Positions 1 to 64,000 of a stretch of DNA of 64,000 nt are shown piece after piece. The DNA is from Chloroflexota bacterium (GTDB lineage: Bacteria > Chloroflexota > Anaerolineae > Caldilineales > Caldilineaceae). Location of the stretch: contig JAJRVT010000224.1 of NCBI GenBank assembly GCA_024277175.1, forward strand, positions 1 through 64,000, in the 5' to 3' direction. The notes under the pieces are model-generated. The model was not told the origin of the DNA. It worked only from the letters and a program-made list of their open reading frames with translations, and searched no databases. Position 1 is the stretch's first letter. Every line of letters starts with the position of its first letter. The position numbers were made by a program, and so were the translations under genes.

Positions 1-56
1 CTTAGGCGTTTGGTAGCCTTGTCGAAAGCCGGGGTCGTGAGGATCTCATAACTCAT
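1..56 (-). CDS. RelE/ParE-type toxin, N-terminal fragment at window edge
   Basis: Reading leftward from the ATG at 56-54, the frame gives MSYEILTTPAFDKATKRL and then leaves the window. The pattern (short beta strand, T-x-x-F-x-K-x-x-K-x-L) is the usual start of RelE/ParE-superfamily toxins, which are ribosome-dependent mRNA interferases or gyrase inhibitors. The ATG lies inside the last codons of the upstream antitoxin gene (11-nt overlap), the normal translational coupling of such pairs. Only 18 residues are visible, so the family call rests on motif and position; the subfamily cannot be told. Confidence 0.6.
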   Translation of the reverse strand, partial: MSYEILTTPAFDKATKRL

Positions 57-294
57 CGAGCAGATCCTCTACCGGTCGGACTTGGCCAGCTTCGACTTGT
101 CTTAACCCAACCTCAATAAGCCGGTGAAAAGTAGGCGACTCCGCCAAAATCTCCGCCTCGATCCGTTCCTCCTCTTCATAGGATTCACGCAGTTCTGCGA
201 CAATATCGCTGATCAGCGCCAATTGCTCGGCTGGGCTAAGCAGACGAATGCTTTCCAGCGCCTGTTGATAAGACGAAGTTTTTTGTATCTGCAT
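46..294 (-). CDS. Antitoxin of a RelE-type pair
   Basis: An 82-residue acidic protein beginning MQIQKTSSYQQALESIRLL. It is mostly helical, with a central Glu-rich stretch (RESYEEEERIEAEI), and has no signal or membrane segment. The start at 294 is chosen because GGAGG lies 6-10 nt upstream; an in-frame ATG at 348 has no such site. The 3' end overlaps the toxin start, so the two are co-translated. By position and size it should neutralise the toxin and probably repress the operon; no DNA-binding motif can be assigned with certainty. The sequence is not one I can place in a named antitoxin family. Confidence 0.65.
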   Translation of the reverse strand: MQIQKTSSYQQALESIRLLSPAEQLALISDIVAELRESYEEEERIEAEILAESPTFHRLIEVGLRQVEAGQVRPVEDLLDEL

Positions 295-392
295 TTTGCT
301 GTTCCTCCAAACTTTTCGCGTACAATACACTTCATTATAGACCAGCAATCAAGCCCGAACAAACTGTTTTGCGCAAGCCCGAGGCGGGGCAA

Positions 393-441
393 CCATTCAA
401 TCTCTCCAATTCCCTCAGCCTCTCTAACCTCCTCAATCTCC
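393..441. repeat. Half of an ATTGRRG-type (P2) array at a gene end
   Basis: On the minus strand this reads as degenerate GAGATTG/GGAATTG units, the monomer of the P2 palindrome family found at gene ends elsewhere in the window. The TGA stop of the glycoside-hydrolase gene (433-435) lies inside it. No opposite arm is visible, so this is a half element or a remnant. Confidence 0.5.
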
Positions 442-1449
442 CCACCACGCCGTCAATTTCTCCGGATCAGACAACAGCCCCTCTAATTTGAAGCCGATAA
501 CCCTCTCTCTGCCGGCCCCAACCGCGGACGCGAGCGCCTGCCTGAATTCGGCGACGGTGTAGCCGGGATCGTCGGGCAGGGCCTCGATGACAGGCCAGAC
601 GGGGCATGAAACCTGCGCAGCCAGGCGCGCCGTCACCTGACCGATCCAGGCCGGATCGCGGCCGCAGAGGCGGTGGTAGACCATGGGCGAGAGGACGTCC
701 GCCAGCGGGCCGAGCAGGGCCGGGTCCTGGCCAACGATGCGGATGTGCGCGTTGTTCACGCCGGTGTGATCCAGCCCATCGTCACCCGTCCACGGCGCGG
801 TGAAGAGGCCCAGCAACGCACCCGGACGCAATCGGTCGACCAACGCGCGCGCCTCTTCCACGAAGGAGGCGATCTGGCGGCTGCGCCAGGCGAACCAGTC
901 GTCGGCCAGGTCGTGGAGCAGCAGGCGGGCCAGGGCCGGCGTGGCAATATCCGTGGGAATCGAGAGGCCTGTATCGGTGATGAAATGGCGGATGGTGCGC
1001 TCGTCGAAGGAACTGTCGTAGAGGCGCAGCGCCGACGTCTCCCAGCGGGCCGGCCAGCGAATGAAGTCCAGCCAGACGCCATCCACGGGCAGTGCGGTCA
1101 GGGTTTCCCTCAACTGGGCCAGGCGATGGGCTCGCAGATCGTCGTCCGTGGGTAGAGCCGGACGATACCATTCCTGGATCGGGGCCGGGCTGCCGTCGGG
1201 GAGGATGGGACGGCTGTGGGGGAAGCGGGTCCAGAGGTCGTCCATGGCCAGGAAGACCGGCTGGGAAAGGTAGACCGCCAGCCCGGCCGCGTGGAGTCCG
1301 TCCACCCACTCGCGGTGGGGGTGTTTGAGAAAGACGCCGTCGCAGCCCATGGCCAGCAGCCGGTCGCCAATCTGGCGAGGAGTCTGGTCGTGGAAGGCGG
1401 GGATTTGATCGGTCAGCCCGTAGATGATGCGGTTCATGGCATGCGTCAT
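433..1449 (-). CDS. Putative TIM-barrel glycoside hydrolase-like protein
   Basis: A 338-aa soluble protein without a signal peptide. The N-terminal half (about 25-60, GVFLKHPHREWVDGLHAAGL) and middle (about 120-135, DGVWLDFIRWPARW) alternate hydrophobic strands with helices as in the beta/alpha barrels of glycoside-hydrolase-like (GHL/DUF4015-type) proteins, where an acidic residue after a GVWLD-type strand is catalytic. D127 or its neighbours would be candidates. The substrate is unknown. ATG codons at 1449 and 1437 are both possible and neither has a clear ribosome site. It stands alone, convergent with nothing, and its stop codon falls in a P2 repeat. The barrel call is moderately sure; the enzymatic role is inference. 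Confidence 0.5.
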   Translation of the reverse strand: MTHAMNRIIYGLTDQIPAFHDQTPRQIGDRLLAMGCDGVFLKHPHREWVDGLHAAGLAVYLSQPVFLAMDDLWTRFPHSRPILPDGSPAPIQEWYRPALPTDDDLRAHRLAQLRETLTALPVDGVWLDFIRWPARWETSALRLYDSSFDERTIRHFITDTGLSIPTDIATPALARLLLHDLADDWFAWRSRQIASFVEEARALVDRLRPGALLGLFTAPWTGDDGLDHTGVNNAHIRIVGQDPALLGPLADVLSPMVYHRLCGRDPAWIGQVTARLAAQVSCPVWPVIEALPDDPGYTVAEFRQALASAVGAGRERVIGFKLEGLLSDPEKLTAWWGD

Positions 1450-1595
1450 GGCATCACATCACTGGCGCATATGGTGAATATCTGCATAGGAACGGTCACT
1501 TTCAGTTTCTGCATACGAAAGCGGAAGAATTGCACGCGGATTCGTCTTGGCCTACTTTGCTTTCTTGTCTGTTATTTTGTTATACTGTTGTTTGT

Positions 1596-1648
1596 TGAGG
1601 CATATTGACTCCTTGGCTGGCAGGCCTTTTTGAGTCAATTTTGCCTCA
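1596..1648. repeat. Imperfect inverted repeat upstream of the GGCT-like gene
   Basis: TGAGGCATATTGACTC is followed after about 20 nt by GAGTCAATTTTGCCTCA, near-perfect inverted arms able to form a stem of about 16 bp in the leader of the next gene. A weak sigma-70 promoter (TTGCTT at 1557, TATACT at 1581, spacer 18) lies just upstream, so the hairpin would sit in the 5' UTR. Its function is unknown. Confidence 0.45.
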
Positions 1649-1716
1649 TTTTGCATTCTTTTGTCCAAACCACAGGAAACGTTAGAACCAGGAATCAAAC
1701 GGGGAGCGCGATTTTC

Positions 1717-1781
1717 GCATTCCGGGAATGGGGCGTTACAACTTCGCTCACTCGAGCGTTCCTGCCCCATTCCCGGAATGC
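1717..1781. repeat. GCATTCCGGGA palindrome (P6), copy A
   Basis: A perfect 18-bp inverted repeat (GCATTCCGGGAATGGGGC and its complement) flanks a 29-nt core, total 65 bp. Two other 65-bp-class copies with the same termini occur at 6935 and 52043. It lies immediately before the start codon of the next gene. Confidence 0.75.
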
Positions 1782-1795
1782 ATTTGTCAAAAAAT

Positions 1796-2233
1796 ATGAT
1801 TTCATTTGCACCCCTCTTCACCTACGGCACCCTCATGTTCGACCAGGCTGCGTTTCATCGCCTGGCTCCGGCCGTGCTCTGCTACGCGCCCGCGCGCCTG
1901 CCGGGCGCAGTGCTCCACGATCTGGGCCGCTATCCCATGGCCGCGCTGTCGGAGGCGGGCGACCAGGCGGCTCAGGTTGTGCATGGCGAGCTCCACTGGC
2001 TGGCTTCGGAAGGCTACGAACGCACCCTGGCTCTCCTGGACGCGTACGAGGGTGACGGCTACACGCGTGCGATCATTCCCGTGATCCTGGCGGAGACGGG
2101 GGCAAGGGTGGAGGCGTGGGTCTACCTGGGCAAACCTGAAATCGCTGCCCGGTTTCCCGTCATCCCCGGTGGGGATTGGCGGGTTTATGTGGAGCGGAGC
2201 GGATATTCTGTTTCTATGGAGGAATCTCGTTGA
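1796..2233 (+). CDS. Gamma-glutamylcyclotransferase-like (AIG2/GGCT fold) protein
   Basis: A 145-aa protein starting MISFAPLFTYGTLMF. The FTYGTLM motif near the N terminus is the hallmark of the GGCT/AIG2 fold, in which YGxL forms the substrate-binding loop and an acidic residue further on is catalytic; here the candidate is in LLDAYEGDGYTR. Known members release 5-oxoproline from gamma-glutamyl peptides or cleave gamma-glutamylamines. The start at 1796 follows the P6 palindrome; an upstream in-frame ATG at 1661 would translate the repeat and is rejected. The stop overlaps the kduD start (TGATG), indicating coupled translation. The specific substrate is unknown. Confidence 0.7.
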   Translation: MISFAPLFTYGTLMFDQAAFHRLAPAVLCYAPARLPGAVLHDLGRYPMAALSEAGDQAAQVVHGELHWLASEGYERTLALLDAYEGDGYTRAIIPVILAETGARVEAWVYLGKPEIAARFPVIPGGDWRVYVERSGYSVSMEESR

Positions 2234-3003
2234 TGACTATTCTCGATGCATTTCGGCTGGACGGAAAAGTCGCGCTGGTGACCGGGGCCAATCGCGGTTT
2301 GGGGCGGGCCATCGCGGCGGCCCTGGCCGAAGCCGGCGCGGACGTGGCCGGCCTCAACCGCTCCTCGGACAACGGCGGCGCGGCCGCGCTGGTGACGGCC
2401 GCGGGCCGGCGCTACCACCACATCGCCTGTGACCTGGGCGCGGCCACCCGCGCGGACCTGAAGGCCGCCATCGACGAGGTGATCGACCAACTGGGCGGGC
2501 TGGACATCCTGGTCAACAACGCCGGGCTGATCCGGCGCGCGGACATCCTCGACTACAGCGACGAGGACTGGAACCTGGTCATCCAGGTGAACCTGACCGC
2601 GGCCTTTCAACTGGCCCAACTGGCGGCCGGGCGCATGGTGGAGGCCGGTGGCGGCAAGATCATCAACATCGCCTCCCTGCTCTCCTTCCAGGGCGGCATC
2701 CGCGTGCCCGCCTACACCGCCAGCAAGCACGGCCTGGTGGGCGTGACCCTGGCCATGGCCAATGAGCTGGCGGGGAAAGGCGTCAACGTCAACGCTATCG
2801 CGCCGGGCTACATGGTCACCGACAACACCGCGGCCCTGCGCGCGGACCCCAAGCGCAACGCCGCCATCCTGGAGCGCATCCCCGCCGGCCATTGGGGGGA
2901 ACCGGAAGAGTTGCAGGGCGCGGTCGTCTTCCTGGCGTCCGACGCCGCCAACTATGTGCATGGCGCGGTCCTGCCCGTGGACGGGGGCTGGCTGGCGCGG
3001 TAG
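2233..3003 (+). CDS. kduD: 2-dehydro-3-deoxy-D-gluconate 5-dehydrogenase (KduD-type SDR)
   Basis: A 256-aa classical short-chain dehydrogenase. The NAD-binding TGANRGLG is at 17-24, NNAG at 95-98, catalytic Ser148 and YTASK with Tyr161/Lys165. The segment GDxxxNNAGLIRR and C-terminal DGGWLAR match KduD of pectin and uronate breakdown, which interconverts 2,5-diketo-3-deoxygluconate and 2-keto-3-deoxygluconate (KDG). The neighbours kdgK and eda supply the next two steps, supporting the call. The start at 2233 overlaps the preceding stop; the longer frame from 2176 is a shadow of that gene. GAGGAATCTC just upstream is the likely ribosome site. Ends with TAG. Confidence 0.85.
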   Translation: MTILDAFRLDGKVALVTGANRGLGRAIAAALAEAGADVAGLNRSSDNGGAAALVTAAGRRYHHIACDLGAATRADLKAAIDEVIDQLGGLDILVNNAGLIRRADILDYSDEDWNLVIQVNLTAAFQLAQLAAGRMVEAGGGKIINIASLLSFQGGIRVPAYTASKHGLVGVTLAMANELAGKGVNVNAIAPGYMVTDNTAALRADPKRNAAILERIPAGHWGEPEELQGAVVFLASDAANYVHGAVLPVDGGWLAR

Positions 3004-3008
3004 CAAAC

Positions 3009-3143
3009 GGTTCGTAGTGTGCGCTTTAGCGCCGCCCCGTTCGTAGTGCGCGCTTTAGCGCGGGACCGGACAAATGAGCGCTAAAGCGCTCACTACGAAC
3101 GGGTGCGAACGGGTTGCGAGAACGTCACGCAGGGATGCGTGAC
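3009..3143. repeat. GCGCTTTAGCGC palindrome cluster (P5) plus leader hairpin
   Basis: Two direct copies of a CGTTCGTAGTGNGCGCTTTA unit (3009-3032, 3038-3061) are followed by one inverted copy (3076-3103), so either direct copy can pair with the third. At 3124-3143 an independent 8-bp stem, GTCACGCA-GGGA-TGCGTGAC, sits 10 nt before the kdgK ribosome site and could modulate its translation. A shortened relative (GCGCTTTGCGCCCACTACGT) occurs inside the palindrome at 25618. Confidence 0.7.
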
Positions 3144-3164
3144 CTACTACAAACAGGAGTGGGG

Positions 3165-4199
3165 ATGATGAAAAAAGTCGTCACCTTTGGCGAGATCATG
3201 ATGCGCCTGTCGCCGCCGGGCTACCAGCGCTTCGGCCAGGCCCGAAGCTTTGACGTGGTCTACGGCGGGGGCGAGAGCAATGTGGCTGTCTCCCTGGCCA
3301 ACTACGGGATTCCGGCCGAATTCGTCACCCGCCTGCCGGAGAACGACCTGGGCGACGCCTGCCTGGCCTATCTGCGCCAGTACGGTGTGGGCGTGGACCA
3401 TATCGTGCGCGGCGGGGAGCGCCTGGGCATCTACTTCCTGGAAATGGGCGCGATGCAGCGGGGCAGCAAGGTCGTCTACGACCGGGCCCACAGCGCGCTC
3501 TCCACCGTCCAGCGGGGCATGATCGACTGGCGGGCCGTCTTCGCAGACGCGGACTGGTTCCACTGGACGGGCATCACCCCGGCCATCTCGGCCAGCGCGG
3601 CCGACGCGCTCCTGGAGGCGCTGGAGACGGCCCGGGAGATGGAGCTGACCATTTCGTGCGACCTCAACTATCGCAAGAAGCTGTGGAAGTGGGGCAAGAC
3701 CCAGCGGGAGGTCATGCCCGACCTGGTGCGCTACTGTGACGTGACCATCGGCAACGAGGAGGACGCGGACAAGGCCCTGGGCGTCAAGGCCCCGGAGACG
3801 GACGTGGTCGCGGGCAAGGTGGAGGCCGGGAATTATCGCCACGTGTGCGAGGAGATGGCCCGTCAGTACCCAAACCTGAAGACCATCGCCATCACCCTGC
3901 GCGGCTCCATCTCGGCCAGCCACAACACCTGGTCCGCGGTCCTGTGGCGGGACGGGACGTTTTACACCGGACCCGACTACGACATCACCCACATCGTCGA
4001 CCGGGTGGGGGGCGGAGATTCCTTCATGGGCGGGCTAATCTACGGCCTACGCACCCTGGACGATCCCCAGCAGGCCCTCGATTTCGCGGTCGCAGCCTCC
4101 TGCCTCAAGCACTCCATTTTTGGCGATTTCAACCTGGTGACGGTGGCCGAGGTGGAGAAGCTCATGGGCGGGGATGCGTCCGGGCGGGTGAGTCGGTAA
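3165..4199 (+). CDS. kdgK: 2-dehydro-3-deoxygluconokinase (PfkB family)
   Basis: A 344-aa ribokinase/PfkB-type sugar kinase. The N terminus MMKKVVTFGEIMMRLSPPG is typical of KDG kinases, the middle GGGESNVAVSLANYGI is the first PfkB signature, and near the C terminus RVGGGDSFMGGLIYGL carries the anion hole and catalytic Asp. It phosphorylates KDG to 2-keto-3-deoxy-6-phosphogluconate. AGGAG at 3154-3159 selects the ATG at 3165 (or 3168). It lies between kduD and eda, which make its substrate and cleave its product. The C-terminal 40 residues are longer than in compact members but otherwise unremarkable. Confidence 0.85.
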   Translation: MMKKVVTFGEIMMRLSPPGYQRFGQARSFDVVYGGGESNVAVSLANYGIPAEFVTRLPENDLGDACLAYLRQYGVGVDHIVRGGERLGIYFLEMGAMQRGSKVVYDRAHSALSTVQRGMIDWRAVFADADWFHWTGITPAISASAADALLEALETAREMELTISCDLNYRKKLWKWGKTQREVMPDLVRYCDVTIGNEEDADKALGVKAPETDVVAGKVEAGNYRHVCEEMARQYPNLKTIAITLRGSISASHNTWSAVLWRDGTFYTGPDYDITHIVDRVGGGDSFMGGLIYGLRTLDDPQQALDFAVAASCLKHSIFGDFNLVTVAEVEKLMGGDASGRVSR

Positions 4200-4200
4200 T

Positions 4201-4323
4201 ATTGGAAGAGATTGGGAGATTGAAGAGAATAGAACGCGGATTTGGCGGATTAAACGGATCAGACCGGATTCTTCAAAGAAAAATCCGTGGGAATCAGCCC
4301 AATCCGCTCAATCCGCGTTCTAT
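4201..4323. repeat. P2 half array followed by a GCGGATT palindrome (P1)
   Basis: From 4201 to 4228 there are ATTGGAAG/AGATTGGG units (P2). From 4229 a P1 element starts with ATAGAACGCGGATT and ends with its exact complement at 4310-4323; the inner units (GGCGGATTAA, ACGGATC) repeat every 8-9 bases and pair imperfectly across a central loop. It fills the space between kdgK and eda and could act as a terminator or mRNA-stabilising stem. Confidence 0.7.
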
Positions 4324-4344
4324 CATCAATTCAGGACACAAACC

Positions 4345-5016
4345 ATGGCCAAATTCGACCGTCTGACGGTGCTCAATACAATCATCGAATCCGGGCTGGT
4401 TCCCATCTTCTATCATGACGATATCGAAGTGGTGAAGCGGGTAGTGGACGCGGTGGCGGCCGGCGGCGCGCGGGTGCTGGAGTTCACCAACCGAGGCGAC
4501 CGGGCCTGGCATCGCTTTACCGAACTGATCGAGTATTGCGATCAGACCCACCCTGACCTGATCCTGGGCGCAGGCTCCATCGCGGACGCGCCCACCGCGG
4601 CCCTGTACCTGGCCAGCGGCGCCAACTTCATCGTCGGCCCCATGTTCAACCCGGAGGTGGCCCGACTTTGCAATCGGCGCAAGATCGCCTATGCTCCAGG
4701 CTGCGGCACGGTCAGCGAGATCTCGACCGCGGAGTCCTACGGTGTGGAGATCGTCAAGATCTTCCCCGGCGGACAGATCGGCGGCCCGGCCTTCATCAAA
4801 GCCGTGCGCGGCCCCATGCCCTGGACCCGCTTCATGCCCACCGGGGGCGTGGCCGCCAGCGAGGAGAGTCTCCGCGGCTGGTTCGAGGCCGGGGCCTGCT
4901 GCGTGGGTATGGGCGGCAAGCTCATCCGCAAGGAGTGGCTGGCCGCCGGCGACTACGACGCCATCACCCAGAACGTGCGCCAGGTGTTGGCGTGGATCGA
5001 GACGGTGAAGCGCTGA
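4345..5016 (+). CDS. eda: KDPG / 4-hydroxy-2-oxoglutarate aldolase
   Basis: A 223-aa class I aldolase. It cleaves 2-keto-3-deoxy-6-phosphogluconate to pyruvate and glyceraldehyde 3-phosphate, the last step of the Entner-Doudoroff-type branch supplied by kduD and kdgK. The catalytic Schiff-base Lys is the one in GVEIVKIFPG, and GAGSI, NFIVGPMFNPEV, APGCGTVSE and MPTGGV are family motifs. Length is usual (about 210-225 aa). The ATG at 4345 begins right after the P1 palindrome; no strong ribosome site is visible (GGACACAAACC). It ends with TGA, 14 nt before a perfect 41-bp palindrome. Confidence 0.85.
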   Translation: MAKFDRLTVLNTIIESGLVPIFYHDDIEVVKRVVDAVAAGGARVLEFTNRGDRAWHRFTELIEYCDQTHPDLILGAGSIADAPTAALYLASGANFIVGPMFNPEVARLCNRRKIAYAPGCGTVSEISTAESYGVEIVKIFPGGQIGGPAFIKAVRGPMPWTRFMPTGGVAASEESLRGWFEAGACCVGMGGKLIRKEWLAAGDYDAITQNVRQVLAWIETVKR

Positions 5017-5029
5017 GTACGACGATGGA

Positions 5030-5119
5030 ATAGAACGCGGATTGAGCGGATTAGGCGGATCTACACGGATCTAAAAAAATCCGTGTAGATCCGCCTAATC
5101 CGCTCAATCCGCGTTCTAT
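5030..5119. repeat. Perfect 41-bp inverted repeat (P1)
   Basis: Arms 5030-5070 and 5079-5119 are exact complements over 41 bp with an 8-nt A-rich loop. The arm is made of nonamer-like units: ...GCGGATTGA, GCGGATTAG, GCGGATCTA, CACGGAT. In RNA this is an exceptionally stable hairpin between eda and the ABC gene. It is the best-preserved copy of the P1 family (also 4229, 15148, 25618, 53276, 55639). Confidence 0.9.
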
Positions 5120-5161
5120 CTGCCAGTCAGGACAAGACGCGGACGCGGAACAGGTGATCCC

Positions 5162-6361
5162 TTGACTCAACAACCCCAACCATTGTTACAGATTCGCCAT
5201 ATCTCCAAAGCCTTCACCCCGGGCGAACCGGTGTTGGACTATGTCAACCTGGACGTGGCTCCGGGCGAGATCGTCGGCCTGCTGGGGCCTAGCGGCTGCG
5301 GCAAGACCACCCTCCTGCGCATCGTCGCCGGGCTGGAGGAGCCGGACGCGGGTCAGGTCCTCTATGCAGGGCGCGACCTGGCCCAGGTCTCCGTCCACGA
5401 GCGGGGCTTCGGCCTCATGTTTCAGGACTTTGCGCTCTTTCCCCACAAGACAGTAGGCGAGAACGTGGCCTTTGGCCTGCGCATGGCCGGCCAGCCCAGG
5501 GCAGCGATCGACGCCCGCGTGGGGGAGATGCTGGGCCTGGTCGATCTGGCCGGCTACGCGGACCGTTCCATCTTCGACCTGAGCGGGGGCGAGCGCCAGC
5601 GGGTGGCCCTGGCCCGCAGCCTTGCGCCCAGCCCCGGCCTGCTCATGCTGGACGAACCCCTGGGATCGCTGGACCGCAGCCTGCGCGAGGAGCTGATGAC
5701 CGAACTGCGGCTCATCCTCAAACGGGTGGGCGTGACCGCGCTCTACGTGACCCACGACCAGCAGGAGGCCTTCGCGGTGGCCGACCGCATCGTGGTCATG
5801 CAGCGGGGCAGCGTGGAGCAGATCGGCGCGCCCCAGGCCATCCACGACCGGCCGGCCAGCGAGTTCGTGGCCCGCTTTCTGGGTTTCCACAACCTGCTGC
5901 CGTCCACGGTTGCGCCCGCGGGCGATGCTTTGCCAGGCCGCGTGCGCGTCGAGACCGCGCTGGGAATCATCGAACTGGTGGGCGTGAATTGGGTTCCAGA
6001 GGGGGAAGCGCCGCGCCAGGCCCTGCTCCTCATCCGGCCGGAGGCGGCGCGCTTTGTGGCTGGTCATGGGGAAGCCGGCGGGGACGGGGATGGCCCCTGC
6101 GCGCGGGCGGGCCAGGGCGTGGGCGGGCTGCCGGTGCGCGGCGTGCTGGAGTCCAGTTCCTTCCGGGGCAGCTACTACCGGCTCACCCTGCGCGCCTTCA
6201 CCCCCGCGGACCCGCGTACGCCCACCCTGCCCCTCACCTTTGACGCACCGGCCTATCGTCTGCTCGCGGTGGGAGAACGGCGGCCCGTGGATCCCGCGGC
6301 GTTGGTTCCGGGTGCGGAGCTTTGCCTGGCGTTGGATCCGGCGTTGATGACGCTTTTGTGA
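5162..6361 (+). CDS. ABC transporter ATP-binding protein (CysA/PotA/FbpC type)
   Basis: A 399-aa importer ATPase. Walker A GPSGCGKTT at 42-50, Q-loop FQDFALFPHKTV, signature LSGGERQRVALARS, Walker B LLMLDEPLGSLD and the H-loop THDQQEAFAVADR are all intact. The C-terminal 150 residues resemble the TOBE regulatory region of polyamine, iron or molybdate-type importers. It would energise solute uptake at the cytoplasmic membrane. The start is TTG, preceded by AGGTGAT. No permease or binding protein lies nearby, so its partners are elsewhere; sugar-acid uptake is suggested only by the KDG neighbours. The ATP-binding role is certain, the substrate unknown. Confidence 0.85.
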   Translation: MTQQPQPLLQIRHISKAFTPGEPVLDYVNLDVAPGEIVGLLGPSGCGKTTLLRIVAGLEEPDAGQVLYAGRDLAQVSVHERGFGLMFQDFALFPHKTVGENVAFGLRMAGQPRAAIDARVGEMLGLVDLAGYADRSIFDLSGGERQRVALARSLAPSPGLLMLDEPLGSLDRSLREELMTELRLILKRVGVTALYVTHDQQEAFAVADRIVVMQRGSVEQIGAPQAIHDRPASEFVARFLGFHNLLPSTVAPAGDALPGRVRVETALGIIELVGVNWVPEGEAPRQALLLIRPEAARFVAGHGEAGGDGDGPCARAGQGVGGLPVRGVLESSSFRGSYYRLTLRAFTPADPRTPTLPLTFDAPAYRLLAVGERRPVDPAALVPGAELCLALDPALMTLL

Positions 6362-6387
6362 GGGGTGGACGTCTCTTTTTTGCAAGA

Positions 6388-6416
6388 TTGCGCAAATTAC
6401 GTGTTTTGCGTAAAAT
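6388..6416 (+). promoter_or_regulatory. Promoter with repeated TTGCGYAAA box
   Basis: TTGCGC (6388-6393) and TAAAAT (6411-6416) are spaced by 17 nt, a fair sigma-70 promoter 36 nt before the antitoxin start. The same stretch holds two direct repeats TTGCGCAAA and TTGCGTAAA set 19 nt apart, one helical face repeated, which could be the operator for autorepression by the downstream Phd-type protein. Confidence 0.5.
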
Positions 6417-6451
6417 ATGTGTAGCTAATCTTGTCATTTCAGGAGGCGAAT

Positions 6452-6907
6452 ATGGAATCCGTGGTCACAATTTCCCGAACCGAACTCGCCCGCAACACCC
6501 GTCAGACGGTAGACCGTGCGCGGCGCGGTGAAACCATTCTGGTCAAGAGCTTTGGCGAGGAGCAGGTCGCTATTTTGGACATCTACGACTATCGGCTTCT
6601 GCGCGCGATCGCCAGTTATCAGGCGCGCCCTGATGCACCTGTGCAGCACGAGGATGAAACTCCAGCTGGACTTGATGAGGAAACGATGGAAGAGATTTCG
6701 CACGAAAAGGGTACCCAAGCGGCTTGGAATCTGGTCATTCATGCCTATCTGAACGGCGATATCAGCCTGGGGCGGGCCGCGGCCTTGCTGGGGCTGAATC
6801 GGTTTGATCTTCTGGCCCGCTTCGATCGCTTGAGGGCGCCATTGCGGATGGGGCCTGTGGATGAAGATAAGGTTATCACTGACAACTGGCAGGCTTTGGG
6901 AGCGTAA
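6452..6907 (+). CDS. Phd/YefM-like antitoxin fused to UPF0175-type HTH domain
   Basis: A 151-aa protein. Residues 1-50 (VVTISRTELARNTRQTVDRA, then RGETILVKSFGEEQVAIL) match Phd/YefM antitoxin DNA-binding folds. After an acidic linker, residues 90-145 (LVIHAYLNGDISLGRAAALL, then RFDLLARFDRL) match the helix-turn-helix of UPF0175 proteins, which are usually separate antitoxins beside PIN toxins. AGGAGG 7 nt before the ATG at 6452 fixes the start. No toxin follows for 480 nt, so it is an orphan regulator or lost its partner. The fusion is what the sequence shows; function in toxin neutralisation is inference. Confidence 0.65.
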   Translation: MESVVTISRTELARNTRQTVDRARRGETILVKSFGEEQVAILDIYDYRLLRAIASYQARPDAPVQHEDETPAGLDEETMEEISHEKGTQAAWNLVIHAYLNGDISLGRAAALLGLNRFDLLARFDRLRAPLRMGPVDEDKVITDNWQALGA

Positions 6908-6934
6908 AGGTTTGAGTGCCTCCTAAAACGGTTA

Positions 6935-7134
6935 GCATTCCCGGATTAGGCCAGGCCATCTTCCGCTGCGGCATATTTTGTGGTCTAATCCCAAGACCAT
7001 TCAAATAAGGATTGTGGCTACAGATCGCAGCAAACGTTTTCGGATGTGTACTCTGGCGATCGGTTCCTATAACCCGTTCGGATCGCCTTCAGTATCCGCT
7101 TATTTGAATGGTCTTGGGCCTAATCCCGGAATGC
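6935..7134. repeat. GCATTCCGGGA palindrome (P6), copy B, split by a MITE
   Basis: The left end GCATTCCCGGATTAGGCC and right end GGCCTAATCCCGGAATGC are complementary but for one base. Between them, about 45 nt closely matches the reverse complement of copy C at 52043 (shared CAGGCCA, CTTCCG, TTGTGG blocks), and the remaining 125 bp is a separate insertion (6992-7116). Without it the element would be about 65 bp like the other copies. Confidence 0.75.
6992..7116. mobile_element. MITE-like insertion with 18-bp terminal repeats
   Basis: A 125-bp sequence begins CAAGACCATTCAAATAAG and ends with the exact complement. It interrupts P6 copy B and is flanked by GGTCTAATCC and GGCCTAATCC, a 10-bp direct repeat with one difference, as expected for a target-site duplication. 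It has no coding capacity and so would need a transposase in trans. The family of origin is not recognised. Confidence 0.7.
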
Positions 7135-7390
7135 GGATTTGACTCATCTAGCAGCTTGTCGAAGAAGGATTACTCTGGTAAGAGGACTCCAATTTTAATC
7201 CTATGCGAAGCGATTTTCAGCATTTTGTGTCGCATAGCACAAATTATTATCGAATCGCCTACTATATAAAGACAATTCAACGGAAATCTACCTGCATATA
7301 GTGCTGTTCCTCCCCGACAGCCTGCTAGAACGCACCTTCAAGGTTGATGATCTGCTATTTTATAAAGTCTATTCGCCGAAATGGATTTAG
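7135..7390. other. AT-rich spacer with a possible gene remnant
   Basis: GC content drops here at the edge of the island. On the plus strand, 7241-7390 has an open frame of about 49 codons between TAG codons, reading ...KDNSTEIYLHIVLFLPDSLL then ERTFKVDDLLFYKVYSPKWI. It has no start codon, ribosome site or family match that I recognise; it could be a fragment of a lost gene. Nothing else is evident. Confidence 0.3.
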
Positions 7391-10300
7391 CTACTTTGCG
7401 TTCCTTTTGGGCCAAAGTCGAGATAGAGAAATATTTTTCTTAGTGCGCTTAACTTGCTCTACTGAGACAAAATATTTTGAGTATGGATTCTCTTCTGGTA
7501 ATTGGATGTTTTTATCTTGCAACACGCGATGTAACGCCGCAATATATTCGATTTCTCTATCGTTACCACCCTCTTTTTTAAGATAGTCTATGGAGTATTC
7601 TAAACGAGTTAACACTTCGCGTTTTGATTCAGTTCCTCGCATCGCACTAATTGTCTCGTCTGCAAATTTACGAGCAATTGTAGCTGGCATTTTACAACCC
7701 GGTTCAGTGTCAATTTCCGTGAGCAGATCTCCAGCGTATCCAGCATCTAAATTCATCATGCTACGTTCCTGTAGCACAGATATCAATATGTCTATAGCCT
7801 TTTCATGTTCACCGGCTAAATGTAGAGTTTTCGCATAATCTGGAAGAATTACATGTGTCAATAGAGTAGGTACATTTTCCTCTTTTATGATATTAAGAAT
7901 TTTTTCATAGTACATCTTTGCCTGTGAATATAGTCCCTGATCCTGAAATAGAAGAGCAATGTGGTGTAAAGTTATTATACTTTGATCCAAAGCGAAAGGA
8001 GTATCCAATTTATTCGAATGTGACAAGGACTCTTGGTACAATTTGAGAGCATCGGTATAGTTTTTCTTATTGCATGACGATTGTGCCAAAGTAAACAGAG
8101 CTTGTGATATAGCATAGCTGTCATCTACTTTTCTGAATACTCGTAGAGCTTCCAATACGTCTGTTTCTATGTCAGCAGTAGGATTAAATTTGATTAAAAT
8201 ATCTGCTCTTTGTAAGTATGTGCTTGCCCTAAATTTGCGACGTGGTGACGTATGTAATCGATCATATGCATGTTGAATATATGAAAGTGCTGTTTCGTTA
8301 TCACCTTGTGATAAAGCAGATTGACACATATTCACATAAATGTCTGCTGCTTCCTCTCTGACCAACATAGCACACCAATCCATAAGTGCTAAAGAAGTAG
8401 AGCCAATTTCAATCGCCTTTTGGTGATATCCATGTTCTTTTAGAATCGATTGGAACAGACCCATTGAATATATAAACAGACGGGGTAAACCATCGACACG
8501 CCACTCATTTTTAGTCAAAATTTGAGCAAAATCCAAAGATGTCGTGTAAAATTGCATTGCAACCTCTGGCATATTTAGAAACTTTAGGGTGACATTACCA
8601 CCTTCTAGCATCGAGTATAGGAAAGTGGGTTTTTCAAAAGAATCTATATTGGACTGACTGGCAAAGCTTCTGGATGATTGCTCAAATGCTATTGCAGCCA
8701 TACTCCAGTTTTTTAATACTCCTTGAACTCTACCGATCCAATGATATAGTATGCCGTCACTACAACCTAAATCCCTCCAATCACTTTCGTTATATCTGGA
8801 TGTCCAGAAGGTGGCATTATTTGTCTCTTTGAGTGTTAGGGCTTTTTGATAGTTCTCTAGCGTTTCGTCATAACGCGCATATGCCGCCAAAGCTGGATTT
8901 AATTCTCGAATTCTTTCGGCATCATAATTCGAGTTCCCGAGTTTCATATAGTAGCTCGGGCTAATATCAATTATTGATTGCACTTGTTCATCAATGAATC
9001 GGCTATTGTTCAAACAGATTATTTCTAGTGCATCGAGGGATGTTTTTGATATATTAATAGATTCGTCATATATTTTTGGGATAAGTGATGCTCTGATTTT
9101 TCCAACAATTGGGTTATCTATATGCGCTCCAATAATATCTGATAAGCCATAGCCAATTCCACCATAAGCGGTGGGCTGTACATAGTCGATTATTTCAAGA
9201 ATGAGATCGCATAAATCTTCAACGTTAGGAAAACTTTCCGTGTGTCTCGCTAAATAACTGCCAAGACCGTAAGCAGCAGCACTGCATAATTCTGGTATTT
9301 CGCGTTGTTTCAAGTATTTGATAAGCTCTGGATAAGCATCTTCATTACCAACTTTACCAAGGAGTACTAACGTCCACGCCAAATTTGTAATATTTGTAAT
9401 ATCTTCGGCGGCATGAAGATATGATATCAATTGGGGAGTAATATCGATGTAGTCTATAAGGCGCGGATTAAGAATATCATCCGATTGAGATCGATGGAAC
9501 CGCTTGATTAGGGCTAATACTACAGGAGGAATGTCTCGGAAACCAGTTGCTGCAACATTAGCCCCGTGGTTAAGTCTAGGCAATAACAAATCTAAACGGC
9601 TTCGGGCGGCTAAAACCATAGCAATTTGAGATCTCCATGGATCATGTTTGATTACATCTTCAAGTACGCTATCTAGACGTTGCACTAATAAGTCATCAGT
9701 CCAATTCCCATTTTCTTCATAGAGATTTTCTCTCAATATGGTTTTGCACTCATCGCTGTTAATATATGCCAACCCCGTAGCGGCGGAATCTGCAACAAAA
9801 TAGTGCACATATCCCGTGAAAGCGCTACCTCTTGACCAAATTTCGATATCTTTTAGTGCTGTCTTCAAATAGGGAATAGCGTCCAGATGTTTATGTTTGC
9901 CTAAGGTAAGCGCTATATCGTATCGAACACGAGGGTTTGGATGATTCAGGAGGATTTTGCCTAAATCTTTGATGCCTACAGGGCGATTCATCTGGAGAAT
10001 GGCTCTAGCAATCGTGGATGATACGTCTGGGTGATCTGAGTTAATAGCTTCTAGCAACCGGGGGACGGCCCATCCTCCTAAGTTTGATATATACTGCCCA
10101 AACCACTGTTCACGAAGCAGTGATGCGTTTGGCATTTTGTCATAGAAAAAATGCGCACTTTCATCTAGTATCTCTAATATTGCGTCAAGAGCTTCGTAAC
10201 TATGAATATATGACATCGCTTCAACAGCTGTAAGATAGTCTCCCCAGGCCCAACCTAACTCATAAAGAATGTCTCCATTGCTTGTCATTGCCCATGTCGG

Positions 10301-12313
10301 GTTAAGCATTATGGATTTCAGCAGGTGAACGACTTGTTTTTTTTGTTTACTTGTGTCTGACAGACGGTTTGCAATTTTTGCCATTGCGATCAGAATTTCT
10401 GCATTTTTAGGATATTGTTCCTGTAGTTCTATCAATATATCGATCGCTTGTTCATCCCCTATTTCGCCAATGAGCTTCACTAAGTTTCCTTGCGATTTTT
10501 GGGGAAGAATTTTTAATAGAGCTTGTTGGATTTGTTTTCGGTCTGAGCTACTTCGCGTCGATAAAATTCCCAATGAAGCAAGATATGCTTCCTTTTGGAG
10601 ATAATCATCAATATTTTTTAGATCGATACGATGTGCCGCAAAGTAATCAGCGAATAATTGATGCTGAAAGCGTAACTCGTTTTCCTCTAGCGATATGATT
10701 TGGGATTCATCAAGAATTTTTAAAAATTTTGCATCTAATGTCCGTTCGGCTTCTTTGCGCGATAGTAAGCGTTGACCGATTTTTGAGAATGCGATATGAG
10801 CTAAGTCATCAATTACAGCATCCACTTTCGCATACTTTTGCTCCAGAATGTGATCACTTGCTAGCAAATCTAGAATTCTTGGAGTTTCCCATAGGTTTCT
10901 GATTATCGTAGTAACGATGTGCCACTGTGTTCGAGTATATAACAACGTATCGTTAGAATTTTTCGCCTGCAAGTGTTGAAATTCTGTTATCATTGCGGTG
11001 AGAAAGAACGGATTTGTTGCGAGTTGTGAAATGCGAGATTCAAATTTATCCCGGTCCGCCGGAAGTACTATGTTAGTGAATTTATCGGCTAACATAGTAT
11101 CTCTTAGCAACGTGTTGGCAAATGTGAAAATCTCCATAGAATCTAAAGATTTCAATTCGGCAGCAGGTATATTAAAACGCCGAATCCCGAAAAAGTGAGA
11201 TGTTCGACATGTCAATACTAATTTTACGTTTGTTCTTTCTACCCATTCCTTGAGGATACGTATGTTAGAATTAACTTCATCAAGACCATCTAAAAATAAA
11301 CAGAATGGAGTCTTTTCCAATTGCTGCCTTACTGAGTTACCCTGAATTACTGATGCTGGAAGATTATGAGTCAGGTGATTGTGTAAAAAATCATTAAAGT
11401 CTTCTCCTCTCCAACTGTATAGATTAATAAAAACAGGTAATGGAGCTTTCAGATCATCAAGTGCTTTTTGAGCGGCTTGAATCGCAAAATGCCGTAAAAC
11501 AGTAGATTTACCTGCTCCAGATTCTCCAACTAACATAAGTTTACGATATTTGTCATACAGGGTTAAGGCATTTGTACTCGATAATTTGTTATCTTTTGCA
11601 TCAGATGAATTTAATATTTTTGTCTGGAGATCGCAGTATTCTTCAAAGCCAAAAATCGAGCGTTGGTCATTTAACAACTTTGTCATCAAATTTTTAAGAT
11701 ATCGCGTTCGAGGTGTGTCTATTCTGTTGTCTAAGGTAATGACATATTCAATAGGTGTCACTAGAGCAGTAGAAAATTCATCAGATCCTTCTTCTTTTAC
11801 ACGCTCTGTTAATACGCCAATGACATTGTTTTCTCCAAATATTATTGGTGCCCCGCTCATACCATGGTAGCTTCCATGCATGTCCAATTCATACAAGTTA
11901 ATACCATCTCGAATAGTTATTCCTTTTAATTTTCCTTGTGCTGATTTATATTCTCGGTGCAACCCTTTACTTACAGCATATCCAATAACCCAAACATCAG
12001 AGGTGGGAGCAATGTGCGTTAATAATGTGGGAACTTCAATGTCATCTGGTAGAGGTTCAGATAATTCGAGCAATACAATGTCTTCCTGATGGGCAGGCTT
12101 TATCCCGATCAGGGATTTAATTTTAAAAAGTATTGTTTGTCCAAGGGGTTGGAATCGTAAATTGGAGATGGCAATAGGTATATTTGAATTCGGCTTGTTT
12201 ATAACATGGGCGGCTGTTGCAACAAGTCGATAGTCGGGAGCAACAATAAAACCAGATCCAAGTACTTTATCATCTGTACGTATCGTTCCTACAAAAGAAG
12301 GAGGAGTTGGCAT
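7391..12313 (-). CDS. Trypsin-NACHT-HEAT-TPR STAND protein (putative conflict-system effector)
   Basis: A 1640-aa protein. Residues 5-195 are a trypsin-like peptidase with His36 (TAAHV), Asp78 (EDIVLLEL) and Ser153 (GMSGAP). A NACHT-type NTPase follows: Walker A GESGAGKST 263-271, Walker B CLFLDGLDEV 338-347, sensor LVLTCRTS near 366. Residues about 600-1100 are HEAT-like repeats (HPDVSSTIARAILQM, HPNPRVRYDIALTLGKHK) and about 1130-1600 TPR-like repeats. Such STAND NTPases oligomerise on sensing a ligand through the repeats and release an effector, here a protease. It follows a TRYPCO1-type gene by 24 nt. GC is visibly low (about 40% by eye) against its neighbours, suggesting transfer. The ligand and protease target are unknown; the domain call is strong, the defence role is inference from the family. 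Confidence 0.85.
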   Translation of the reverse strand: MPTPPSFVGTIRTDDKVLGSGFIVAPDYRLVATAAHVINKPNSNIPIAISNLRFQPLGQTILFKIKSLIGIKPAHQEDIVLLELSEPLPDDIEVPTLLTHIAPTSDVWVIGYAVSKGLHREYKSAQGKLKGITIRDGINLYELDMHGSYHGMSGAPIIFGENNVIGVLTERVKEEGSDEFSTALVTPIEYVITLDNRIDTPRTRYLKNLMTKLLNDQRSIFGFEEYCDLQTKILNSSDAKDNKLSSTNALTLYDKYRKLMLVGESGAGKSTVLRHFAIQAAQKALDDLKAPLPVFINLYSWRGEDFNDFLHNHLTHNLPASVIQGNSVRQQLEKTPFCLFLDGLDEVNSNIRILKEWVERTNVKLVLTCRTSHFFGIRRFNIPAAELKSLDSMEIFTFANTLLRDTMLADKFTNIVLPADRDKFESRISQLATNPFFLTAMITEFQHLQAKNSNDTLLYTRTQWHIVTTIIRNLWETPRILDLLASDHILEQKYAKVDAVIDDLAHIAFSKIGQRLLSRKEAERTLDAKFLKILDESQIISLEENELRFQHQLFADYFAAHRIDLKNIDDYLQKEAYLASLGILSTRSSSDRKQIQQALLKILPQKSQGNLVKLIGEIGDEQAIDILIELQEQYPKNAEILIAMAKIANRLSDTSKQKKQVVHLLKSIMLNPTWAMTSNGDILYELGWAWGDYLTAVEAMSYIHSYEALDAILEILDESAHFFYDKMPNASLLREQWFGQYISNLGGWAVPRLLEAINSDHPDVSSTIARAILQMNRPVGIKDLGKILLNHPNPRVRYDIALTLGKHKHLDAIPYLKTALKDIEIWSRGSAFTGYVHYFVADSAATGLAYINSDECKTILRENLYEENGNWTDDLLVQRLDSVLEDVIKHDPWRSQIAMVLAARSRLDLLLPRLNHGANVAATGFRDIPPVVLALIKRFHRSQSDDILNPRLIDYIDITPQLISYLHAAEDITNITNLAWTLVLLGKVGNEDAYPELIKYLKQREIPELCSAAAYGLGSYLARHTESFPNVEDLCDLILEIIDYVQPTAYGGIGYGLSDIIGAHIDNPIVGKIRASLIPKIYDESINISKTSLDALEIICLNNSRFIDEQVQSIIDISPSYYMKLGNSNYDAERIRELNPALAAYARYDETLENYQKALTLKETNNATFWTSRYNESDWRDLGCSDGILYHWIGRVQGVLKNWSMAAIAFEQSSRSFASQSNIDSFEKPTFLYSMLEGGNVTLKFLNMPEVAMQFYTTSLDFAQILTKNEWRVDGLPRLFIYSMGLFQSILKEHGYHQKAIEIGSTSLALMDWCAMLVREEAADIYVNMCQSALSQGDNETALSYIQHAYDRLHTSPRRKFRASTYLQRADILIKFNPTADIETDVLEALRVFRKVDDSYAISQALFTLAQSSCNKKNYTDALKLYQESLSHSNKLDTPFALDQSIITLHHIALLFQDQGLYSQAKMYYEKILNIIKEENVPTLLTHVILPDYAKTLHLAGEHEKAIDILISVLQERSMMNLDAGYAGDLLTEIDTEPGCKMPATIARKFADETISAMRGTESKREVLTRLEYSIDYLKKEGGNDREIEYIAALHRVLQDKNIQLPEENPYSKYFVSVEQVKRTKKNISLSRLWPKRNAK

Positions 12314-12337
12314 AATGATGAAACCTTTCAGTAGACT

Positions 12338-12667
12338 TTACGCTCTATCTGGTGCTTTGTAAGTGAGTGTTACAGATATTTGTGCTTCACCGCTTACCCT
12401 GGCTATAACTGCACCATATTCTCCATTTAGCGTTATCCCGAATGTTAGTTGAAATTCATCTGGCGATGATGTGTCGTCAATATTACGTACTTCTTTTACT
12501 GTGGCACTAGCTACTAGACGAATAGTTTTTAATGCCATACGAAATGAACCCGCAGCTTGACTGGCAACTTTGTCAACGCCTACTTTTTCAGAATAATAAC
12601 TTCCATGCGTGTCAATTTCAACAAAGACTTCTTCTCCATCAATTTGAATTGGCACTATTTCAGGCAT
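12338..12667 (-). CDS. TRYPCO1-type (CU044_2847 family) trypsin-co-occurring protein
   Basis: A 109-aa beta-rich protein. It starts with MPEIVPIQIDGEEVFVEID, has a helix (AAGSFRMALKTIRLVAS), and ends with PDEFQLTFGITLNGEYGAVI and SGEAQISVTLTYK. The pattern 'xFGIxLxxExGAVIA...ExxxxVTL' is that of the trypsin-co-occurring domain family described with NTP-dependent conflict systems. It is the first gene of a two-gene operon with the trypsin-NACHT protein. AAGGAG 7 nt upstream supports the ATG at 12667. It probably binds or restrains the peptidase domain; that is inference. The low GC matches the large gene. Confidence 0.75.
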   Translation of the reverse strand: MPEIVPIQIDGEEVFVEIDTHGSYYSEKVGVDKVASQAAGSFRMALKTIRLVASATVKEVRNIDDTSSPDEFQLTFGITLNGEYGAVIARVSGEAQISVTLTYKAPDRA

Positions 12668-12714
12668 AAAAGGCTCCTTGATATTAAACTGAAAACGAGA
12701 TAAGGCTTATAAGT

Positions 12715-13176
12715 ATAATCTATACTTCTTCCGGGTGCGATCCCATATTTACGGTTAGCGAGAATAGACATATCAGAAGAGAAGACCCACGGTTTAAGCT
12801 GTTGCCAGCAACCGCTTTTGTAGAAAGTGTGCGAGAGCAACGTGGCTTCGGTGTTGAGTTTGCACCAAGAACCGATCGGTGGTGCGAACGAGCGTGATCG
12901 ATGTCCTTCATCATCCTCCATCACGTAGATGATGAACAGCGTGGGTTCTCGCCATGGCACTTTGTACTAAGTGTATTTCTTGGCGGTCTTGGATCCTCGT
13001 TTTTTCTCTCGCAATCGAATACAACCGCCATCAGTGCTGACGATCACCCGTTTGCCAGCCAGATTTTTTTGATTCTGATTGGCATAAGTGTGTCTGTTCA
13101 ACATTTCGGGAAGACTCTCAAAAATTTCTGCGGCTCTCTATGCAACCTCTCGCGGCTTTCTGCGTCCCCATTTTTT
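12715..13176 (-). pseudogene. Decayed transposase gene (ISKra4-like)
   Basis: Reading leftward in one frame: AEIFESLPEMLN, then KNLAGKRVIVSTDGGCIRLR, EKKRGSKTAKKYT, a TAG, YKVPWREPTLFIIYV. This matches the central part of a transposase family in which a STDGGRIRxREKKRG motif is followed by WREPKLLxIYVVD. I associate it with ISKra4-like elements, though the family name is from memory. Two in-frame TAG codons (13138-13140, 12967-12969), no start and loss of both ends show it is dead. The 3' part (to about 12715) has lost similarity. It borders the low-GC island and may mark how the island arrived. Confidence 0.65.
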
Positions 13177-13205
13177 TGAAGTGTTACCGTTCATTCTCTG
13201 AACCC

Positions 13206-14087
13206 CTACTCCACCGGCTCCAACAACCGCAACTGACTCGTGTTCGCAGGCGCCCACGCCTCCGTCCCATCGGGCAACTGCACCTGCCACCAGACGATGG
13301 TGTCGGAGTCGCCCTGGGCCCAGACCGGTCCGCCGATGATGACCGCCTGGTCGCCTTCTTTCATGTAGGCGACGTCTACGCCCGACTCGGCCCCAGGCTC
13401 GCTGCGCAGGGTGATCTGGTAGCCGGGAACGACGCGGACGGTCTGGCCCACGGCCAGGTCGGGATGCGCGTTCTTGCTGGGCGGCAGGCCATTGGTCTGA
13501 GGAGCTGGATTCGAGCCCGTGGCCGCCGTCGTCTGCGTTTCCTGTGACGTTTCTCCCTGGGAACTGGATTCAACGGGGGCGCTGACCGCTGGTGCAGCGC
13601 CGTCGCTGGACGCTGTCTGGCGTTGGCCCATGAAGTGTGAGACCCCCCAGATGATGGCCGCCACCAGCAGCAGGCCGATGACGACGCCGGCCACCATCTT
13701 CCAGTTGACGCCGCCTGACTTTCCGCCCGCCGAAGCCTGCTTTTTCGACTGGCCGGCCGGCAGGGGCACATCCACAGCCGAGCGTTCCGGGAAGGTGTGC
13801 ATGACTCGCAGTTGCACCGGTTCCCGGCTGTAGTAACGGTCCTGGAGGATGAGCTGGGATTGGCGCAGCGCCACCTCGCGCATGGAATCTTCCAGGTCGT
13901 CATAGAGATGGAGCTCAGCGCGCACGGGCCGTTGCAGCCGATCCTGCAACACCAACAGGCCGGCGATGGGCATGCCGGTCCGGTCCGTGATGTTGTAATA
14001 CTTGGCTTCGATGGCCTGGAAGCTGGCCGGCGCGCGAATGCCGCCGATGGAGCTGGTGGTCTTGAGCGGGGAGTCATTGGCTGTCAT
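13206..14087 (-). CDS. Membrane-anchored protein with C-terminal SH3-like domain
   Basis: A 293-aa protein beginning MTANDSPLKTTSSIGGIR. Residues 15-95 form a conserved cytoplasmic-looking region (ASFQAIEAKYYNITDRTGMP, YDDLEDSMREVALRQSQLIL). A single membrane segment lies at about 131-153 (MVAGVVIGLLLVAAIIWGV), then a Ser/Thr/Gln-rich linker, then an SH3b-like domain (about 215-290: QTVRVVPGYQITLRSEPG, VWWQVQLPDGTEAWAP). The topology suggests an envelope anchor with a peptide- or glycan-binding tail. Start at 14087 follows AGGTGA; the longer frame to 14198 lacks a ribosome site. Function unknown. Confidence 0.6.
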   Translation of the reverse strand: MTANDSPLKTTSSIGGIRAPASFQAIEAKYYNITDRTGMPIAGLLVLQDRLQRPVRAELHLYDDLEDSMREVALRQSQLILQDRYYSREPVQLRVMHTFPERSAVDVPLPAGQSKKQASAGGKSGGVNWKMVAGVVIGLLLVAAIIWGVSHFMGQRQTASSDGAAPAVSAPVESSSQGETSQETQTTAATGSNPAPQTNGLPPSKNAHPDLAVGQTVRVVPGYQITLRSEPGAESGVDVAYMKEGDQAVIIGGPVWAQGDSDTIVWWQVQLPDGTEAWAPANTSQLRLLEPVE

Positions 14088-14204
14088 GATGTCACCTGTG
14101 GCCTGGATGAGACGATGCTTGGATATGAACCTAACCGGAGGTGAACAACAACACTCAGATGGCCAGACAATTCCAGGCCACCTCCCGGCGGTTCTCAACT
14201 CTAA

Positions 14205-15077
14205 TTATTGCGACGGGAGGGCCAGTTTGACCGTTCCCCCCACGCGTGCGTTTGATTCATTGTATGTCATCATGCGTAAATTGTATTCGGCAGCCATATC
14301 AGGGCGCAAATTGCCCGCCCAGAACAGGCTGTCTCCCACCTTGCGGTACGGATAATCGCCCTCAGGCAGCCCGCCGATCTGCGCACCCCGGTCGTCGGCC
14401 CCCAGATAGCTGTAGGTGATCCCTGCGAAATTTTCGCCCATGTTGGCTCCGGTGGTGAAGGGGAAGCGCAGGGTCGCGTCGCTGATGCTGGCGTTGGTCT
14501 GAACCGGCTGTACGCCCTGGACCGTCAGTTGATGAACGCCGGCCGCGCGCACGGATTGATCGCCCACCCGGTAGATGCGCATGCGCAGGTTGTATGTCAC
14601 GCCCGGAACGCCTGGCCACGCCCCGTCATAGTCCAGCGAATCGCCAGCCACGCGCACGCTGCGCAGGCCGGCGATGGTGAATTCGGCCCCCGCGTCGCTG
14701 ACGCCCACCAGTTGAATGTCGGTCCCGGGCACGCGGTCGCCCACGCGCAGACCGCGCTCAATCGGTCCGTTGAAGATCATGCCGCCCGGCGGCGTCTGGA
14801 CCAGGGGCAGATCGCCCAGGTCCGGCAGCCCCGGGATCTGGCTCAGATCGGGCAGCCCCAACTCGCTCAGCAGCCCCGGCAACTGCTCCAATTCCGACGG
14901 CAGGCCGGGCAATGACGGCAACTGGGGAATATCCGGCAGTTGCGGCAGATCCGGCAAGCTGGGCGCTTCGTCCCCGCCCAGCCACGAGGGCAAGCTCCCG
15001 CCACAGCCGGCCAGGAGCGCCATCGCCGCCAGCGCGATAATCAATCGGCTCATCCATACACGCATCGGAGATCGCAT
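14205..15077 (-). CDS. Lipoprotein with LPxLP-repeat stalk
   Basis: A 290-aa protein. The signal peptide ends in a lipobox (MALLAGC, Cys25 or close), so it should be anchored to the outer face of the membrane. Residues about 35-90 are a low-complexity run of LPDLPQLPDIPQLPSLPGLP type with a 3-residue rhythm, likely an extended stalk. The remaining 190 residues are beta-rich, with two similar halves each containing a 'YNLRMxxY' strand (VTYNLRMRIYRVGD and AEYNLRMMTYNES). GGGAAG before the ATG at 15077 supports this start. It is divergent in function from anything I recognise; 117 nt separate it from the membrane-anchored gene downstream. Confidence 0.6.
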   Translation of the reverse strand: MRSPMRVWMSRLIIALAAMALLAGCGGSLPSWLGGDEAPSLPDLPQLPDIPQLPSLPGLPSELEQLPGLLSELGLPDLSQIPGLPDLGDLPLVQTPPGGMIFNGPIERGLRVGDRVPGTDIQLVGVSDAGAEFTIAGLRSVRVAGDSLDYDGAWPGVPGVTYNLRMRIYRVGDQSVRAAGVHQLTVQGVQPVQTNASISDATLRFPFTTGANMGENFAGITYSYLGADDRGAQIGGLPEGDYPYRKVGDSLFWAGNLRPDMAAEYNLRMMTYNESNARVGGTVKLALPSQ

Positions 15078-15147
15078 CTCTTCCCTTCCCTCGCCGTAGG
15101 TGCGGTTCCAAGCCACACATTCTCTGGCTATTCAGCGTCCATCCTTG

Positions 15148-15239
15148 GAACGCGGATTTTCACGGACGGGAGCGGATTTTCGCAAATTTTTCCAGAAAAA
15201 TCTGTGAAAATCCGTTTATATCAGCGAAAATCCGCGTTC
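15148..15239. repeat. P1-type palindrome (GAACGCGGATTTT ends)
   Basis: GAACGCGGATTTT at 15148 and its complement at 15227-15239 bound an imperfect stem with inner blocks CACGGACGGGAGCGGATTTT and AAAATCCGTTTATATCAGCG. It lies between two minus-strand genes, just downstream of the metallopeptidase's stop and upstream of the lipoprotein gene region. Confidence 0.7.
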
Positions 15240-15274
15240 TACCAAAGCCTCTCTGCACAGTCACCTTTGTCACT

Positions 15275-15679
15275 TCAATACGCCCCCAGATCCCGCAGCC
15301 GCTGATCGCTGATGCCAAAATGGTGAGCCACCTCGTGCAACACCGTGCGTCGCACCTGGGCGCGGATGGCGTCCTCATCTCCGGGCGGGCAGACGCGCAG
15401 GATGGGCTGGCGAAAAATGGTGATCTTGTCGGGCGGCGTCAGGCCATAGCCGCTGGTGCGGTTGGTCAGGGGCACGCCTTCGTAAAGCCCCAGCAATAGA
15501 CGCCCCGGTCCCAGCCCCACACTCTGCAACTGCCAGGGCGTGGGCCACTCCTCCACAAGGACGGCTACATTGTCGATCATGTTCCAGAGCTCGTCTGGGA
15601 TGTTCTTCAGCGCTTCGTCCACCAGTTCCTCGAATCGTTCCCGCGGGACTGTTGGCTGTCGGTAGTCGAATCGGTTCAT
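15275..15679 (-). CDS. Small zincin-like metallopeptidase (PF06262 type)
   Basis: A 134-aa protein. The zinc motif HEVAHHFGI near the C terminus (about 117-125) gives the HExxH and a third ligand typical of the minimal 'Zincin_1' family, whose members are of this length. The N-terminal part (FEELVDEALKNIPDELWNMI DN split by helices) and the GLYEGVPLTNR segment are also characteristic. Start at 15679 (MNRFDYRQPTVP) is preferred to the upstream 15715 ATG because family members begin close to this point. No signal peptide, so it is cytoplasmic. The substrate is not known for the family. Confidence 0.75.
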   Translation of the reverse strand: MNRFDYRQPTVPRERFEELVDEALKNIPDELWNMIDNVAVLVEEWPTPWQLQSVGLGPGRLLLGLYEGVPLTNRTSGYGLTPPDKITIFRQPILRVCPPGDEDAIRAQVRRTVLHEVAHHFGISDQRLRDLGAY

Positions 15680-15811
15680 GGTTGATAGTATAAACCGTTT
15701 CGCCCTCTGGGACAATGGCGCGGCGGCTGAATACGTCAGGACCCGATTCCATTGTCCAATCGTTGGATGATAGACGGGTTTTATTTGTGTTTTTCTGGTA
15801 TGCTACCGATT

Positions 15812-18202
15812 ATGAAAATCAGTTGTGCGTTGTTCCATGCTATTCGGCGTTTCACTGCTTCCCTGTTCTCCTGGCCCCTGTCAGGACGTCGCTCCCGCCA
15901 CCTCGCCATTCTGTCGATGACGATCATGGCCCTGCTTGCGCCATCGCTCACCGCGCGCGCTCAGACGTCTGGACTTGCGGAGGGGCAATTCGTCCGCGCG
16001 GCATCTGGCGATCTGCGCGCGGATACGCTTCTCATCGGCGTGGAGGACGGCGTCTCCAGCGATGTGCTGGCGGCGGCTTTGCGCGCCCAGGGGATGGACC
16101 TGGTCCGCTTCTGGCCGGCGTTCGGCCTGGCCGAGGCGCGCATGATCGCCCAGGGACCGCGCCAACCACTTGACGCCGCCGCGACCCTGGAACGACTGGC
16201 GAGCCAGCGGCAGGCCGTAGAGGCGCTTCCATCCGTGCGCTACGCCGACTACGATCGGCGCATTGCCGCCGCCGATCAGCCGACCGCGACCCAGAAAGCC
16301 GCGGGCGTGGACCTGCCCCTGGCCCCGGTGTCCCCCAACGACCCCCTCTTCGATCAGCAGTGGGCGCTGGCGAAGATGCAGGTCGTGGACGCCTGGAACA
16401 TCACCCAGGGCGGGGGCGGCATGGTGGTGGCGGTCATCGACTCCGGCTATGATCTGGCCCATGAGGACCTCTCGCCGGACTCCCTCTGGACCAACCGGGT
16501 GGAAGCCAATGGCGAGGCTTTGGTGGATGACGACGGCAACACCTTCATCGACGATCTCCACGGCTGGGATTGGGTCGAGAACGACGGCGTGATGAACGAC
16601 TCTTATGGCCACGGCACCCATGTTGGCGGGGCTATCGCGGCCACGACCAACAACCGCTTAGGCGTCGCCGGGCTGGCCCCCGCGCTCAAGGTCATGCCTC
16701 TGCGGGTGCTGGATGAATATGGCAGCGGCCAGGTCAGCGACCTGATCGACGCCCTCTACTACGCCCTGCAATCGGGCGCGCGCGTGGCCAACCTGAGCCT
16801 GGTCCTGCGTTATGACTCGCCAGCGCTGCACGACGCCGTCATCGCCGCGCAGGAAGGCGGCTTGCTGGTGATCGCGGCCAGCGGCAACTACGGCGCGGGC
16901 GTCTACTGGCCTGCGGCCTACCCGGAGACCCTGGCCGTTGCCGCCACCGACAGCGACGACCAGCGCGCCTCGTTCAGCAACGCTGGTCCCCAGGTGGACG
17001 TGGCCGCGCCCGGCGTCGATATCCTCTCCACCTATCTGGACAACAGCTATCACACCCAGAGCGGCACCAGCATGGCTACGCCCCAGGTCGCGGCCCTGGC
17101 CGCCTTGGTCTGGAACCTGCGACCCGATCTTGCCGGCAGCGGAGTGATCGATCTCATCCGCCGCACGGCCGTAGACGTCAACGCCGACAGCGCACCCGGC
17201 TTCGACAACGATATCGGCTATGGCCGCGTCGACTATGACGCCGCGCTTCAGGAGGCGGCTTCCGGGTTGCGCATGGTCCCCCATGACGCCAGCAACTATA
17301 TCATTTTCGCCGGCGAACCCGCGGCGATCCGGGTGGATGTCACCGCCCCCGCAGCCGGCGAGGGGGATGCGTTGCCCGTGGCCGGCGCGGTGGTGCACTA
17401 TGCGTTGAATCCTGTGCAGGGTGACGTCCCCACCCAGATCATGGGGCGCTCGGTCAGCGGCGCGGATGGCGTGGCCACCATCGCCTTCCTCTCCCCCGCG
17501 CTTGGGGGCGAGTATGAGTTGTCCGTCCAGGTGGGGGCGAATCGGATGACGATTCCGGTGACCGTCACCGCGGAGCCGGCGTGGGTCCGGGTGACGCCGC
17601 CCGTGGCTACAGCCGCCGTGGGGGATGACCCGCTGACGCTGGCTGTGAGCGTGGTGGACGACGCCGATCAGCCGGTGCTGGGCGAACTGCCCCTACGTCT
17701 GGAAACCGATCTGGGGCATTGGGGCGAGGGCGGGCAGGTCAGGAATGTGATCATTGAGGATGGCTGGTACGAGGCCAGTTTTTATCCCGGCGAGCAAGCC
17801 GGGAGCGCAACCTTGCACTTCAGCGTGGGCCAACTGGGGCAGGCCGTAACCGTTGATATCGCGCCGGGCATGGCTGAGCGTATTGAAATGGTGGCCCAGG
17901 AGCCGCCGGCCCTTGTGGCCGCCAGCGTCCGGGGTGTGGATCTGGCCTTCGCTGTCGAGGATCGCTTCGCCAATTTCGTGGCGGATGGCACGTCGGTGCG
18001 CTTCTTCGCCAGCGCCGGCGTGTTGACCCCCGGTGAGTTGACGACCCGGGGCGGTCAGGTAACGACGACCCTGCGCGTGCCCGCCGACGCGGATTCGCCG
18101 GTTCAGGTCTGGGCCGTGGTCCCCGGCGCTCGCGCTCAACTCGAGGTGACCATTCCGGTCATGAGCCATCAGGTGTGGCTGCCCATCGCCGGCGCGCAGT
18201 AG
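15812..18202 (+). CDS. Secreted subtilisin-like serine protease (S8) with Ig-like domains
   Basis: A 796-aa exported protease. A signal segment lies at about 30-50 (HLAILSMTIMALLAPSLTARA). Catalytic Asp210 (VAVIDSG), His267 (GHGTHVGG), oxyanion Asn359 (ASGNYG) and Ser420 (GTSMATP) are all present. A propeptide-like region precedes the catalytic domain, and from about 510 there are beta-sandwich (Big_1/invasin-like) modules. The tail HQVWLPIAGAQ resembles the YLPL-type ends of secreted Chloroflexota proteins. An ATG at 15800 is an alternative start. Its TAG stop is shared with the P2 palindrome consensus. Confidence 0.85.
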   Translation: MKISCALFHAIRRFTASLFSWPLSGRRSRHLAILSMTIMALLAPSLTARAQTSGLAEGQFVRAASGDLRADTLLIGVEDGVSSDVLAAALRAQGMDLVRFWPAFGLAEARMIAQGPRQPLDAAATLERLASQRQAVEALPSVRYADYDRRIAAADQPTATQKAAGVDLPLAPVSPNDPLFDQQWALAKMQVVDAWNITQGGGGMVVAVIDSGYDLAHEDLSPDSLWTNRVEANGEALVDDDGNTFIDDLHGWDWVENDGVMNDSYGHGTHVGGAIAATTNNRLGVAGLAPALKVMPLRVLDEYGSGQVSDLIDALYYALQSGARVANLSLVLRYDSPALHDAVIAAQEGGLLVIAASGNYGAGVYWPAAYPETLAVAATDSDDQRASFSNAGPQVDVAAPGVDILSTYLDNSYHTQSGTSMATPQVAALAALVWNLRPDLAGSGVIDLIRRTAVDVNADSAPGFDNDIGYGRVDYDAALQEAASGLRMVPHDASNYIIFAGEPAAIRVDVTAPAAGEGDALPVAGAVVHYALNPVQGDVPTQIMGRSVSGADGVATIAFLSPALGGEYELSVQVGANRMTIPVTVTAEPAWVRVTPPVATAAVGDDPLTLAVSVVDDADQPVLGELPLRLETDLGHWGEGGQVRNVIIEDGWYEASFYPGEQAGSATLHFSVGQLGQAVTVDIAPGMAERIEMVAQEPPALVAASVRGVDLAFAVEDRFANFVADGTSVRFFASAGVLTPGELTTRGGQVTTTLRVPADADSPVQVWAVVPGARAQLEVTIPVMSHQVWLPIAGAQ

Positions 18203-18300
18203 GGGGAAATTGAAGATTGAGGATTAAAGATTGGGGATTGGGAGATTTTCGCTCAATCGCCGAGTCTTCAATCTCCAATCTCCCCAATCTCTCCCCTACT
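18198..18300. repeat. P2 palindrome joining two convergent stop codons
   Basis: Heptamer units ATTGAAG, ATTGAGG, ATTAAAG, ATTGGGG, ATTGGGA run rightward from 18209; the complementary units return to 18295. The outermost bases AGTAGGGG...CCCCTACT are symmetric and contain the TAG stops of both convergent genes (18200-18202 and 18296-18298). It probably works as a bidirectional terminator. Confidence 0.75.
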
Positions 18301-19222
18301 CCGCGCCCGCGATCAGGCTGACGAAGACGTCTTCCAGGGAAGGGGTAATGGGCTGGACGTCATGTACAACGACGCCCCCTTGACGTAGGCTGTTGCGGAT
18401 CGTCTCCTCCGCGCCTTCATCCGTGAGCAGGGCGTGGACGTCATTGCCCTGGAAGGTTACGTTGCGCACCTCCGGCATGGTCTGCAGGATGGCTACGGCT
18501 TCGAAGGGCGCGTCACAGGCGATGTTGAGCAACCGCCCATGCACCATGCGCTTGAGTTCGGCCGGCGTGGCTGCCGCGCGCAGCTTGCCCAAATGGATCA
18601 TGCCGATGCGGTTGGCGTGCTCGGCCTCGTCCAGATAGTGGGTGGTCACGAAGATAGTCACACCCTGGCGGGTCAGGTCGTGGATCAGCGTCCAGAACTC
18701 CTGGCGCGAGATGGGGTCAACGCCCGCGGTCGGCTCATCCAGAAAGAGTAGGCGAGGCTGGTGGACGAAAGCGCACCCCAGGGCCAACCGCTGTTGCCAG
18801 CCGCCGGAAAGCTGCCCCGCCAGTTGGCGTTCGCGACCGGTCAGCCCGGCCATGGCCACCAACTCTTCCAGCCGCTCCCGCCGCCGGGTGCGGGGCACGT
18901 TGTAGATGCCGGCGTAGAATTCGAGATTCTCCCACACCGTCAGGTCCTCGTAGAGTGAGAAGCGTTGGCTCATGTAGCCGATGCCGCGCTTGATCTTCTC
19001 CCCTTCTCGCTCGATGTCGAAGCCGAGCACGCGGCCCGTCCCCGACGTTGGCCTGAGGATGCCGCACAACATGCGGATGGTGGTGCTCTTGCCAGAGCCG
19101 TTGGGCCCCAGGAAGGCGAAAATTTCCCCCGCGCCCACCGAGAAAGAGATCTGGTCCACGGCCGTGAGGTCGCCGAAACGCTTGGTCAGGTTGCGCACAT
19201 CGATGATCGCGTCCGTGGCCAT
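18296..19222 (-). CDS. ABC-2 exporter ATP-binding protein
   Basis: A 308-aa ATPase with Walker A GPNGSGKST (about 38-46), signature LSGGWQQRLALG (note GGW in place of the usual GGM/GGQ), Walker B LLFLDEPTAGVDP and switch THYLDEAEH. The C-terminal 80 residues are the accessory domain common in drug or polysaccharide ABC-2 exporters. It is the last gene of the HlyD-permease-ATPase operon and its ATG overlaps the permease stop by one base. It drives export of an unknown compound; in YhiI/YhhJ-type systems these are small hydrophobic molecules or antibiotics. Confidence 0.85.
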   Translation of the reverse strand: MATDAIIDVRNLTKRFGDLTAVDQISFSVGAGEIFAFLGPNGSGKSTTIRMLCGILRPTSGTGRVLGFDIEREGEKIKRGIGYMSQRFSLYEDLTVWENLEFYAGIYNVPRTRRRERLEELVAMAGLTGRERQLAGQLSGGWQQRLALGCAFVHQPRLLFLDEPTAGVDPISRQEFWTLIHDLTRQGVTIFVTTHYLDEAEHANRIGMIHLGKLRAAATPAELKRMVHGRLLNIACDAPFEAVAILQTMPEVRNVTFQGNDVHALLTDEGAEETIRNSLRQGGVVVHDVQPITPSLEDVFVSLIAGAE

Positions 19223-20352
19223 CAGGCGATCCGTTTCTGGAAGCGCTTGGCGCTCAGCGCAAAGACGGCGATGCTGAAGAGCGCCAGAGGCAAAACGCTG
19301 GGCCAGAGAAAGCGCAGGCCAACGCCTTTGAGCATGATGCCGCGCAGGATGTACAGGAAGTAGGTCATGGGCGTGAGCAGTGAGAGTTGCCGGATCGCGA
19401 ATGGCATGGTCTCGCGCGGGTACATGAACCCCGAGAGCAGGATCGATGGGATCATGAAGAACATGGCCATCTGCATGGCCTGGGCCTGGGTCTGGGAGAC
19501 GGTCGAGATCAGCAATCCCAGCCCCAGGGAGCCGAGCAGGTAGAGAAGCGAGAGCGCGCCCAGGAGCAGCAGACTGCCGGCCACGCCTACGCCGAAGAGG
19601 ATCCAGCCAGCCAGCATGGTCAGGATCGTGGCCGTCGCCGCGGTTACGGTATAGGGCAGCACCTTGCCCAACATCAGCTCCCAGGATTTGACCGGCGTGA
19701 CGATCAGCTGTTCGAGCGTGCCCCGCTCCCGTTCGCGCACCACGGCAAACGCGGTCAGGATCAGGGCCTGAAAGAGCAGGATCAGAGAGATGACGCCGGG
19801 GATCATGAAGTGGGCGCTGCTCATGGTGGGGTTATAGAGCACCACCGGACGCAGGTCGATGCCGGCGGCGGCCGCGCGTCCCAAGCCCCGCCGTTCCAAA
19901 GAGGCGGCGGTGATCTCGGCCATACGCGCCTGGACCACCGAACTGGCCGCGAAGGAGGCCGTGGAGGCCACGTTCGGGTCTGAGCCGTCGATGATGAGCT
20001 GGACGTTCCCCTGTTGGCCGCGCAGCAACTGATCGCCAAAGCGGGGCGGAATGTGAAGCGCCACCTTGGCGCGGCCGGCGTCGATGGCCTCGACCAACTC
20101 GGACTGGGAGAGGGCGTATCCCTCGATGTCGAAGTAGCCGCTGTTTTCGAAGGCCGCAATCAAGGCCCGGCTTTCCACATCGCTCGCCTCATCATAGACC
20201 ATGGTGGACAGGTGATCGACCACGGTGTCGATGGCGTAGCCGAAAAGCAACAGTTCCATGACCGGCATGATCAGCACCATAGCCAGCGTGCGCCGGTCGC
20301 GACGGATCTGGATGAATTCCTTGCGCACCATCGCCAGGAGTCGGGAAATCAT
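19222..20352 (-). CDS. ABC-2 type permease
   Basis: A 376-aa membrane protein of the YhhJ/ABC-2 family. One helix lies at the N terminus (TLAMVLIMPVMELLLFGYAI), then a large extracytoplasmic domain (about 55-175), then five helices from about 180 to 370, including the VRERERGTLEQLIVTPV coupling motif between helices 2 and 3 that is diagnostic for the family. It forms the channel for the exporter with the ATPase downstream and the HlyD-like adaptor upstream (12-nt gap). Length fits the family (about 370-380 aa). Confidence 0.85.
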   Translation of the reverse strand: MISRLLAMVRKEFIQIRRDRRTLAMVLIMPVMELLLFGYAIDTVVDHLSTMVYDEASDVESRALIAAFENSGYFDIEGYALSQSELVEAIDAGRAKVALHIPPRFGDQLLRGQQGNVQLIIDGSDPNVASTASFAASSVVQARMAEITAASLERRGLGRAAAAGIDLRPVVLYNPTMSSAHFMIPGVISLILLFQALILTAFAVVRERERGTLEQLIVTPVKSWELMLGKVLPYTVTAATATILTMLAGWILFGVGVAGSLLLLGALSLLYLLGSLGLGLLISTVSQTQAQAMQMAMFFMIPSILLSGFMYPRETMPFAIRQLSLLTPMTYFLYILRGIMLKGVGLRFLWPSVLPLALFSIAVFALSAKRFQKRIA

Positions 20353-20364
20353 AGCCAGCCTCCA

Positions 20365-21117
20365 TCAGGGCGTGGGTGGAAAAGTGGCGTCGGCGGGCAT
20401 GCCGGGCTTGAGCGCGCCGTCCGGGTTGTCGACCCGCACCTTGACGCCAAAGACCAGGTTCAGCCGGTCGGCTTGGGTTTGCACGTTGCGGGGGGTGAAT
20501 TCGGCGCGTGGGTTCGTGGAGGTCACCACGCCGTGAAACTCGCGATCAGGAAAGGGATCGACGGTGACGATCACTTCCTGGCCCACCTGCACCCGCCCCA
20601 GGTCCTTTTCCAGGACATAAACGGTGAGGTCCAGCACGTTCAGATTGGCCACCGCGGCCACCGTCTGGCTAGGCGTGGTGACTTCGCCCACGTGCAGGGG
20701 AACCCGGGTCACCACGCCAGAGATGGGTGAACGAAGCTGGTAGCGGTCGGCGATGATCTGTAATTGCTGAAGGTGGAGGGTGTCGGCCTGCCGGATCTGA
20801 AGCTGGATCAATGAGTCGTCCAGGCTGGCCACCACCTGGTCGGCGTCGACGCTGTCTCCTTCCTGGACCAGGTCGACGATGCGCCCGGCCACCTCCGCGC
20901 CGATGAGCACCTCGTCAGCCTCCAGCGAACCGGAGGCTGATAGCAGCCCGTCCGTCTCCACCCACGGGGGCGTCCAGGATGAGGCGTAGAGCCACCAGCC
21001 TGCCGCGCCGATCAGCAGCAGGAGTAGCAGAACAGGCCCCAACCAGCGCAGACGGCGCGGCTGGCGTCCATTTCCCGCCGGTTGCGTTCCCAATCTGGCG
21101 GTTTCTGCAGAGGACAT
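20365..21117 (-). CDS. HlyD-family membrane-fusion (adaptor) protein
   Basis: A 250-aa protein with one N-terminal membrane anchor (about 26-46, LGPVLLLLLLIGAAGWWLYA), a biotinyl/lipoyl-like half (SGSLEADEVLIGAEVAGRIV) and a beta-barrel segment (LRSPISGVVTRVPLHVGEVT). The coiled-coil arm is very short, as in adaptors of bacteria lacking a long periplasmic tunnel. It opens the exporter operon. ATG at 21117 with GGAGGG 9 nt upstream is preferred to the GTG at 21123. It connects the permease to the cell surface; the exported substrate is not evident. Confidence 0.8.
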   Translation of the reverse strand: MSSAETARLGTQPAGNGRQPRRLRWLGPVLLLLLLIGAAGWWLYASSWTPPWVETDGLLSASGSLEADEVLIGAEVAGRIVDLVQEGDSVDADQVVASLDDSLIQLQIRQADTLHLQQLQIIADRYQLRSPISGVVTRVPLHVGEVTTPSQTVAAVANLNVLDLTVYVLEKDLGRVQVGQEVIVTVDPFPDREFHGVVTSTNPRAEFTPRNVQTQADRLNLVFGVKVRVDNPDGALKPGMPADATFPPTP

Positions 21118-21165
21118 GATCACACCCTCCAGATGTGTACAGGGTTGAAGAGAGGGAGGATTATT

Positions 21166-22224
21166 CTATTGCGATGCGGACGTTCCGCCGCTTTTTTTCG
21201 TCTTCTCGCCCTGGTTGCAGAGCTTGATCACGCCGCCAGCCCAATCGTTGGTGTGATACTCGTATTTCTTTCCGTTCGCAGAAAGCACGATCAGATAGCC
21301 AGGCGTGATCACCTGAGGATACATCATGCCGCCGCTGGGACAGCCCAGACTTCCGTCGCGCCATTCCACCGCACGCACGCTGACGACTTTGACCTGATCA
21401 GCGTCCATATCCAGCCGTTGGGCCAGGTCCGCCGCGGCGCGGGCCGCCAGGGCTGCGCTCGTGGATTGCATGGATTCTCCTCCTGTGTCGGCCGCGGGGG
21501 CGGGCGCGCCCGCCTCATCGGGACAGAGAATGAAGGGCTTATCGGCGTTCTTTCCGGTGTGGTAGGCGTAGATCTCGCCCTCGTACTTCAGGACGATGCG
21601 ATAGCCAGGCGTGACCACCGACATATACATCATACCCTCCTGGGGGCAGCCCAAACTGCTGTCGGGCCACTCGACGGCCTCCGCGTTGACGACTTCGATC
21701 TCGTCCGGGGAGACGTCCAGTTGCTCGGCCAGGTCCGCGGTGACGGCTTCGACCAGTGCGTCGGGCGCGGCCACTTCTGTGGGCTGCGCCTCCTCCGCGG
21801 GGGCGGACGAGGCTTCGTCTTCAGGACAATAAATAACGGGGCTGTCGGCCTGATCGGCGGTGTGGTAGGCGTAGGTTCCGCCCTCGTATGCCAACACGAT
21901 GCGGTAGCCGGGCGTGATCATCTGGGCGTACATCATGCCTTCCTGGGGGCAGCCCAGGCTGCTGTCACCCCACTCGACAGCCTCCACGCTGACGACTTCG
22001 ATCTCGTCCGGGAAGACGCCCAGTTGCTAGGCCAGGTCCGCCTGCGCGTTGGCTGCCAGCGCATCCTCAGGCGAAGCCGCCCGGCCCGCGTTCTCCAGGG
22101 GTGAGGCGAGCGCCAAAGGCGATTGGACGGCGTCTTGGCGTGGGGACGCGGGCAGACAGGCGGCCAGCAGCGTCATGGCGATCAGCGTTGTGACGAAGAG
22201 CGCTTTTCCAATGGTTCCGTTCAT
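21166..22224 (-). pseudogene. Triple-repeat lipoprotein gene interrupted by an in-frame TAG
   Basis: A 353-codon frame. It begins MNGTIGKALFVTTLIAMTLL with a lipobox (LLAAC), GGAGG about 9 nt upstream. Three tandem repeats of about 90 residues follow, each with 'ADLAxxLxxxxDxIEVVxxxAVEW', 'SLGCPxxGMMY', 'TPGYxIVL', 'YxYHT' and a final Cys. In repeat 1 the codon expected to be GAG (ADLAEQL in repeat 2) is TAG at 22027-22029; the frame continues intact to 21166. So either a nonsense mutation or readthrough. If terminated, only a 65-residue lipopeptide is made. Each repeat has two conserved Cys, likely a disulfide. It sits between the exporter operon and yggT. The repeat domain is not one I can name. 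Confidence 0.75.
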
Positions 22225-22271
22225 CCTCGAATGCCTCCTCGTTGAGCCTGCATTCGATAGGCCGCGGTCTA

Positions 22272-22535
22272 TCAAAACGAACGCGACAGATCCATCAAAA
22301 TGCTGGAGAGGATCTGGAGCGCGAAGAAGACGACGATGGGGGAGATGTCGATCATGCCAATGGGCGGGATGATCCGGCGCGCCGGATCCAGCACTGGCTC
22401 CGTCACCTGGATCAGAAAACGGACGATGGGATTATACGGGTCAAGATTCGGGATCCAGGTCATCAAAATACGCGCCAGGAGCACGAACGTGTACAGTTGA
22501 ATAGCCTGCGATAGCAGTGCAAAAATAGCCCCCAT
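22272..22535 (-). CDS. YggT family membrane protein
   Basis: An 87-aa integral membrane protein with two helices (about 5-25 and 60-82) separated by the family motif TEPVLDPARRIIPPIGMIDISP. YggT proteins are small inner-membrane proteins linked to osmotic tolerance and, in Gram-positives and plants, to division or thylakoid organisation. It is directly downstream of proC (stop and start abut), the standard yggS-proC-yggT arrangement of many bacteria. Confidence 0.85.
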   Translation of the reverse strand: MGAIFALLSQAIQLYTFVLLARILMTWIPNLDPYNPIVRFLIQVTEPVLDPARRIIPPIGMIDISPIVVFFALQILSSILMDLSRSF

Positions 22536-23369
22536 TTACAGATCCTTCTTTTCACTAATGTCGCCTAATTCCTGGCTGCGGCGATAGGCGGCGAAGATCG
22601 CGCGACTCAGCACTGCGCGGGTGGCGGCTTTCTCCAGCTCGTACAGGCCGGCCGCGGTGGTGCCGCCCGGGCTGGTGACCCGATTTCTGAGCGCAGCCGA
22701 GTGGCTGCCTGTAACCCGCATCAACTCGATGCTGCCCTCGATGGTCTGGAGCACCATCTTTTCAGCATCTCGACGGTTGAATCCCATGTGCACGCCGGCG
22801 TCGATCATGGCTTCGACGATGAGGAGTACAAAACCTGGCCCGGAGCCGCTCAACCCGGTGGCCATGTCCAGATAGCCTTCTTCGTCCACTTCCAACTGTT
22901 CGCCCAGCGCGCCCAGGATCTCTTCGGTGGCCCGTCGTTGCTCCGGTTTTACATGGGAGGTGGCCGTCCACACCGTCATGCCCATGCCAAGCTGGGCGGG
23001 GGTGTTGGGCATGGCGCGCACAATGCGATCGTGGAAAAGCCCCTTGCGCAGGGTGCTGATCCGAGCGCCGGCGATGATGCTCAGCACCAGCGCGTCCGGG
23101 CGAATTCGGCTGTGGAGGTCTTTGGTCACCTTGCCCAGGGTTTGGGGTTTGATGCTCAGGATGACGATATCTGCGTTTTCGGCCGCCTCGCGGTTGCTTT
23201 CCGTGGCGTTGATGCCATATTCCTGGACCATATAGCCCCGTCGCGGCTCCCACAGATCGCTGGCAATGATTTTTTCAGGCGTGACCAATTCCTTGTTCAG
23301 GAGGGCTTTGGTGAACGCCTCGCCCATGACGCCGCTGCCGACAATGCCTATTTTCTCGATGTTCAACAT
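22536..23369 (-). CDS. proC: Pyrroline-5-carboxylate reductase
   Basis: A 277-aa enzyme for the last step of proline synthesis. The NAD(P)-binding GSGVMGEAF is near the N terminus, the second motif [11 protein letters not shown] at about 70, and the signature [16 protein letters not shown] and [17 protein letters not shown] with ...[11 protein letters not shown] at the C-terminal helical domain. All conserved contacts are visible. Length is usual (about 270). It is followed without gap by yggT; yggS is 190 nt upstream beyond a P4 palindrome, so the three may be independently terminated. Confidence 0.9.
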
Positions 23370-23462
23370 GGTGGATTTGCTCGCTTATTCGGTAAAAAAT
23401 TGATTTGACGCAGGATTCGTAGGCGTGGTTTGGAACCGCACATCCTCCGGTCAACCGACTTT

Positions 23463-23557
23463 TGATTCGACGCAGAGACGCCAAGACGCAGAGAAACGCG
23501 GAGAAAGACAACGCTCTCTGCATTCCTTTTTCGTTTCCGAGGCTCTGCGTCGAATCG
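23463..23557. repeat. GACGCAGAG palindrome (P4) between yggS and proC
   Basis: GATTCGACGCAGAG at 23464-23477 is exactly complementary to CTCTGCGTCGAATC at 23543-23556. The inner part has ACGCCAAGACGCAGAGAAACG units repeating about every 9-10 bases. The stop of yggS lies 3 nt outside. Relatives occur at 36943 and 56366. Confidence 0.7.
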
Positions 23558-23558
23558 T

Positions 23559-24287
23559 TCAATACTCACGCGATCCGAAGATCGCGGTCCCGACGCGGAC
23601 GATGGTGGCCCCTTCCTCGATGGCGATCTCGAAATCATGGGACATGCCCATGGACAGTTGGCGCAGATCCAGATCCGGATGGGCGTCCTGGGCCCGGTCG
23701 TGTAGCAGGCGCGTCTCCCGAAAAACGCGACGCAGCACGACCTCGTCATCCACGAACGGGGCCATGGTCATCAACCCCTGGATATGGATGCCGGGCAGTT
23801 GCGCCAGTTCCGGGAGGGCGGCCAGCAACGCTTCTGGCTGGAAGCCATGCTTGCTGGCCTCGCCGCTGACGTTGACCTCCAGCAGCACAGACATCACGTG
23901 ACCGGCGGCCTGGGCGTCGCGGGAAAGCCGGTTGGCGATCTTGACCCGGTCGACCGAGTGGACCAGGACGAACGGTCCCACCACCTGTTTGGTCTTGCGG
24001 CTCTGGATCGTGCCGATCATATGCCAGCGGATACGGTCGTCCAGCCCCAGGATTTGGGCGCGTTCGACCTTTTCCCACAATTCCTCGATACGGTTTTCGC
24101 CGAAATCATGCTGGCCGGTCGCCAACGCCGCCTGGATGGCCTCGAAGGGGTGGGTCTTGCTCACCGCCACCAGCGTGATCTCCGCCGGATCCCGGCCAGC
24201 GCGCGCGGCCGCGTCAGCCATGCGTTGCTGGACGCGGGCCAGATTGGCTGCGATCTCTTCAACTGTTGATTCGTGAATTACGCCCAT
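23559..24287 (-). CDS. yggS: YggS/PROSC-type PLP homeostasis protein
   Basis: A 242-aa protein of the PLP-binding barrel family without racemase C-terminal domain. The PLP Lys is in the motif [11 protein letters not shown], followed by [39 protein letters not shown] and [20 protein letters not shown] (phosphate-binding). It maintains free PLP levels and amino-acid homeostasis; no catalytic turnover is known. The start [16 protein letters not shown] at 24287 matches family length; the longer frame to 24377 has no ribosome site. It heads the yggS-proC-yggT group. Confidence 0.88.
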
Positions 24288-24404
24288 GGCGTCCGCCCTA
24301 TCCGCGTTCCGATCGCGGTCGCTGAATTGTGATGATTCTCTTTCAGCGATTGTACCAGCGAATGAAGGCGCTGGCAAAGGGCGGGGTGGTTTGAAGGCCC
24401 CGCG

Positions 24405-25601
24405 TTAGCACTCGACAAAGGCCCGGATCAGGGGCAAATAGATACGTTCATCCCCGGCAGACGGCGCGGGCGAACGCGTGGAGGCCGGCGTCTGGAAGCG
24501 GACCGGAACCGGCTGGCTCCAACTGCCGGGGAAGCGGTGGTTGGGCCACGCTCCCTCGCCGCCCTCATCGGCCGGCGGCTGCTCGGCCCGGGCGCGGATG
24601 CGGAACTCATAGGTCGTATCCAGGCAGCGGGCCGTAAAGTCGGCCTGCCCGTCTCCCTGATCGCCGGGGATCGGCGCGCCAACCGCGAGGTCCCGCCACT
24701 CGCCGCCCTGGGGCCGGGTCTGCACGTCGATCAACAGCCGGTGGGTGCTGCCAGGGATGGCCAGGACGTCTGGGCTTTGCGCACCGCTCCAGCGCAGGGT
24801 GAATTGGGGACCGCTGACTTCGGCCGGCGGATCGACGAAAGCCGCGGTCGGAGCGCGGATCAGGCTGACCGCGTCGGCGAAGGCGTGGTTGCCATGCCAT
24901 TGAAAAGGGCTGCGCACGCGTACGAACACGGTCAGGCGGTCGGTCTGGGCCACGGCGCTGGTGCGCAGGTTCTGCCAGCCGATGCGGGTGACGCCGTCGG
25001 CTTCGACAAAGTTGGCCCGATTCTCCACCCAGATGACGCTCTCGGCCTCGGGGTCCGCGCTGCCTGTGGGGTCGATCCCCAGCATCTTGGCCATGTAGAC
25101 GCCGTCCGGGCAGTCGGAGGGTGTGGCGCTCCCGCCGCAGAGGCTGACCATCCAGCCGCTGAGGCTATAGTCCGCGCCCGGCGTGACCGCGGTCTGCTGG
25201 AAAATGGCGACATCGAAGGGTTTGCCCGGTTCGGGCGGCGTCTCCAGATCCTGGGCCGCGACCATGAAACTGTCGTCGAATTCCAGCCGTTCCACATGGC
25301 GTTCGTTGCTGGGGTTGCATTCGCCGCCGTAGACCCGTTCCCGGGTGCTGTGGAGGCGTGGATCGCCATCGATCTGCACCGCGGTCCAGCCGCTGGGCAC
25401 GCGGTCATTTCCTTCGCCATCCACGTAGCCCACGCTGCATTCGAAGCTGGGGTTCTCCAGCACGGGCGGTGCGGGCGCGATGGTGCCGGTGGCGGGTGCA
25501 AACCCCTGGGCCTGCGCGAAAGCGGCCAGCGCCAGCAGCGCGGCCCAGGCCAAGCCTACGCTTAGCAGGCTGTGTCTCCAATGATAGCTACGATGATTCA
25601 T
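24405..25601 (-). CDS. Secreted beta-sandwich protein with YLPLI tail
   Basis: A 398-aa exported protein. Signal peptide about 1-32 (VGLAWAALLALAAFAQAQG). Residues 45-215 resemble a carbohydrate-binding or DUF642-like jelly roll (ENPSFECSVGYVDGEGNDRV, GWTAVQIDG, YSLSGWMVSLCGG), and about 230-380 an Fn3-like module (VSGPQFTLRWSGAQ, TYEFRIRARAE). The extreme C terminus ERIYLPLIRAFVEC carries the YLPLI motif. GAGGTAACC precedes the ATG at 25601. It probably binds glycans at the cell surface; no catalytic motif is seen. Confidence 0.6.
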   Translation of the reverse strand: MNHRSYHWRHSLLSVGLAWAALLALAAFAQAQGFAPATGTIAPAPPVLENPSFECSVGYVDGEGNDRVPSGWTAVQIDGDPRLHSTRERVYGGECNPSNERHVERLEFDDSFMVAAQDLETPPEPGKPFDVAIFQQTAVTPGADYSLSGWMVSLCGGSATPSDCPDGVYMAKMLGIDPTGSADPEAESVIWVENRANFVEADGVTRIGWQNLRTSAVAQTDRLTVFVRVRSPFQWHGNHAFADAVSLIRAPTAAFVDPPAEVSGPQFTLRWSGAQSPDVLAIPGSTHRLLIDVQTRPQGGEWRDLAVGAPIPGDQGDGQADFTARCLDTTYEFRIRARAEQPPADEGGEGAWPNHRFPGSWSQPVPVRFQTPASTRSPAPSAGDERIYLPLIRAFVEC

Positions 25602-25617
25602 GGTTACCTCGATCTGA

Positions 25618-25730
25618 ATAGAACACGGATTGAACGGATAGCGCTTTGCGCCCACTACGTGAACGGGCGGGAAGAGCCGGATCTAAAAAATCCGTGAAAA
25701 TCCGCCCAATCCACGTCATCCGTGTTCTAT
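25618..25730. repeat. P1 palindrome with inserted P5-like core
   Basis: ATAGAACACGGAT at 25618-25630 is the exact complement of 25718-25730. Inside the left arm a GCGCTTTGCGCCCACTACGTGA piece resembles a P5 unit, so the element is a composite. The TAG stop codon of pgeF (25727-25729) is the TAG of the ATAGAAC terminus itself. Confidence 0.7.
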
Positions 25731-26530
25731 TGTTTTTCCTCCAGCCATGCGAGCATACCGAAAAGCCCGCACTGTCCCCGCTCGGCCCGGTGGCTGAAAA
25801 AGTCGTCGGTGGTGCGGGCGGTGTCCACGCCGCTGATCTCAATTTGTTCTTCGGGAATGCCGGCATCGATCAACTGTCCGCTGATGGCCTGCCAGAGGTC
25901 GAAATAGGGGTTGCGCTCCGGGCCGTTGGGGTGGCGGAAGAGACGGTCGGCCCGGGGCAGTTTGGCGTGGGCCATGGCCACCACCTCCGGTCCTACCTCG
26001 TAGCTCTCCGGCCCGATGCTGGGACCGATGGCTGCGATGACGTCGGCCGGGTCGGTGTCGAAGGCCGCCTGCATGGCCCAGAGGGTGGCCGCGGGCATGC
26101 CGTTGACCGTTCCTCGCCAGCCGGAGTGACTCGCGCCCAGGGTGTGGTGGCGGGGATCGTAGAGGAGGACGGGCGCACAGTCGGCGAAGACCAGGGAGAG
26201 GGGCAGCCCGATTTCGTCCGTGATCAGACCGTCGCTGCCCACCATGCGCTGGCCGGCGTCGCTCCAGTCCACTCTGGCTACGCCCGTGCCGTGAACCTGC
26301 TCGGCGGAGACGACATCGTCCGCGTTCACGCCGGCCGCGGCCGCGAAACGCAGCCGGTTCTTCCGCACCCGATCGGGTGCGTCCCCCCGGCGGATGCTGA
26401 AATTGAGCGTGTTCCAGGGTGTGGGGCTGACGCCTCCATGGCGCGTGCTCACATGCGCGCGGACGGGCAGCCCGGCCAGCGTTTCGAAGGTGTAGGTGAT
26501 GACGCCGTTGGCGTGGGTGATGCGATGCAT
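25727..26530 (-). CDS. pgeF: Multicopper polyphenol oxidase / purine nucleoside phosphorylase (YfiH/PgeF family)
   Basis: A 267-aa protein of the DUF152/LACC1 fold. Characteristic motifs: STRHGGVSPTPWNTLNFS, EQVHGTGVARVD, LVFADCAPVLLYDP (the Cys ligand), ASHSGWRGTVNGM (the His) and AAIGPSIGPESYEVG. Members act as purine nucleoside phosphorylase/adenosine deaminase-like enzymes and, in E. coli, as peptidoglycan-editing factor removing L-Ser-containing precursors. Start at 26530 (MHRITHANG) chosen by homology length; the longer frame to 26623 would translate a P2 repeat. The stop lies within a P1 palindrome. Confidence 0.85.
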   Translation of the reverse strand: MHRITHANGVITYTFETLAGLPVRAHVSTRHGGVSPTPWNTLNFSIRRGDAPDRVRKNRLRFAAAAGVNADDVVSAEQVHGTGVARVDWSDAGQRMVGSDGLITDEIGLPLSLVFADCAPVLLYDPRHHTLGASHSGWRGTVNGMPAATLWAMQAAFDTDPADVIAAIGPSIGPESYEVGPEVVAMAHAKLPRADRLFRHPNGPERNPYFDLWQAISGQLIDAGIPEEQIEISGVDTARTTDDFFSHRAERGQCGLFGMLAWLEEKQ

Positions 26531-26531
26531 G

Positions 26532-26655
26532 GATTGGAAATCGAAGATTGAGGATTGAAAATTGGACACTGTTGACCTCGCTGACAAGACAGCTACAGGA
26601 AGCGGGAGGGCTCCGCTGTCCAATCTTTAATCCTCAATCTTCAATCTTTCCCCTA
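26532..26655. repeat. P2 palindrome between the HtrA-like gene and pgeF
   Basis: Left arm 26543-26568 has GAAGATTGAGG, ATTGAAAATTGGACACTG; right arm 26615-26655 has the complement of GGGGAAAGATTGAAG, ATTGAGGATTAAAGATTGGAC. The outer right edge includes the TAG of the protease gene. Its TAGGGGAAAGATTGAAG end is nearly identical to the one following the subtilase stop at 18200. Confidence 0.7.
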
Positions 26656-29600
26656 TTCTGGGCTGATGGGGAACAAGTAATAATCCCCCTTGGCGACTTC
26701 CAGTTCGCCGTTGGTGGATCCCCACGGCGGCGGCGCGTCCAGGGTGTAGGTGTACTTGCCGGGATCGAAGCACTGCTCCTTTTCGGCGCTGGGCGCGACT
26801 TTGAAATTGGTGTTCCAACCGTCCCCTTGACGTGTGAAGGTGATGGTGAGTTCCGCACCTAACTGATTCTGGAAGAGGTAGCAGCCCTGGCCGGCGCTGG
26901 CCGATGAGCTTCCGGCCGAGGAGCCGCCGCTCGCAGGCGCCGGCGCTTCGGGGATGGCGTCACAGGCGGCGTTCAGATTGACGTATTGGGCGGCGCCGGA
27001 GACCCAGCCGTTCTGTCCGTCCGGTGCGACGACGGAGAGCCAGGCGCAGTTGTTCACCTGTCCCTGAACCTGGAGCTCATCACCCTTTTGTAATGTGCCT
27101 GCGCGGCGGTAGTTGGTTCCCGGACCGTTGCGCAGATTGAGCGCGTTGACCACGACGGTGGCGGTGGGCGTCTGTCCCTGGTTGGCGGCTGAGCCGCTGG
27201 CTGACGCGCCATCCTGGCCCGTTAGGTTGATGGAGTTGAGGATCGTGTCGAACAGGGGGATATCGTTGCTGCTGGGTAGACTGATGACCACTAACGCACC
27301 TTTGTTTTGGTCCTCCTTGGCCACGCCGGCCAGCACCACCAGACTCTGGTCCTCCAGTCCGCCGCACGTAGTCCAGATGTCGTAACGGCCGATCAGGGTT
27401 TCGCCTTCGTACGGGTAGCGGTCGTCATATTCGCACTCGTCCGAGAACTCAAATGCATCCAGGATCTCGTCCGCATCCATGACCTCCGGCAGGGTGTCCG
27501 AAACGCCCATAAAGAGTCCGGGGATATCCCAACTGGCGTCGAACTCGACCAGGTCGGGGGCGGCCGTCAACGTTCGTCCCACAGCGTTGCCGTCGATCAT
27601 CCAGTCGTCATTTTCGATGTCTGTCCATTCCGCCGGCAGGAGGACGGAGAAAGTGTCCGCTTCGTCGATGAAGGACGCGTACTCCTGTTGCGTCTGCTGC
27701 TCTTCCTGCTGACTTTCCTCCTGGTTGGCCTGGATGAGCGGCTCGGTCGCTGGCGTCACCACATAGAATGTCTCCGCCAGGACGTTGAAGGCCTCGACAT
27801 CAGCGTCACCGCTGCCCTGGGCGAAGAGGAAGACCGCGTGGTCCAGTGGGTCCGATGCTGCTGAGAGCACGACCAGGAAGTTGTCTTCGTCGCCGCAGTT
27901 GCTCCAGATGTCATAGGCCCCGGTATAGTCGATGCCATTGATGCTGTGGGCGTGAGTCTGGCGATCTTCATAGGTGCAATCTTCGGAGAAATCGAGATCG
28001 TCCAGCGCGCCCACCGGATCGTAGCCTTCGACCGGATTCAGATTCGTATAAACGGTGAAGCCGGGCGTGGTCCAGCCGTTGTCATAGCCATCCAGGTCTG
28101 TGGAGGCCGTGAAAATGGAACCGACCGCCTCGTCATCGATGATCCAATCCTCAGAGCGGGCGCCGGTCCAGCTATCCGGGATGAGCGCGTTGATGGCGAC
28201 GTCCTCCACCTGCACGTACGAGTTGAGCAGGCTGCTTTCGCCCTCGTCGCTCGTGATATCGGCGACGTCCGGCTCTTCCTGGGCCTGGCCGGGCGGCGTC
28301 ACAATGAAGCTGTCCAGAATCCGATCCCGGGCCGCCAGATCGATCTCGCTGGCGGCGTAGATCTCGATGGCGAGCAGATAATCATTGGTCTCCGGCGTCA
28401 GTTCCAAGATCCAGACGCTGGAGCCTGCGTCACCGCAGCCGGTCCAGACGTCATAGGGGCCGGTGTAGAATCCCTCTGACAGTTCGGAGCGCTCCACCCC
28501 ATCACAGTTCTCGGTGTAATCGATGGAATCCAGGTAAGCGCCTTGATCGATGGTCCCCGCCAATACGTCGGAATAGCTCATGATCAGGCCGGGGACGCCC
28601 CAGTCACTGAAGAAGGCCTCCAGATCGGGCGAGGCATAGAGCTTGACGCCCACAGTTTGCTCGTCGATCTGCCAGGGATCTTCCTGCACGTCGCTCCAGG
28701 CCGTGGGCACTTCCACGCTGAGGATGCCCTGCTCGTCGCTGATGGCCTGGTACGCCTCATAGGCCGGCGCGGCCTCGGCGGGTGAGCCGTCGGCCGTCTG
28801 GGCGTTCTCCCCCGGCGCTTCCTCGCCACTGTCCAGGGGGATGCTCTGTTCCAGCGTACGGCCGTTCAACTGGCCTTTCAGCATCTCGCCGCTGTCGAAG
28901 CGGAGAACTTCGATGGTGAGCACATCGCCCGGATCGTGGCTGCGCAGGATATCGCAGTAGGTGGACATGGTGCCGTCGGTCGCCAGGGGCACGCCTTCCA
29001 TGTTGAGGATGATGTCGCCGGGCAACAGCCCCACCTGGTCGGCAGGAGAGCCGGACTGGACCGACGCCACCCAGATGCCGAAGAGTTTTTCGCCGTCGCT
29101 CACCGCCTCGCCGTTGATGCCGATGGAGTCGATGTCGACGCCGCTGCGCAGTTGTTCGATGATGGGCAGTGCATCCTTGGCGGCGATGGCGAAGAACTGA
29201 TCGGCGTCATTGCGCCGGTAGTTGATGCCGACAACACGCCCGTCTTCGTCCAGCAGAGGGCCGCCGGAATTGCCGGGGTTGAGGGTGGCGTCGTGCTGCA
29301 ACACCCCGTCCACCGAGGCCCAGTTGGTTTCGCCGCTGGCGCGGGCTTTGGAGATGATGCCCCGGGTCATGGTGTATTCCGGATCGCCCAGCGGGAAGCC
29401 CACGGCGAATACATCCAGCCCTACTTTGACCGGATCCTCCCGCCACTGGAGATAGGGGTAGCCGGACCCCTGGATGTCGATGACGGCCAGATCGGCGCAT
29501 TCATCGACGCCCAGCACCCGGGCGTTGACGGGTTCGTCGCTTCCATTGACATAAACCTTGTATAGCGCGCCGCCGGTGACCACATGGTTGTTGGTCACGG

Positions 29601-29901
29601 CCACGCCGGCTTCGTCGATGATGAATCCGGTGCCCCGGCCGGCGGCGTTGATCCGCAACCCTTCGGCTGGGTCCACAAATGTGCCCACGGACTCGATGAG
29701 CACCACGGCCTGCTGGGCGTCCTCCAGGTTGTCGATGGCCAGATCGTCGGCGTCGCCGGCGTCCGTGGGTGGGCTGACTTGTTGGATGGCTGCGGTCCGT
29801 CCGCCGTCCGCCAGGACGCTGCTCTGGGGGATCAACATAATGGCGATCGCCAGGCTCAACGCAGCCAGGACCGCCCTGGGCGGAGAAATGTTTCGATACA
29901 T
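26653..29901 (-). CDS. Secreted HtrA-like serine protease with three tandem repeat domains and SH3b
   Basis: A 1082-aa exported protein. Signal peptide 1-31 (VLAALSLAIAIMLIPQSSVL). Trypsin-like domain with His106 (TNNHVV), Asp137 (CADLAV) and Ser212 (NPGNSGGP), then a PDZ domain (about 262-345, GLLPGDIILNMEGVPLA). Three homologous modules of about 150 residues follow (384-535, 561-714, 741-893), each with a 'WxxxxxxxWxID...VG', 'WxxPG' and 'YDxWxxCG' pattern. An SH3b domain (913-976, NLRNGPGTNYRRAG) and a Cys-containing C-terminal domain (1004-1082) end it. AGGAG precedes the ATG at 29901. It is likely an envelope quality-control or sensory protease; the repeats are not a family I can name. 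Confidence 0.82.
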   Translation of the reverse strand: MYRNISPPRAVLAALSLAIAIMLIPQSSVLADGGRTAAIQQVSPPTDAGDADDLAIDNLEDAQQAVVLIESVGTFVDPAEGLRINAAGRGTGFIIDEAGVAVTNNHVVTGGALYKVYVNGSDEPVNARVLGVDECADLAVIDIQGSGYPYLQWREDPVKVGLDVFAVGFPLGDPEYTMTRGIISKARASGETNWASVDGVLQHDATLNPGNSGGPLLDEDGRVVGINYRRNDADQFFAIAAKDALPIIEQLRSGVDIDSIGINGEAVSDGEKLFGIWVASVQSGSPADQVGLLPGDIILNMEGVPLATDGTMSTYCDILRSHDPGDVLTIEVLRFDSGEMLKGQLNGRTLEQSIPLDSGEEAPGENAQTADGSPAEAAPAYEAYQAISDEQGILSVEVPTAWSDVQEDPWQIDEQTVGVKLYASPDLEAFFSDWGVPGLIMSYSDVLAGTIDQGAYLDSIDYTENCDGVERSELSEGFYTGPYDVWTGCGDAGSSVWILELTPETNDYLLAIEIYAASEIDLAARDRILDSFIVTPPGQAQEEPDVADITSDEGESSLLNSYVQVEDVAINALIPDSWTGARSEDWIIDDEAVGSIFTASTDLDGYDNGWTTPGFTVYTNLNPVEGYDPVGALDDLDFSEDCTYEDRQTHAHSINGIDYTGAYDIWSNCGDEDNFLVVLSAASDPLDHAVFLFAQGSGDADVEAFNVLAETFYVVTPATEPLIQANQEESQQEEQQTQQEYASFIDEADTFSVLLPAEWTDIENDDWMIDGNAVGRTLTAAPDLVEFDASWDIPGLFMGVSDTLPEVMDADEILDAFEFSDECEYDDRYPYEGETLIGRYDIWTTCGGLEDQSLVVLAGVAKEDQNKGALVVISLPSSNDIPLFDTILNSINLTGQDGASASGSAANQGQTPTATVVVNALNLRNGPGTNYRRAGTLQKGDELQVQGQVNNCAWLSVVAPDGQNGWVSGAAQYVNLNAACDAIPEAPAPASGGSSAGSSSASAGQGCYLFQNQLGAELTITFTRQGDGWNTNFKVAPSAEKEQCFDPGKYTYTLDAPPPWGSTNGELEVAKGDYYLFPISPE

Positions 29902-30252
29902 GGTATACTCCTTGTTGTACTTGATGTTATTGCACTTGACGTTGTACGCGAATGCGGGTGTAGCAAACGAACGATCAGCACAGAGGTGGAGGCGTGATTG
30001 GATGGAGAACAATCTGCACTTGATTTTGGCTATACACGTTGAATTGTAGACCAGATCGGGGGTGCGCGCAACCACGATTTTTGAGGAGATGAACTCGACC
30101 TTCGGCGCGTGACGCTCATTAAGTTTATCGTAGCATAGTCCAAAAACCTTCGGTCTCCGGGATTGAAAAAAATACTGAAAATGAAACATCGCCAGTGTAC
30201 AGACCGTCTGTGAATGTGTGGTCTGATTCATAGCAAACGGGGAACCATACGC
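29902..30252. other. Divergent intergenic region
   Basis: 351 nt between two divergently transcribed genes. Near the protease start, GTACAACGTCAAGTGCAATA and ACATCAAGTACAACAAGGAG contain a direct repeat of CAAGT and GTACAAC around the ribosome site. Toward 30090-30200 the sequence is AT-richer (AAGTTTATCGTAGCATAGTCC, TTGAAAAAAATACTGAAAAT) and may hold both promoters, but no clean -35/-10 pair stands out. No gene is evident. Confidence 0.35.
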
Positions 30253-30717
30253 ATGTCGTCTCAAAATCAATCTGCAGAACGTAAATCCATCATCGGCCTT
30301 TTTCTGTGGAGCGGGCTGATCCTTCTCTCCGCGGGGCTGCTGATCTATCTGGTCGTCGCAGGCGGACAGACAGTGGGCGAGGCCGGCGTCACCCTGCCGC
30401 GCCCGGTGGTGACGCCGGAGCCGGGCGGGGGCGGCGGCAACCAACCTGAGGGCGCGGCAAGCGACATCAGCCCCGCTCAGCCGGGCGAGAGCGGCGGTGA
30501 AGCCGGGAGCGGGATGTGGGCGCTTTGGATCTCGGCCCTGACCCTGATCACGTCTACGGTGGGGCTGGTTTCCAACGCCTGGCTGGGCTGGCGCAAGGAG
30601 CTGCGCGCGGCCCGGCGGGATCGGCTGGAGGCTCAACAGTTGCGGGCCGAACTGGAGAAGACGCTGCTGGAGGTGCAGCAGTTGCGGGCCGAACTGGCGG
30701 GTGAGAAAGACGCTTGA
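30253..30717 (+). CDS. Small two-helix membrane protein with C-terminal coiled coil
   Basis: A 154-aa protein of unknown function. One membrane helix at about 16-38 (FLWSGLILLSAGLLIYLVVAG), a Pro/Gly/Glu-rich periplasmic-type linker (about 45-85), a second helix at about 88-110 (WALWISALTLITSTVGLVSN) and a charged coiled coil to the end with two copies of QQLRAEL (LEAQQLRAELEKTLLEVQQL). Start at 30253 (MSSQNQSAERK) chosen as the first ATG giving a normal N-in anchor. It is monocistronic and followed by the TumA/TumE-like pair. Confidence 0.55.
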   Translation: MSSQNQSAERKSIIGLFLWSGLILLSAGLLIYLVVAGGQTVGEAGVTLPRPVVTPEPGGGGGNQPEGAASDISPAQPGESGGEAGSGMWALWISALTLITSTVGLVSNAWLGWRKELRAARRDRLEAQQLRAELEKTLLEVQQLRAELAGEKDA

Positions 30718-30846
30718 CGGAATCCGTGGGGGCGAGTAGGATAGCGGGTAGGTGGCTGTGTAGCGGATGGGAGAATAATTTGATGAGCGTACACATAGTA
30801 ATCGAATTCGAGGAATCAAATAGGGCGCACGCTTGTTGTCCAGGCG

Positions 30847-31080
30847 GTGGAAAGCTATAAAGCCCGCCTGCGCGCGAGTATTCAACGCACACAACATCGT
30901 CTGGCCGAATTTGAAAGCAAATATCAAGTCAGCGCCGAACGATTTTTGGCGGAGATGACCGCAGAGGATTTACAGGGCGGCGATCTTGAATATGTGGAGT
31001 GGGCGGACGAAGCCAAACTGTTGAAAGGGTTGGAAGTGGAACTGAACGGGCTGGAACATGCGCGCTACCAGCTTCCCTGA
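30847..31080 (+). CDS. TumA-type antitoxin of a TumE system
   Basis: A 77-aa charged helical protein: ESYKARLRASIQRTQHRL, AEFESKYQVSAERFLAEMT and DLQGGDLEYVEWADEAKLL. This pattern (ESYxxxLxxxIxxTxxRLxxFExKY...GGDxEYVEWAGE) is the usual partner gene of TumE (DUF6516) toxins. The only start in the open frame is GTG at 30847, with weak ribosome signals. It overlaps the toxin start by 23 nt. The antitoxin appears intact while its toxin is broken, so the toxin could be lost without harm. Confidence 0.6.
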   Translation: MESYKARLRASIQRTQHRLAEFESKYQVSAERFLAEMTAEDLQGGDLEYVEWADEAKLLKGLEVELNGLEHARYQLP

Positions 31081-31227
31081 ATACGCCCAGTATATTGAAA
31101 CGATCCTGCTCACAAACCCGCTCTTGCACAGTCGGAACATAAGCATACGCCCGCTGATATTGAGCTAACTTCTGCTCCCCGTCTCTCCGATGTGATCGAG
31201 AAAATCATCAAATTGATGGGCGAGTGA
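31058..31227 (+). pseudogene. TumE-type toxin gene with internal deletion
   Basis: From the ATG at 31058 the frame reads MRATSFPEYAQYIETILLTN, then PLLHSRNI, and stops at a TAA soon after. In the next frame, up to TGA at 31225, it reads HKHTPADIELTSAPRLSDVI, EKIIKLMGE, which resembles the conserved C terminus of TumE toxins (HHKH...LxDVLxEI). The full family length is about 110-130 residues; only about 57 codons remain, so roughly half of the gene including the core beta-sheet is missing, joined out of frame. The toxin is therefore inactive. Confidence 0.6.
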
Positions 31228-31228
31228 C

Positions 31229-33076
31229 TCACCTTTTTACCGCTTTCAGCCGCGTCCACGGACGCCAATCCTCGGCCCGCCACGCGCCGCCCTTGGCCGC
31301 GGGGATGGGCCGGTTCTCGTTGCCGCCGTAGCGGAACGCCCACTCTTTGTCGCACACCTGGCAGGTGAGACAGCCGGCGCTGTCCGGCGGACAACTCAGC
31401 CCGGTTTCGCTGCGGGCCGCCAGCTTCAGTTCGTAGTGGAAGTATTTCTCGCTCACCCCGCTCTCCACCACATCCCACGGCAACGGATCGCCGATCTTGT
31501 GCTTGCCCGCGTACTCGTTGCGATCCAGCCCCAATTCTTCCATGGTCTGAAAAAAGGAGCGCACCGTCAGCCCGCCGTCGGGGATAGCCAGCAGCAACTC
31601 GGCCAGCCGCCGGTCGCCCCGGGAGAGCACGGCCTGGACCTCGGCCCAGTCGGGCGAGTCCGCGCGCACGTCCACGCCGTGGCGGGCCAGTGAACGGTAA
31701 ATATGCTTCTGCCGCTTGCGGATCACCTTGGGTGGGGCCATTCCCTCCCACTGGAAGGGCGTGTGGGCCTTGGGCACAAAGGGGGTGGCGTTGATGGCCA
31801 TGCGGCGCTTGAAGCGGGCCCGGGCCGCCAGGGTAAAGTCCACAATGGCCTGGATGTCCTCGTCCGTCTCCGTGGGGTGGCCGACCATGAAGTAGAGCTT
31901 GAGCTGGGGAAAGTTCAGCGCCTGGGCCAGGTCGATGGCGGCCATCATCTGGTCCTCGGTCTGGGTCTTGTTGATGACGTTGCGCAGGCGCTGGCTGCCG
32001 GCCTCGGGCGCGACGGTCAGGGTCTTGCCCCCCGTCTCGGCCATGGCCCGGATCAGGGGGACGCTGATGGGGTCCATGCGCATGGAACTGGCGCTGATAC
32101 TGAGGCCCATGGCCTGCAAGCCCACGGCCAGCTCATCGATCTGGGTGTGATCGGAGACCGCGGCCGAGACCAGGCCCATCCGGGTATGCCCCGCGGCCAT
32201 AGCCTGTTCCGCCGAGGCCAGCAGCCGCTCCAGGGGCTGCTCCCGGGCCGGGCGGTAGACGTAGCCGGCCAGGCAGAAGCGGCAGCCCCGCCCGCAGCCG
32301 CGCGCGATCTCCATCAGATGCATGTTGCTGAACTCGGTGTCCGGCGTGTAGAGCGTGCTGCTGGTCTCATAGTCGGGCAGGGTGCGCACCCACAGCCGTT
32401 TCACCTTGCGGAAGTGGGGATGATCCCGGTGAGAGGGGCGCAGCGCGGGCACGTACCAGCCGGGCGTGCGGTCCAGGGCCTCCAGCAGCGCGGCCCGGTC
32501 CTCGTACAGTCCTTCCCGGATCAGCTCGATGAAGTGGGGGATGGCCTCCTCGCCCTCGCCGATGAGGATGGCGTCGAAGAAGGGGGCCATGGGTTCGGGG
32601 TTCATGGTCACGCCCGGGCCGCCGGCGATGAGCAGGGGCCAGTCGCTGCCGTCCCAGCGCTTGCTGGCGTAACGGTCTGCGGCCAGGGGCGGGGTGTTGG
32701 CCTGGCGCAGCATGGAGACCACATTGAAGTAGTCCATCTCCCAGGAGATGGTGAAGGCCCAGACGTCGAACTTTTCGGCCGGCCGGGCGTTTTCCAGGGA
32801 GAGCAGGGGCTTGCCGGCCTGGGCCGCGCCCTTTTCCCAGAAGACGCGCTCGCAGACCACGTCCGGCTCCCGGTTGAAGGCCGCGTAGAGCAGTTGGAGC
32901 GCGAGGCTGCTCATGCCCACGTAGTAGCTGTTGGGCATGGTCAGGGCCACGGGGATCTTGCCGCCCCAGTCCTTGACGATGGCGCCGGTTTCGGTGGGGG
33001 TCGCGGCGGACGCCTGCTGGGATTTGCCCTGGCGCGGGGGCTGTCGCTTGGTTCTTCGATGTCTGGCTTTTGCCAT
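31229..33076 (-). CDS. B12-binding-domain radical SAM protein
   Basis: A 615-aa protein. The N-terminal 200 residues have a cobalamin-binding-like Rossmann fold (LTMPNSYYVGMSSLALQLLY, FDVWAFTISWEMDYFNVVSM, LIAGGPGVTMNPEPMAPFFD). The radical SAM core follows with CGRGCRFC (cluster ligands Cys-x3-Cys-x2-Cys), VAPEAGSQRLRNVINKT and LYFMVGHPTETDEDI. A Cys-rich C terminus (LSCPPDSAGCLTCQVC) may carry an extra cluster. It matches the uncharacterised TIGR03960-like radical SAM family common in Chloroflexota and firmicutes. Start at 33076 (MAKARHRRTKR); the longer frame to 33211 crosses a promoter-like spacer. No neighbour gives the substrate. Confidence 0.8.
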   Translation of the reverse strand: MAKARHRRTKRQPPRQGKSQQASAATPTETGAIVKDWGGKIPVALTMPNSYYVGMSSLALQLLYAAFNREPDVVCERVFWEKGAAQAGKPLLSLENARPAEKFDVWAFTISWEMDYFNVVSMLRQANTPPLAADRYASKRWDGSDWPLLIAGGPGVTMNPEPMAPFFDAILIGEGEEAIPHFIELIREGLYEDRAALLEALDRTPGWYVPALRPSHRDHPHFRKVKRLWVRTLPDYETSSTLYTPDTEFSNMHLMEIARGCGRGCRFCLAGYVYRPAREQPLERLLASAEQAMAAGHTRMGLVSAAVSDHTQIDELAVGLQAMGLSISASSMRMDPISVPLIRAMAETGGKTLTVAPEAGSQRLRNVINKTQTEDQMMAAIDLAQALNFPQLKLYFMVGHPTETDEDIQAIVDFTLAARARFKRRMAINATPFVPKAHTPFQWEGMAPPKVIRKRQKHIYRSLARHGVDVRADSPDWAEVQAVLSRGDRRLAELLLAIPDGGLTVRSFFQTMEELGLDRNEYAGKHKIGDPLPWDVVESGVSEKYFHYELKLAARSETGLSCPPDSAGCLTCQVCDKEWAFRYGGNENRPIPAAKGGAWRAEDWRPWTRLKAVKR

Positions 33077-33465
33077 GATGATGCGTTGACTATCCTTCGT
33101 AAACAAAGGCGACCAGACAACCTGATCGCCTCCCATTCCCGGTTCGGTTTCTGCACGGCTTTGCTTGCCTTGACCTGACGTTATTATAGGCGGTGGGTGA
33201 CGTTGTGTCAATGTACTGCGCGGTGGCGGGGGGGGCGTTTCGAGTCGGGGCCACCTTGAACTGCAAGTTCAGGCTGACAGCGAAAGTCGGCTAAAGCCGA
33301 CTGGTGGGAACGGCGCCGTTCTGCGGTCGGTCCGCTGAAGCGCATTTCGGCTGTTAGTTTTGAAAGGGAACCACTTTTGTCGTCAACTTCGTCTATGGCA
33401 TTAATGGCTTCTGGGGCAAGGGGAGACCATCGTTTGCATCGTGTGATGAATCCAGGAATTCAACC
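33077..33465. other. Divergent intergenic region with AGTCGGCT hairpin
   Basis: 389 nt between divergent genes. AGTCGGCT-AA-AGCCGACT at 33286-33303 is a perfect 8-bp stem preceded by CTTGAACTGCAAGTTCAG, another short palindrome; both lie in a GC-rich stretch that includes a run of eight G at 33227. These look like repeat-derived or transcriptional structures. No promoter pair or gene is convincing. Confidence 0.4.
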
Positions 33466-33984
33466 ATGCTATTCGCCCATGTGGTTCCAGGCTATTTCGC
33501 CGCCAGCGTATCGAAGCCCTATTGGCGTGAAGAGTGGGGGCGCATGCAGAGATACACGCTGTGGACCGTGGCTATTGTCAGCACAGTGGCGCCGGATTCA
33601 GATGTGATCTATAACGCGCTGGTGCGCGGGTTTGTGAATCACAGCGTTCTCTGGACGCACAGCATCTTCCCGTATCTTGGTTTGGCGCTCATCTGGTATA
33701 TGCTGTATCGCCTGGGGCGATGGCCGTTTTTACAGATGTCCGTCGGTCTCGCGGCGATTGGAGGCGCTTCGCATCTGTTGCTGGATGTGATCGTCCATGG
33801 CACGCCCCTCCTCTACCCATTGAGTATGAGAATGTTCGGTTGGCCGCCGCGACAGATTGTCGAAGGTGGGGTCAGGGGATATGTGACCCATCCGCTTTTT
33901 CTGTTAGAGCCGCTCCTCTTCGCCGTGGCTATCCTGCGCTGGAGATGGCAAAACACTGAGCGCGTCCCCGTCAGTAGTTCGTGA
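33466..33984 (+). CDS. DUF457/YdjM-like membrane-bound metal-dependent hydrolase
   Basis: A 172-aa polytopic membrane protein. The family pattern is visible: N-terminal MLFAHVVPGYFAASVSKPYW, a first acidic/His cluster (VAPDSDVIYNALV with HSVLWTHSIF) and the second motif GGASHLLLDVIVHGTPLLYP. His and Asp side chains of these motifs are the proposed metal ligands. About four helices are predicted (to 160). Members of DUF457 are often called LexA-binding or membrane-bound hydrolases; the function is not established. The 3' end overlaps the convergent dam gene by 14 nt. Confidence 0.7.
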   Translation: MLFAHVVPGYFAASVSKPYWREEWGRMQRYTLWTVAIVSTVAPDSDVIYNALVRGFVNHSVLWTHSIFPYLGLALIWYMLYRLGRWPFLQMSVGLAAIGGASHLLLDVIVHGTPLLYPLSMRMFGWPPRQIVEGGVRGYVTHPLFLLEPLLFAVAILRWRWQNTERVPVSSS

Positions 33985-34912
33985 TCAGCAACTCTGTGAT
34001 TTTCCCCCGTTTGTGTGCATGAGAATTGATCATGCGGTTGGCGTACACTTTATGGATGTGAAACGCGTCATAGAGCGTTTCGAAGAAGCGATCCTGAGGA
34101 TCGATGTTGGTTGGGTCCGAATTGCTCAACATGAGTTTAGCGTGAGTTTCCCTATCCAGATGCGCAAAGAATTCCGCCAGCGCCCGCTGATCTGCATCGG
34201 TGAACCGGGCCTTTGAGTACGAGGTGAAACTGGCGGTCGGGCTGATGGGGCGGTAGGGCGGGTCGAAATAGACAAACGCGTGATCATGGACGAAGGACGC
34301 GGCTTCCTGAAAGGGGCCGACGCGCAGTTCGGCGATCTGCAACAGCGCGGAGACGCGTAGAATATTCTCTTCGTTGACAATCGCAGGCCGTTCATAGCGG
34401 CCAAAGGGAGCGTTGAATCCTCCTTTGGCGTTCACCCGGTAGAGACCGTTGTAACAGGTCTTGTTCAGGAAAATCATATAGGCCGCCCGCACCACCCAGA
34501 CATCGGAAAAGTGGTCGTGATCGATCTTGGCTTGCTGGGCGTTGTAGGCGGCTCTGATCTCGTAAAAGTATTCCTCCCTCCGCTCCCCGGAACGGGCGTA
34601 GTAGGCCTCGCGATGCCCGCGTAGCAACTCGATCAGCCCCTGTGGCTTCTGCTGCACCACCCGGTAGACCAGCACCAGTTCCGGATTGATGTCGATCAAC
34701 ACCGCTTCCTCGATAGGATAACGCTGGACTACATCCAGAAAGACCGCTCCACCACCCAAAAACGGCTCCACATAACGATGAATGTCTCCCTGAGCCAGCT
34801 CGCCGGGATAGTATTCCCTATATTGACTAAGCAACTGGCCTTTGCCGCCAGCCCATTTCAGAAACGGTTTGGCTGTGGCAGGCGCCGGATCGATGTGCGT
34901 GGTTTGGGTCAT
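33971..34912 (-). CDS. dam: D12-class DNA adenine methyltransferase (Dam-like)
   Basis: A 313-aa alpha-class N6-adenine methylase. SAM-binding motif KPFLKWAGGKGQLLSQY at the N terminus, then FLGGGAVFLDV, and catalytic DPPY in AFVYFDPPYRPISPTASFTS. Length and order (X, I, TRD, IV) match Dam/DpnM-type enzymes methylating GATC-like sites. There is no restriction endonuclease nearby, so it is an orphan methylase, likely regulatory or a leftover of a restriction system. ATG at 34912 preferred over a TTG at 34930. Confidence 0.85.
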   Translation of the reverse strand: MTQTTHIDPAPATAKPFLKWAGGKGQLLSQYREYYPGELAQGDIHRYVEPFLGGGAVFLDVVQRYPIEEAVLIDINPELVLVYRVVQQKPQGLIELLRGHREAYYARSGERREEYFYEIRAAYNAQQAKIDHDHFSDVWVVRAAYMIFLNKTCYNGLYRVNAKGGFNAPFGRYERPAIVNEENILRVSALLQIAELRVGPFQEAASFVHDHAFVYFDPPYRPISPTASFTSYSKARFTDADQRALAEFFAHLDRETHAKLMLSNSDPTNIDPQDRFFETLYDAFHIHKVYANRMINSHAHKRGKITELLITNY

Positions 34913-35060
34913 TGAATCATCCGAAGTCAACCATCAATTCAGGCACGAGCTAAGGCCCTTCCTGGGAATTAACGTCCCCGGCACTTGTCACGAGTTTGGC
35001 GCTGACCAGAGTGCGACTGGAAAGTGCCGGGGACATGACGTGTATTTATTTTCTTGAAGT

Positions 35061-35090
35061 AGCCTAATCTGCTCAATCCGCGTTCTATCG
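35061..35090. repeat. Isolated right arm of a P1 palindrome
   Basis: GCCTAATCTGCTCAATCCGC followed by GTTCTATC is almost identical to the right arm of the perfect palindrome at 5079-5119, but the left arm is missing. It sits 18 nt downstream of the HIT gene's stop region. Confidence 0.6.
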
Positions 35091-35107
35091 GATGCGAGCT
35101 TGTATAG

Positions 35108-35461
35108 TTACTCCACCGCCAAAATATGAATCTTGGCGTGAGGTACGGTCTGGAAAGATCCGAAATGCATCTTGAGTGTGAAGCCCCGCTCCAGCTCCGG
35201 GTGATCCGCACTGTATTTCTTGGCTGCCTGGACCGCAAAGTTCACCAACTCCAGGAAACGCTTGCTGTTGTTCAACTCCAGTTCTTCAATGGTGCAAATG
35301 TGCTCCATGGGCATGGCCAGCCAGTGGATGGCGCTTTCTGGATGGATGCTCTCGACGAGGATAAAGCTGCGTTCCTCGTCGCGGTCGATAACGGTTCCCT
35401 GCTCGTCTCCGGCCAGGATGGCGCAAAAGGGGCAATCGGCGGGTGAAAAATCTTGGGGCAT
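35108..35461 (-). CDS. HIT-like protein with Lys in place of the catalytic His
   Basis: A 117-aa HIT-superfamily protein: CPFCAIL zinc-type N terminus, HPESAIHWLAMPMEHICTIE core, and the C-terminal motif VPHAKIHILAVE. The family motif is His-x-His-x-His; the middle His, the nucleophile in HINT and FHIT, is Lys here (CAC GCC AAG ATT CAT). The protein is otherwise complete. It may bind nucleotides without hydrolysing them, or use another mechanism. Start at 35461 (MPQDFSPADCPFC). Followed by a P1 half element. Confidence 0.75.
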   Translation of the reverse strand: MPQDFSPADCPFCAILAGDEQGTVIDRDEERSFILVESIHPESAIHWLAMPMEHICTIEELELNNSKRFLELVNFAVQAAKKYSADHPELERGFTLKMHFGSFQTVPHAKIHILAVE

Positions 35462-35489
35462 GGTGTTGACTCCTTGATGGTTGAAAACA

Positions 35490-35562
35490 AGTGATTAGAG
35501 ATTGGTGAGATTGGACGGCGAGTGCGTCTGGATCCAATCTCCAATCTCCCCAATTTCGTCAA
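35490..35562. repeat. P2 palindrome after the hydantoinase gene
   Basis: GATTAGAGATTGGTGAGATT (35493) pairs with AATCTCCAATCTCCCCAATT (35536). The hydantoinase TGA (35559-35561) falls at its right edge, and the loop carries GGACGGCGAGTGCGTCTGG. Confidence 0.65.
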
Positions 35563-36923
35563 CTTTCCAGCGCGCGGGGAACAAATCTCCCCTCCCCCAA
35601 CGCGCCCATGAAACGTTCATTTTCCACGATGACGCGGCCCCGCGAGAGCACGGTGCGCGGCCAACCCTCCACGGTCAGGCCCTCGTAGGGCGTCCAGTCC
35701 GCGGCCTCGTGGAGGGTGTCGGTGCTGATGGTTTTGGCCCGCAGCGGGTCGAAGATGACCACGTCGGCGTCATAGCCGGGGGCCAAAACGCCCTTGCGGG
35801 TCAGGCCCATGAGCCGGGCCGGGTTGGTGGCGCAGACCTCCACCCAGCGTTCCGGCGTGAGTCGGCCTTCGTTGACGCCGAAGTGGTGGACCAGGGAGAG
35901 CCGGGCTTCGATGCTGGGCACGCCGCCGGGGATCTGGGTGAAATCGGGCTGATCCTTTTCGGCCCGGGTCCACGGACAGTGATCGGTGCTGACCACGTCG
36001 AGATCGCCGTCGGCCAGCGCCTGCCAGAGCGCGTCCTGGTCGTCGTGATCGCGCAGGGGCGGCGCACAGACGTAAAGTTGCCCGTCCGGCCCGTCCAGGT
36101 GATCGTGGGCGGTCAGCAGCAGGTATTGGGGACAGGTCTCGGCGTGGATCTCCACATCCCGCACTTTGGCGGCCACCACCTCGGCCACGCTCTCGGTGCA
36201 GCCCACATGGAAAACATAAAGAGGGCATTCGGCCTGGTAGGCCAGCTCCGACGCCCGGTGGACGGCCGTGGCCTCCAGCCGCGCGGGGCGGGTGCGCTCG
36301 TGCCAGATGGGTTCGATATGGCCGTCCTCCAGGGCCTGGGCCCGTAGCAGATCTAACACCGGGCCGGTCTCGCTGTGGAGCACCACCCGCCCGCCGGACG
36401 CGCCCACGGCCTGCATGGCCCGCAGCAGGGAGACGTCATCCAGGATCATGCCGTCATAGGCCTGGTACATTTTGAAGGTGGCGCAGCCCGCGTCCACGCT
36501 CGCCGGGACCTCGGCCAGCCGCTCGTCCGCGGCCGCGTGCCAGGTGGGGATGCTCATGTGCAGACCGTAGTCGATAGCCACGTGGCCGTCGGCCTCTTCC
36601 TGCCGCTGGGCCAGGGCTTCCAGCATGGATTGGCCGGGCTTGGGTTCCACGAAGTCGATGACGGTGGTGGTTCCGCCGCAGGCCGCGGCCACGGTCCCGC
36701 TCTCGAAGGAGTCGGTGCTCACCCGGCCAGCCAGGGCCATTTGCAGGTGCACGTGGGGATCCACGCCCCCGGGCAGCACATAGCACTCGCTCGCATCGAT
36801 GACGCGGCGGCCCTTCAGGTCCAGCCCCATGGCCGCGATGGTCTCGCCGTCGATGGCCAGGTCGGCTATGAAGACGCCGTCCGAGGTGATGATATGGCCG
36901 TTTTTGATCACGATGTCATGCAT
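35559..36923 (-). CDS. hydA: Dihydropyrimidinase / D-hydantoinase
   Basis: A 454-aa amidohydrolase. N-terminal MHDIVIKNGHIITSDGVF, then the metal motif GGVDPHVHLQMA (His pair), DYGLHMSIPTWH, the carbamylated-Lys region ATFKMYQAYDG, HVGCTESVAEVV, HAETCPQYLLL and DVVSTDHCPW (last ligand Asp). It opens dihydropyrimidine or hydantoin rings in pyrimidine catabolism. GGAG 9 nt before the ATG at 36923 supports this start; an ATG at 36938 also precedes it. No beta-ureidopropionase or permease lies beside it, so its physiological substrate is uncertain. Confidence 0.83.
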   Translation of the reverse strand: MHDIVIKNGHIITSDGVFIADLAIDGETIAAMGLDLKGRRVIDASECYVLPGGVDPHVHLQMALAGRVSTDSFESGTVAAACGGTTTVIDFVEPKPGQSMLEALAQRQEEADGHVAIDYGLHMSIPTWHAAADERLAEVPASVDAGCATFKMYQAYDGMILDDVSLLRAMQAVGASGGRVVLHSETGPVLDLLRAQALEDGHIEPIWHERTRPARLEATAVHRASELAYQAECPLYVFHVGCTESVAEVVAAKVRDVEIHAETCPQYLLLTAHDHLDGPDGQLYVCAPPLRDHDDQDALWQALADGDLDVVSTDHCPWTRAEKDQPDFTQIPGGVPSIEARLSLVHHFGVNEGRLTPERWVEVCATNPARLMGLTRKGVLAPGYDADVVIFDPLRAKTISTDTLHEAADWTPYEGLTVEGWPRTVLSRGRVIVENERFMGALGEGRFVPRALES

Positions 36924-36942
36924 GTTGGTATGCTCCATTAGA

Positions 36943-37091
36943 TTTTGACGCAAAGGCGCAAGGGCGCACAAGGATCGCAGAGAACTACTTTGACGCAAAG
37001 GCGCAAGGGCGCAAAGGATCGCAGAGAACTACAATTTTACCTAAAGCGCTTTTCTTTGCGTTTCTCTGCGGCTCCGCGCCTTTGCGTCAAA
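36943..37091. repeat. P4 palindrome with duplicated left arm
   Basis: TTGACGCAAAGGCGCAAGGG (with the flanking CGCA...ATCGCAGAGAACTAC) occurs twice in direct order at 36943-36988 and 36989-37032, followed by one inverted right arm at 37055-37091 (TTTGCGTTTCTCTGCGGCTC...CGCCTTTGCGTCAAA). Units repeat every 8-9 bases. The duplication shows that arms can be copied independently of the loop. Confidence 0.75.
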
Positions 37092-37098
37092 GCTGTTC

Positions 37099-38085
37099 TC
37101 AAGGCGTAAAGACCCGCAGCAGCGTACTCTCCACGTCCGCCTCCACCCGGAAGTCGCCCAGGGCCGCGGGGAGGAGGACCCAGCCCACGGCCTCCATGTG
37201 GATAGGATCGCCTTGCCAGCGGACGGTGGCTTCGCCGGCCATCACGCCCCAGATCTCGAAGGTCTCGCCGTTGCAGCGACCTTCAAACACATCGCTCGCG
37301 GGCATATAGAGCCGTTCGGTCCGAAAGTAGGCGCACTGGCCGATGAGCTCCCGCCGGCGCTCGTTCTGTTCGAGCACTGTCGGCTCCAGCGGGCCCGGCT
37401 CCACCAGGTCGAAATTGAGCACGTCCAACGCCTGTTGAATGTGGATGGGCCGGGGCCTGCCCCAATCATAGATGCGATATGTTGTGTTGGAGTTCTGCTG
37501 GATTTCCGCCACGATTGCGCCCGGTCCCAGCGCGTGGATGGTCCCTGCGGGCACAAAGATCACATCGCCGGCCTGGATGGGGATATAGTGCAGCCACTGC
37601 TCCACCGTCCCCTCGCGGATGGCCTGGGCGAAAGCTGCTTTGGTGACGCCGCGCTTGAAGCCGTAGACCAGTTCTGCGCCCGGCTCGGCGTGGAGGACCA
37701 CCCACATCTCGGTCTTGCCCAGGTCGTTCTCGTGGGCCAGACCGTACTCGTCATCGGGATGGACCTGGACCGAGAGCCAGCGGTGCGCGTCCAGCAGTTT
37801 GATCAGCAGGGGAAAGCGCTCCATCTCCAGCATGCGCCGGTTGCGACCGCCCACCAACTGCTCGCCCAGCAGGGCCAGGACCTGGGGCAGGGTTTCGCCT
37901 TTTAGCGGCCCGTTGTTGACCGTGCTGGAGCCGTCCGGGTGCGCGGCGATGTCCCAGCTTTCGGCGATGACCCCGTCCGGGAGCTCGCGCCCCAGCACCG
38001 TCTCCAGGTTGCGCCCACCCCATACGTAGTCCTTGAAAACGGGATCGAAGGTGAGCGGGTAGATGGCGGGGCTATTTGTTGACAT
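37099..38085 (-). CDS. manA: Mannose-6-phosphate isomerase, class I
   Basis: A 328-aa type I cupin isomerase converting mannose 6-phosphate and fructose 6-phosphate. Hallmarks: KDYVWGGRNLETVLGR, SVQVHPDDEYGLAHEN (metal His/Asp/Glu cluster), KTEMWVVLHAEPGAELVYGF, and IQQNSNTTYRIYDWGR with the conserved Arg of the active site. It feeds GDP-mannose and glycan synthesis. Start at 38085 (MSTNSPAIYPLTF). It ends with TGA, followed by a P4 element; P3 arrays lie upstream. It is monocistronic by appearance. Confidence 0.88.
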   Translation of the reverse strand: MSTNSPAIYPLTFDPVFKDYVWGGRNLETVLGRELPDGVIAESWDIAAHPDGSSTVNNGPLKGETLPQVLALLGEQLVGGRNRRMLEMERFPLLIKLLDAHRWLSVQVHPDDEYGLAHENDLGKTEMWVVLHAEPGAELVYGFKRGVTKAAFAQAIREGTVEQWLHYIPIQAGDVIFVPAGTIHALGPGAIVAEIQQNSNTTYRIYDWGRPRPIHIQQALDVLNFDLVEPGPLEPTVLEQNERRRELIGQCAYFRTERLYMPASDVFEGRCNGETFEIWGVMAGEATVRWQGDPIHMEAVGWVLLPAALGDFRVEADVESTLLRVFTP

Positions 38086-38103
38086 AATGTCATGTTCCTT
38101 TCC

Positions 38104-38161
38104 TGACAAGATGACAGGATGACAAGGTGACGGGTAATGAGCCATCCTGTCATCTTGTCAC
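38104..38161. repeat. P3 array (RTGACARG octamers) between manA and the AI-2E gene
   Basis: Units TGACAAGA, TGACAGGA, TGACAAGG (38104-38127) and the inverted CATCCTGTCATCTTGTCA (38143-38160). On the minus strand the AI-2E exporter gene ends ...GTG ACA AGA TGA inside this array, so its last residues VTR and its stop are the repeat. Confidence 0.7.
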
Positions 38162-39352
38162 ACTCTCTGCCTCAGCCGCCTCTTCGACATCCAACTCGTC
38201 AAACGGCGGCAGGTCGAACATCTTATGCGCGGCGTAGCTGCCGAAGAGTTTGAGGGTCGCCAGCACGGGCGCGGCCAGGATCGCGCCCAGCACGCCGGCC
38301 AGGGTGCCGCCCATGAGCACGCCGATGATGATGACCAGGGGATGTAATTCGAGCGCACCGCCCACGATGCGCGGGGCCAGCACCGCGTTTTCGATCTGTT
38401 GGACCAGGGTCATGAATACCAGAATGATCCCGGCGAAGGCGATCGGGCTCATGCCCGGGAAGTGGCTGCTGCCGAAGACCAGGGAAACGATGATGGCGAC
38501 GACCGTGCTGATGGTGGGGCCGATGATGGGCAGGAATTCCATCAGGCCGGCCAGCACGCCCAGGGCCAGCGCGTAGCGGACGCCCATGCCCCACATGAAG
38601 GCGGCGACGACTGAGCCGACAATGAGCGCAAGGGTGATCTGTCCCCGCAAATAGGCGTTCCAGATCTTGGCCGTGTCGGATGTCAACCGGTTGGCGTCAT
38701 CTTGGTAGCCGGGAAAGCGCGCCATTTCAGTAAAGAGATTGCCAAGCTTGGGCAGGTCCCGGGCGATGTATAGGGAGACCACAAACATGAGCAACCCTAA
38801 GGTCACTTTGGAGAAGATGCCTTGGGCTAGGCTGAGCATGACCGAACCGCCGTTGCTGATGGACTGTTGCGCCACCCTGGCGGCCTGGCTTTCTATTTCA
38901 GTCAGATTGACGAGTTCTTCCGCGTTTGGGATATAGACGCTGAATGGCCCGAATTCATAGACGTGATCGGTGATGCTTGTGAGCCAGACGGTCCCTTTGC
39001 TGAGCATGTCCTGGATGATCGATGGCAACACCGAGAGCAGGCGTGACACTTGCTCGATGGCAATGACGCCAATCACGACGGCGAGGACGATCCAAATGAA
39101 CAGCGTGAGCGCGTAGACAAGCATGGTCACCCAGCCCCGTTTCCAGCCGGTGCGACGGGTGATGAAGTTGATCACCGGGTGCAACAGATAAGCCAGGATC
39201 AGCGCGATAATCAGCGGAGTGATCAACTCCTGAAAGCGCCAGATCACCAGCAAAATCAGCAGGATGGCGAAGACCGCTGTGATGGCCTTAGTCATTCTGC
39301 TCCACGGCGGAGATGATGTTGTGTTTGTTTGCGCGATGTGTTGATCGGCCAT
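38150..39352 (-). CDS. AI-2E family transporter (PerM/YdiK type)
   Basis: A 400-aa polytopic protein with helices at about 25-40, 45-63, 85-112, 175-205, 250-275, 285-315, 325-345 and 350-385. The family motif is visible around GLMEFLPIIGPTISTVVAII and the start ITPLIIALILAYLLHPVINF. Members export autoinducer-2 or act as Na+/H+ antiporter-like or PerM permeases. Start at 39352 (MADQHIAQTN). The final SVTR and TGA come from the downstream P3 octamer array, showing that the repeat replaced the natural 3' end. Confidence 0.82.
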   Translation of the reverse strand: MADQHIAQTNTTSSPPWSRMTKAITAVFAILLILLVIWRFQELITPLIIALILAYLLHPVINFITRRTGWKRGWVTMLVYALTLFIWIVLAVVIGVIAIEQVSRLLSVLPSIIQDMLSKGTVWLTSITDHVYEFGPFSVYIPNAEELVNLTEIESQAARVAQQSISNGGSVMLSLAQGIFSKVTLGLLMFVVSLYIARDLPKLGNLFTEMARFPGYQDDANRLTSDTAKIWNAYLRGQITLALIVGSVVAAFMWGMGVRYALALGVLAGLMEFLPIIGPTISTVVAIIVSLVFGSSHFPGMSPIAFAGIILVFMTLVQQIENAVLAPRIVGGALELHPLVIIIGVLMGGTLAGVLGAILAAPVLATLKLFGSYAAHKMFDLPPFDELDVEEAAEAESVTR

Positions 39353-39378
39353 AGAATTCTTTTTTTGGTGATAGTTAG

Positions 39379-39418
39379 GATGACAGGATGACTTGTCACG
39401 CCTCACCCTGGCATCTTG
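39379..39418. repeat. P3 array upstream of the AI-2E gene and downstream of pcrA
   Basis: GATGACAGGATGACTTGTCA and CGCCTCACCCTGGCATCTTG form a short imperfect palindrome of octamers in the 66 nt between the two minus-strand genes, beginning right after the TAA of the pcrA C-terminal frame (39419-39421 on the minus strand). Confidence 0.65.
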
Positions 39419-39904
39419 TTAAAGTTTTTTCAGTCCGGTCAGCGAGGCGGCTAACTTCTTGATACCGATGCCCGGGAAGGCCACGGTCACCTCTTCTTCG
39501 CCATTGACTATGTTGCTTTCGATGACAGTGCCCACGCCGAATTTGGCATGCTGGACGCTATCCCGGCGTTTGAACTGGGTGGCGGCGGCCTGCTGATCCG
39601 GTTTGCGCTGGGAGGAACGCTCGATGGGCTTGGCGTCGGGCGACCAATAACTGCCGCGGCTCTTGTTCTGGCCGGATGGTTGTTGCTGGCTCCAGTTATA
39701 ATTCGTCTTGCTTGTAGCGCTTTTCTTACCGGCGCGGGATTTCGTGCGCCCCCACCCACCGCGCGAACTGGCGTCGCTGTAACGGCTGCGGGTTTCGTTT
39801 CCCCAGCTTGTGGCCCGGCTGTAGCTCTTGCGCCGGCGGCTCTGTTTGTTGACCGTCCCGCTGAGCAACTCTGTCGGAATTTCATCCAGGAAACGGCTGG
39901 GTTC
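39419..39904 (-). pseudogene. pcrA: C-terminal domain of PcrA separated by an in-frame amber codon
   Basis: The frame after TAG (39905-39907) continues EPSRFLDEIPTELLSGTVNK and then a basic Ser/Arg/Gln-rich linker and [40 protein letters not shown]. The last part is the conserved C-terminal Tudor-like domain by which PcrA/UvrD contacts RNA polymerase. It is in the same frame as the helicase with no shift. It would be made only by readthrough; an internal ATG at 39868 or so is possible but has no ribosome site. Confidence 0.7.
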
Positions 39905-41896
39905 CTACAATTGGCTATCGCCCCATATGCTGCGCAGGTATGTATGCAGCAGGTAGAGCCGCCGTTTGGCCCGGGTGACGCCCACGTAGCAGAGGCGGCG
40001 CTCCTCTTCCAGGTCTTCCGGGTCGCCGCTCTCCAGACTGCGGGCGTGGGGCAGGACGCCGTCCTCCAGGCCCACCATGAAGACCACGGGAAACTCCAGC
40101 CCCTTGGCCGTGTGCAGGGTCAGCAGGGTGACCGCGCCGCTGCTCTCATCCACCTGATCGGCGTCAGAGACCAGCGCCACTTCCTCCAGAAATAGACCCA
40201 GGGGCGTCTGCTCGCTGTCGGGACCCGTGAGACCGGGGACGTACTGCGCGGCCACGCCCCGCAGCTCCTGTAGGTTGGCGAAGCGCTCCTCGCCCTCGTC
40301 GCTGCCATCGCGCAGCTTGTCCGTGTAGCCCGACTCGACCAGGATGTCATCCAGCAGATCGGCTACGCTGGGATAGCGGTTGCTGCGGTTGCGCATGACC
40401 CACTCCTCTAGCAGCCCGGCGAAGGTGAGCAGCGCGTTCTGCGCCCGGGATCCCATGGACGGCGCTTTGTCGGCCAGGGCCGGCAGGGGCGCGTCCAGAC
40501 GCCGGGCCGCGAGCTCCGGGCCGTGGCGCAGGATCAGGAGCGCAACATACTCGCTCACGCCCATGTCCGCGGCCCACTGCTTGAGCAGGCCATAGGTCTT
40601 GGGACCAATGCCCCGGGTCGGCTTGTTGATGATGCGGTCCATGGCTACGCTGTCCAGCGGGTTGTGGACCAGGCGCAGATAGGCCAGCGCGTCCTTGATC
40701 TCCATGCGTTCGTAGAAGCGGGTCGCACCCACCAGCTTGTGCTGGATCTGGCGCATGACGAAGACCTCTTCCAGGGCGCGGCTCTGGGCGTTGGTGCGAT
40801 ACATGATCGCGAAGTCGCCGTAGGTAAAAGCGCGCGACGCCACCAGCCGTTCGATCTCGTCGCAGACGTAGGCGGCCTCTTCGTTCTCGTTATAGGCTTC
40901 GTAGACCCTGACCTCCAATCCCTTGTCGTTTTCCGTGTGCAGGACCTTGGGCGTGCGGCTGCGGTTGTTGGCGATGATGGCGTTGGCCACGTCGAGGATG
41001 GTCTGGGTGCTGCGGTAATTTTGCTCCAGCAGGATCACCTTGGCGTCCGGATAACTCTCCCGAAAACGCAGCACGTTGCGATAGTCCGCGCCCCGGAAGC
41101 GGTAGATGGACTGGTCGTCGTCGCCCACCGCGAAGAGGTTGCGGTTGTTCTCCGGCTCGCCGGCCATGAGTTGGAGGAGCTTGTACTGGGCCAGGTTGGT
41201 GTCCTGGAACTCATCCACCAGCAGATAACGCCACTTGCGCTGATACTTGATCCGCATCTCCATATCATCGCGCAGGAGCAGGGCCGTGCGCATGAGCAGG
41301 TCGTCGAAATCCAGGGCATTGTTGGCCCGGAGCGCCTCCTGGTAGCGGGCGTAGACCCGGCCCGCGATCTCTTCGAAATAGGTTTCCGAACGATAGTCCT
41401 CAGACGCGATCAACTCGTTCTTCTGCTTGCTGATGTGGGCCTTGATGGCCTTGGGGCTGTAACGCTTCTCATCCAGGTTCAGCTCGCGCAGGATGGCCCG
41501 GGTCAGGGCCAACTGGTCGGCGGCGTCGTAGATGACCCAATCGCGCTGGTAGCCAATACGCGCCGTCTCCACCCGCAGGATGCGAGCGCCGATGCTGTGG
41601 AAGGTGCCGATGGCCAGCCCGCCCAGGCGCGGCGGCTGGCCGGGCAGGGGCGGGCCGAACTGGTCGCCCAGCAGCCGCTCCACCCGCTCGCGCATCTCCC
41701 GCGCGGCCTTGTTGGTGAAAGTCACGGCCAGGATGTTCCAGGGCGCGATCCCCGCCTCCTCGATCATGTAGGCGATGCGATGGGTCAGCACCCGGGTCTT
41801 CCCGGACCCCGGCCCGGCCAGGACCAGCACCGGCCCGTCCACGGCCTGCACGGCCTCGGCCTGTTCTGGATTCAGGGTCGTTAGTAGTTGAGACAT
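39905..41896 (-). CDS. pcrA: ATP-dependent DNA helicase UvrD/PcrA, ends early at TAG
   Basis: A 663-aa SF1A helicase. Motif [11 protein letters not shown] at about 28-37, motif [10 protein letters not shown], motif [17 protein letters not shown], motif [34 protein letters not shown] and [17 protein letters not shown] are all present. It unwinds DNA in repair and transcription-coupled processes. Start [17 protein letters not shown] at 41896; the longer frame to 41950 covers a P3 repeat. The gene stops at TAG just where homologues continue with (N/E)PSRFLxEIP. Helicase activity should survive; the RNA-polymerase-binding tail would be lost unless suppressed. Confidence 0.85.
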
Positions 41897-41904
41897 AGAT
41901 TTTT

Positions 41905-42028
41905 TGACAGGATGACAGGGTGACAAGATGACAAGATGAGGGGGTGACAAGATGACGGTAGACGAAGACTCGCCGCGTCACTCTGTCACCTTGTCATCTT
42001 GTCATCCTATCATCCTGTCATCCCCTCA
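41905..42028. repeat. Long P3 octamer palindrome between rsgA and pcrA
   Basis: Left arm 41905-41958 (TGACAGGATGACAGGGTGAC, AAGATGACAAGATGAG) and right arm 41976-42028 (GTCACTCTGTCACCTTGTCA, TCTTGTCATCCTATCATCC) keep an 8-base register with variable units. The rsgA stop TGA (42026-42028) is the first TGA of the array. Confidence 0.8.
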
Positions 42029-43066
42029 CTCCTCCTCGCCGTGCAACAGCCGCAAATAGCTGGCGTATCGTTGGGGGGAGATGCGGCCGGCCTCCAGCGC
42101 GGCGCGAACAGCGCAGCCGGGTTCGTGATCATGGGTGCAGTCGGGGTAGCGGCACTGGTTGATATACGGCTCGAATTCTTTGAAATAGAAACCCAGCTCC
42201 TCCGGATCGATGTCGTAGAGGCCCAGTTCGCGGATGCCGGGGGTGTCGGCGATGTAGGTCTCCTCGCCGAAGGGCAGGGGGAGCAGGTGGGCGGCCCGGG
42301 TGGTGTGCTTGCCCTTGCCCATGAAATCGCGTAGCTCGCCGGTTTCCAGATGCAGGTCGGGGTGGATGGCGTTGATGAGGCTGCTCTTGCCCACGCCGGA
42401 CGGCCCGGCCACCACGGTGATGCGATCCGTGAGCAGTTTCCCCAGTTCCTGGATGCCGGCCGTGGTTGTCGCCGAGGCGTAGATCACCGGGTAGCCGATC
42501 TCTTCGTAGAGGCCGAAGACCTGGCGGGCGAAGTCGACGCCGGTCAGGTCGATCTTGTTGACGCAGATGAGGGCGGGCAGCTTGTTGGCCTCGGCGATGA
42601 CCAGGAAGCGGTCCACCATGCGTAGATGCGGCTCCGGGTCGCGGATAGAGAAAACCGCCAGGAGCTGGTCCGGGTTGGCCAGGATCACGTCCTCGGCCGG
42701 GATGGACACGCCGGCGCGCTGGCGGCTGAGCACGCTCTGCCGTTCATCGACCGTCTCGATCAGCCCCTTGTCCTTGCCTTCCGGCTGCACCCACACCCGG
42801 TCGCCGACCGCGATCAGGGTGTCCCGGTTTTTCTCCTGACGCAGCCGCCCCCGCACCTGGCAGAGGCGCATCTGATGCCCGCCATGGGACGTGGTCACGC
42901 GCACATCGAAGTGATGGCCTCTGGTCCGGGTGATCACGCCGTGGATCAGCCCGGCTGACGCTTTTTTTGGCTTGGGTTTGGCGCTGCGTTTTTCGTAGTA
43001 CGCGTCCTCGAAGTCATCGTATTCGTCGCTGAAATCGCGCACGCTGATTTTCTGGCGTTTGGCCAA
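42026..43066 (-). CDS. rsgA: Small ribosomal subunit biogenesis GTPase RsgA
   Basis: A 346-aa circularly permuted GTPase. N-terminal acidic tail and OB domain (about 40-105, [16 protein letters not shown]), then G4 ICVNKIDL, G1 [16 protein letters not shown] and G3 DTPGIRELG in permuted order, and the zinc-binding C terminus with Cys/His ([16 protein letters not shown]). It tests 30S subunit maturation. Length is typical. The start at 43066 has a GGA-type site (AAAGGATGTCC lies just inside the plus-strand context). Ends at a P3 array. Confidence 0.9.
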
Positions 43067-43170
43067 AGGATGTCCTCCACGAACAGGGCGGTGAGTTGCC
43101 GGATCTGCTATAACAGGAGTGTATCAACAGGCCATGGGGATGTCAATTGACGGGACCGGGTGAAGTTTGT

Positions 43171-43656
43171 ATCCAGTTGACCTGTGCATTGTTTCAATGG
43201 TAGGATGGCCGCGGTGCAGGCTCTTCTTACGTTTTTTAGCGATTCCCATGGAATGGCATGGTTCGGCTGGAGTACGCCGAGAATTCAGGCGCTTTCCTGA
43301 GTCTGGGCGCAGGCCTGTCAGAGGCGGCGCGCGGGTGGATCTTCATCGCCGGCATCGCGGCGGTCCTTGCAGGTCTCCTGCTCTTCTCCCTCATAAAAGT
43401 TCAGAAATTCCATATCGTGACCCTGGCCGCGCTGGGCTTGGTGCTTGGCGCAGGCATTGGCAATCTGATCGACCGTCTGCTCAACCAGGGGCGGGTGGTG
43501 GCCTTCCTGAATGTGGGGATCGGCGGCCTCCGCACCGGAATCTTCAACGTGGCTGACATAGCGCTGATGGCGGGCATTCTGCTCATTGCGGTTTTCGGCT
43601 ATCGTCAGGAGGGTGGGGATACTGCCGGCGAAACGGAGAGTCTTGTCGATAGTTGA
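43171..43656 (+). pseudogene. lspA: lspA (signal peptidase II), N-terminal end decayed
   Basis: From the ATG at 43258 the frame gives MVRLEYAENSGAFLSLGAGL and three helices, GNLIDRLL and GIFNVADIALM; both catalytic Asp are retained, and LspA would cleave prolipoproteins. But the first helix (DQLTK region) is missing from this start. In the same frame upstream, 43171 onward reads IQLTCALFQW, TAG, DGRGAGSSYVF, TAG, RFPWNG, weakly like the absent part. Two TAG codons and lost residues suggest decay; the remaining 132 aa against the usual 155-165. It could still be a shortened protein, but without helix 1 function is doubtful. Confidence 0.6.
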
Positions 43657-43867
43657 TTTTGTTCATGATAGATGCGTCTCCCGGTTTGAAAAAATCCTCG
43701 TCAAGCATGAAAAATGTTGGCCTGTTCAGCCCATGTAACAGAGAGATGATTTCATCGTCCGTCATTCCTTCCCGCCCGATTTCAAACGCGATTTGCCTGA
43801 ACGAAACACGCCAACCCCTTAAGAGTTGGCGTTGGCTATCGGGGAAATTTTCATCGAGGATAATCAT
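43583..43867 (-). pseudogene. PIN-like (DUF5615-type) toxin, 3'-truncated
   Basis: The first 62 residues, MIILDENFPDSQRQLLRGWR, GREGMTDDEIISLLHGLNRP and TFFMLDEDFF, match the N terminus of small PIN-like toxins (DUF5615 group), with the first acidic residues of the nuclease site (D5, E6) and a second (DEDF). The remaining frame (KPGDASIMNKINYRQ...) has no similarity and runs into the lspA remnant on the other strand, so about half of the domain is gone. The start overlaps the DUF433 gene by 4 nt, as in intact pairs. Confidence 0.6.
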
Positions 43868-44106
43868 ACCGCTTCCAGGGTAAAAGCGTACTCATCAGCA
43901 TGTTCGACAAAAGCTTGGCTGGCTAAACGCACAGCTTCAGCAATGGCATCCTTCGTTATTTTCCCGCCCCATTCCTCTTCGATGGTTTCCCATGCCATGC
44001 CGTTGGTGACCTGTTCTAAGACTTGCCAGACCATAATCCGCGTATCGCGGAATGTGGGTTTTCCGTGGCAAATCTCCGGATCGGTTACGATGTAGCGACC
44101 AATCAT
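43864..44106 (-). CDS. DUF433 antitoxin-like protein
   Basis: An 80-aa protein starting MIGRYIVTDPEICHGKPTFR. The pattern 'P.IChGKPtFrgTRimV..vLe.l..G...eeI..ey....' is DUF433, small winged-helix proteins usually encoded upstream of PIN-like toxins as antitoxin and regulator. It is followed by the broken PIN-like gene with ATGA overlap. An ATG at 44118 (MRQKMIGRY) is an alternative start; neither has a strong ribosome site. It is complete although its toxin is truncated. Confidence 0.7.
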   Translation of the reverse strand: MIGRYIVTDPEICHGKPTFRDTRIMVWQVLEQVTNGMAWETIEEEWGGKITKDAIAEAVRLASQAFVEHADEYAFTLEAV

Positions 44107-44292
44107 TTTTTGTCTCATCGTATACCCTTCACCCCTGCACTATACCTATGTTCGTTGCTTGTGATCGACAACATCATCGTATCATAAGGCGCACGATCCC
44201 GCAATGCGTTTGCGAAACAAAAGATGACTGAAGGCGCTGACGATAGTCGCAAGATTAGTTGCCCAACGACCGGGTGGGTGAAGAATTTGTAT

Positions 44293-44937
44293 TCACCGCT
44301 GACAACACCCAAATCTGTCACTATGCTGCTCGCAAATAGGCGCCAGCGGGCGGCCGATCTCCACCCCAAACGCCGCCAGCAGATCGCGCAGATCGCCCAG
44401 GGGCAGGCCCATGACTCCGGACAGGCAGCCCTCCAGCCGGGCCACGGGCGCGAAGGCCGGGTGCTGGATGGCGTAGGCGCCGGCCTTGTCCAGGGGATCG
44501 CCGCTGGCCACGTAGGCCGCGATCTCGGCGTCGGTGTAGGCGCGCATGGTGACCCAGGTGCTGTTGACGCGCGTGGACTGGCGGCCGTCTCCGGTGGAGA
44601 GGACGCTTACGCCGCTGTGGACGCTGTGCTGCGCGCCCCGCAGGCGGGCGAGCATGGCCGCGGCCTCGTCCGCGCTGGCCGGCTTGCCCAGCAGGCGGTC
44701 GCCCAGGGCCACCACCGTGTCCGCGGCGATGATGAGTGCAGGAGGGCCGTCCGCGGGCAGGGTCCCGGCCACGGCGCGGGCCTTTTCCTCGGCCAGGCGG
44801 CGGGCCAGGATCACGGGCGTCTCCCCGGCCCGGGGCGTCTCGTCGATGTCCGCGGCCATGATGACGAAGGTCAGGTCCAGGTCGCGCAGGAACTGTTGGC
44901 GGCGCGGGCTTTGAGAGGCGAGGATCAGTTGAGACAT
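44293..44937 (-). CDS. maf: Maf-like nucleoside-triphosphate pyrophosphatase
   Basis: A 214-aa protein of the Maf/HAM1 fold. Motifs SQSPRRQQFLRD, AADIDETP, EKARAV and IIAADTVVALGDRLLGKP are conserved, with the basic-acidic pocket for dTTP/UTP hydrolysis. Members prevent incorporation of modified pyrimidines and were linked to septum inhibition. The C-terminal 15 residues (ICEQHSDRFGCCQR) extend slightly past the family end. Immediately downstream of hemL (35-nt gap); a shared transcript is possible. Confidence 0.85.
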   Translation of the reverse strand: MSQLILASQSPRRQQFLRDLDLTFVIMAADIDETPRAGETPVILARRLAEEKARAVAGTLPADGPPALIIAADTVVALGDRLLGKPASADEAAAMLARLRGAQHSVHSGVSVLSTGDGRQSTRVNSTWVTMRAYTDAEIAAYVASGDPLDKAGAYAIQHPAFAPVARLEGCLSGVMGLPLGDLRDLLAAFGVEIGRPLAPICEQHSDRFGCCQR

Positions 44938-44972
44938 GGTTCTCCTTTAACTGTCGGTGGTGGGTGTACGCT

Positions 44973-46265
44973 TCAACGGTCTCCAATTTTTTCAAACACC
45001 TCTCCTGCCGCCGCGACTGTCGCTTCAATTTCCGCCTCACCGTGCGCCACGGAAAGGAAACCGACCTCAAATTGGGACGGGGCCAGGTAGACGCCTCGCT
45101 CCAGCATTCCTCGGAAGTAGACGGCAAAACGATCTGTGTCGGAACGAGCGGCCGTATCCCAATCAATCACCGGCTCATCGGCAAAGAACAAGCCGAACAT
45201 GGTCCCGACACGGCCGTGCTGCACACTCACCCCCGCAGCCGCCGCCGCTTCCGCCAGACCGGACATCAACTGCTCGCCCCGCACCTCCAGCGATTCCCAT
45301 ACGCCCGGTTCCTGAATCATTTTTAGCGTCTCAATCCCCGCCGTCATCGCCAGCGGATTGCCGGAAAGCGTCCCCGCCTGGTACATGGCCCCCACCGGAG
45401 CCACCATTTCCATAATCTCCCGGCGGCCGCCATACGCCCCCACCGGCAGCCCGCCGCCAATTACCTTGCCCAACGCCGTCAGGTCTGGCCGGATGTCATA
45501 CAACGTCTGCGCTCCGCCGGGATGCACGCGGAAGCCGGTCATCACCTCGTCAAAAATGAGTAATGCCCCGTCGTCAGCCGTTATTTCCCGCAATCCGGCC
45601 AAAAAACCGGGCAGTGGCGGCACAAGCCCCATATTGCCGCTCACCGGTTCCACAATCACGGCGGCAATCTCGCCGGGGAACTGCTCGAACAGCCGGGCCA
45701 CCGCCTCCGCGTCATTGTAAGGCGCAGTCAGCGTGTCCGCCACTGTAGCCGCCGGCACGCCGGGCGAGTTGGGCAGCCCCAGCGTGGCCACGCCCGACCC
45801 CGCCTGCACCAGCAGCATATCCGCGTGGCCGTGATAGTTGCCTTGAAACTTGACGATCTTCGTCCGCCCCGTGTAGGCGCGGGCCAGACGCAGGGCGCTC
45901 ATCGTCGCCTCCGTGCCGGAGTTGACAAAGCGCATCATCTCAATGTTGGGCATCAGCCGCATCACCTGCTGCGCCAGTTCATTTTCCAGCGGGCTGGGCG
46001 CGCCATAGCTGGTTCCTCTGGCCGCCGCCTCTTGCAGCGCTTCCACCACCCGCGGATGGGCGTGCCCGGCAATCAACGGCCCCCAGGAGAGGACGTAATC
46101 AATGTATCGGTTACCGTCCACGTCATACAGATGCGGCCCCGCGCCACGCTCGATAAAAAGCGGCTGCCCGCCCACCGCGTTAAACGCCCGCACCGGCGAA
46201 TCCACGCCGCCGGGCAGCAGTTGTTTGGCTTCTTCAAATAGGTCGATTGATTTTTGGATGTTCAT
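44973..46265 (-). CDS. hemL: Glutamate-1-semialdehyde 2,1-aminomutase
   Basis: A 430-aa class III aminotransferase making 5-aminolevulinate. Motifs: [67 protein letters not shown] and the PLP Lys in [20 protein letters not shown]. It is the last hem gene of the cluster in transcription order. Start at 46265 ([14 protein letters not shown]). Together with HemA it supplies ALA by the C5 pathway. It shares the ACGGCCGT octamer bias of the cluster. Confidence 0.92.
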
Positions 46266-46319
46266 GGTCGTTTCCTTACGTATCGTGTATTTCGTATTGC
46301 GCATCGTGGTAAAAAATTT

Positions 46320-46371
46320 GGACGCTGATTAACGCAGATGACGCTGATTTTATCTGCGTTCATCAGCGTCC
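46320..46371. repeat. GGACGCTGAT palindrome between hemE and hemL
   Basis: GGACGCTGATTAACGCAGAT at 46320-46339 and ATCTGCGTTCATCAGCGTCC at 46352-46371 pair over 20 bp with one mismatch. Its monomer (GACGCTGATT, AACGCAGATG) is again about 9-10 bases. It could attenuate or stabilise the transcript between the two hem genes. Confidence 0.7.
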
Positions 46372-46375
46372 CAGA

Positions 46376-47440
46376 TCAGCCCGTCGCCTCATGTACGTAA
46401 TCCACCAGACGACGCACGTTGTCCACGGGGACGTTGGGGAAGATACCGTGCCCCAGGTTGAAGATGTGCCCGGCACGGCCGTTTGCCCGCGCCAACACAT
46501 CATCCACCTTTTCCTTCAACACCGGCCACGGCGTCAACAGCGCCACCGGGTCCAGATTGCCCTGAATGGCCCGATCATAGCCGATTTTGGCCCAGGCCAC
46601 GTCCAGAGGCAGCCGCCAATCCACGCCAATCACATCTCCGCCGCAAGCCGCCACCTCGCCCAGGTAGGCGGCCGTACCCGTGCTAAAATTAATCGTCGGT
46701 GCGCCCGCCTGCGCCGCCTTTTCAAACAGCAGCTTATTATACGGTTGAATATATTTGACATAATCCTTCACCCCTAACGCCAGCCCCGCCCAGGAATCAA
46801 ACGCCTGCAAGGCCGACGCCCCCGCTTCCACCTGCGCCAGCAAGTAATCCGCCTGCACCGTCGCCAGCTTACGCATCAGTTGATCCCAGGCCGCCGGTTC
46901 CGTGTACATCAACGCCTTTGTTTTGGCGTAATTTTTAGAGCCGCCCCCCTCGATGGCGTAGCTGGCCAGGGTAAACGGCGCACCGCAAAAACCAATCAAG
47001 GGAATACCGCGCGGGGTCAATTCGGCCGCTGCCAGGCGGATGGCGTCCAGCGTGGGCTGCATATGTTCCGCCGCCGACGGGGTGCGCAGCCGCTCAATAT
47101 CCGCCGTCGAAGTGACGGGGTTGTGGATCAGCGGCCCTTCCCCCTTCACAAATTCCAAATCCAGCCCCATACCGATCAGCGGCGGCAAAATGTCGGAAAA
47201 AATGATAGCCGCATCCAAACCAAAGGCGTTGATCGGCTGCAACGTCACTTCCGCCGCCAGTTCCGGCGTCTGCATTACCTCCAACATGCCATACTGAGCG
47301 CGAATTGCCTGGTACTCTGGCATATACCGCCCCGCCTGCCGCATGAGCCAGATGGGCGTATAAGCCGTCTCCTCTCTCCGACACGCTTGTAAAAATACGG
47401 CCGTTTTCACCAAAGTTCTTTTTTCAATTACAGGAATCAT
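46376..47440 (-). CDS. hemE: Uroporphyrinogen decarboxylase
   Basis: A 354-aa enzyme converting uroporphyrinogen III to coproporphyrinogen III. N-terminal signature PIWLMRQAGRYMPEYQAIR and the second signature GFCGAPFTLASYAIEGGGSK are intact, with the catalytic Asp in AIIFSDILPPL and a DSWAG motif (AFDSWAGLALG). Start MIPVIEKRTLV at 47440. It follows hemB by 84 nt that hold P3-type octamers. Confidence 0.93.
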   Translation of the reverse strand: MIPVIEKRTLVKTAVFLQACRREETAYTPIWLMRQAGRYMPEYQAIRAQYGMLEVMQTPELAAEVTLQPINAFGLDAAIIFSDILPPLIGMGLDLEFVKGEGPLIHNPVTSTADIERLRTPSAAEHMQPTLDAIRLAAAELTPRGIPLIGFCGAPFTLASYAIEGGGSKNYAKTKALMYTEPAAWDQLMRKLATVQADYLLAQVEAGASALQAFDSWAGLALGVKDYVKYIQPYNKLLFEKAAQAGAPTINFSTGTAAYLGEVAACGGDVIGVDWRLPLDVAWAKIGYDRAIQGNLDPVALLTPWPVLKEKVDDVLARANGRAGHIFNLGHGIFPNVPVDNVRRLVDYVHEATG

Positions 47441-47488
47441 GTTTTTACCTCTAACTTGATGCGTGAAAATGTGATGCGTAACAAAGCG

Positions 47489-47531
47489 TCCCTCACCTTG
47501 TCACCCCTTCACCTTGTCACCTTGTCACCCC
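47489..47531. repeat. P3 half array at the end of hemB
   Basis: CTCACCTTGTCACCCCTTCA and CCTTGTCACCTTGTCACCCC are octamers of the P3 family. On the minus strand the hemB stop TGA is part of GTGACAAG here. Only one arm is clear; weak GATGCGT repeats lie at 47458-47478. Confidence 0.6.
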
Positions 47532-48541
47532 ACCCATCGCGCCGCGTCCAGCGCGTGATATGTAACAATCAAATCCGCCCCGGCGCGTTTGATGCCAGTC
47601 AGGGTTTCCAGAACGACGCGCTCTTCATCCAGCCAGCCGTTGGCCGCCGCCGCCTTGATCATGGCGTACTCGCCACTGACGTTGTACGCCGCCAGAGGCA
47701 GTTCAGGGAAACGATCCCGAATCTGGCGGATGATATCCAGGTACGGCAAGGCTGGTTTGACCATGAGGAAGTCTGCGCCTTCGTCCACGTCCAGCGCCGC
47801 TTCACGCAGCGCTTCACGGCCGTTTCCCGGATCCATCTGGTGCGTTTTGCGGTCGCCAAACTTGGGCGCGCCGTCCGCCGCATCCCGGAACGGGCCGTAG
47901 AAAGCGGAGGCGTATTTGACGGCGTAAGACATGATGGGAATATGGCTGAAATCCGCCCCATCCAGCCCGGCGCGGATGGCCGCCACCATACCGTCCATCA
48001 TGCCGCTGGGAGCCACAATGTCCGCCCCGGCTTCCACGTGGGAGATGGCGACTTTCGCCAAAATTTCCAGCGTAGGGTCATTGAGGATGGTTCCGTCCGG
48101 TAAACGGCCGTCTCCCTGATGCACCAACCCACAATGCCCATGATCTGTATACTCGCACAGGCAAACGTCTGTGATGACAACGAGATCGGGAACAGCCGTT
48201 TTAATCGCCTGAATCGCCTGCTGCACAATGCCGTCCGAGGCGAAATTTTCCAGGCCGATGGGATCTTTCGCCGCCGGAATGCCAAACAGAATCACCGCCG
48301 GAACGCCCAGACTGACGGCCGTCTCCGCCTCCCGCGCCGCCTCATCCACCGACAACTGGTGAATGCCGGGCATGGAGGGAATGGGATGGCGCACCGCTTC
48401 CCCGTGGGTGACAAACAGGGGATAGATAAAATCAGCCGGGGTCAAACGGGTCTCCCGCACCATTGCCCGCAGCCCCGCCGACGCTCGCAGCCGGCGCGGC
48501 CGCGCGGTGGGTGTGGGAATGGAAATCGCTGTGTCAATCAT
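47525..48541 (-). CDS. hemB: Porphobilinogen synthase
   Basis: A 338-aa enzyme condensing two ALA. The zinc-type Cys cluster is seen in [14 protein letters not shown], the Schiff-base Lys are in [16 protein letters not shown] and [13 protein letters not shown], and [17 protein letters not shown] is the family signature. Start at 48541 ([17 protein letters not shown]). The last residue, Gly, and the TGA lie within a P3 octamer. Zinc rather than magnesium dependence is inferred from the three Cys. Confidence 0.92.
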
Positions 48542-48580
48542 AATTTCTCCATGATTTGTTGCAGGGTGGCAAAGTCCCTC

Positions 48581-48606
48581 CATCTTGTCATCTTGTCATC
48601 TTGTCA
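48581..48606. repeat. P3 half array providing the end of hemD
   Basis: CATCTTGTCATCTTGTCATC and TTGTCAG: on the minus strand CTGACAAGATGACAAGATGA. The hemD frame ends ...CAC CTG ACA AGA TGA inside it, so LTR and the stop codon are repeat-derived, as for the AI-2E gene. Confidence 0.65.
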
Positions 48607-49327
48607 GGTGCGCTGCTACACTCTCCACCAGTCCATCCAGCGTATACTCATCCGGCACAATCGTCACCGGCAGGCCGGCGGCTCTGGCGGCCTGGGCAGT
48701 GGAGGGGCCGATGCAGGCTACGATTGCCGCGCCGTCGGGCCGCCCCGCCAGCTTGACAAAGCCGCGCACGGCCGTGGGGCTGGTATAGGCGATGGCCTCA
48801 TATCCCTTTTGCAATTCCGCCAACGCCGCCGGATCGGGTGTGGCCGTAACCGTGTCATACAACGGCGCATCAAACACCTCCGCCCCTTGTTGACGCAGAC
48901 GGCGCACGATCTCCAGGCCGCCCAGTTTGGCGCGGGGCAGCAAAATGTGCTGGCCGGTCAGATCGCCCAAACCGGCGGCCAGGGCTGCGCCGGTATACTC
49001 CGCCGGCATAAAATCCGGCGCTGGGCCATACGCCGCCAGACGGCGGGCAGTAGATGGGCCAACGACGGCTGTGCACGGCAATTGCGGCCTCAGTTCCAGT
49101 TCTTCCACCCGGCGAAAGAAAAAATCAACCCCGTTGCCGCTGGTGAAAATAAGCCAGTCAAACATCTCCAGGTTTTTCAGGGCGTCATCCAGCGCATGGC
49201 TGGGCAACGGCCGTAACTGCACCGTGGGAAACAAAACCGGCTCCAACCCGGCGGTGCGCAGTTTGTCCGCCAATGCGCCCGCCTGTTCCGCCCGGCGGGT
49301 GACAACCACGCGGGGACGATCAGACAT
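48596..49327 (-). CDS. hemD: Uroporphyrinogen-III synthase
   Basis: A 243-aa two-lobed protein with low family conservation. Typical features are VVVTRRAEQAGALADKLR at the N terminus, WLIFTSGNGVDFFFRRV, and AIAYTSPTAVRGFVKLAG with ACIGPSTAQAARAAGLPV in the second lobe. It closes the tetrapyrrole ring with inversion of ring D. Overlaps hemC by 8 nt. Its final AHLTR comes from the P3 repeat. The cluster position secures the call. Confidence 0.88.
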   Translation of the reverse strand: MSDRPRVVVTRRAEQAGALADKLRTAGLEPVLFPTVQLRPLPSHALDDALKNLEMFDWLIFTSGNGVDFFFRRVEELELRPQLPCTAVVGPSTARRLAAYGPAPDFMPAEYTGAALAAGLGDLTGQHILLPRAKLGGLEIVRRLRQQGAEVFDAPLYDTVTATPDPAALAELQKGYEAIAYTSPTAVRGFVKLAGRPDGAAIVACIGPSTAQAARAAGLPVTIVPDEYTLDGLVESVAAHLTR

Positions 49328-50219
49328 GGCCCAAAATCTCCCGCGCTCCTTGCGTCAACGCCTCCTCCGCCAATTTTTGCCCCAAAGCACGGCCGTCCGT
49401 CCCCGCACCGCTCACCCGAATCTGCCGCTTCCCATCCAGCGCGGATACCAACCCTACCAGACGCAGTTCGCCATTCGTCAATTCAGCGTAAGCGGCCACC
49501 GGCGTGGCGCAACCGCCGCCCAGCCCGTTGAGGAAAGCGCGCTCGGCGGTTACGGCCGCAGCCACATTCAGGTTGTGGATGGCCGCCAGCAGTTCCAGCG
49601 TCTGCGCGTCGTCTGCGCGGCACTGGATGGCCAATGCGCCCTGCCCCGGCGCGGGCAGCATGGCGTCTAGCGGCAGGTATTGGCCGATATGTCGCTCCAG
49701 GTTCAGGCGGGTCACGCCGGCGGCGGCCAAAATCGCGGCGTCGTACTGCCCTTCCGTCACTTTGCGGATGCGGGTCTCCACGTTGCCGCGAATGGAGCGA
49801 ACCTCCACGTCCGGGCGCAGGCGGCGTAATTGGGCCTGCCGGCGCAAACTGCTGGTTCCCACCACCGCATTCAGCGGTAAATCGTCCAGCGTCCGGCCAA
49901 TCAACGCGTCGCGAACATCCGCCCGGCCCACAATGGCGCCCAAAGTCAGACCGGGCGCATTCTCCACGGGCAAATCTTTGAGAGAATGGACGGCCAGATG
50001 GATACGGCCATCGCGCAGCGCGCTTTCCAGTTCCCAGGTAAACAATCCCTTGCCGCCAATCTGGGGCAAGGGCTGATCCAGCGTCTTGTCCCCTTTGGTG
50101 ACAAACGGCTCAATGCGGCATTCTAAACCGGGCCAGGCCGCCTGCAACAAAGAGATGATATGTTCCGTCTGCCACATGGCCAGGCGGGAGGTGCGGGTTC
50201 CGATGGTGAGATGGTTCAT
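49320..50219 (-). CDS. hemC: Hydroxymethylbilane synthase
   Basis: A 299-aa porphobilinogen deaminase. N-terminal IGTRTSRLAMWQTEHII, VHSLKDLPV with substrate-binding basic residues, GTSSLRRQAQL, RGNVETRIRKV, and the dipyrromethane-cofactor Cys in LGGGCATPVAAYAE. Catalytic Asp in the SLKDLP region. Start at 50219 (MNHLTIGTRTSR); the longer frame adds an MPQHPNT stretch without support. It follows hemA by 32 nt and overlaps hemD. Confidence 0.93.
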   Translation of the reverse strand: MNHLTIGTRTSRLAMWQTEHIISLLQAAWPGLECRIEPFVTKGDKTLDQPLPQIGGKGLFTWELESALRDGRIHLAVHSLKDLPVENAPGLTLGAIVGRADVRDALIGRTLDDLPLNAVVGTSSLRRQAQLRRLRPDVEVRSIRGNVETRIRKVTEGQYDAAILAAAGVTRLNLERHIGQYLPLDAMLPAPGQGALAIQCRADDAQTLELLAAIHNLNVAAAVTAERAFLNGLGGGCATPVAAYAELTNGELRLVGLVSALDGKRQIRVSGAGTDGRALGQKLAEEALTQGAREILGHV

Positions 50220-50251
50220 GGTGTTGGGATGTTGGGGCATACCCCAATATC

Positions 50252-51541
50252 CTAATTGCTAACTCCCTCCTCCAGGCCAAATAAGTCGCTAAGAACAGCC
50301 GTATACACTCCCGCCTCGTCTTGAGAGGCTTTGTCTTTCAGGCGAATGGTGGGTTCGTGCAGAAGCTTGTTGACCAGCGAGCGGGAGAAAAACTGTAGCT
50401 GCTGCCGGGTCTGTGGGTCTATATCTCCCAGGTGGTGCAGGATGCGCTCCATCTCTTGCTGCCGGATTTGTTCCGCTTTTTGGCGCATGTTGACGATGAC
50501 CGGTTTGACGGACAAAATGCGCCACTGCGCCGTTAATGCGGCCAGTTCTTCCTTTATAATACGTTCCACTTTGGGGATTTCCCGCCGCCGGGCGGCTAAC
50601 GCTTTGTCCAGATCGCCCTGCAGCTGGTCGGCGTCGGTCAGATGGACGCCGGGGATGCGGGCTGCGGCGGGGTCAATATCGCGAGGTACGGCAATGTCCA
50701 GGAGGATGAGGGGACGATCAGGGCGTTGGGCGACGGCCGTCGCCACCATATCGGCCGTGATGACAGCATGGGGCGCGCCGGTGGCGCTGATGACTACATC
50801 CGCTTCCGCCAGAGCCGCGGACAGTTCCTCCCAGGGGCGGGCGGTGAGGCCATGCTTTTGGGCCAAATCGGTGGCGCGGCGCGAGCTACGGTTGATGAGG
50901 GTGATATTTTGCACCTTCCGGGCGCGCAGCTGCTTGAGCGCCAACTGCCCCATTTCCCCCAAACCGACAATCAGGCAATGACGGGCGGACAGATCCCCCA
51001 GCGGTTTTTGCGCCTGGGCAATAGCTAAACTACTCACGCTCATGGAGTTGTGGCTGATGCCGGTTTCATTGCGGGCGCGTTTGCCGGCGCGGATGGCGCT
51101 GCGGAACAGTTCGGTCAGGAGGGGGCCGATGGTTTTGGCGGATACGGCCGTCATATAAGCGTCCGTCACCTGCCCCAAAATTTGCGATTCGCCCAGCGCC
51201 AGAGATTCCAGCCCGGCGGCGACGCGGAGCAGGTGGCTGGCGGCGGCCTGATCGGTAAGGCTGTAGGTGTAATCGGCAAATACAGCCGTCTCCACCCCGG
51301 TCAATTCGCTCAATAAATCCAGCCGCAGGGTAGGTGATACGGTCATGCCGTTGGCAAACGCAGCATACGCTTCCACCCGGTTGCAGGTGGAAAGAATAAC
51401 CAACTCACGCAAATCGGGGAAACGGCCGTCAGCCTGCCAGCGCGCGAAAGACAATCCGTTAACCGTGCAGCCCATCCGTTCCCGCACACCCAGCGGTGCG
51501 GTGCGATAGCTGAGACCGATGAGGGCGATTGTAGGTTTCAT
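50252..51541 (-). CDS. hemA: Glutamyl-tRNA reductase
   Basis: A 429-aa enzyme, first of the C5 pathway. Catalytic Cys in VILSTCNRVEAYAAF, the N-terminal GLSYRTAPLGVRERM, GESQILGQVTDAYM, NADPH-binding LIVGLGEMGQLALKQL and the dimerisation helix at the C terminus. It reduces Glu-tRNA to glutamate semialdehyde. AGGAG lies 10 nt before the ATG at 51541. It is the promoter-proximal gene of the hem operon and the likely control point. Confidence 0.93.
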   Translation of the reverse strand: MKPTIALIGLSYRTAPLGVRERMGCTVNGLSFARWQADGRFPDLRELVILSTCNRVEAYAAFANGMTVSPTLRLDLLSELTGVETAVFADYTYSLTDQAAASHLLRVAAGLESLALGESQILGQVTDAYMTAVSAKTIGPLLTELFRSAIRAGKRARNETGISHNSMSVSSLAIAQAQKPLGDLSARHCLIVGLGEMGQLALKQLRARKVQNITLINRSSRRATDLAQKHGLTARPWEELSAALAEADVVISATGAPHAVITADMVATAVAQRPDRPLILLDIAVPRDIDPAAARIPGVHLTDADQLQGDLDKALAARRREIPKVERIIKEELAALTAQWRILSVKPVIVNMRQKAEQIRQQEMERILHHLGDIDPQTRQQLQFFSRSLVNKLLHEPTIRLKDKASQDEAGVYTAVLSDLFGLEEGVSN

Positions 51542-52042
51542 GGGTGGGTTTCTCCTGGTTCATATTGCGTATGACTGTCTCTCTACCCTCGACGCCACGC
51601 GGCGGCTTTCCATCGTTACTGGGCCCATCACTGATCAATTTCGCCGCCCAACTGGGGGAAGCGTTCAATAACAATGATTTTAGACGCCCGTCTGGATCCC
51701 CGCGCCTTTTTCTCCAAAAAATAAGCGGCGGGCAATCCAGAGACGCCGCCGGCATTCATGACAATGATTATCTTGCTGTTTGAATGTGGATGCTCGTAAT
51801 ATCGTATTGCATATCATGGCAACGATAATATGGATACGGAATATTTTATGTGTAAATCTATGTAAATCTATGTATTGGTGAACAAGTATACAGATAGGCG
51901 CGAGGATAGTCAAGTGACATATGTCACTATCAGCGTTTATAGAAACCGGGCATCACCGCGTAGAGGCATGGCCTTGCACCTGTCCGCCGGAGTGACCGCA
52001 AGGGTGCGCCCCTAACATGACGGGTGTGTCCAAAATGGGTTA
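51542..52042. other. Divergent regulatory region upstream of hemA
   Basis: About 500 nt without a convincing gene; both strands hold short open frames lacking ribosome sites or similarity. A direct repeat TGTAAATCTA-TGTAAATCTATG lies at 51851-51872, a Crp/Fnr-like palindrome at 51914, and a GC-rich stretch at 51985-52013 (CACCTGTCCGCCGGAGTGAC, GGTGCGCCCC) that looks like a dispersed intergenic sequence. The last lies just before P6 copy C. Confidence 0.4.
51914..51927. promoter_or_regulatory. Crp/Fnr-type operator candidate
   Basis: GTGACATATGTCAC is a perfect 14-bp palindrome with GTGA-N6-TCAC spacing, the core of Crp-family sites. It lies 373 nt upstream of hemA and about 320 nt before the oxidoreductase gene. 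If functional it could link tetrapyrrole synthesis to oxygen or cyclic nucleotides; this is inference from the motif alone. Confidence 0.45.
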
Positions 52043-52107
52043 GCATTCCGGGATTCGTCCACAAGATGCGCCGTAACGGAAGCTGGCCTGGTCGAATCCC
52101 GGAATGC
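52043..52107. repeat. GCATTCCGGGA palindrome (P6), copy C
   Basis: GCATTCCGGGATTCG (52043-52057) and its exact complement (52093-52107) enclose a 35-nt core. The reverse complement of the core aligns closely with copy B at 6935 (CCAGGCCAGCTTCCGTTACG versus the B version). Both copies are preceded by AAAAYGGGTTA-like sequence, GGTTAGCATTCC. Confidence 0.75.
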
Positions 52108-52244
52108 GGCTTCGTTTCCTTGCCTCTGCGTCAAATCCCGCGTCTCCCGCGTCGATCAGTGGTGGACAGACGGCCCATTCTGTGGCAAGATCGACCGCTG
52201 GCGTCAGTGTGCATGCAAAACATCCACCAGAGGAGCGATTGGCA

Positions 52245-53276
52245 ATGGACTCACCCCACAGCGGCCCGGTGCGGCTGGCCATGGTCGGCTGCGGCGGTAT
52301 GGCCCGTCATCATGTGCGTCAGATTCTCAAGCAGCAGGAGACGACCCGGATCGCCATGCTCTGCGAACCGTCCCCCCAGGCCCACCAGGCCATGACCGAG
52401 GTCTTTGCCGAGGCGGGACTCCCCGCGCCGCCCAACGAGCCGGACCTGACCCGGCTGTTGGCGCGCCACGCGGGGGAGCTGGACGCGGCCTTCATCATCA
52501 CGCCCCACGCCTTGCACCACGTTCAGGCCCGGGCGTGTATGGAAGCGGGGCTGGACGTGTTGCTGGAGAAGCCCATGGTCATGAGCGGCGAGGAGGCCCT
52601 GGACCTGATGGCGACCCGGAACCGCACGGGACGGCTGCTGGTGGTGGCCTTCAACGGCAGCCTGTCGCCCCGGCTGCGCAAGGCCGTGGCCCTGCTGCGC
52701 TCCGGCGATCTGGGCGATCTGCTCACCGTCAGCGCCACCGTCTGGCAGAACTGGCGCGAGATCACCGCCGACACCTGGCGCCAGCGACCGGCCCTTTCTG
52801 GCGGCGGCTTCCTCTTCGACACCGGCGCACACATGCTCAACACGGTCGCGGACCTGGCCGGCGAGGACTTCGTGGAGGTCGCGGCTTGGCTGGACGATCG
52901 GGGCGCGGCCGTAGACATCACCGGGGTGGTCATGGGCCGGCTGGCCTCGGGCGCGCTGGTCACCCTCAACGCCTGCGGCGAGACCGCGCCCTCCTGCGCC
53001 TCGGACGTGCGCGTCTTCTGCACCCAAGGCATCCTGCGTACAGGCGTCTGGGGCGAGCGGCTGCTGGTCCAGCGCGCGGATCAGGACCGGCTGCGGCCTG
53101 TGCGCGCCGCGGCCTCCCTGGGCGCGTGGGATCAGTTCGTGCGCGTGCGCAGCGGGCGTATGGCCAACCCGTCGCCGCCCGAGAACGGCCTGCGCATGGC
53201 CCGCCTGTGGGACGCGATCCGGGCGTCGGCCGCGCAGGACGGCGCGCCGGTGAAATTGGACAACGAACTTCTTTAG
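52245..53276 (+). CDS. Gfo/Idh/MocA family oxidoreductase
   Basis: A 343-aa NAD(P)-dependent sugar-type dehydrogenase. Rossmann motif [19 protein letters not shown] at the N terminus, [15 protein letters not shown] with the catalytic-site Lys-Pro, and [13 protein letters not shown] with the conserved His. The C-terminal beta-sheet domain is complete. Substrate unknown (inositol, glucose-fructose or trans-dihydrodiol-type). Start at 52245 ([11 protein letters not shown]) with AGGAG 11 nt upstream; the earlier in-frame ATG at 52104 falls in the P6 repeat. Its TAG stop abuts a P1 palindrome. Confidence 0.82.
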
Positions 53277-53408
53277 GAACGCGAATTTTCGCTGATACAA
53301 ACGAATTTTCACGAATTTTCTCTGAAAAAATCGTAAAAATCTGTTCCCGTCCGTGAAAATCCGCGTTCCACTGATGGTCGTTGAATAGTTGCAAATCTGC
53401 GTTCTACT
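53276..53408. repeat. P1-type palindrome and a second partial right arm
   Basis: GGAACGCGAATTTTCGCTGA at 53276 pairs imperfectly with CCGTGAAAATCCGCGTTCCA ending 53370. A short extra fragment, GTTGAATAGTTGCAAATCTG followed by CGTTCTAC (53381-53408), is a decayed right arm. The oxidoreductase stop TAG touches the left end. Confidence 0.65.
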
Positions 53409-53426
53409 TTTGGTTGCTTCTGGCAG

Positions 53427-53455
53427 TTGACAAGGCGTTGGAACTCGGCTATACT
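53427..53455 (+). promoter_or_regulatory. Consensus sigma-70 promoter of the ilv operon
   Basis: TTGACA (53427-53432), 17-nt spacer, TATACT (53450-53455). Transcription should start near 53462, giving a leader of about 360 nt before ilvB that contains the leader peptide and a terminator. Confidence 0.8.
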
Positions 53456-53569
53456 CGCATCCAATCTGTGATCCTTCGACTGCGCAGCGGCCAATGGCGG
53501 CCTCTCTGCGTAGGCGGTTTTATTTCACAACCCAGCCTGAACATGTCAGGCGTATCATTACTCACAATC

Positions 53570-53683
53570 ATGGAATCCGTCGCTTTGTACAACAGCCTTC
53601 TCGTAATCAGCCTCGTACTTATCGAGCTTTTGGTCGTTATTATTAGCGGCCAAGAGCCAAACGTGGTTGGAGAACGCATGTAG
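53570..53683 (+). CDS. Branched-chain amino-acid leader peptide (ilv attenuator)
   Basis: A 37-residue peptide starting MESVALYNSLLVISLVLIEL and ending LVVIISGQEPNVVGERM. Fourteen of the 16 residues in LLVISLVLIELLVVII (Ser and Glu aside) are Leu, Val or Ile, as in enteric ilv leader peptides whose translation senses charged Leu, Val and Ile tRNAs. It lies 108 nt downstream of the promoter start and 34 nt before an intrinsic terminator, all ahead of ilvB. An in-frame ATG at 53543 (MSGVSLLTIM) is an alternative start. The ribosome site is weak. A longer frame from 53381 would cross the promoter and is rejected. Confidence 0.75.
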   Translation: MESVALYNSLLVISLVLIELLVVIISGQEPNVVGERM

Positions 53684-53714
53684 CGACGGATCGCTGACGT
53701 GCAGTGTGGTCACT

Positions 53715-53747
<33 letters not shown>

Positions 53748-53823
53748 GTACCATCAATCAGCAGGATTTAGGGAGCCGCGTCGTTCCGCTCCACAGCGTT
53801 TCGCTTAATCAAGGAGAATGATT

Positions 53824-55608
53824 ATGACCCAGTCAGATCAAAGTAGTTACATTACCGATGAGCCGAGGAGGATGACCGGGGCCGAGATGGTCTGGGAGGC
53901 CCTGCTTCATGAAGGGGTGGACATCATCTTTGGCCATCCGGGTGGGGCCATCTTGCCCACCTACGACGCGCTCTCCGCGCATGAAGAGGGGGGGCGCATC
54001 CATCATGTGTTGGTGCGCCATGAACAGTGCGCCGCCCACATGGCCGACGGCTACGCCCGCTCTACAGGCAAGGTGGGCGTCTGTATCGCCACCAGCGGCC
54101 CCGCGGCTACCAACCTGGTGACCGGGTTGGCCACCGCGCAGATGGACAGTGTGCCCATCGTCGCCATCACCGGCCAGGTGCCCACCACGTTGCTGGGCAG
54201 CGACGCCTTCCAGGAGTCCGATGTGGTGGGCGTCACTCAGCCTGTCTGTAAGCACAACTATCTGGTGACGGATGTCAACGACTTGCCCCAGATCATGAAG
54301 GAAGCCTTCTACATCGCCCGCGAAGGACGCCCCGGCGTTGTCCTTGTCGACATCTGCAAAGACGTGCAAAATGATAGCGGCCTCTTCCGTTACGACTATG
54401 AGATCGATCTCCCCGGTTTCGAGCCCTATCCCGAGGTGGATGAGAGTGCAGTGGCCGCTGCCGCCCAGGCCATCAACCAGGCCGAGCGTCCGCTGATCAT
54501 CGCCGGCCATGGCGTTCAACTGGCCGGCGTCAGCGAGCAGTTGCGCGAGCTGGCGGAAAAGGCGGAATTGCCGGTGGTCACCACCCTGCTGGGCGCAGGT
54601 GACCTGCCCGAAAGTCACCCGCTGAGTTTGGGCATGGCCGGCATGCACGGCGAAGCCTTCGCCAACCGCGCCATCCAAAGCTGTGACGTTCTCATCGCCA
54701 TGGGGATGCGTTTTGATGACCGCATCACCGGTAGCCTGGATCGTTTCGCTAAGCAAGCCACCATCATCCACTTCGAGCTGGATAAGGCCGAAGTGGGTAA
54801 GAATATCGTCCCGGATATCCCTGTGATCGGCGACCTGGCCAAAACCTTGCCTGACCTCCTCCCCCAGGTGAATGAGCGAAAACATCAGATTTGGCTCCAG
54901 GAACTGAAAGAGTGGCGTGACGACACCACCCAGACGGACATCATCAACTTTGAGGTGGATGAACTGATCCCGCCCTATGTGATCCGGCAACTTTGGCACA
55001 GCACCAAGGACGTGAAAGAGGGCGCCATCGTTGTGACCGACGTGGGCCAGCATCAGATGTGGGAGAGCCAGTATTATATTCATGACCACGTGGGCCAACT
55101 GCTGACCAGCGGCGGCCTGGGCACCATGGGCTACGCGCTGCCGGCCGCCATCGGTGCGCAGATGGCCAATCCCGGCCGGCTGGTCTGGGCCGTGGCCGGC
55201 GACGGTGGCTTCCAGATGACCCTCCAGGAACTGGCTGTCCTCAAGCAGGAGCGGGATCTGCCGGTCAAGATCGCGATCATCAACAATGGTTTCCTGGGCA
55301 TGGTGCGTCAGTGGCAGCAGCTTTTCTACGGGAAGCGCTACACGGGCACGCCCATCCTGGCGCCCGATTTCGTGAAGTTGGCCGACGCCTACGGCATCCC
55401 CGGCCTGGTGGTCACCAAGCCAGAGGAGGTGGCCGCGGCCCTGGAGCAGGCCAACAACACGCCCGGTCCCTTCCTGATCGATTTCCGGGTCAAAGAGGAT
55501 GTGAACGTCTATCCTATGGTTGCTCCGGGCTCCGCGGTCGATGATCTGATTCGCCGCCCCAAGCCGGTGGTGGTCCAGGGGTACAGCGGCATCGAGCCGA
55601 GCTGGTAA
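53824..55608 (+). CDS. ilvB: Acetolactate synthase large subunit
   Basis: A 594-aa ThDP enzyme. The Glu of the ThDP activator motif lies in [16 protein letters not shown], the FAD region about 190-350 ([16 protein letters not shown]), and the ThDP-Mg motif [20 protein letters not shown] with NN near 490. It condenses pyruvate to acetolactate in Val/Leu synthesis and acetohydroxybutyrate in Ile synthesis. AAGGAG at 53811-53816 is 7 nt from the ATG at 53824 and only 1 nt from the ATG at 53818, so the second is used. First gene after the attenuator. Confidence 0.93.
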
Positions 55609-55638
55609 GCGGTCATAGTTGTTCAGGCGGGCTTCAGT

Positions 55639-55734
55639 AGAACGCGGATTCTCGCTGATTAAAACAGATTTTCATGGATTTTTTCCGGAGAAAATCCGTG
55701 AAAATTCGATTCCATCCGCTAAAATCCGCGTTCC
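55639..55734. repeat. P1-type palindrome between ilvB and ilvN
   Basis: AGAACGCGGATTCTCGCTGA at 55639 pairs with the complement ending CCGCGTTCC at 55734; the inner half holds AAAATCCGTGAAAATTCG. It is inside the operon, so if it terminates, downstream expression would be reduced; it may instead protect mRNA 3' ends. Confidence 0.7.
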
Positions 55735-55795
55735 AATAGTGGCCGTTGAATCGATGTAGACGGTTAAGTCATTAACTTTATAAAGGAATGAGATC

Positions 55796-56359
55796 ATGAA
55801 ATACACACTTGTTGCTTGGATGCGTGACAAACCCGGCGTCTTGAACCGGGTGTCCGGTATGATGCGAAGGCGCAATTTCAACATCGACAGCTTGCAGGTC
55901 GGCCACAGCGAAACCGAAGGCATCAGCCGCATGACTTTTGTGGTGGACGGAGATGATCGCATGGTCGATCAGGTGATCAAACAGTTGCGTAAGGTGGTGG
56001 ACGTGACGCGTGTCGTGGATATTTCCGATCGGCCTGCGGTCATTCGTGAGATGGCCCTGGTGCGGGTCGCCACCACCCCCCAAACCCGACCCGAAATCGT
56101 ACAGGTGGTCAACATCTATCGGGGCGATATTGTGGATGTGGCCATGGACAGCATGGTGGTCCAGATCGTCGGCTCCGAAGATCGGGTGGATTCGCTTATC
56201 GACCTGTTGTCCCACTTTGGCATCCAGGAGATGGTGCGCACCGGCCGCGTCGCCCTGCTGCGGGGCGCAACCGGCAAGCGCACCAAGCGCTCGACCGCGG
56301 TCTGGAAAGCGCAGGCCAGCAATGGCCACCACGCGGAGAAGGAAGCCCAAAAGGCGTGA
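55796..56359 (+). CDS. ilvN: Acetolactate synthase small (regulatory) subunit
   Basis: A 187-aa ACT-domain protein: [39 protein letters not shown] and the second half ending [17 protein letters not shown]. It binds valine and tunes IlvB. Ribosome site AAGGA 9 nt before the ATG at 55796. The C-terminal 20 residues ([20 protein letters not shown]) are a short basic tail. Spaced from ilvB by a P1 palindrome. Confidence 0.92.
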
Positions 56360-56365
56360 GGCATG

Positions 56366-56443
56366 ATTTGACGCGGAGACGCAAAGGCGCGGAGGAGCGC
56401 AGGGAGTGATCTGTTTTTCTTTGCGTCTCCGCATCTTTGCGCC
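56366..56443. repeat. P4 palindrome between ilvN and ilvC
   Basis: TTGACGCGGAGACGCAAAGG, CGCGGAGGAGCGCAGGG (left) and TTTGCGTCTCCGCATCTTTG, CGCC (right) form the stem. It repeats the gene-end position of the other P4 copies. Confidence 0.65.
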
Positions 56444-56566
56444 TACTAAGAAACTCACTCCCCCAGTTTCTTTTAGGAGGAATTGAACCGATCAGGTTCA
56501 ACTGGAGGCTTTGCGTTGAAATTTTTTACTAATCACCAAACCCAATAGAGGAAACAGAATCACATC

Positions 56567-57565
<999 letters not shown>

Positions 57566-57568
<3 letters not shown>

Positions 57569-57645
57569 AGATTGGGAGATTGGAGATTGGTTATTCTCCC
57601 GACAACCAATCTCCCAATCTCCAATCTTCAATCTCACCAATCTCT
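57566..57645. repeat. P2 palindrome after ilvC
   Basis: GATTGGGAGATTGGAGATTGG (57570-57590, quoted as heptamers GATTGGG-AGATTGG-AGATTGG) followed by ATTCTCCCGAC loop and CCAATCTCCCAATCTCCAAT, CTTCAATCTCACCAATCTCT. The ilvC TAG is the first bases of the element. Confidence 0.75.
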
Positions 57646-57679
57646 TTGCATTTTACGTTTCGCCTGATTGCGACTCCCT

Positions 57680-58828
57680 ATGACCAGCATCATCGCAACC
57701 ATTGGCCCGGCTTCGGCCGAGGTGGATACATTGGCCGAGATGATGGAGGCCGGCATGTCCGTGGCGCGGATGAACTTCAGCCACGGGGACTACGCCTTCC
57801 ATCGCGGCATCGCGGCCGCGGTGCGGGAGGCTGCGCAACGAACGGGGTGCAAGGTCTCCCTGCTGGCGGACCTGCAAGGGGCCAAGGTGCGGCTGGGCTG
57901 GCTGGCGGAGGAGGTCGTCATTCACGAAGGACAGCAGGTGGTCCTGGTGAGCGCGGATGCGGACGTGCGCGAGGACGCGGGCGAACTGGAGCCGGACGCG
58001 GTCATCCTGCCCGTGGATTGCGATCTCGCGCCCCATCTCCAGCCGGGGGCCACGGTGCTCATCGACGATGGGTTGCTGGAACTGCAGGTGGAGTCCATTC
58101 ATCCGGCCCCCCGCCATCCGGGCTTGGCGGGCGGTCACGTCCACTGTCGCGTGGTCTATGGCGGCGTGGTCAAGCCGCGCAAGGGCGTCAACACGCCTTA
58201 CACCCATCTGCCCATTCCTGCGCTGACGGCCAAGGACCGGGCGGACGCGGCCTTCGCGGTGGAGTTGGGGGTGGACTGGATCGCGCTTAGCTTCGCCGGC
58301 TGTGCGGACGACGTCTACGAACTGCGCGATCTGGTGGCCTATTCTGCGAATGGCAGCGGCCCTGGGCCTCGGCTCATGGCCAAGATCGAGCGGCCGGACG
58401 GCGTGGAAAATCTGGAGGCCATCATCCAGGCCGGGGACGGCGTCATGGTGGCCCGAGGCGACCTGGCCCTGGAGACAAGCCCATGGCAGTTGCCCCTGTT
58501 GCAAAAGCGCATCGTGCGCGCCTGCAAGGCCGCGGACAAGCCGGTGGTGGTGGCCACCCAGATGCTGGAGAGCATGATCCACAACCACCGCCCCACCCGG
58601 GCCGAGGTCAGCGACGTGGCCAACGCCCTGCTGGACGGCGCGGACGCAGTCATGCTCAGCGCGGAGACCGCGGTCGGGGCCTATCCCGTCCAGGCCGTGC
58701 GCACCATGGCGGTGATCAGCCAGGGTATCATGCCCACCCGCAGCCGGGAGACGCCGCCCCTGGCCACCCGGCCCCGGCCCGTGATCGACATGGACGCACC
58801 GTTGAAGCAGCCGATGATGAATGGTTAA
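57680..58828 (+). CDS. pyk: Short pyruvate kinase lacking the C-terminal domain
   Basis: A 382-aa enzyme. [31 protein letters not shown], the catalytic Lys region [27 protein letters not shown] and [20 protein letters not shown] are conserved, so the catalytic barrel and B domain are complete. Bacterial enzymes usually run to about 470 residues with an effector-binding C-terminal domain; here it ends after [11 protein letters not shown] plus a 40-residue tail. It sits between ilvC and leuA and would supply pyruvate for IlvB and LeuA. TTG at 57668 is an alternative start giving RLPMTS. Confidence 0.85.
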
Positions 58829-58830
58829 TT

Positions 58831-58860
58831 GACAATTGTCACTTGATAATTATCAATTAG
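58831..58860. promoter_or_regulatory. Two adjacent perfect palindromes ahead of a strong SD
   Basis: TGACAATTGTCA and TTGATAATTATCAA are perfect 12- and 14-bp palindromes one base apart. TTGACA with a 17-nt spacer to ATCAAT gives a possible promoter; the palindromes may be operators of the leuA transcript. Confidence 0.45.
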
Positions 58861-58877
58861 AAAGGAGGTGATGTCAT

Positions 58878-59049
58878 ATGGACGATGGTCTTAGCGGCCT
58901 TCGTATGCATTTAGCGTATAATGGCGAGGACCCTGGCGCGGCGGGATGCGTGCGCGGGGAGGGCGTTGACGGTTTTGCGGAGCGATCCCACAGTCAACGC
59001 AGGAGACGAAACAGTCCATTGTTTGCTCATCACCTGGAGGTTGATTTTC

Positions 59050-59069
<20 letters not shown>
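58878..59069 (+). CDS. Small ORF with perfect Shine-Dalgarno upstream of leuA
   Basis: AAAGGAGGTGAT (58860-58871) is the full anti-SD complement, 7 nt before an ATG opening a 63-codon frame [20 protein letters not shown]... that ends 20 nt inside leuA. The peptide is Arg/Ser/Glu-rich with no family similarity that I see and its codon use is not gene-like, so it may be a translated leader coupling into leuA rather than a protein with its own job. Confidence 0.35.
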
Positions 59070-60867
<1,798 letters not shown>

Positions 60868-61012
60868 GTGACAGAATGACAGGGTGAGGGGGTGACAGGA
60901 TGACAAGGTGACAAGGTGACAGGGTGACTCGTCACGCATCACGTTTTACGTTTCACGTTTTACACTTCATCTTGTCACCCCCTCATCTTGCCATCCTGTC
61001 ATCTTGCCAGGA
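60868..61012. repeat. P3 octamer palindrome, longest and clearest copy
   Basis: In strict 8-base register: GTGACAGA, ATGACAGG, GTGAGGGG, GTGACAGG, ATGACAAG, GTGACAAG, GTGACAGG, then a loop of CACGTTTTACGTTTCACG type, then CTTGTCAC, CCCCTCAT, CTTGCCAT, CCTGTCAT, CTTGCCAG. It begins at the base after the leuA stop and ends 6 nt before the next start. Confidence 0.85.
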
Positions 61013-61018
61013 ACAAGA

Positions 61019-62917
61019 ATGCATTCTGAATTGCGTGGATGGAAACGATGGCTGTTGGCGGCGCTGGCGGGGTCGCTGATCCTGAGCCTGGCGGTGGTGG
61101 ACGCTGTCATGCTTTCGGTCGGGCAGGCCCTGGCCGCGCCCATGCTCCAAAACGAAGAGGACCTGGGCGCGTGCGCCGACCTGAACGAGGAGGACCTGCG
61201 GGGGGAATTGAACGTCATCGCCCAGCAGATCTTCGCCGCGGACGAAAACGGCATCGATCTGGAGGTCATGGTCGACGAGGCCTGGCGCGAGCTGGGCATG
61301 GACCGCCTGATCGACCGCCAGGTGGACGCAGCCATCGCCCGGGTGCGGCGGGACGAGGAAACCTTGGACAAATTTCTCTCCGGCTGGTCGCCCGACAAAG
61401 CGGAGGAGTTGACCTATCTGGTGGCCGCGGCGGTCTTTGATTCGGAAGAGTTCCGCCAGGCCATCGACAAACTCTCGGCCCGGGTCGCGGCCCGGATCGA
61501 GGCCCGGATCTCGGCATTGGCGGCTGAGTCCGTGGCGGTCAATCTGCTCTGTCTGCGTCAGTTCATCGACCGTCACTACGCAGAGGCTGTGGTCGTCGCC
61601 TTCGCCACTGACATCAGCCAAAGCGCTTCCGACGCCGATCTGGTGACGGCCAACGACCTGGAAAACGGCATCATGTCCGTCATCGACCTCCATAAGACCG
61701 CGCTGGGCGGCGTGGGCGTCATCATCGCCGTTCAGATCGCGCGCCGGATCGCGGTGCGCATCGCCCGCGATCTGTCGGAGCGGGTGGCGGGACGGATCTC
61801 CCTGCGCATCCTGGGCCGGGTGGGCACGGAAGTGATCCCCCTGGTGGGCTGGATCGTCGGCGCCGGCTTGATCATCTACGACGTGATCGACAGCTTGGAC
61901 GGCGCGCTGCCCCAGATCCAGAAGTCCCTCAAAGAGGAGGAGGTGAAGGCCGCCATCCGCGAGGAGATCGTCGCCTCCGCGGAGCCGGAGCTACGCCAGG
62001 CGATGCCGTTGCTGGCCCGGGAGATCGCCAATGATCTCTATGGCGAGTGGCTGGACTTCAAACGCAAGCACCGGCAGATTCTGGCCCTGGCCGAAGAGAA
62101 TCCGGCCTTCGAGGCCATTCTCTCCCAGGCGGACGATCTGGGGCAGGTGGCCGAACTGGTGGATGTGGCTCTGGCGAGCGTGGGACGCAAGGCGCTGGAA
62201 CAGGCTATCGACGACGGCTCTTTCGCCGCGGTGCTGGCCCTGCCGTCGGCAGGCGCGGTCATTTTGGCCGGCAGCGGTTCGTTTCAGACCACCCTGGCCT
62301 GGGGCGAGTTGGCCGGCCCGGACCTGGATCGGGTGGTGGAATCGGAACTCTATCGATATCAGGACCCGTCGGCGCTGAACCGGGCGTTGCTGGGCGAATT
62401 GCTGGACATAGACGATCCCGCGGTCATCGCCAAACTGGGCGGCCTGGATCAGCCGTCGATTGCGACCCTGCTGGACGTCTCCACGGCCAGCCTGAACGAA
62501 CTGGCCTACAGCCTGACGCCCTACGAACTGGCGCAACTGGCGACCACGTTGGATGGCATGGATCAGGCGGGGCGCAACCAACTGGTGACCATTATCGTCG
62601 CCGACCCGGAGGTGGTGGCCATGCTCACCCGGCCGGAGATGCAGCGCTACATTCAGTCCGGGCGCGATCTGAACGCGGCTATCGCTTTTCTGAACGGTCC
62701 GGGCGACGCCGGCGGCTATGTCAATGATCTCTTCCGACTGGCCACCCGCCGGGTTTCCCTGGACCTGTTCGCGGCCAAGTATGGCTGGCCGCTGACGATT
62801 ATGGCCATTCTGGGGCCCATTGTGGTGGCGCTGGCCCTGGCGTCCGCGCTGCTGGGATTTATTTTCCGGCCCATCACCAGCGTGATCGGCCTCTTTGGCG
62901 GGGGGCGGCGATCATGA
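61019..62917 (+). CDS. Large membrane protein of unknown function, paralogue 1
   Basis: A 632-aa exported or membrane protein. Signal/anchor about 11-40 ([20 protein letters not shown]). Residues 45-205 are helical with Cys52 and Cys178 and the [20 protein letters not shown] motif. A helical repeat-like stretch ([20 protein letters not shown]) precedes a membrane segment about 270-290 ([20 protein letters not shown]). A long helical region follows, and a C-terminal helix about 592-615 ([20 protein letters not shown]). The ATG at 61019 is the first after the P3 array. It overlaps the YbjQ gene by 4 nt. No family recognised; a paralogue lies at 63236. Confidence 0.6.
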
Positions 62918-63243
62918 GCGAGCGGCATGTGGCGTTGATCAGCCTGGATGTTGCGCCGGACCGCGATATCCGGATCGGCGAGATCGTGACCGCGGTCGCG
63001 GTGCCGGCGGCCAACGTGGTCAAGGACATCCGCGAAAATATTCGCAACCTGACCGGCGGACGCATGCACCATTACGAGCGTTTGGTGGAGGACGCTATTG
63101 ATTTCGCCCTGCACGACCTGGAGCGCAAGGCGCGCGAGCGGGGCTACGACGGCGTGATCGGCGTCAAGCTCTCCCATCCCCATGTGGTGGACGGGGGCGT
63201 GGAGATCATCGCCTATGGAAATGGGTTCTGGCGCAATGGGTAA
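62914..63243 (+). CDS. YbjQ-family (UPF0145) protein
   Basis: A 109-aa protein with the family pattern [40 protein letters not shown] and [18 protein letters not shown]. YbjQ proteins form pentamers of a metal-binding-like fold; their role is unknown. The start ATGA overlaps the upstream stop and its TAA overlaps the next gene's start by 8 nt, so three genes are translationally coupled. The usual family start is a bit shorter, with an extra N-terminal strand here ([12 protein letters not shown]). Confidence 0.8.
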
Positions 63244-64000
63244 GTCGCTCTCCCTGCTGATGGCGTTGGTTCTCTTCTGGAGCGCGACGTTCGCCCAGGC
63301 CGCGCCGGCGGTGGCCGCCGCCCCGACCGCGCGACCGCCAGCATCCGGCCATGCCAGCGGACTCTATCAGGGCTACACCTACGAAGAGTGTAGCCAGATC
63401 GACGCTGAGTCCCTGCGGCAGGAGATCAACGATCTGACCAGGGCGGTGCTGGACCAAGGGGTGGCCGGCATCGACATCGCCGCAATTGTGGACCGGCAGT
63501 GGCGGGAGATGAACATGGACGCGGTGGTGGACGCCGCGGTCAACGACGCGGTGGATCGCCTGCGTGAGGAGGAGGACTACTGGAGTCGTTTTCTCTCCGG
63601 TTGGTCGGTGGAGAAAGCCCGGGAGTTCGCCACCGCGGTCGCCGCCGAAGCGTTCGGGTCCAGCCAGTTCCAGGACGCGTCCAGGGCCCTCTCCACCGCG
63701 GTCGCGGTCGAGCTCACCGATGAGATCACGGCCATGTCCGCCCGTTCCGCGTCCACGGCCCTGCTCTGTATGCAGACCTATGTGGGCGAGCGTTACTCGG
63801 AGACCCTCTTCGCGCTTTTCGAAAAGGAAATCAGCGCCGGCGTCAGCGAGGTGGACCTGACGGTGGAGGGAAGCCTGGATCTTTCGGCTCTGGGCGCCCA
63901 TGAGGCGGCGTTGACGGGGATGAGCGTCATCATCGTCACCCAGATCGTGCGCCGGATCGCGCGCAAGTTGAGCCGCGACGTGGGCGAACGCATCGCCGGC
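63236..64000 (+). CDS. Large membrane protein of unknown function, paralogue 2 (partial)
   Basis: A frame from ATG 63236 stays open for 255 codons to the window end. Signal peptide [20 protein letters not shown]. It aligns throughout with paralogue 1: '[18 protein letters not shown]' with '[18 protein letters not shown]', [20 protein letters not shown] with [40 protein letters not shown] with [20 protein letters not shown], and [20 protein letters not shown] with [20 protein letters not shown]. Two Cys are shared. The C-terminal half is outside the window. Confidence 0.65.

Follow-up and report, generated by a model that had tools for sequence, protein, structure and literature searches.

Gene A of the window (the whole 64,000-nt stretch of DNA analysed here) and the YbjQ-family gene that follows it form a pair that recurs, one directly after the other, in at least four bacterial phyla. 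The genetic link between A and YbjQ is well supported, and we put the probability that their products work together at about 0.85. In the window the pair is followed by a third gene, C, whose product is related to that of A. The first-pass annotation had read the three genes as a paralogue-YbjQ-paralogue unit. The neighbourhood is indeed conserved, well beyond one genome, and the trio gives way to A-YbjQ as the basic unit.

The features of the locus are listed in Table 1. Both of the overlaps noted earlier, of 4 and 8 nt, are seen in the sequence. C could also start at either of two other in-frame ATGs, 63215 and 63221. The end of the window interrupts C, while the contig runs on to 66761 and carries a glutamate synthase (gltB) open reading frame (ORF) downstream of it.

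Table 1. Features of the A-YbjQ-C locus and its upstream flank.
Feature	Coordinates	Strand	Details	Basis or remark
Gene A	61019..62917	+	ATG 61019, 632 aa	ORF and translation
Gene B (YbjQ)	62914..63243	+	ATG 62914, 109 aa	Pfam PF01906
Gene C	63236..64000 in the window	+	continues to contig position 65050 (L004:3236-5050)	604 aa
A/YbjQ stop/start overlap	62914..62917	+	ATGA, 4 nt	sequence
YbjQ/C overlap	63236..63243	+	8 nt, given C start ATG 63236	sequence
leuA (2-isopropylmalate synthase-like), presumed	58921..60867	+	start tentative	upstream neighbour conserved in Caldilineaceae
Palindromic intergenic repeat, leuA to A	60866..61004		arms 38 nt, 84% complementary	

The proteins encoded by A and C are clear paralogues, as had been proposed from shared motifs: BLASTP aligns them at 38% identity over 476 aa (E 4e-103), FLSGWS, LLC and RRIA occur in both, and the two cysteines that they have in common are C52 and C178 in each. 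These two positions are occupied by cysteine in 30/30 and 30/31 of the family members that cover the region, across phyla. Three hydrophobic segments were found in A, namely an N-terminal one (residues 12-30) followed by an AxA-like site, a central one (272-290) and a C-terminal one (594-612). All 46 of 46 A/C family members begin with a hydrophobic stretch and an AxA-like site, and in most members basic residues come after a hydrophobic helix near the C-terminus.

AlphaFold2 predicts the same architecture for A and C, with mean pLDDT values of 85.5 and 83.7, respectively. More specifically, a helical N-domain leads into a helix of 53-64 residues, then into a helical superhelix and finally into the C-terminal helix. 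The superhelix is modelled very confidently; the 53-64 residue helix, Arg-rich first and then hydrophobic, has low confidence. The models thus show A and C as mostly exported, all-helical proteins with a single C-terminal anchor, not as polytopic ones. From these features we infer both this topology and a disulphide between C52 and C178. The earlier description of large membrane proteins with signal peptides holds for the signal-peptide-like N-termini and fails where it implies polytopic proteins, since each has one clear C-terminal membrane segment.

To place the A/C family, 35 members were scanned against Pfam and NCBIfam, and nothing came near the cut-off for the A of the window. Any one Pfam family was matched by at most 2 of the 35 (best E 0.006) and any one NCBIfam family by at most 6 (best E 0.016). 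A sequence-profile search of the PDB with A/C gave a best E of 0.24, which is not significant, PHROGs gave no significant match, and at the sensitivity used neither phage nor plasmid collections contained the family. A match of A residues 522-547 to STI1/Tic40-like domains (Pfam E 0.032, PDB E 0.24) was rejected as too weak. In Foldseek searches with the AlphaFold2 models the best match had E 0.51 with the model of A and E 0.04 with that of C, and TM-scores were low throughout. The suggestion that no known system has this make-up is borne out, none being matched in the Pfam, NCBIfam, PADLOC, PHROGs and PDB searches. For the A/C protein family no sequence or fold relative was recognised.

The matches that did appear fall mostly on the central segment. 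In PADLOC no defence model matched along the length of the proteins, and most matches were short and weak; for A they involved LeoBC, PDC-S29 and PDC-S30 (best E 4e-5). Dynamin-like proteins were also among the weak Foldseek matches (SynDLP, probability 0.13-0.20). Such matches would fit a membrane-active A, resembling a dynamin stalk or a pore-forming hairpin, that remodels or permeabilises the membrane through its central helix while YbjQ regulates or restrains it. We regard this as unlikely, because the dynamin- and pore-type matches lie mainly within one compositionally biased segment, no Foldseek match has E below 0.04, and neither a GTPase nor any other domain rises above the Pfam or NCBIfam cut-offs. 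With dynamin-like proteins (LeoBC, SynDLP, BDLP) A and C share long helices, a glycine-rich hydrophobic segment and weak profile or fold similarity; they differ in being predicted to be exported, in lacking a GTPase domain and in having no significant fold match. The resemblance to PDC-S29 and PDC-S30 is likewise weak and extends over ~45-60 residues of the Arg-rich/hydrophobic segment, whereas the remainder of A/C is unmatched and the A-YbjQ module lies among housekeeping genes in one family.

The middle gene had been assigned to the YbjQ family, and this assignment is firm: its product matches PF01906 at E 1.5e-16, covering profile positions 10-98 of 103 and scoring 61.3 bits where the gathering score is 23. 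By sequence it is thus a member of the YbjQ / UPF0145 / DUF74 family, and a profile built from its relatives matches the YbjQ structures 2gtc, 1vr4 and 1y2i. Because the protein has no signal peptide, it is expected to be cytosolic. What sets the B-type proteins apart from 2gtc and 1vr4 is a GGRMxHYE and ...HPxVVDGGVEVIVYGNGF signature, and from other YbjQ proteins their pairing with A and their lack of cysteine. The Pfam name of PF01906 suggests heavy-metal binding; cysteine is absent from the gene B product and from 24/25 B-type proteins, a lack that lends such binding no support, although other residues may bind metal. The family is widespread, a PF01906 search having found it in 10/14 control genomes, E. 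coli among them. The relatives with solved structures form homopentamers, and a single ring of 1vr4 contains subunits that differ in fold (PMC2954204; PMC4092069). In the YbjQ literature we found no membrane partner described and no established function.

An activity as thiamin phosphate synthase has been ascribed to YbjQ proteins (PMC7084401), and ThiE (PF02581) was undetected in 36/37 Caldilineaceae genomes, so that YbjQ might be imagined as an analogue of that enzyme here. We give this next to no credence. The study that PMC7084401 cites concerns, by its reference title, YjbQ, which is a different family, and ThiE is undetected alike in Caldilineaceae genomes with and without YbjQ. The ascription reflects a mix-up of the names YjbQ and YbjQ, and the function should not be carried over. 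Given how consistently ThiE escapes detection, Caldilineaceae may make thiamin phosphate in some other way or not at all.

We then consider how A and YbjQ are distributed. Of the 61 genomes sampled, 28 carry A-family genes; all 28 are Caldilineaceae, and 24 other families of the class yielded none. Among the 37 Caldilineaceae genomes, 26 carry A and YbjQ, 2 carry A only, 2 carry YbjQ only and 7 carry neither (hypergeometric p ~1e-4, computed by hand and ignoring kinship). In both A-only genomes (G019, G023) the contig stops at the A gene, just where YbjQ would be expected. The two YbjQ-only genomes hold an intact gene (G027) and fragments (G030). In G027 YbjQ has relocated beside a pyrK-like gene, the stop of which its start overlaps (L098:4794-5899), and no A gene was found in that genome. 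The PF01906 search detects at most one YbjQ per Caldilineaceae genome, and all but one of the 27 intact copies share their genome with A. YbjQ adjoins an A-family gene in nearly all loci of the family. Here and in other phyla its start usually lies within -44 to +40 nt of the stop of A, and many relatives show the 4-nt overlap of the window or a spacing close to zero. In Caldilineaceae, then, YbjQ occurs in essence as a companion of A.

Adjacency within this family proves little on its own, being in part general synteny: nearly all Caldilineaceae loci keep the block order ilvB/N/C-leuA-[A-YbjQ-C]-gltB. With leuA upstream and gltB downstream almost throughout, the genes could be together merely through preservation of the ilv-leu-gltB order, with no functional link between them. 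Tree distances do not settle the matter: they correlate no better between A and YbjQ (r 0.45) than between either gene and leuA as control (A-leuA 0.74, YbjQ-leuA 0.61), which makes the measure uninformative. The joint absence of A and YbjQ from seven genomes argues against mere synteny, and the decisive evidence for a link is recurrence of the pair in other phyla among different neighbours.

Such recurrence was found by scanning GTDB genomes with a YbjQ alignment, a search that is biased towards YbjQ proteins carrying GGRMxHYE and that returned 45 loci. A lies directly upstream of YbjQ in six loci from Cyanobacteria (L065, L074, L081 from Anabaenopsis elenkinii, L084, L085 and L108), in Truepera of the Deinococcota (L086) and in two Myxococcota/'Deltaproteobacteria' metagenome-assembled genomes (MAGs; L082, L090), the nine A ORFs scoring E 1e-27 to 1e-161 in hmmsearch. 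Further pairs lie beside ribosomal protein genes in a cyanobacterium (L128) and, in a member of the Deinococcota (L129), beside what we take to be carotenoid-type genes. An Aquificota MAG and a Deinococcales MAG contain both A and YbjQ, on separate contigs. Identity between phyla is about 22-37%, a divergence that argues against contamination of the assemblies from Caldilineaceae. These pairs, among unrelated neighbours, largely refute the reading without a functional link, which we consider very improbable. Because the neighbours differ between phyla, A-YbjQ constitutes a self-contained core unit.

Sampling by phylum gave 2/244 for Cyanobacteriota (1 already known), 3/111 for Deinococcota (2 known), 1/101 for Aquificota (known) and, with shallow scoring, 0/399 for Chloroflexota apart from the genome of the window. 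These surveys show that outside Caldilineaceae the module is sporadic and rare.

The position after ilvB/N/C-leuA and before gltB could also point to a role of the module in the metabolism of branched-chain amino acids or of glutamate, for instance as a sensor or a transporter accessory. The same cross-phylum comparison makes this improbable too: in other phyla the neighbours are others, and leuA is not part of the module there. No transporter or ligand-binding domain was recognised, and in the window a dispersed palindromic repeat parts leuA from A. This repeat, built of GTGACAGGRTGAC-like units, has at least 96 matches in the genome including its own copy, with 40 of 306 candidates scored, and is a dispersed REP/BIME-like intergenic element. 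Elsewhere in the window, two very long ORFs lie on the - strand, at 7391-12313 (1640 aa) and 26653-30927 (1424 aa).

The phylogenetic tree separates an A clade from a C clade, the subclades of the two mirroring each other, and sets apart a further clade of single A-type proteins that precede YbjQ. The cyanobacterial proteins cluster with the A clade (support 92/99). Most likely, A was duplicated in part of the Caldilineaceae to give C, which has been retained with A since.

Members of the single-A clade of Caldilineaceae have a conserved VNVTVNIP-like tail after the membrane helix. In multi-copy genomes of this clade, the tail is present only on the copy adjoining YbjQ and is missing from extra copies of 1026-1645 aa. 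The tail is also missing from the A and C of the window and from the members in all other phyla; it therefore does not identify a universal docking site. The extra copies belong to one Caldilineaceae genus and repeat the C-terminal helical unit; they lie directly upstream of the A-YbjQ pair in L054, L055, L058, L059, L069, L071, L073, L075, L079, L092 and L096.

We propose the following mechanism for the way in which A and YbjQ may work together. A would be exported by its signal sequence and fold outside the cytoplasm into an all-helical protein with one invariant disulphide, anchored by one C-terminal membrane helix, whose short, basic tail would reach into the cytosol. Its Arg-rich/hydrophobic central helix probably lies on the membrane or dips into it. 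YbjQ, as in its solved relatives, would form a cytosolic pentamer and bind the cytosolic ends of A. By gathering several A (or A/C) subunits, the pentamer would produce one transmembrane cluster, in the lineage of the window probably an A/C heteromer, whose role would most likely be the structural organisation of the envelope.

The pentamer in this organism, the physical contact with A and the clustering are all steps that we infer, and we hold them with graded confidence. Whether A and YbjQ touch is, in our judgement, an even bet. That a cytosolic YbjQ ring gathers membrane-anchored A or A/C subunits by their cytosolic tails is a possibility to which we give slightly less than even chances. 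The most specific form of the model, which we consider doubtful, is a transmembrane assembly of a kind not described before: a cytosolic YbjQ pentamer that switches conformation would arrange membrane-anchored helical arms outside the cytoplasm, made up of A alone or of A together with C.

If true, such an assembly would provide the first specific partner, and the first function, for the YbjQ family. With the A-YbjQ pair recurring, the role of YbjQ rings becomes a question that can be put directly, by testing for interaction with a specific membrane partner.
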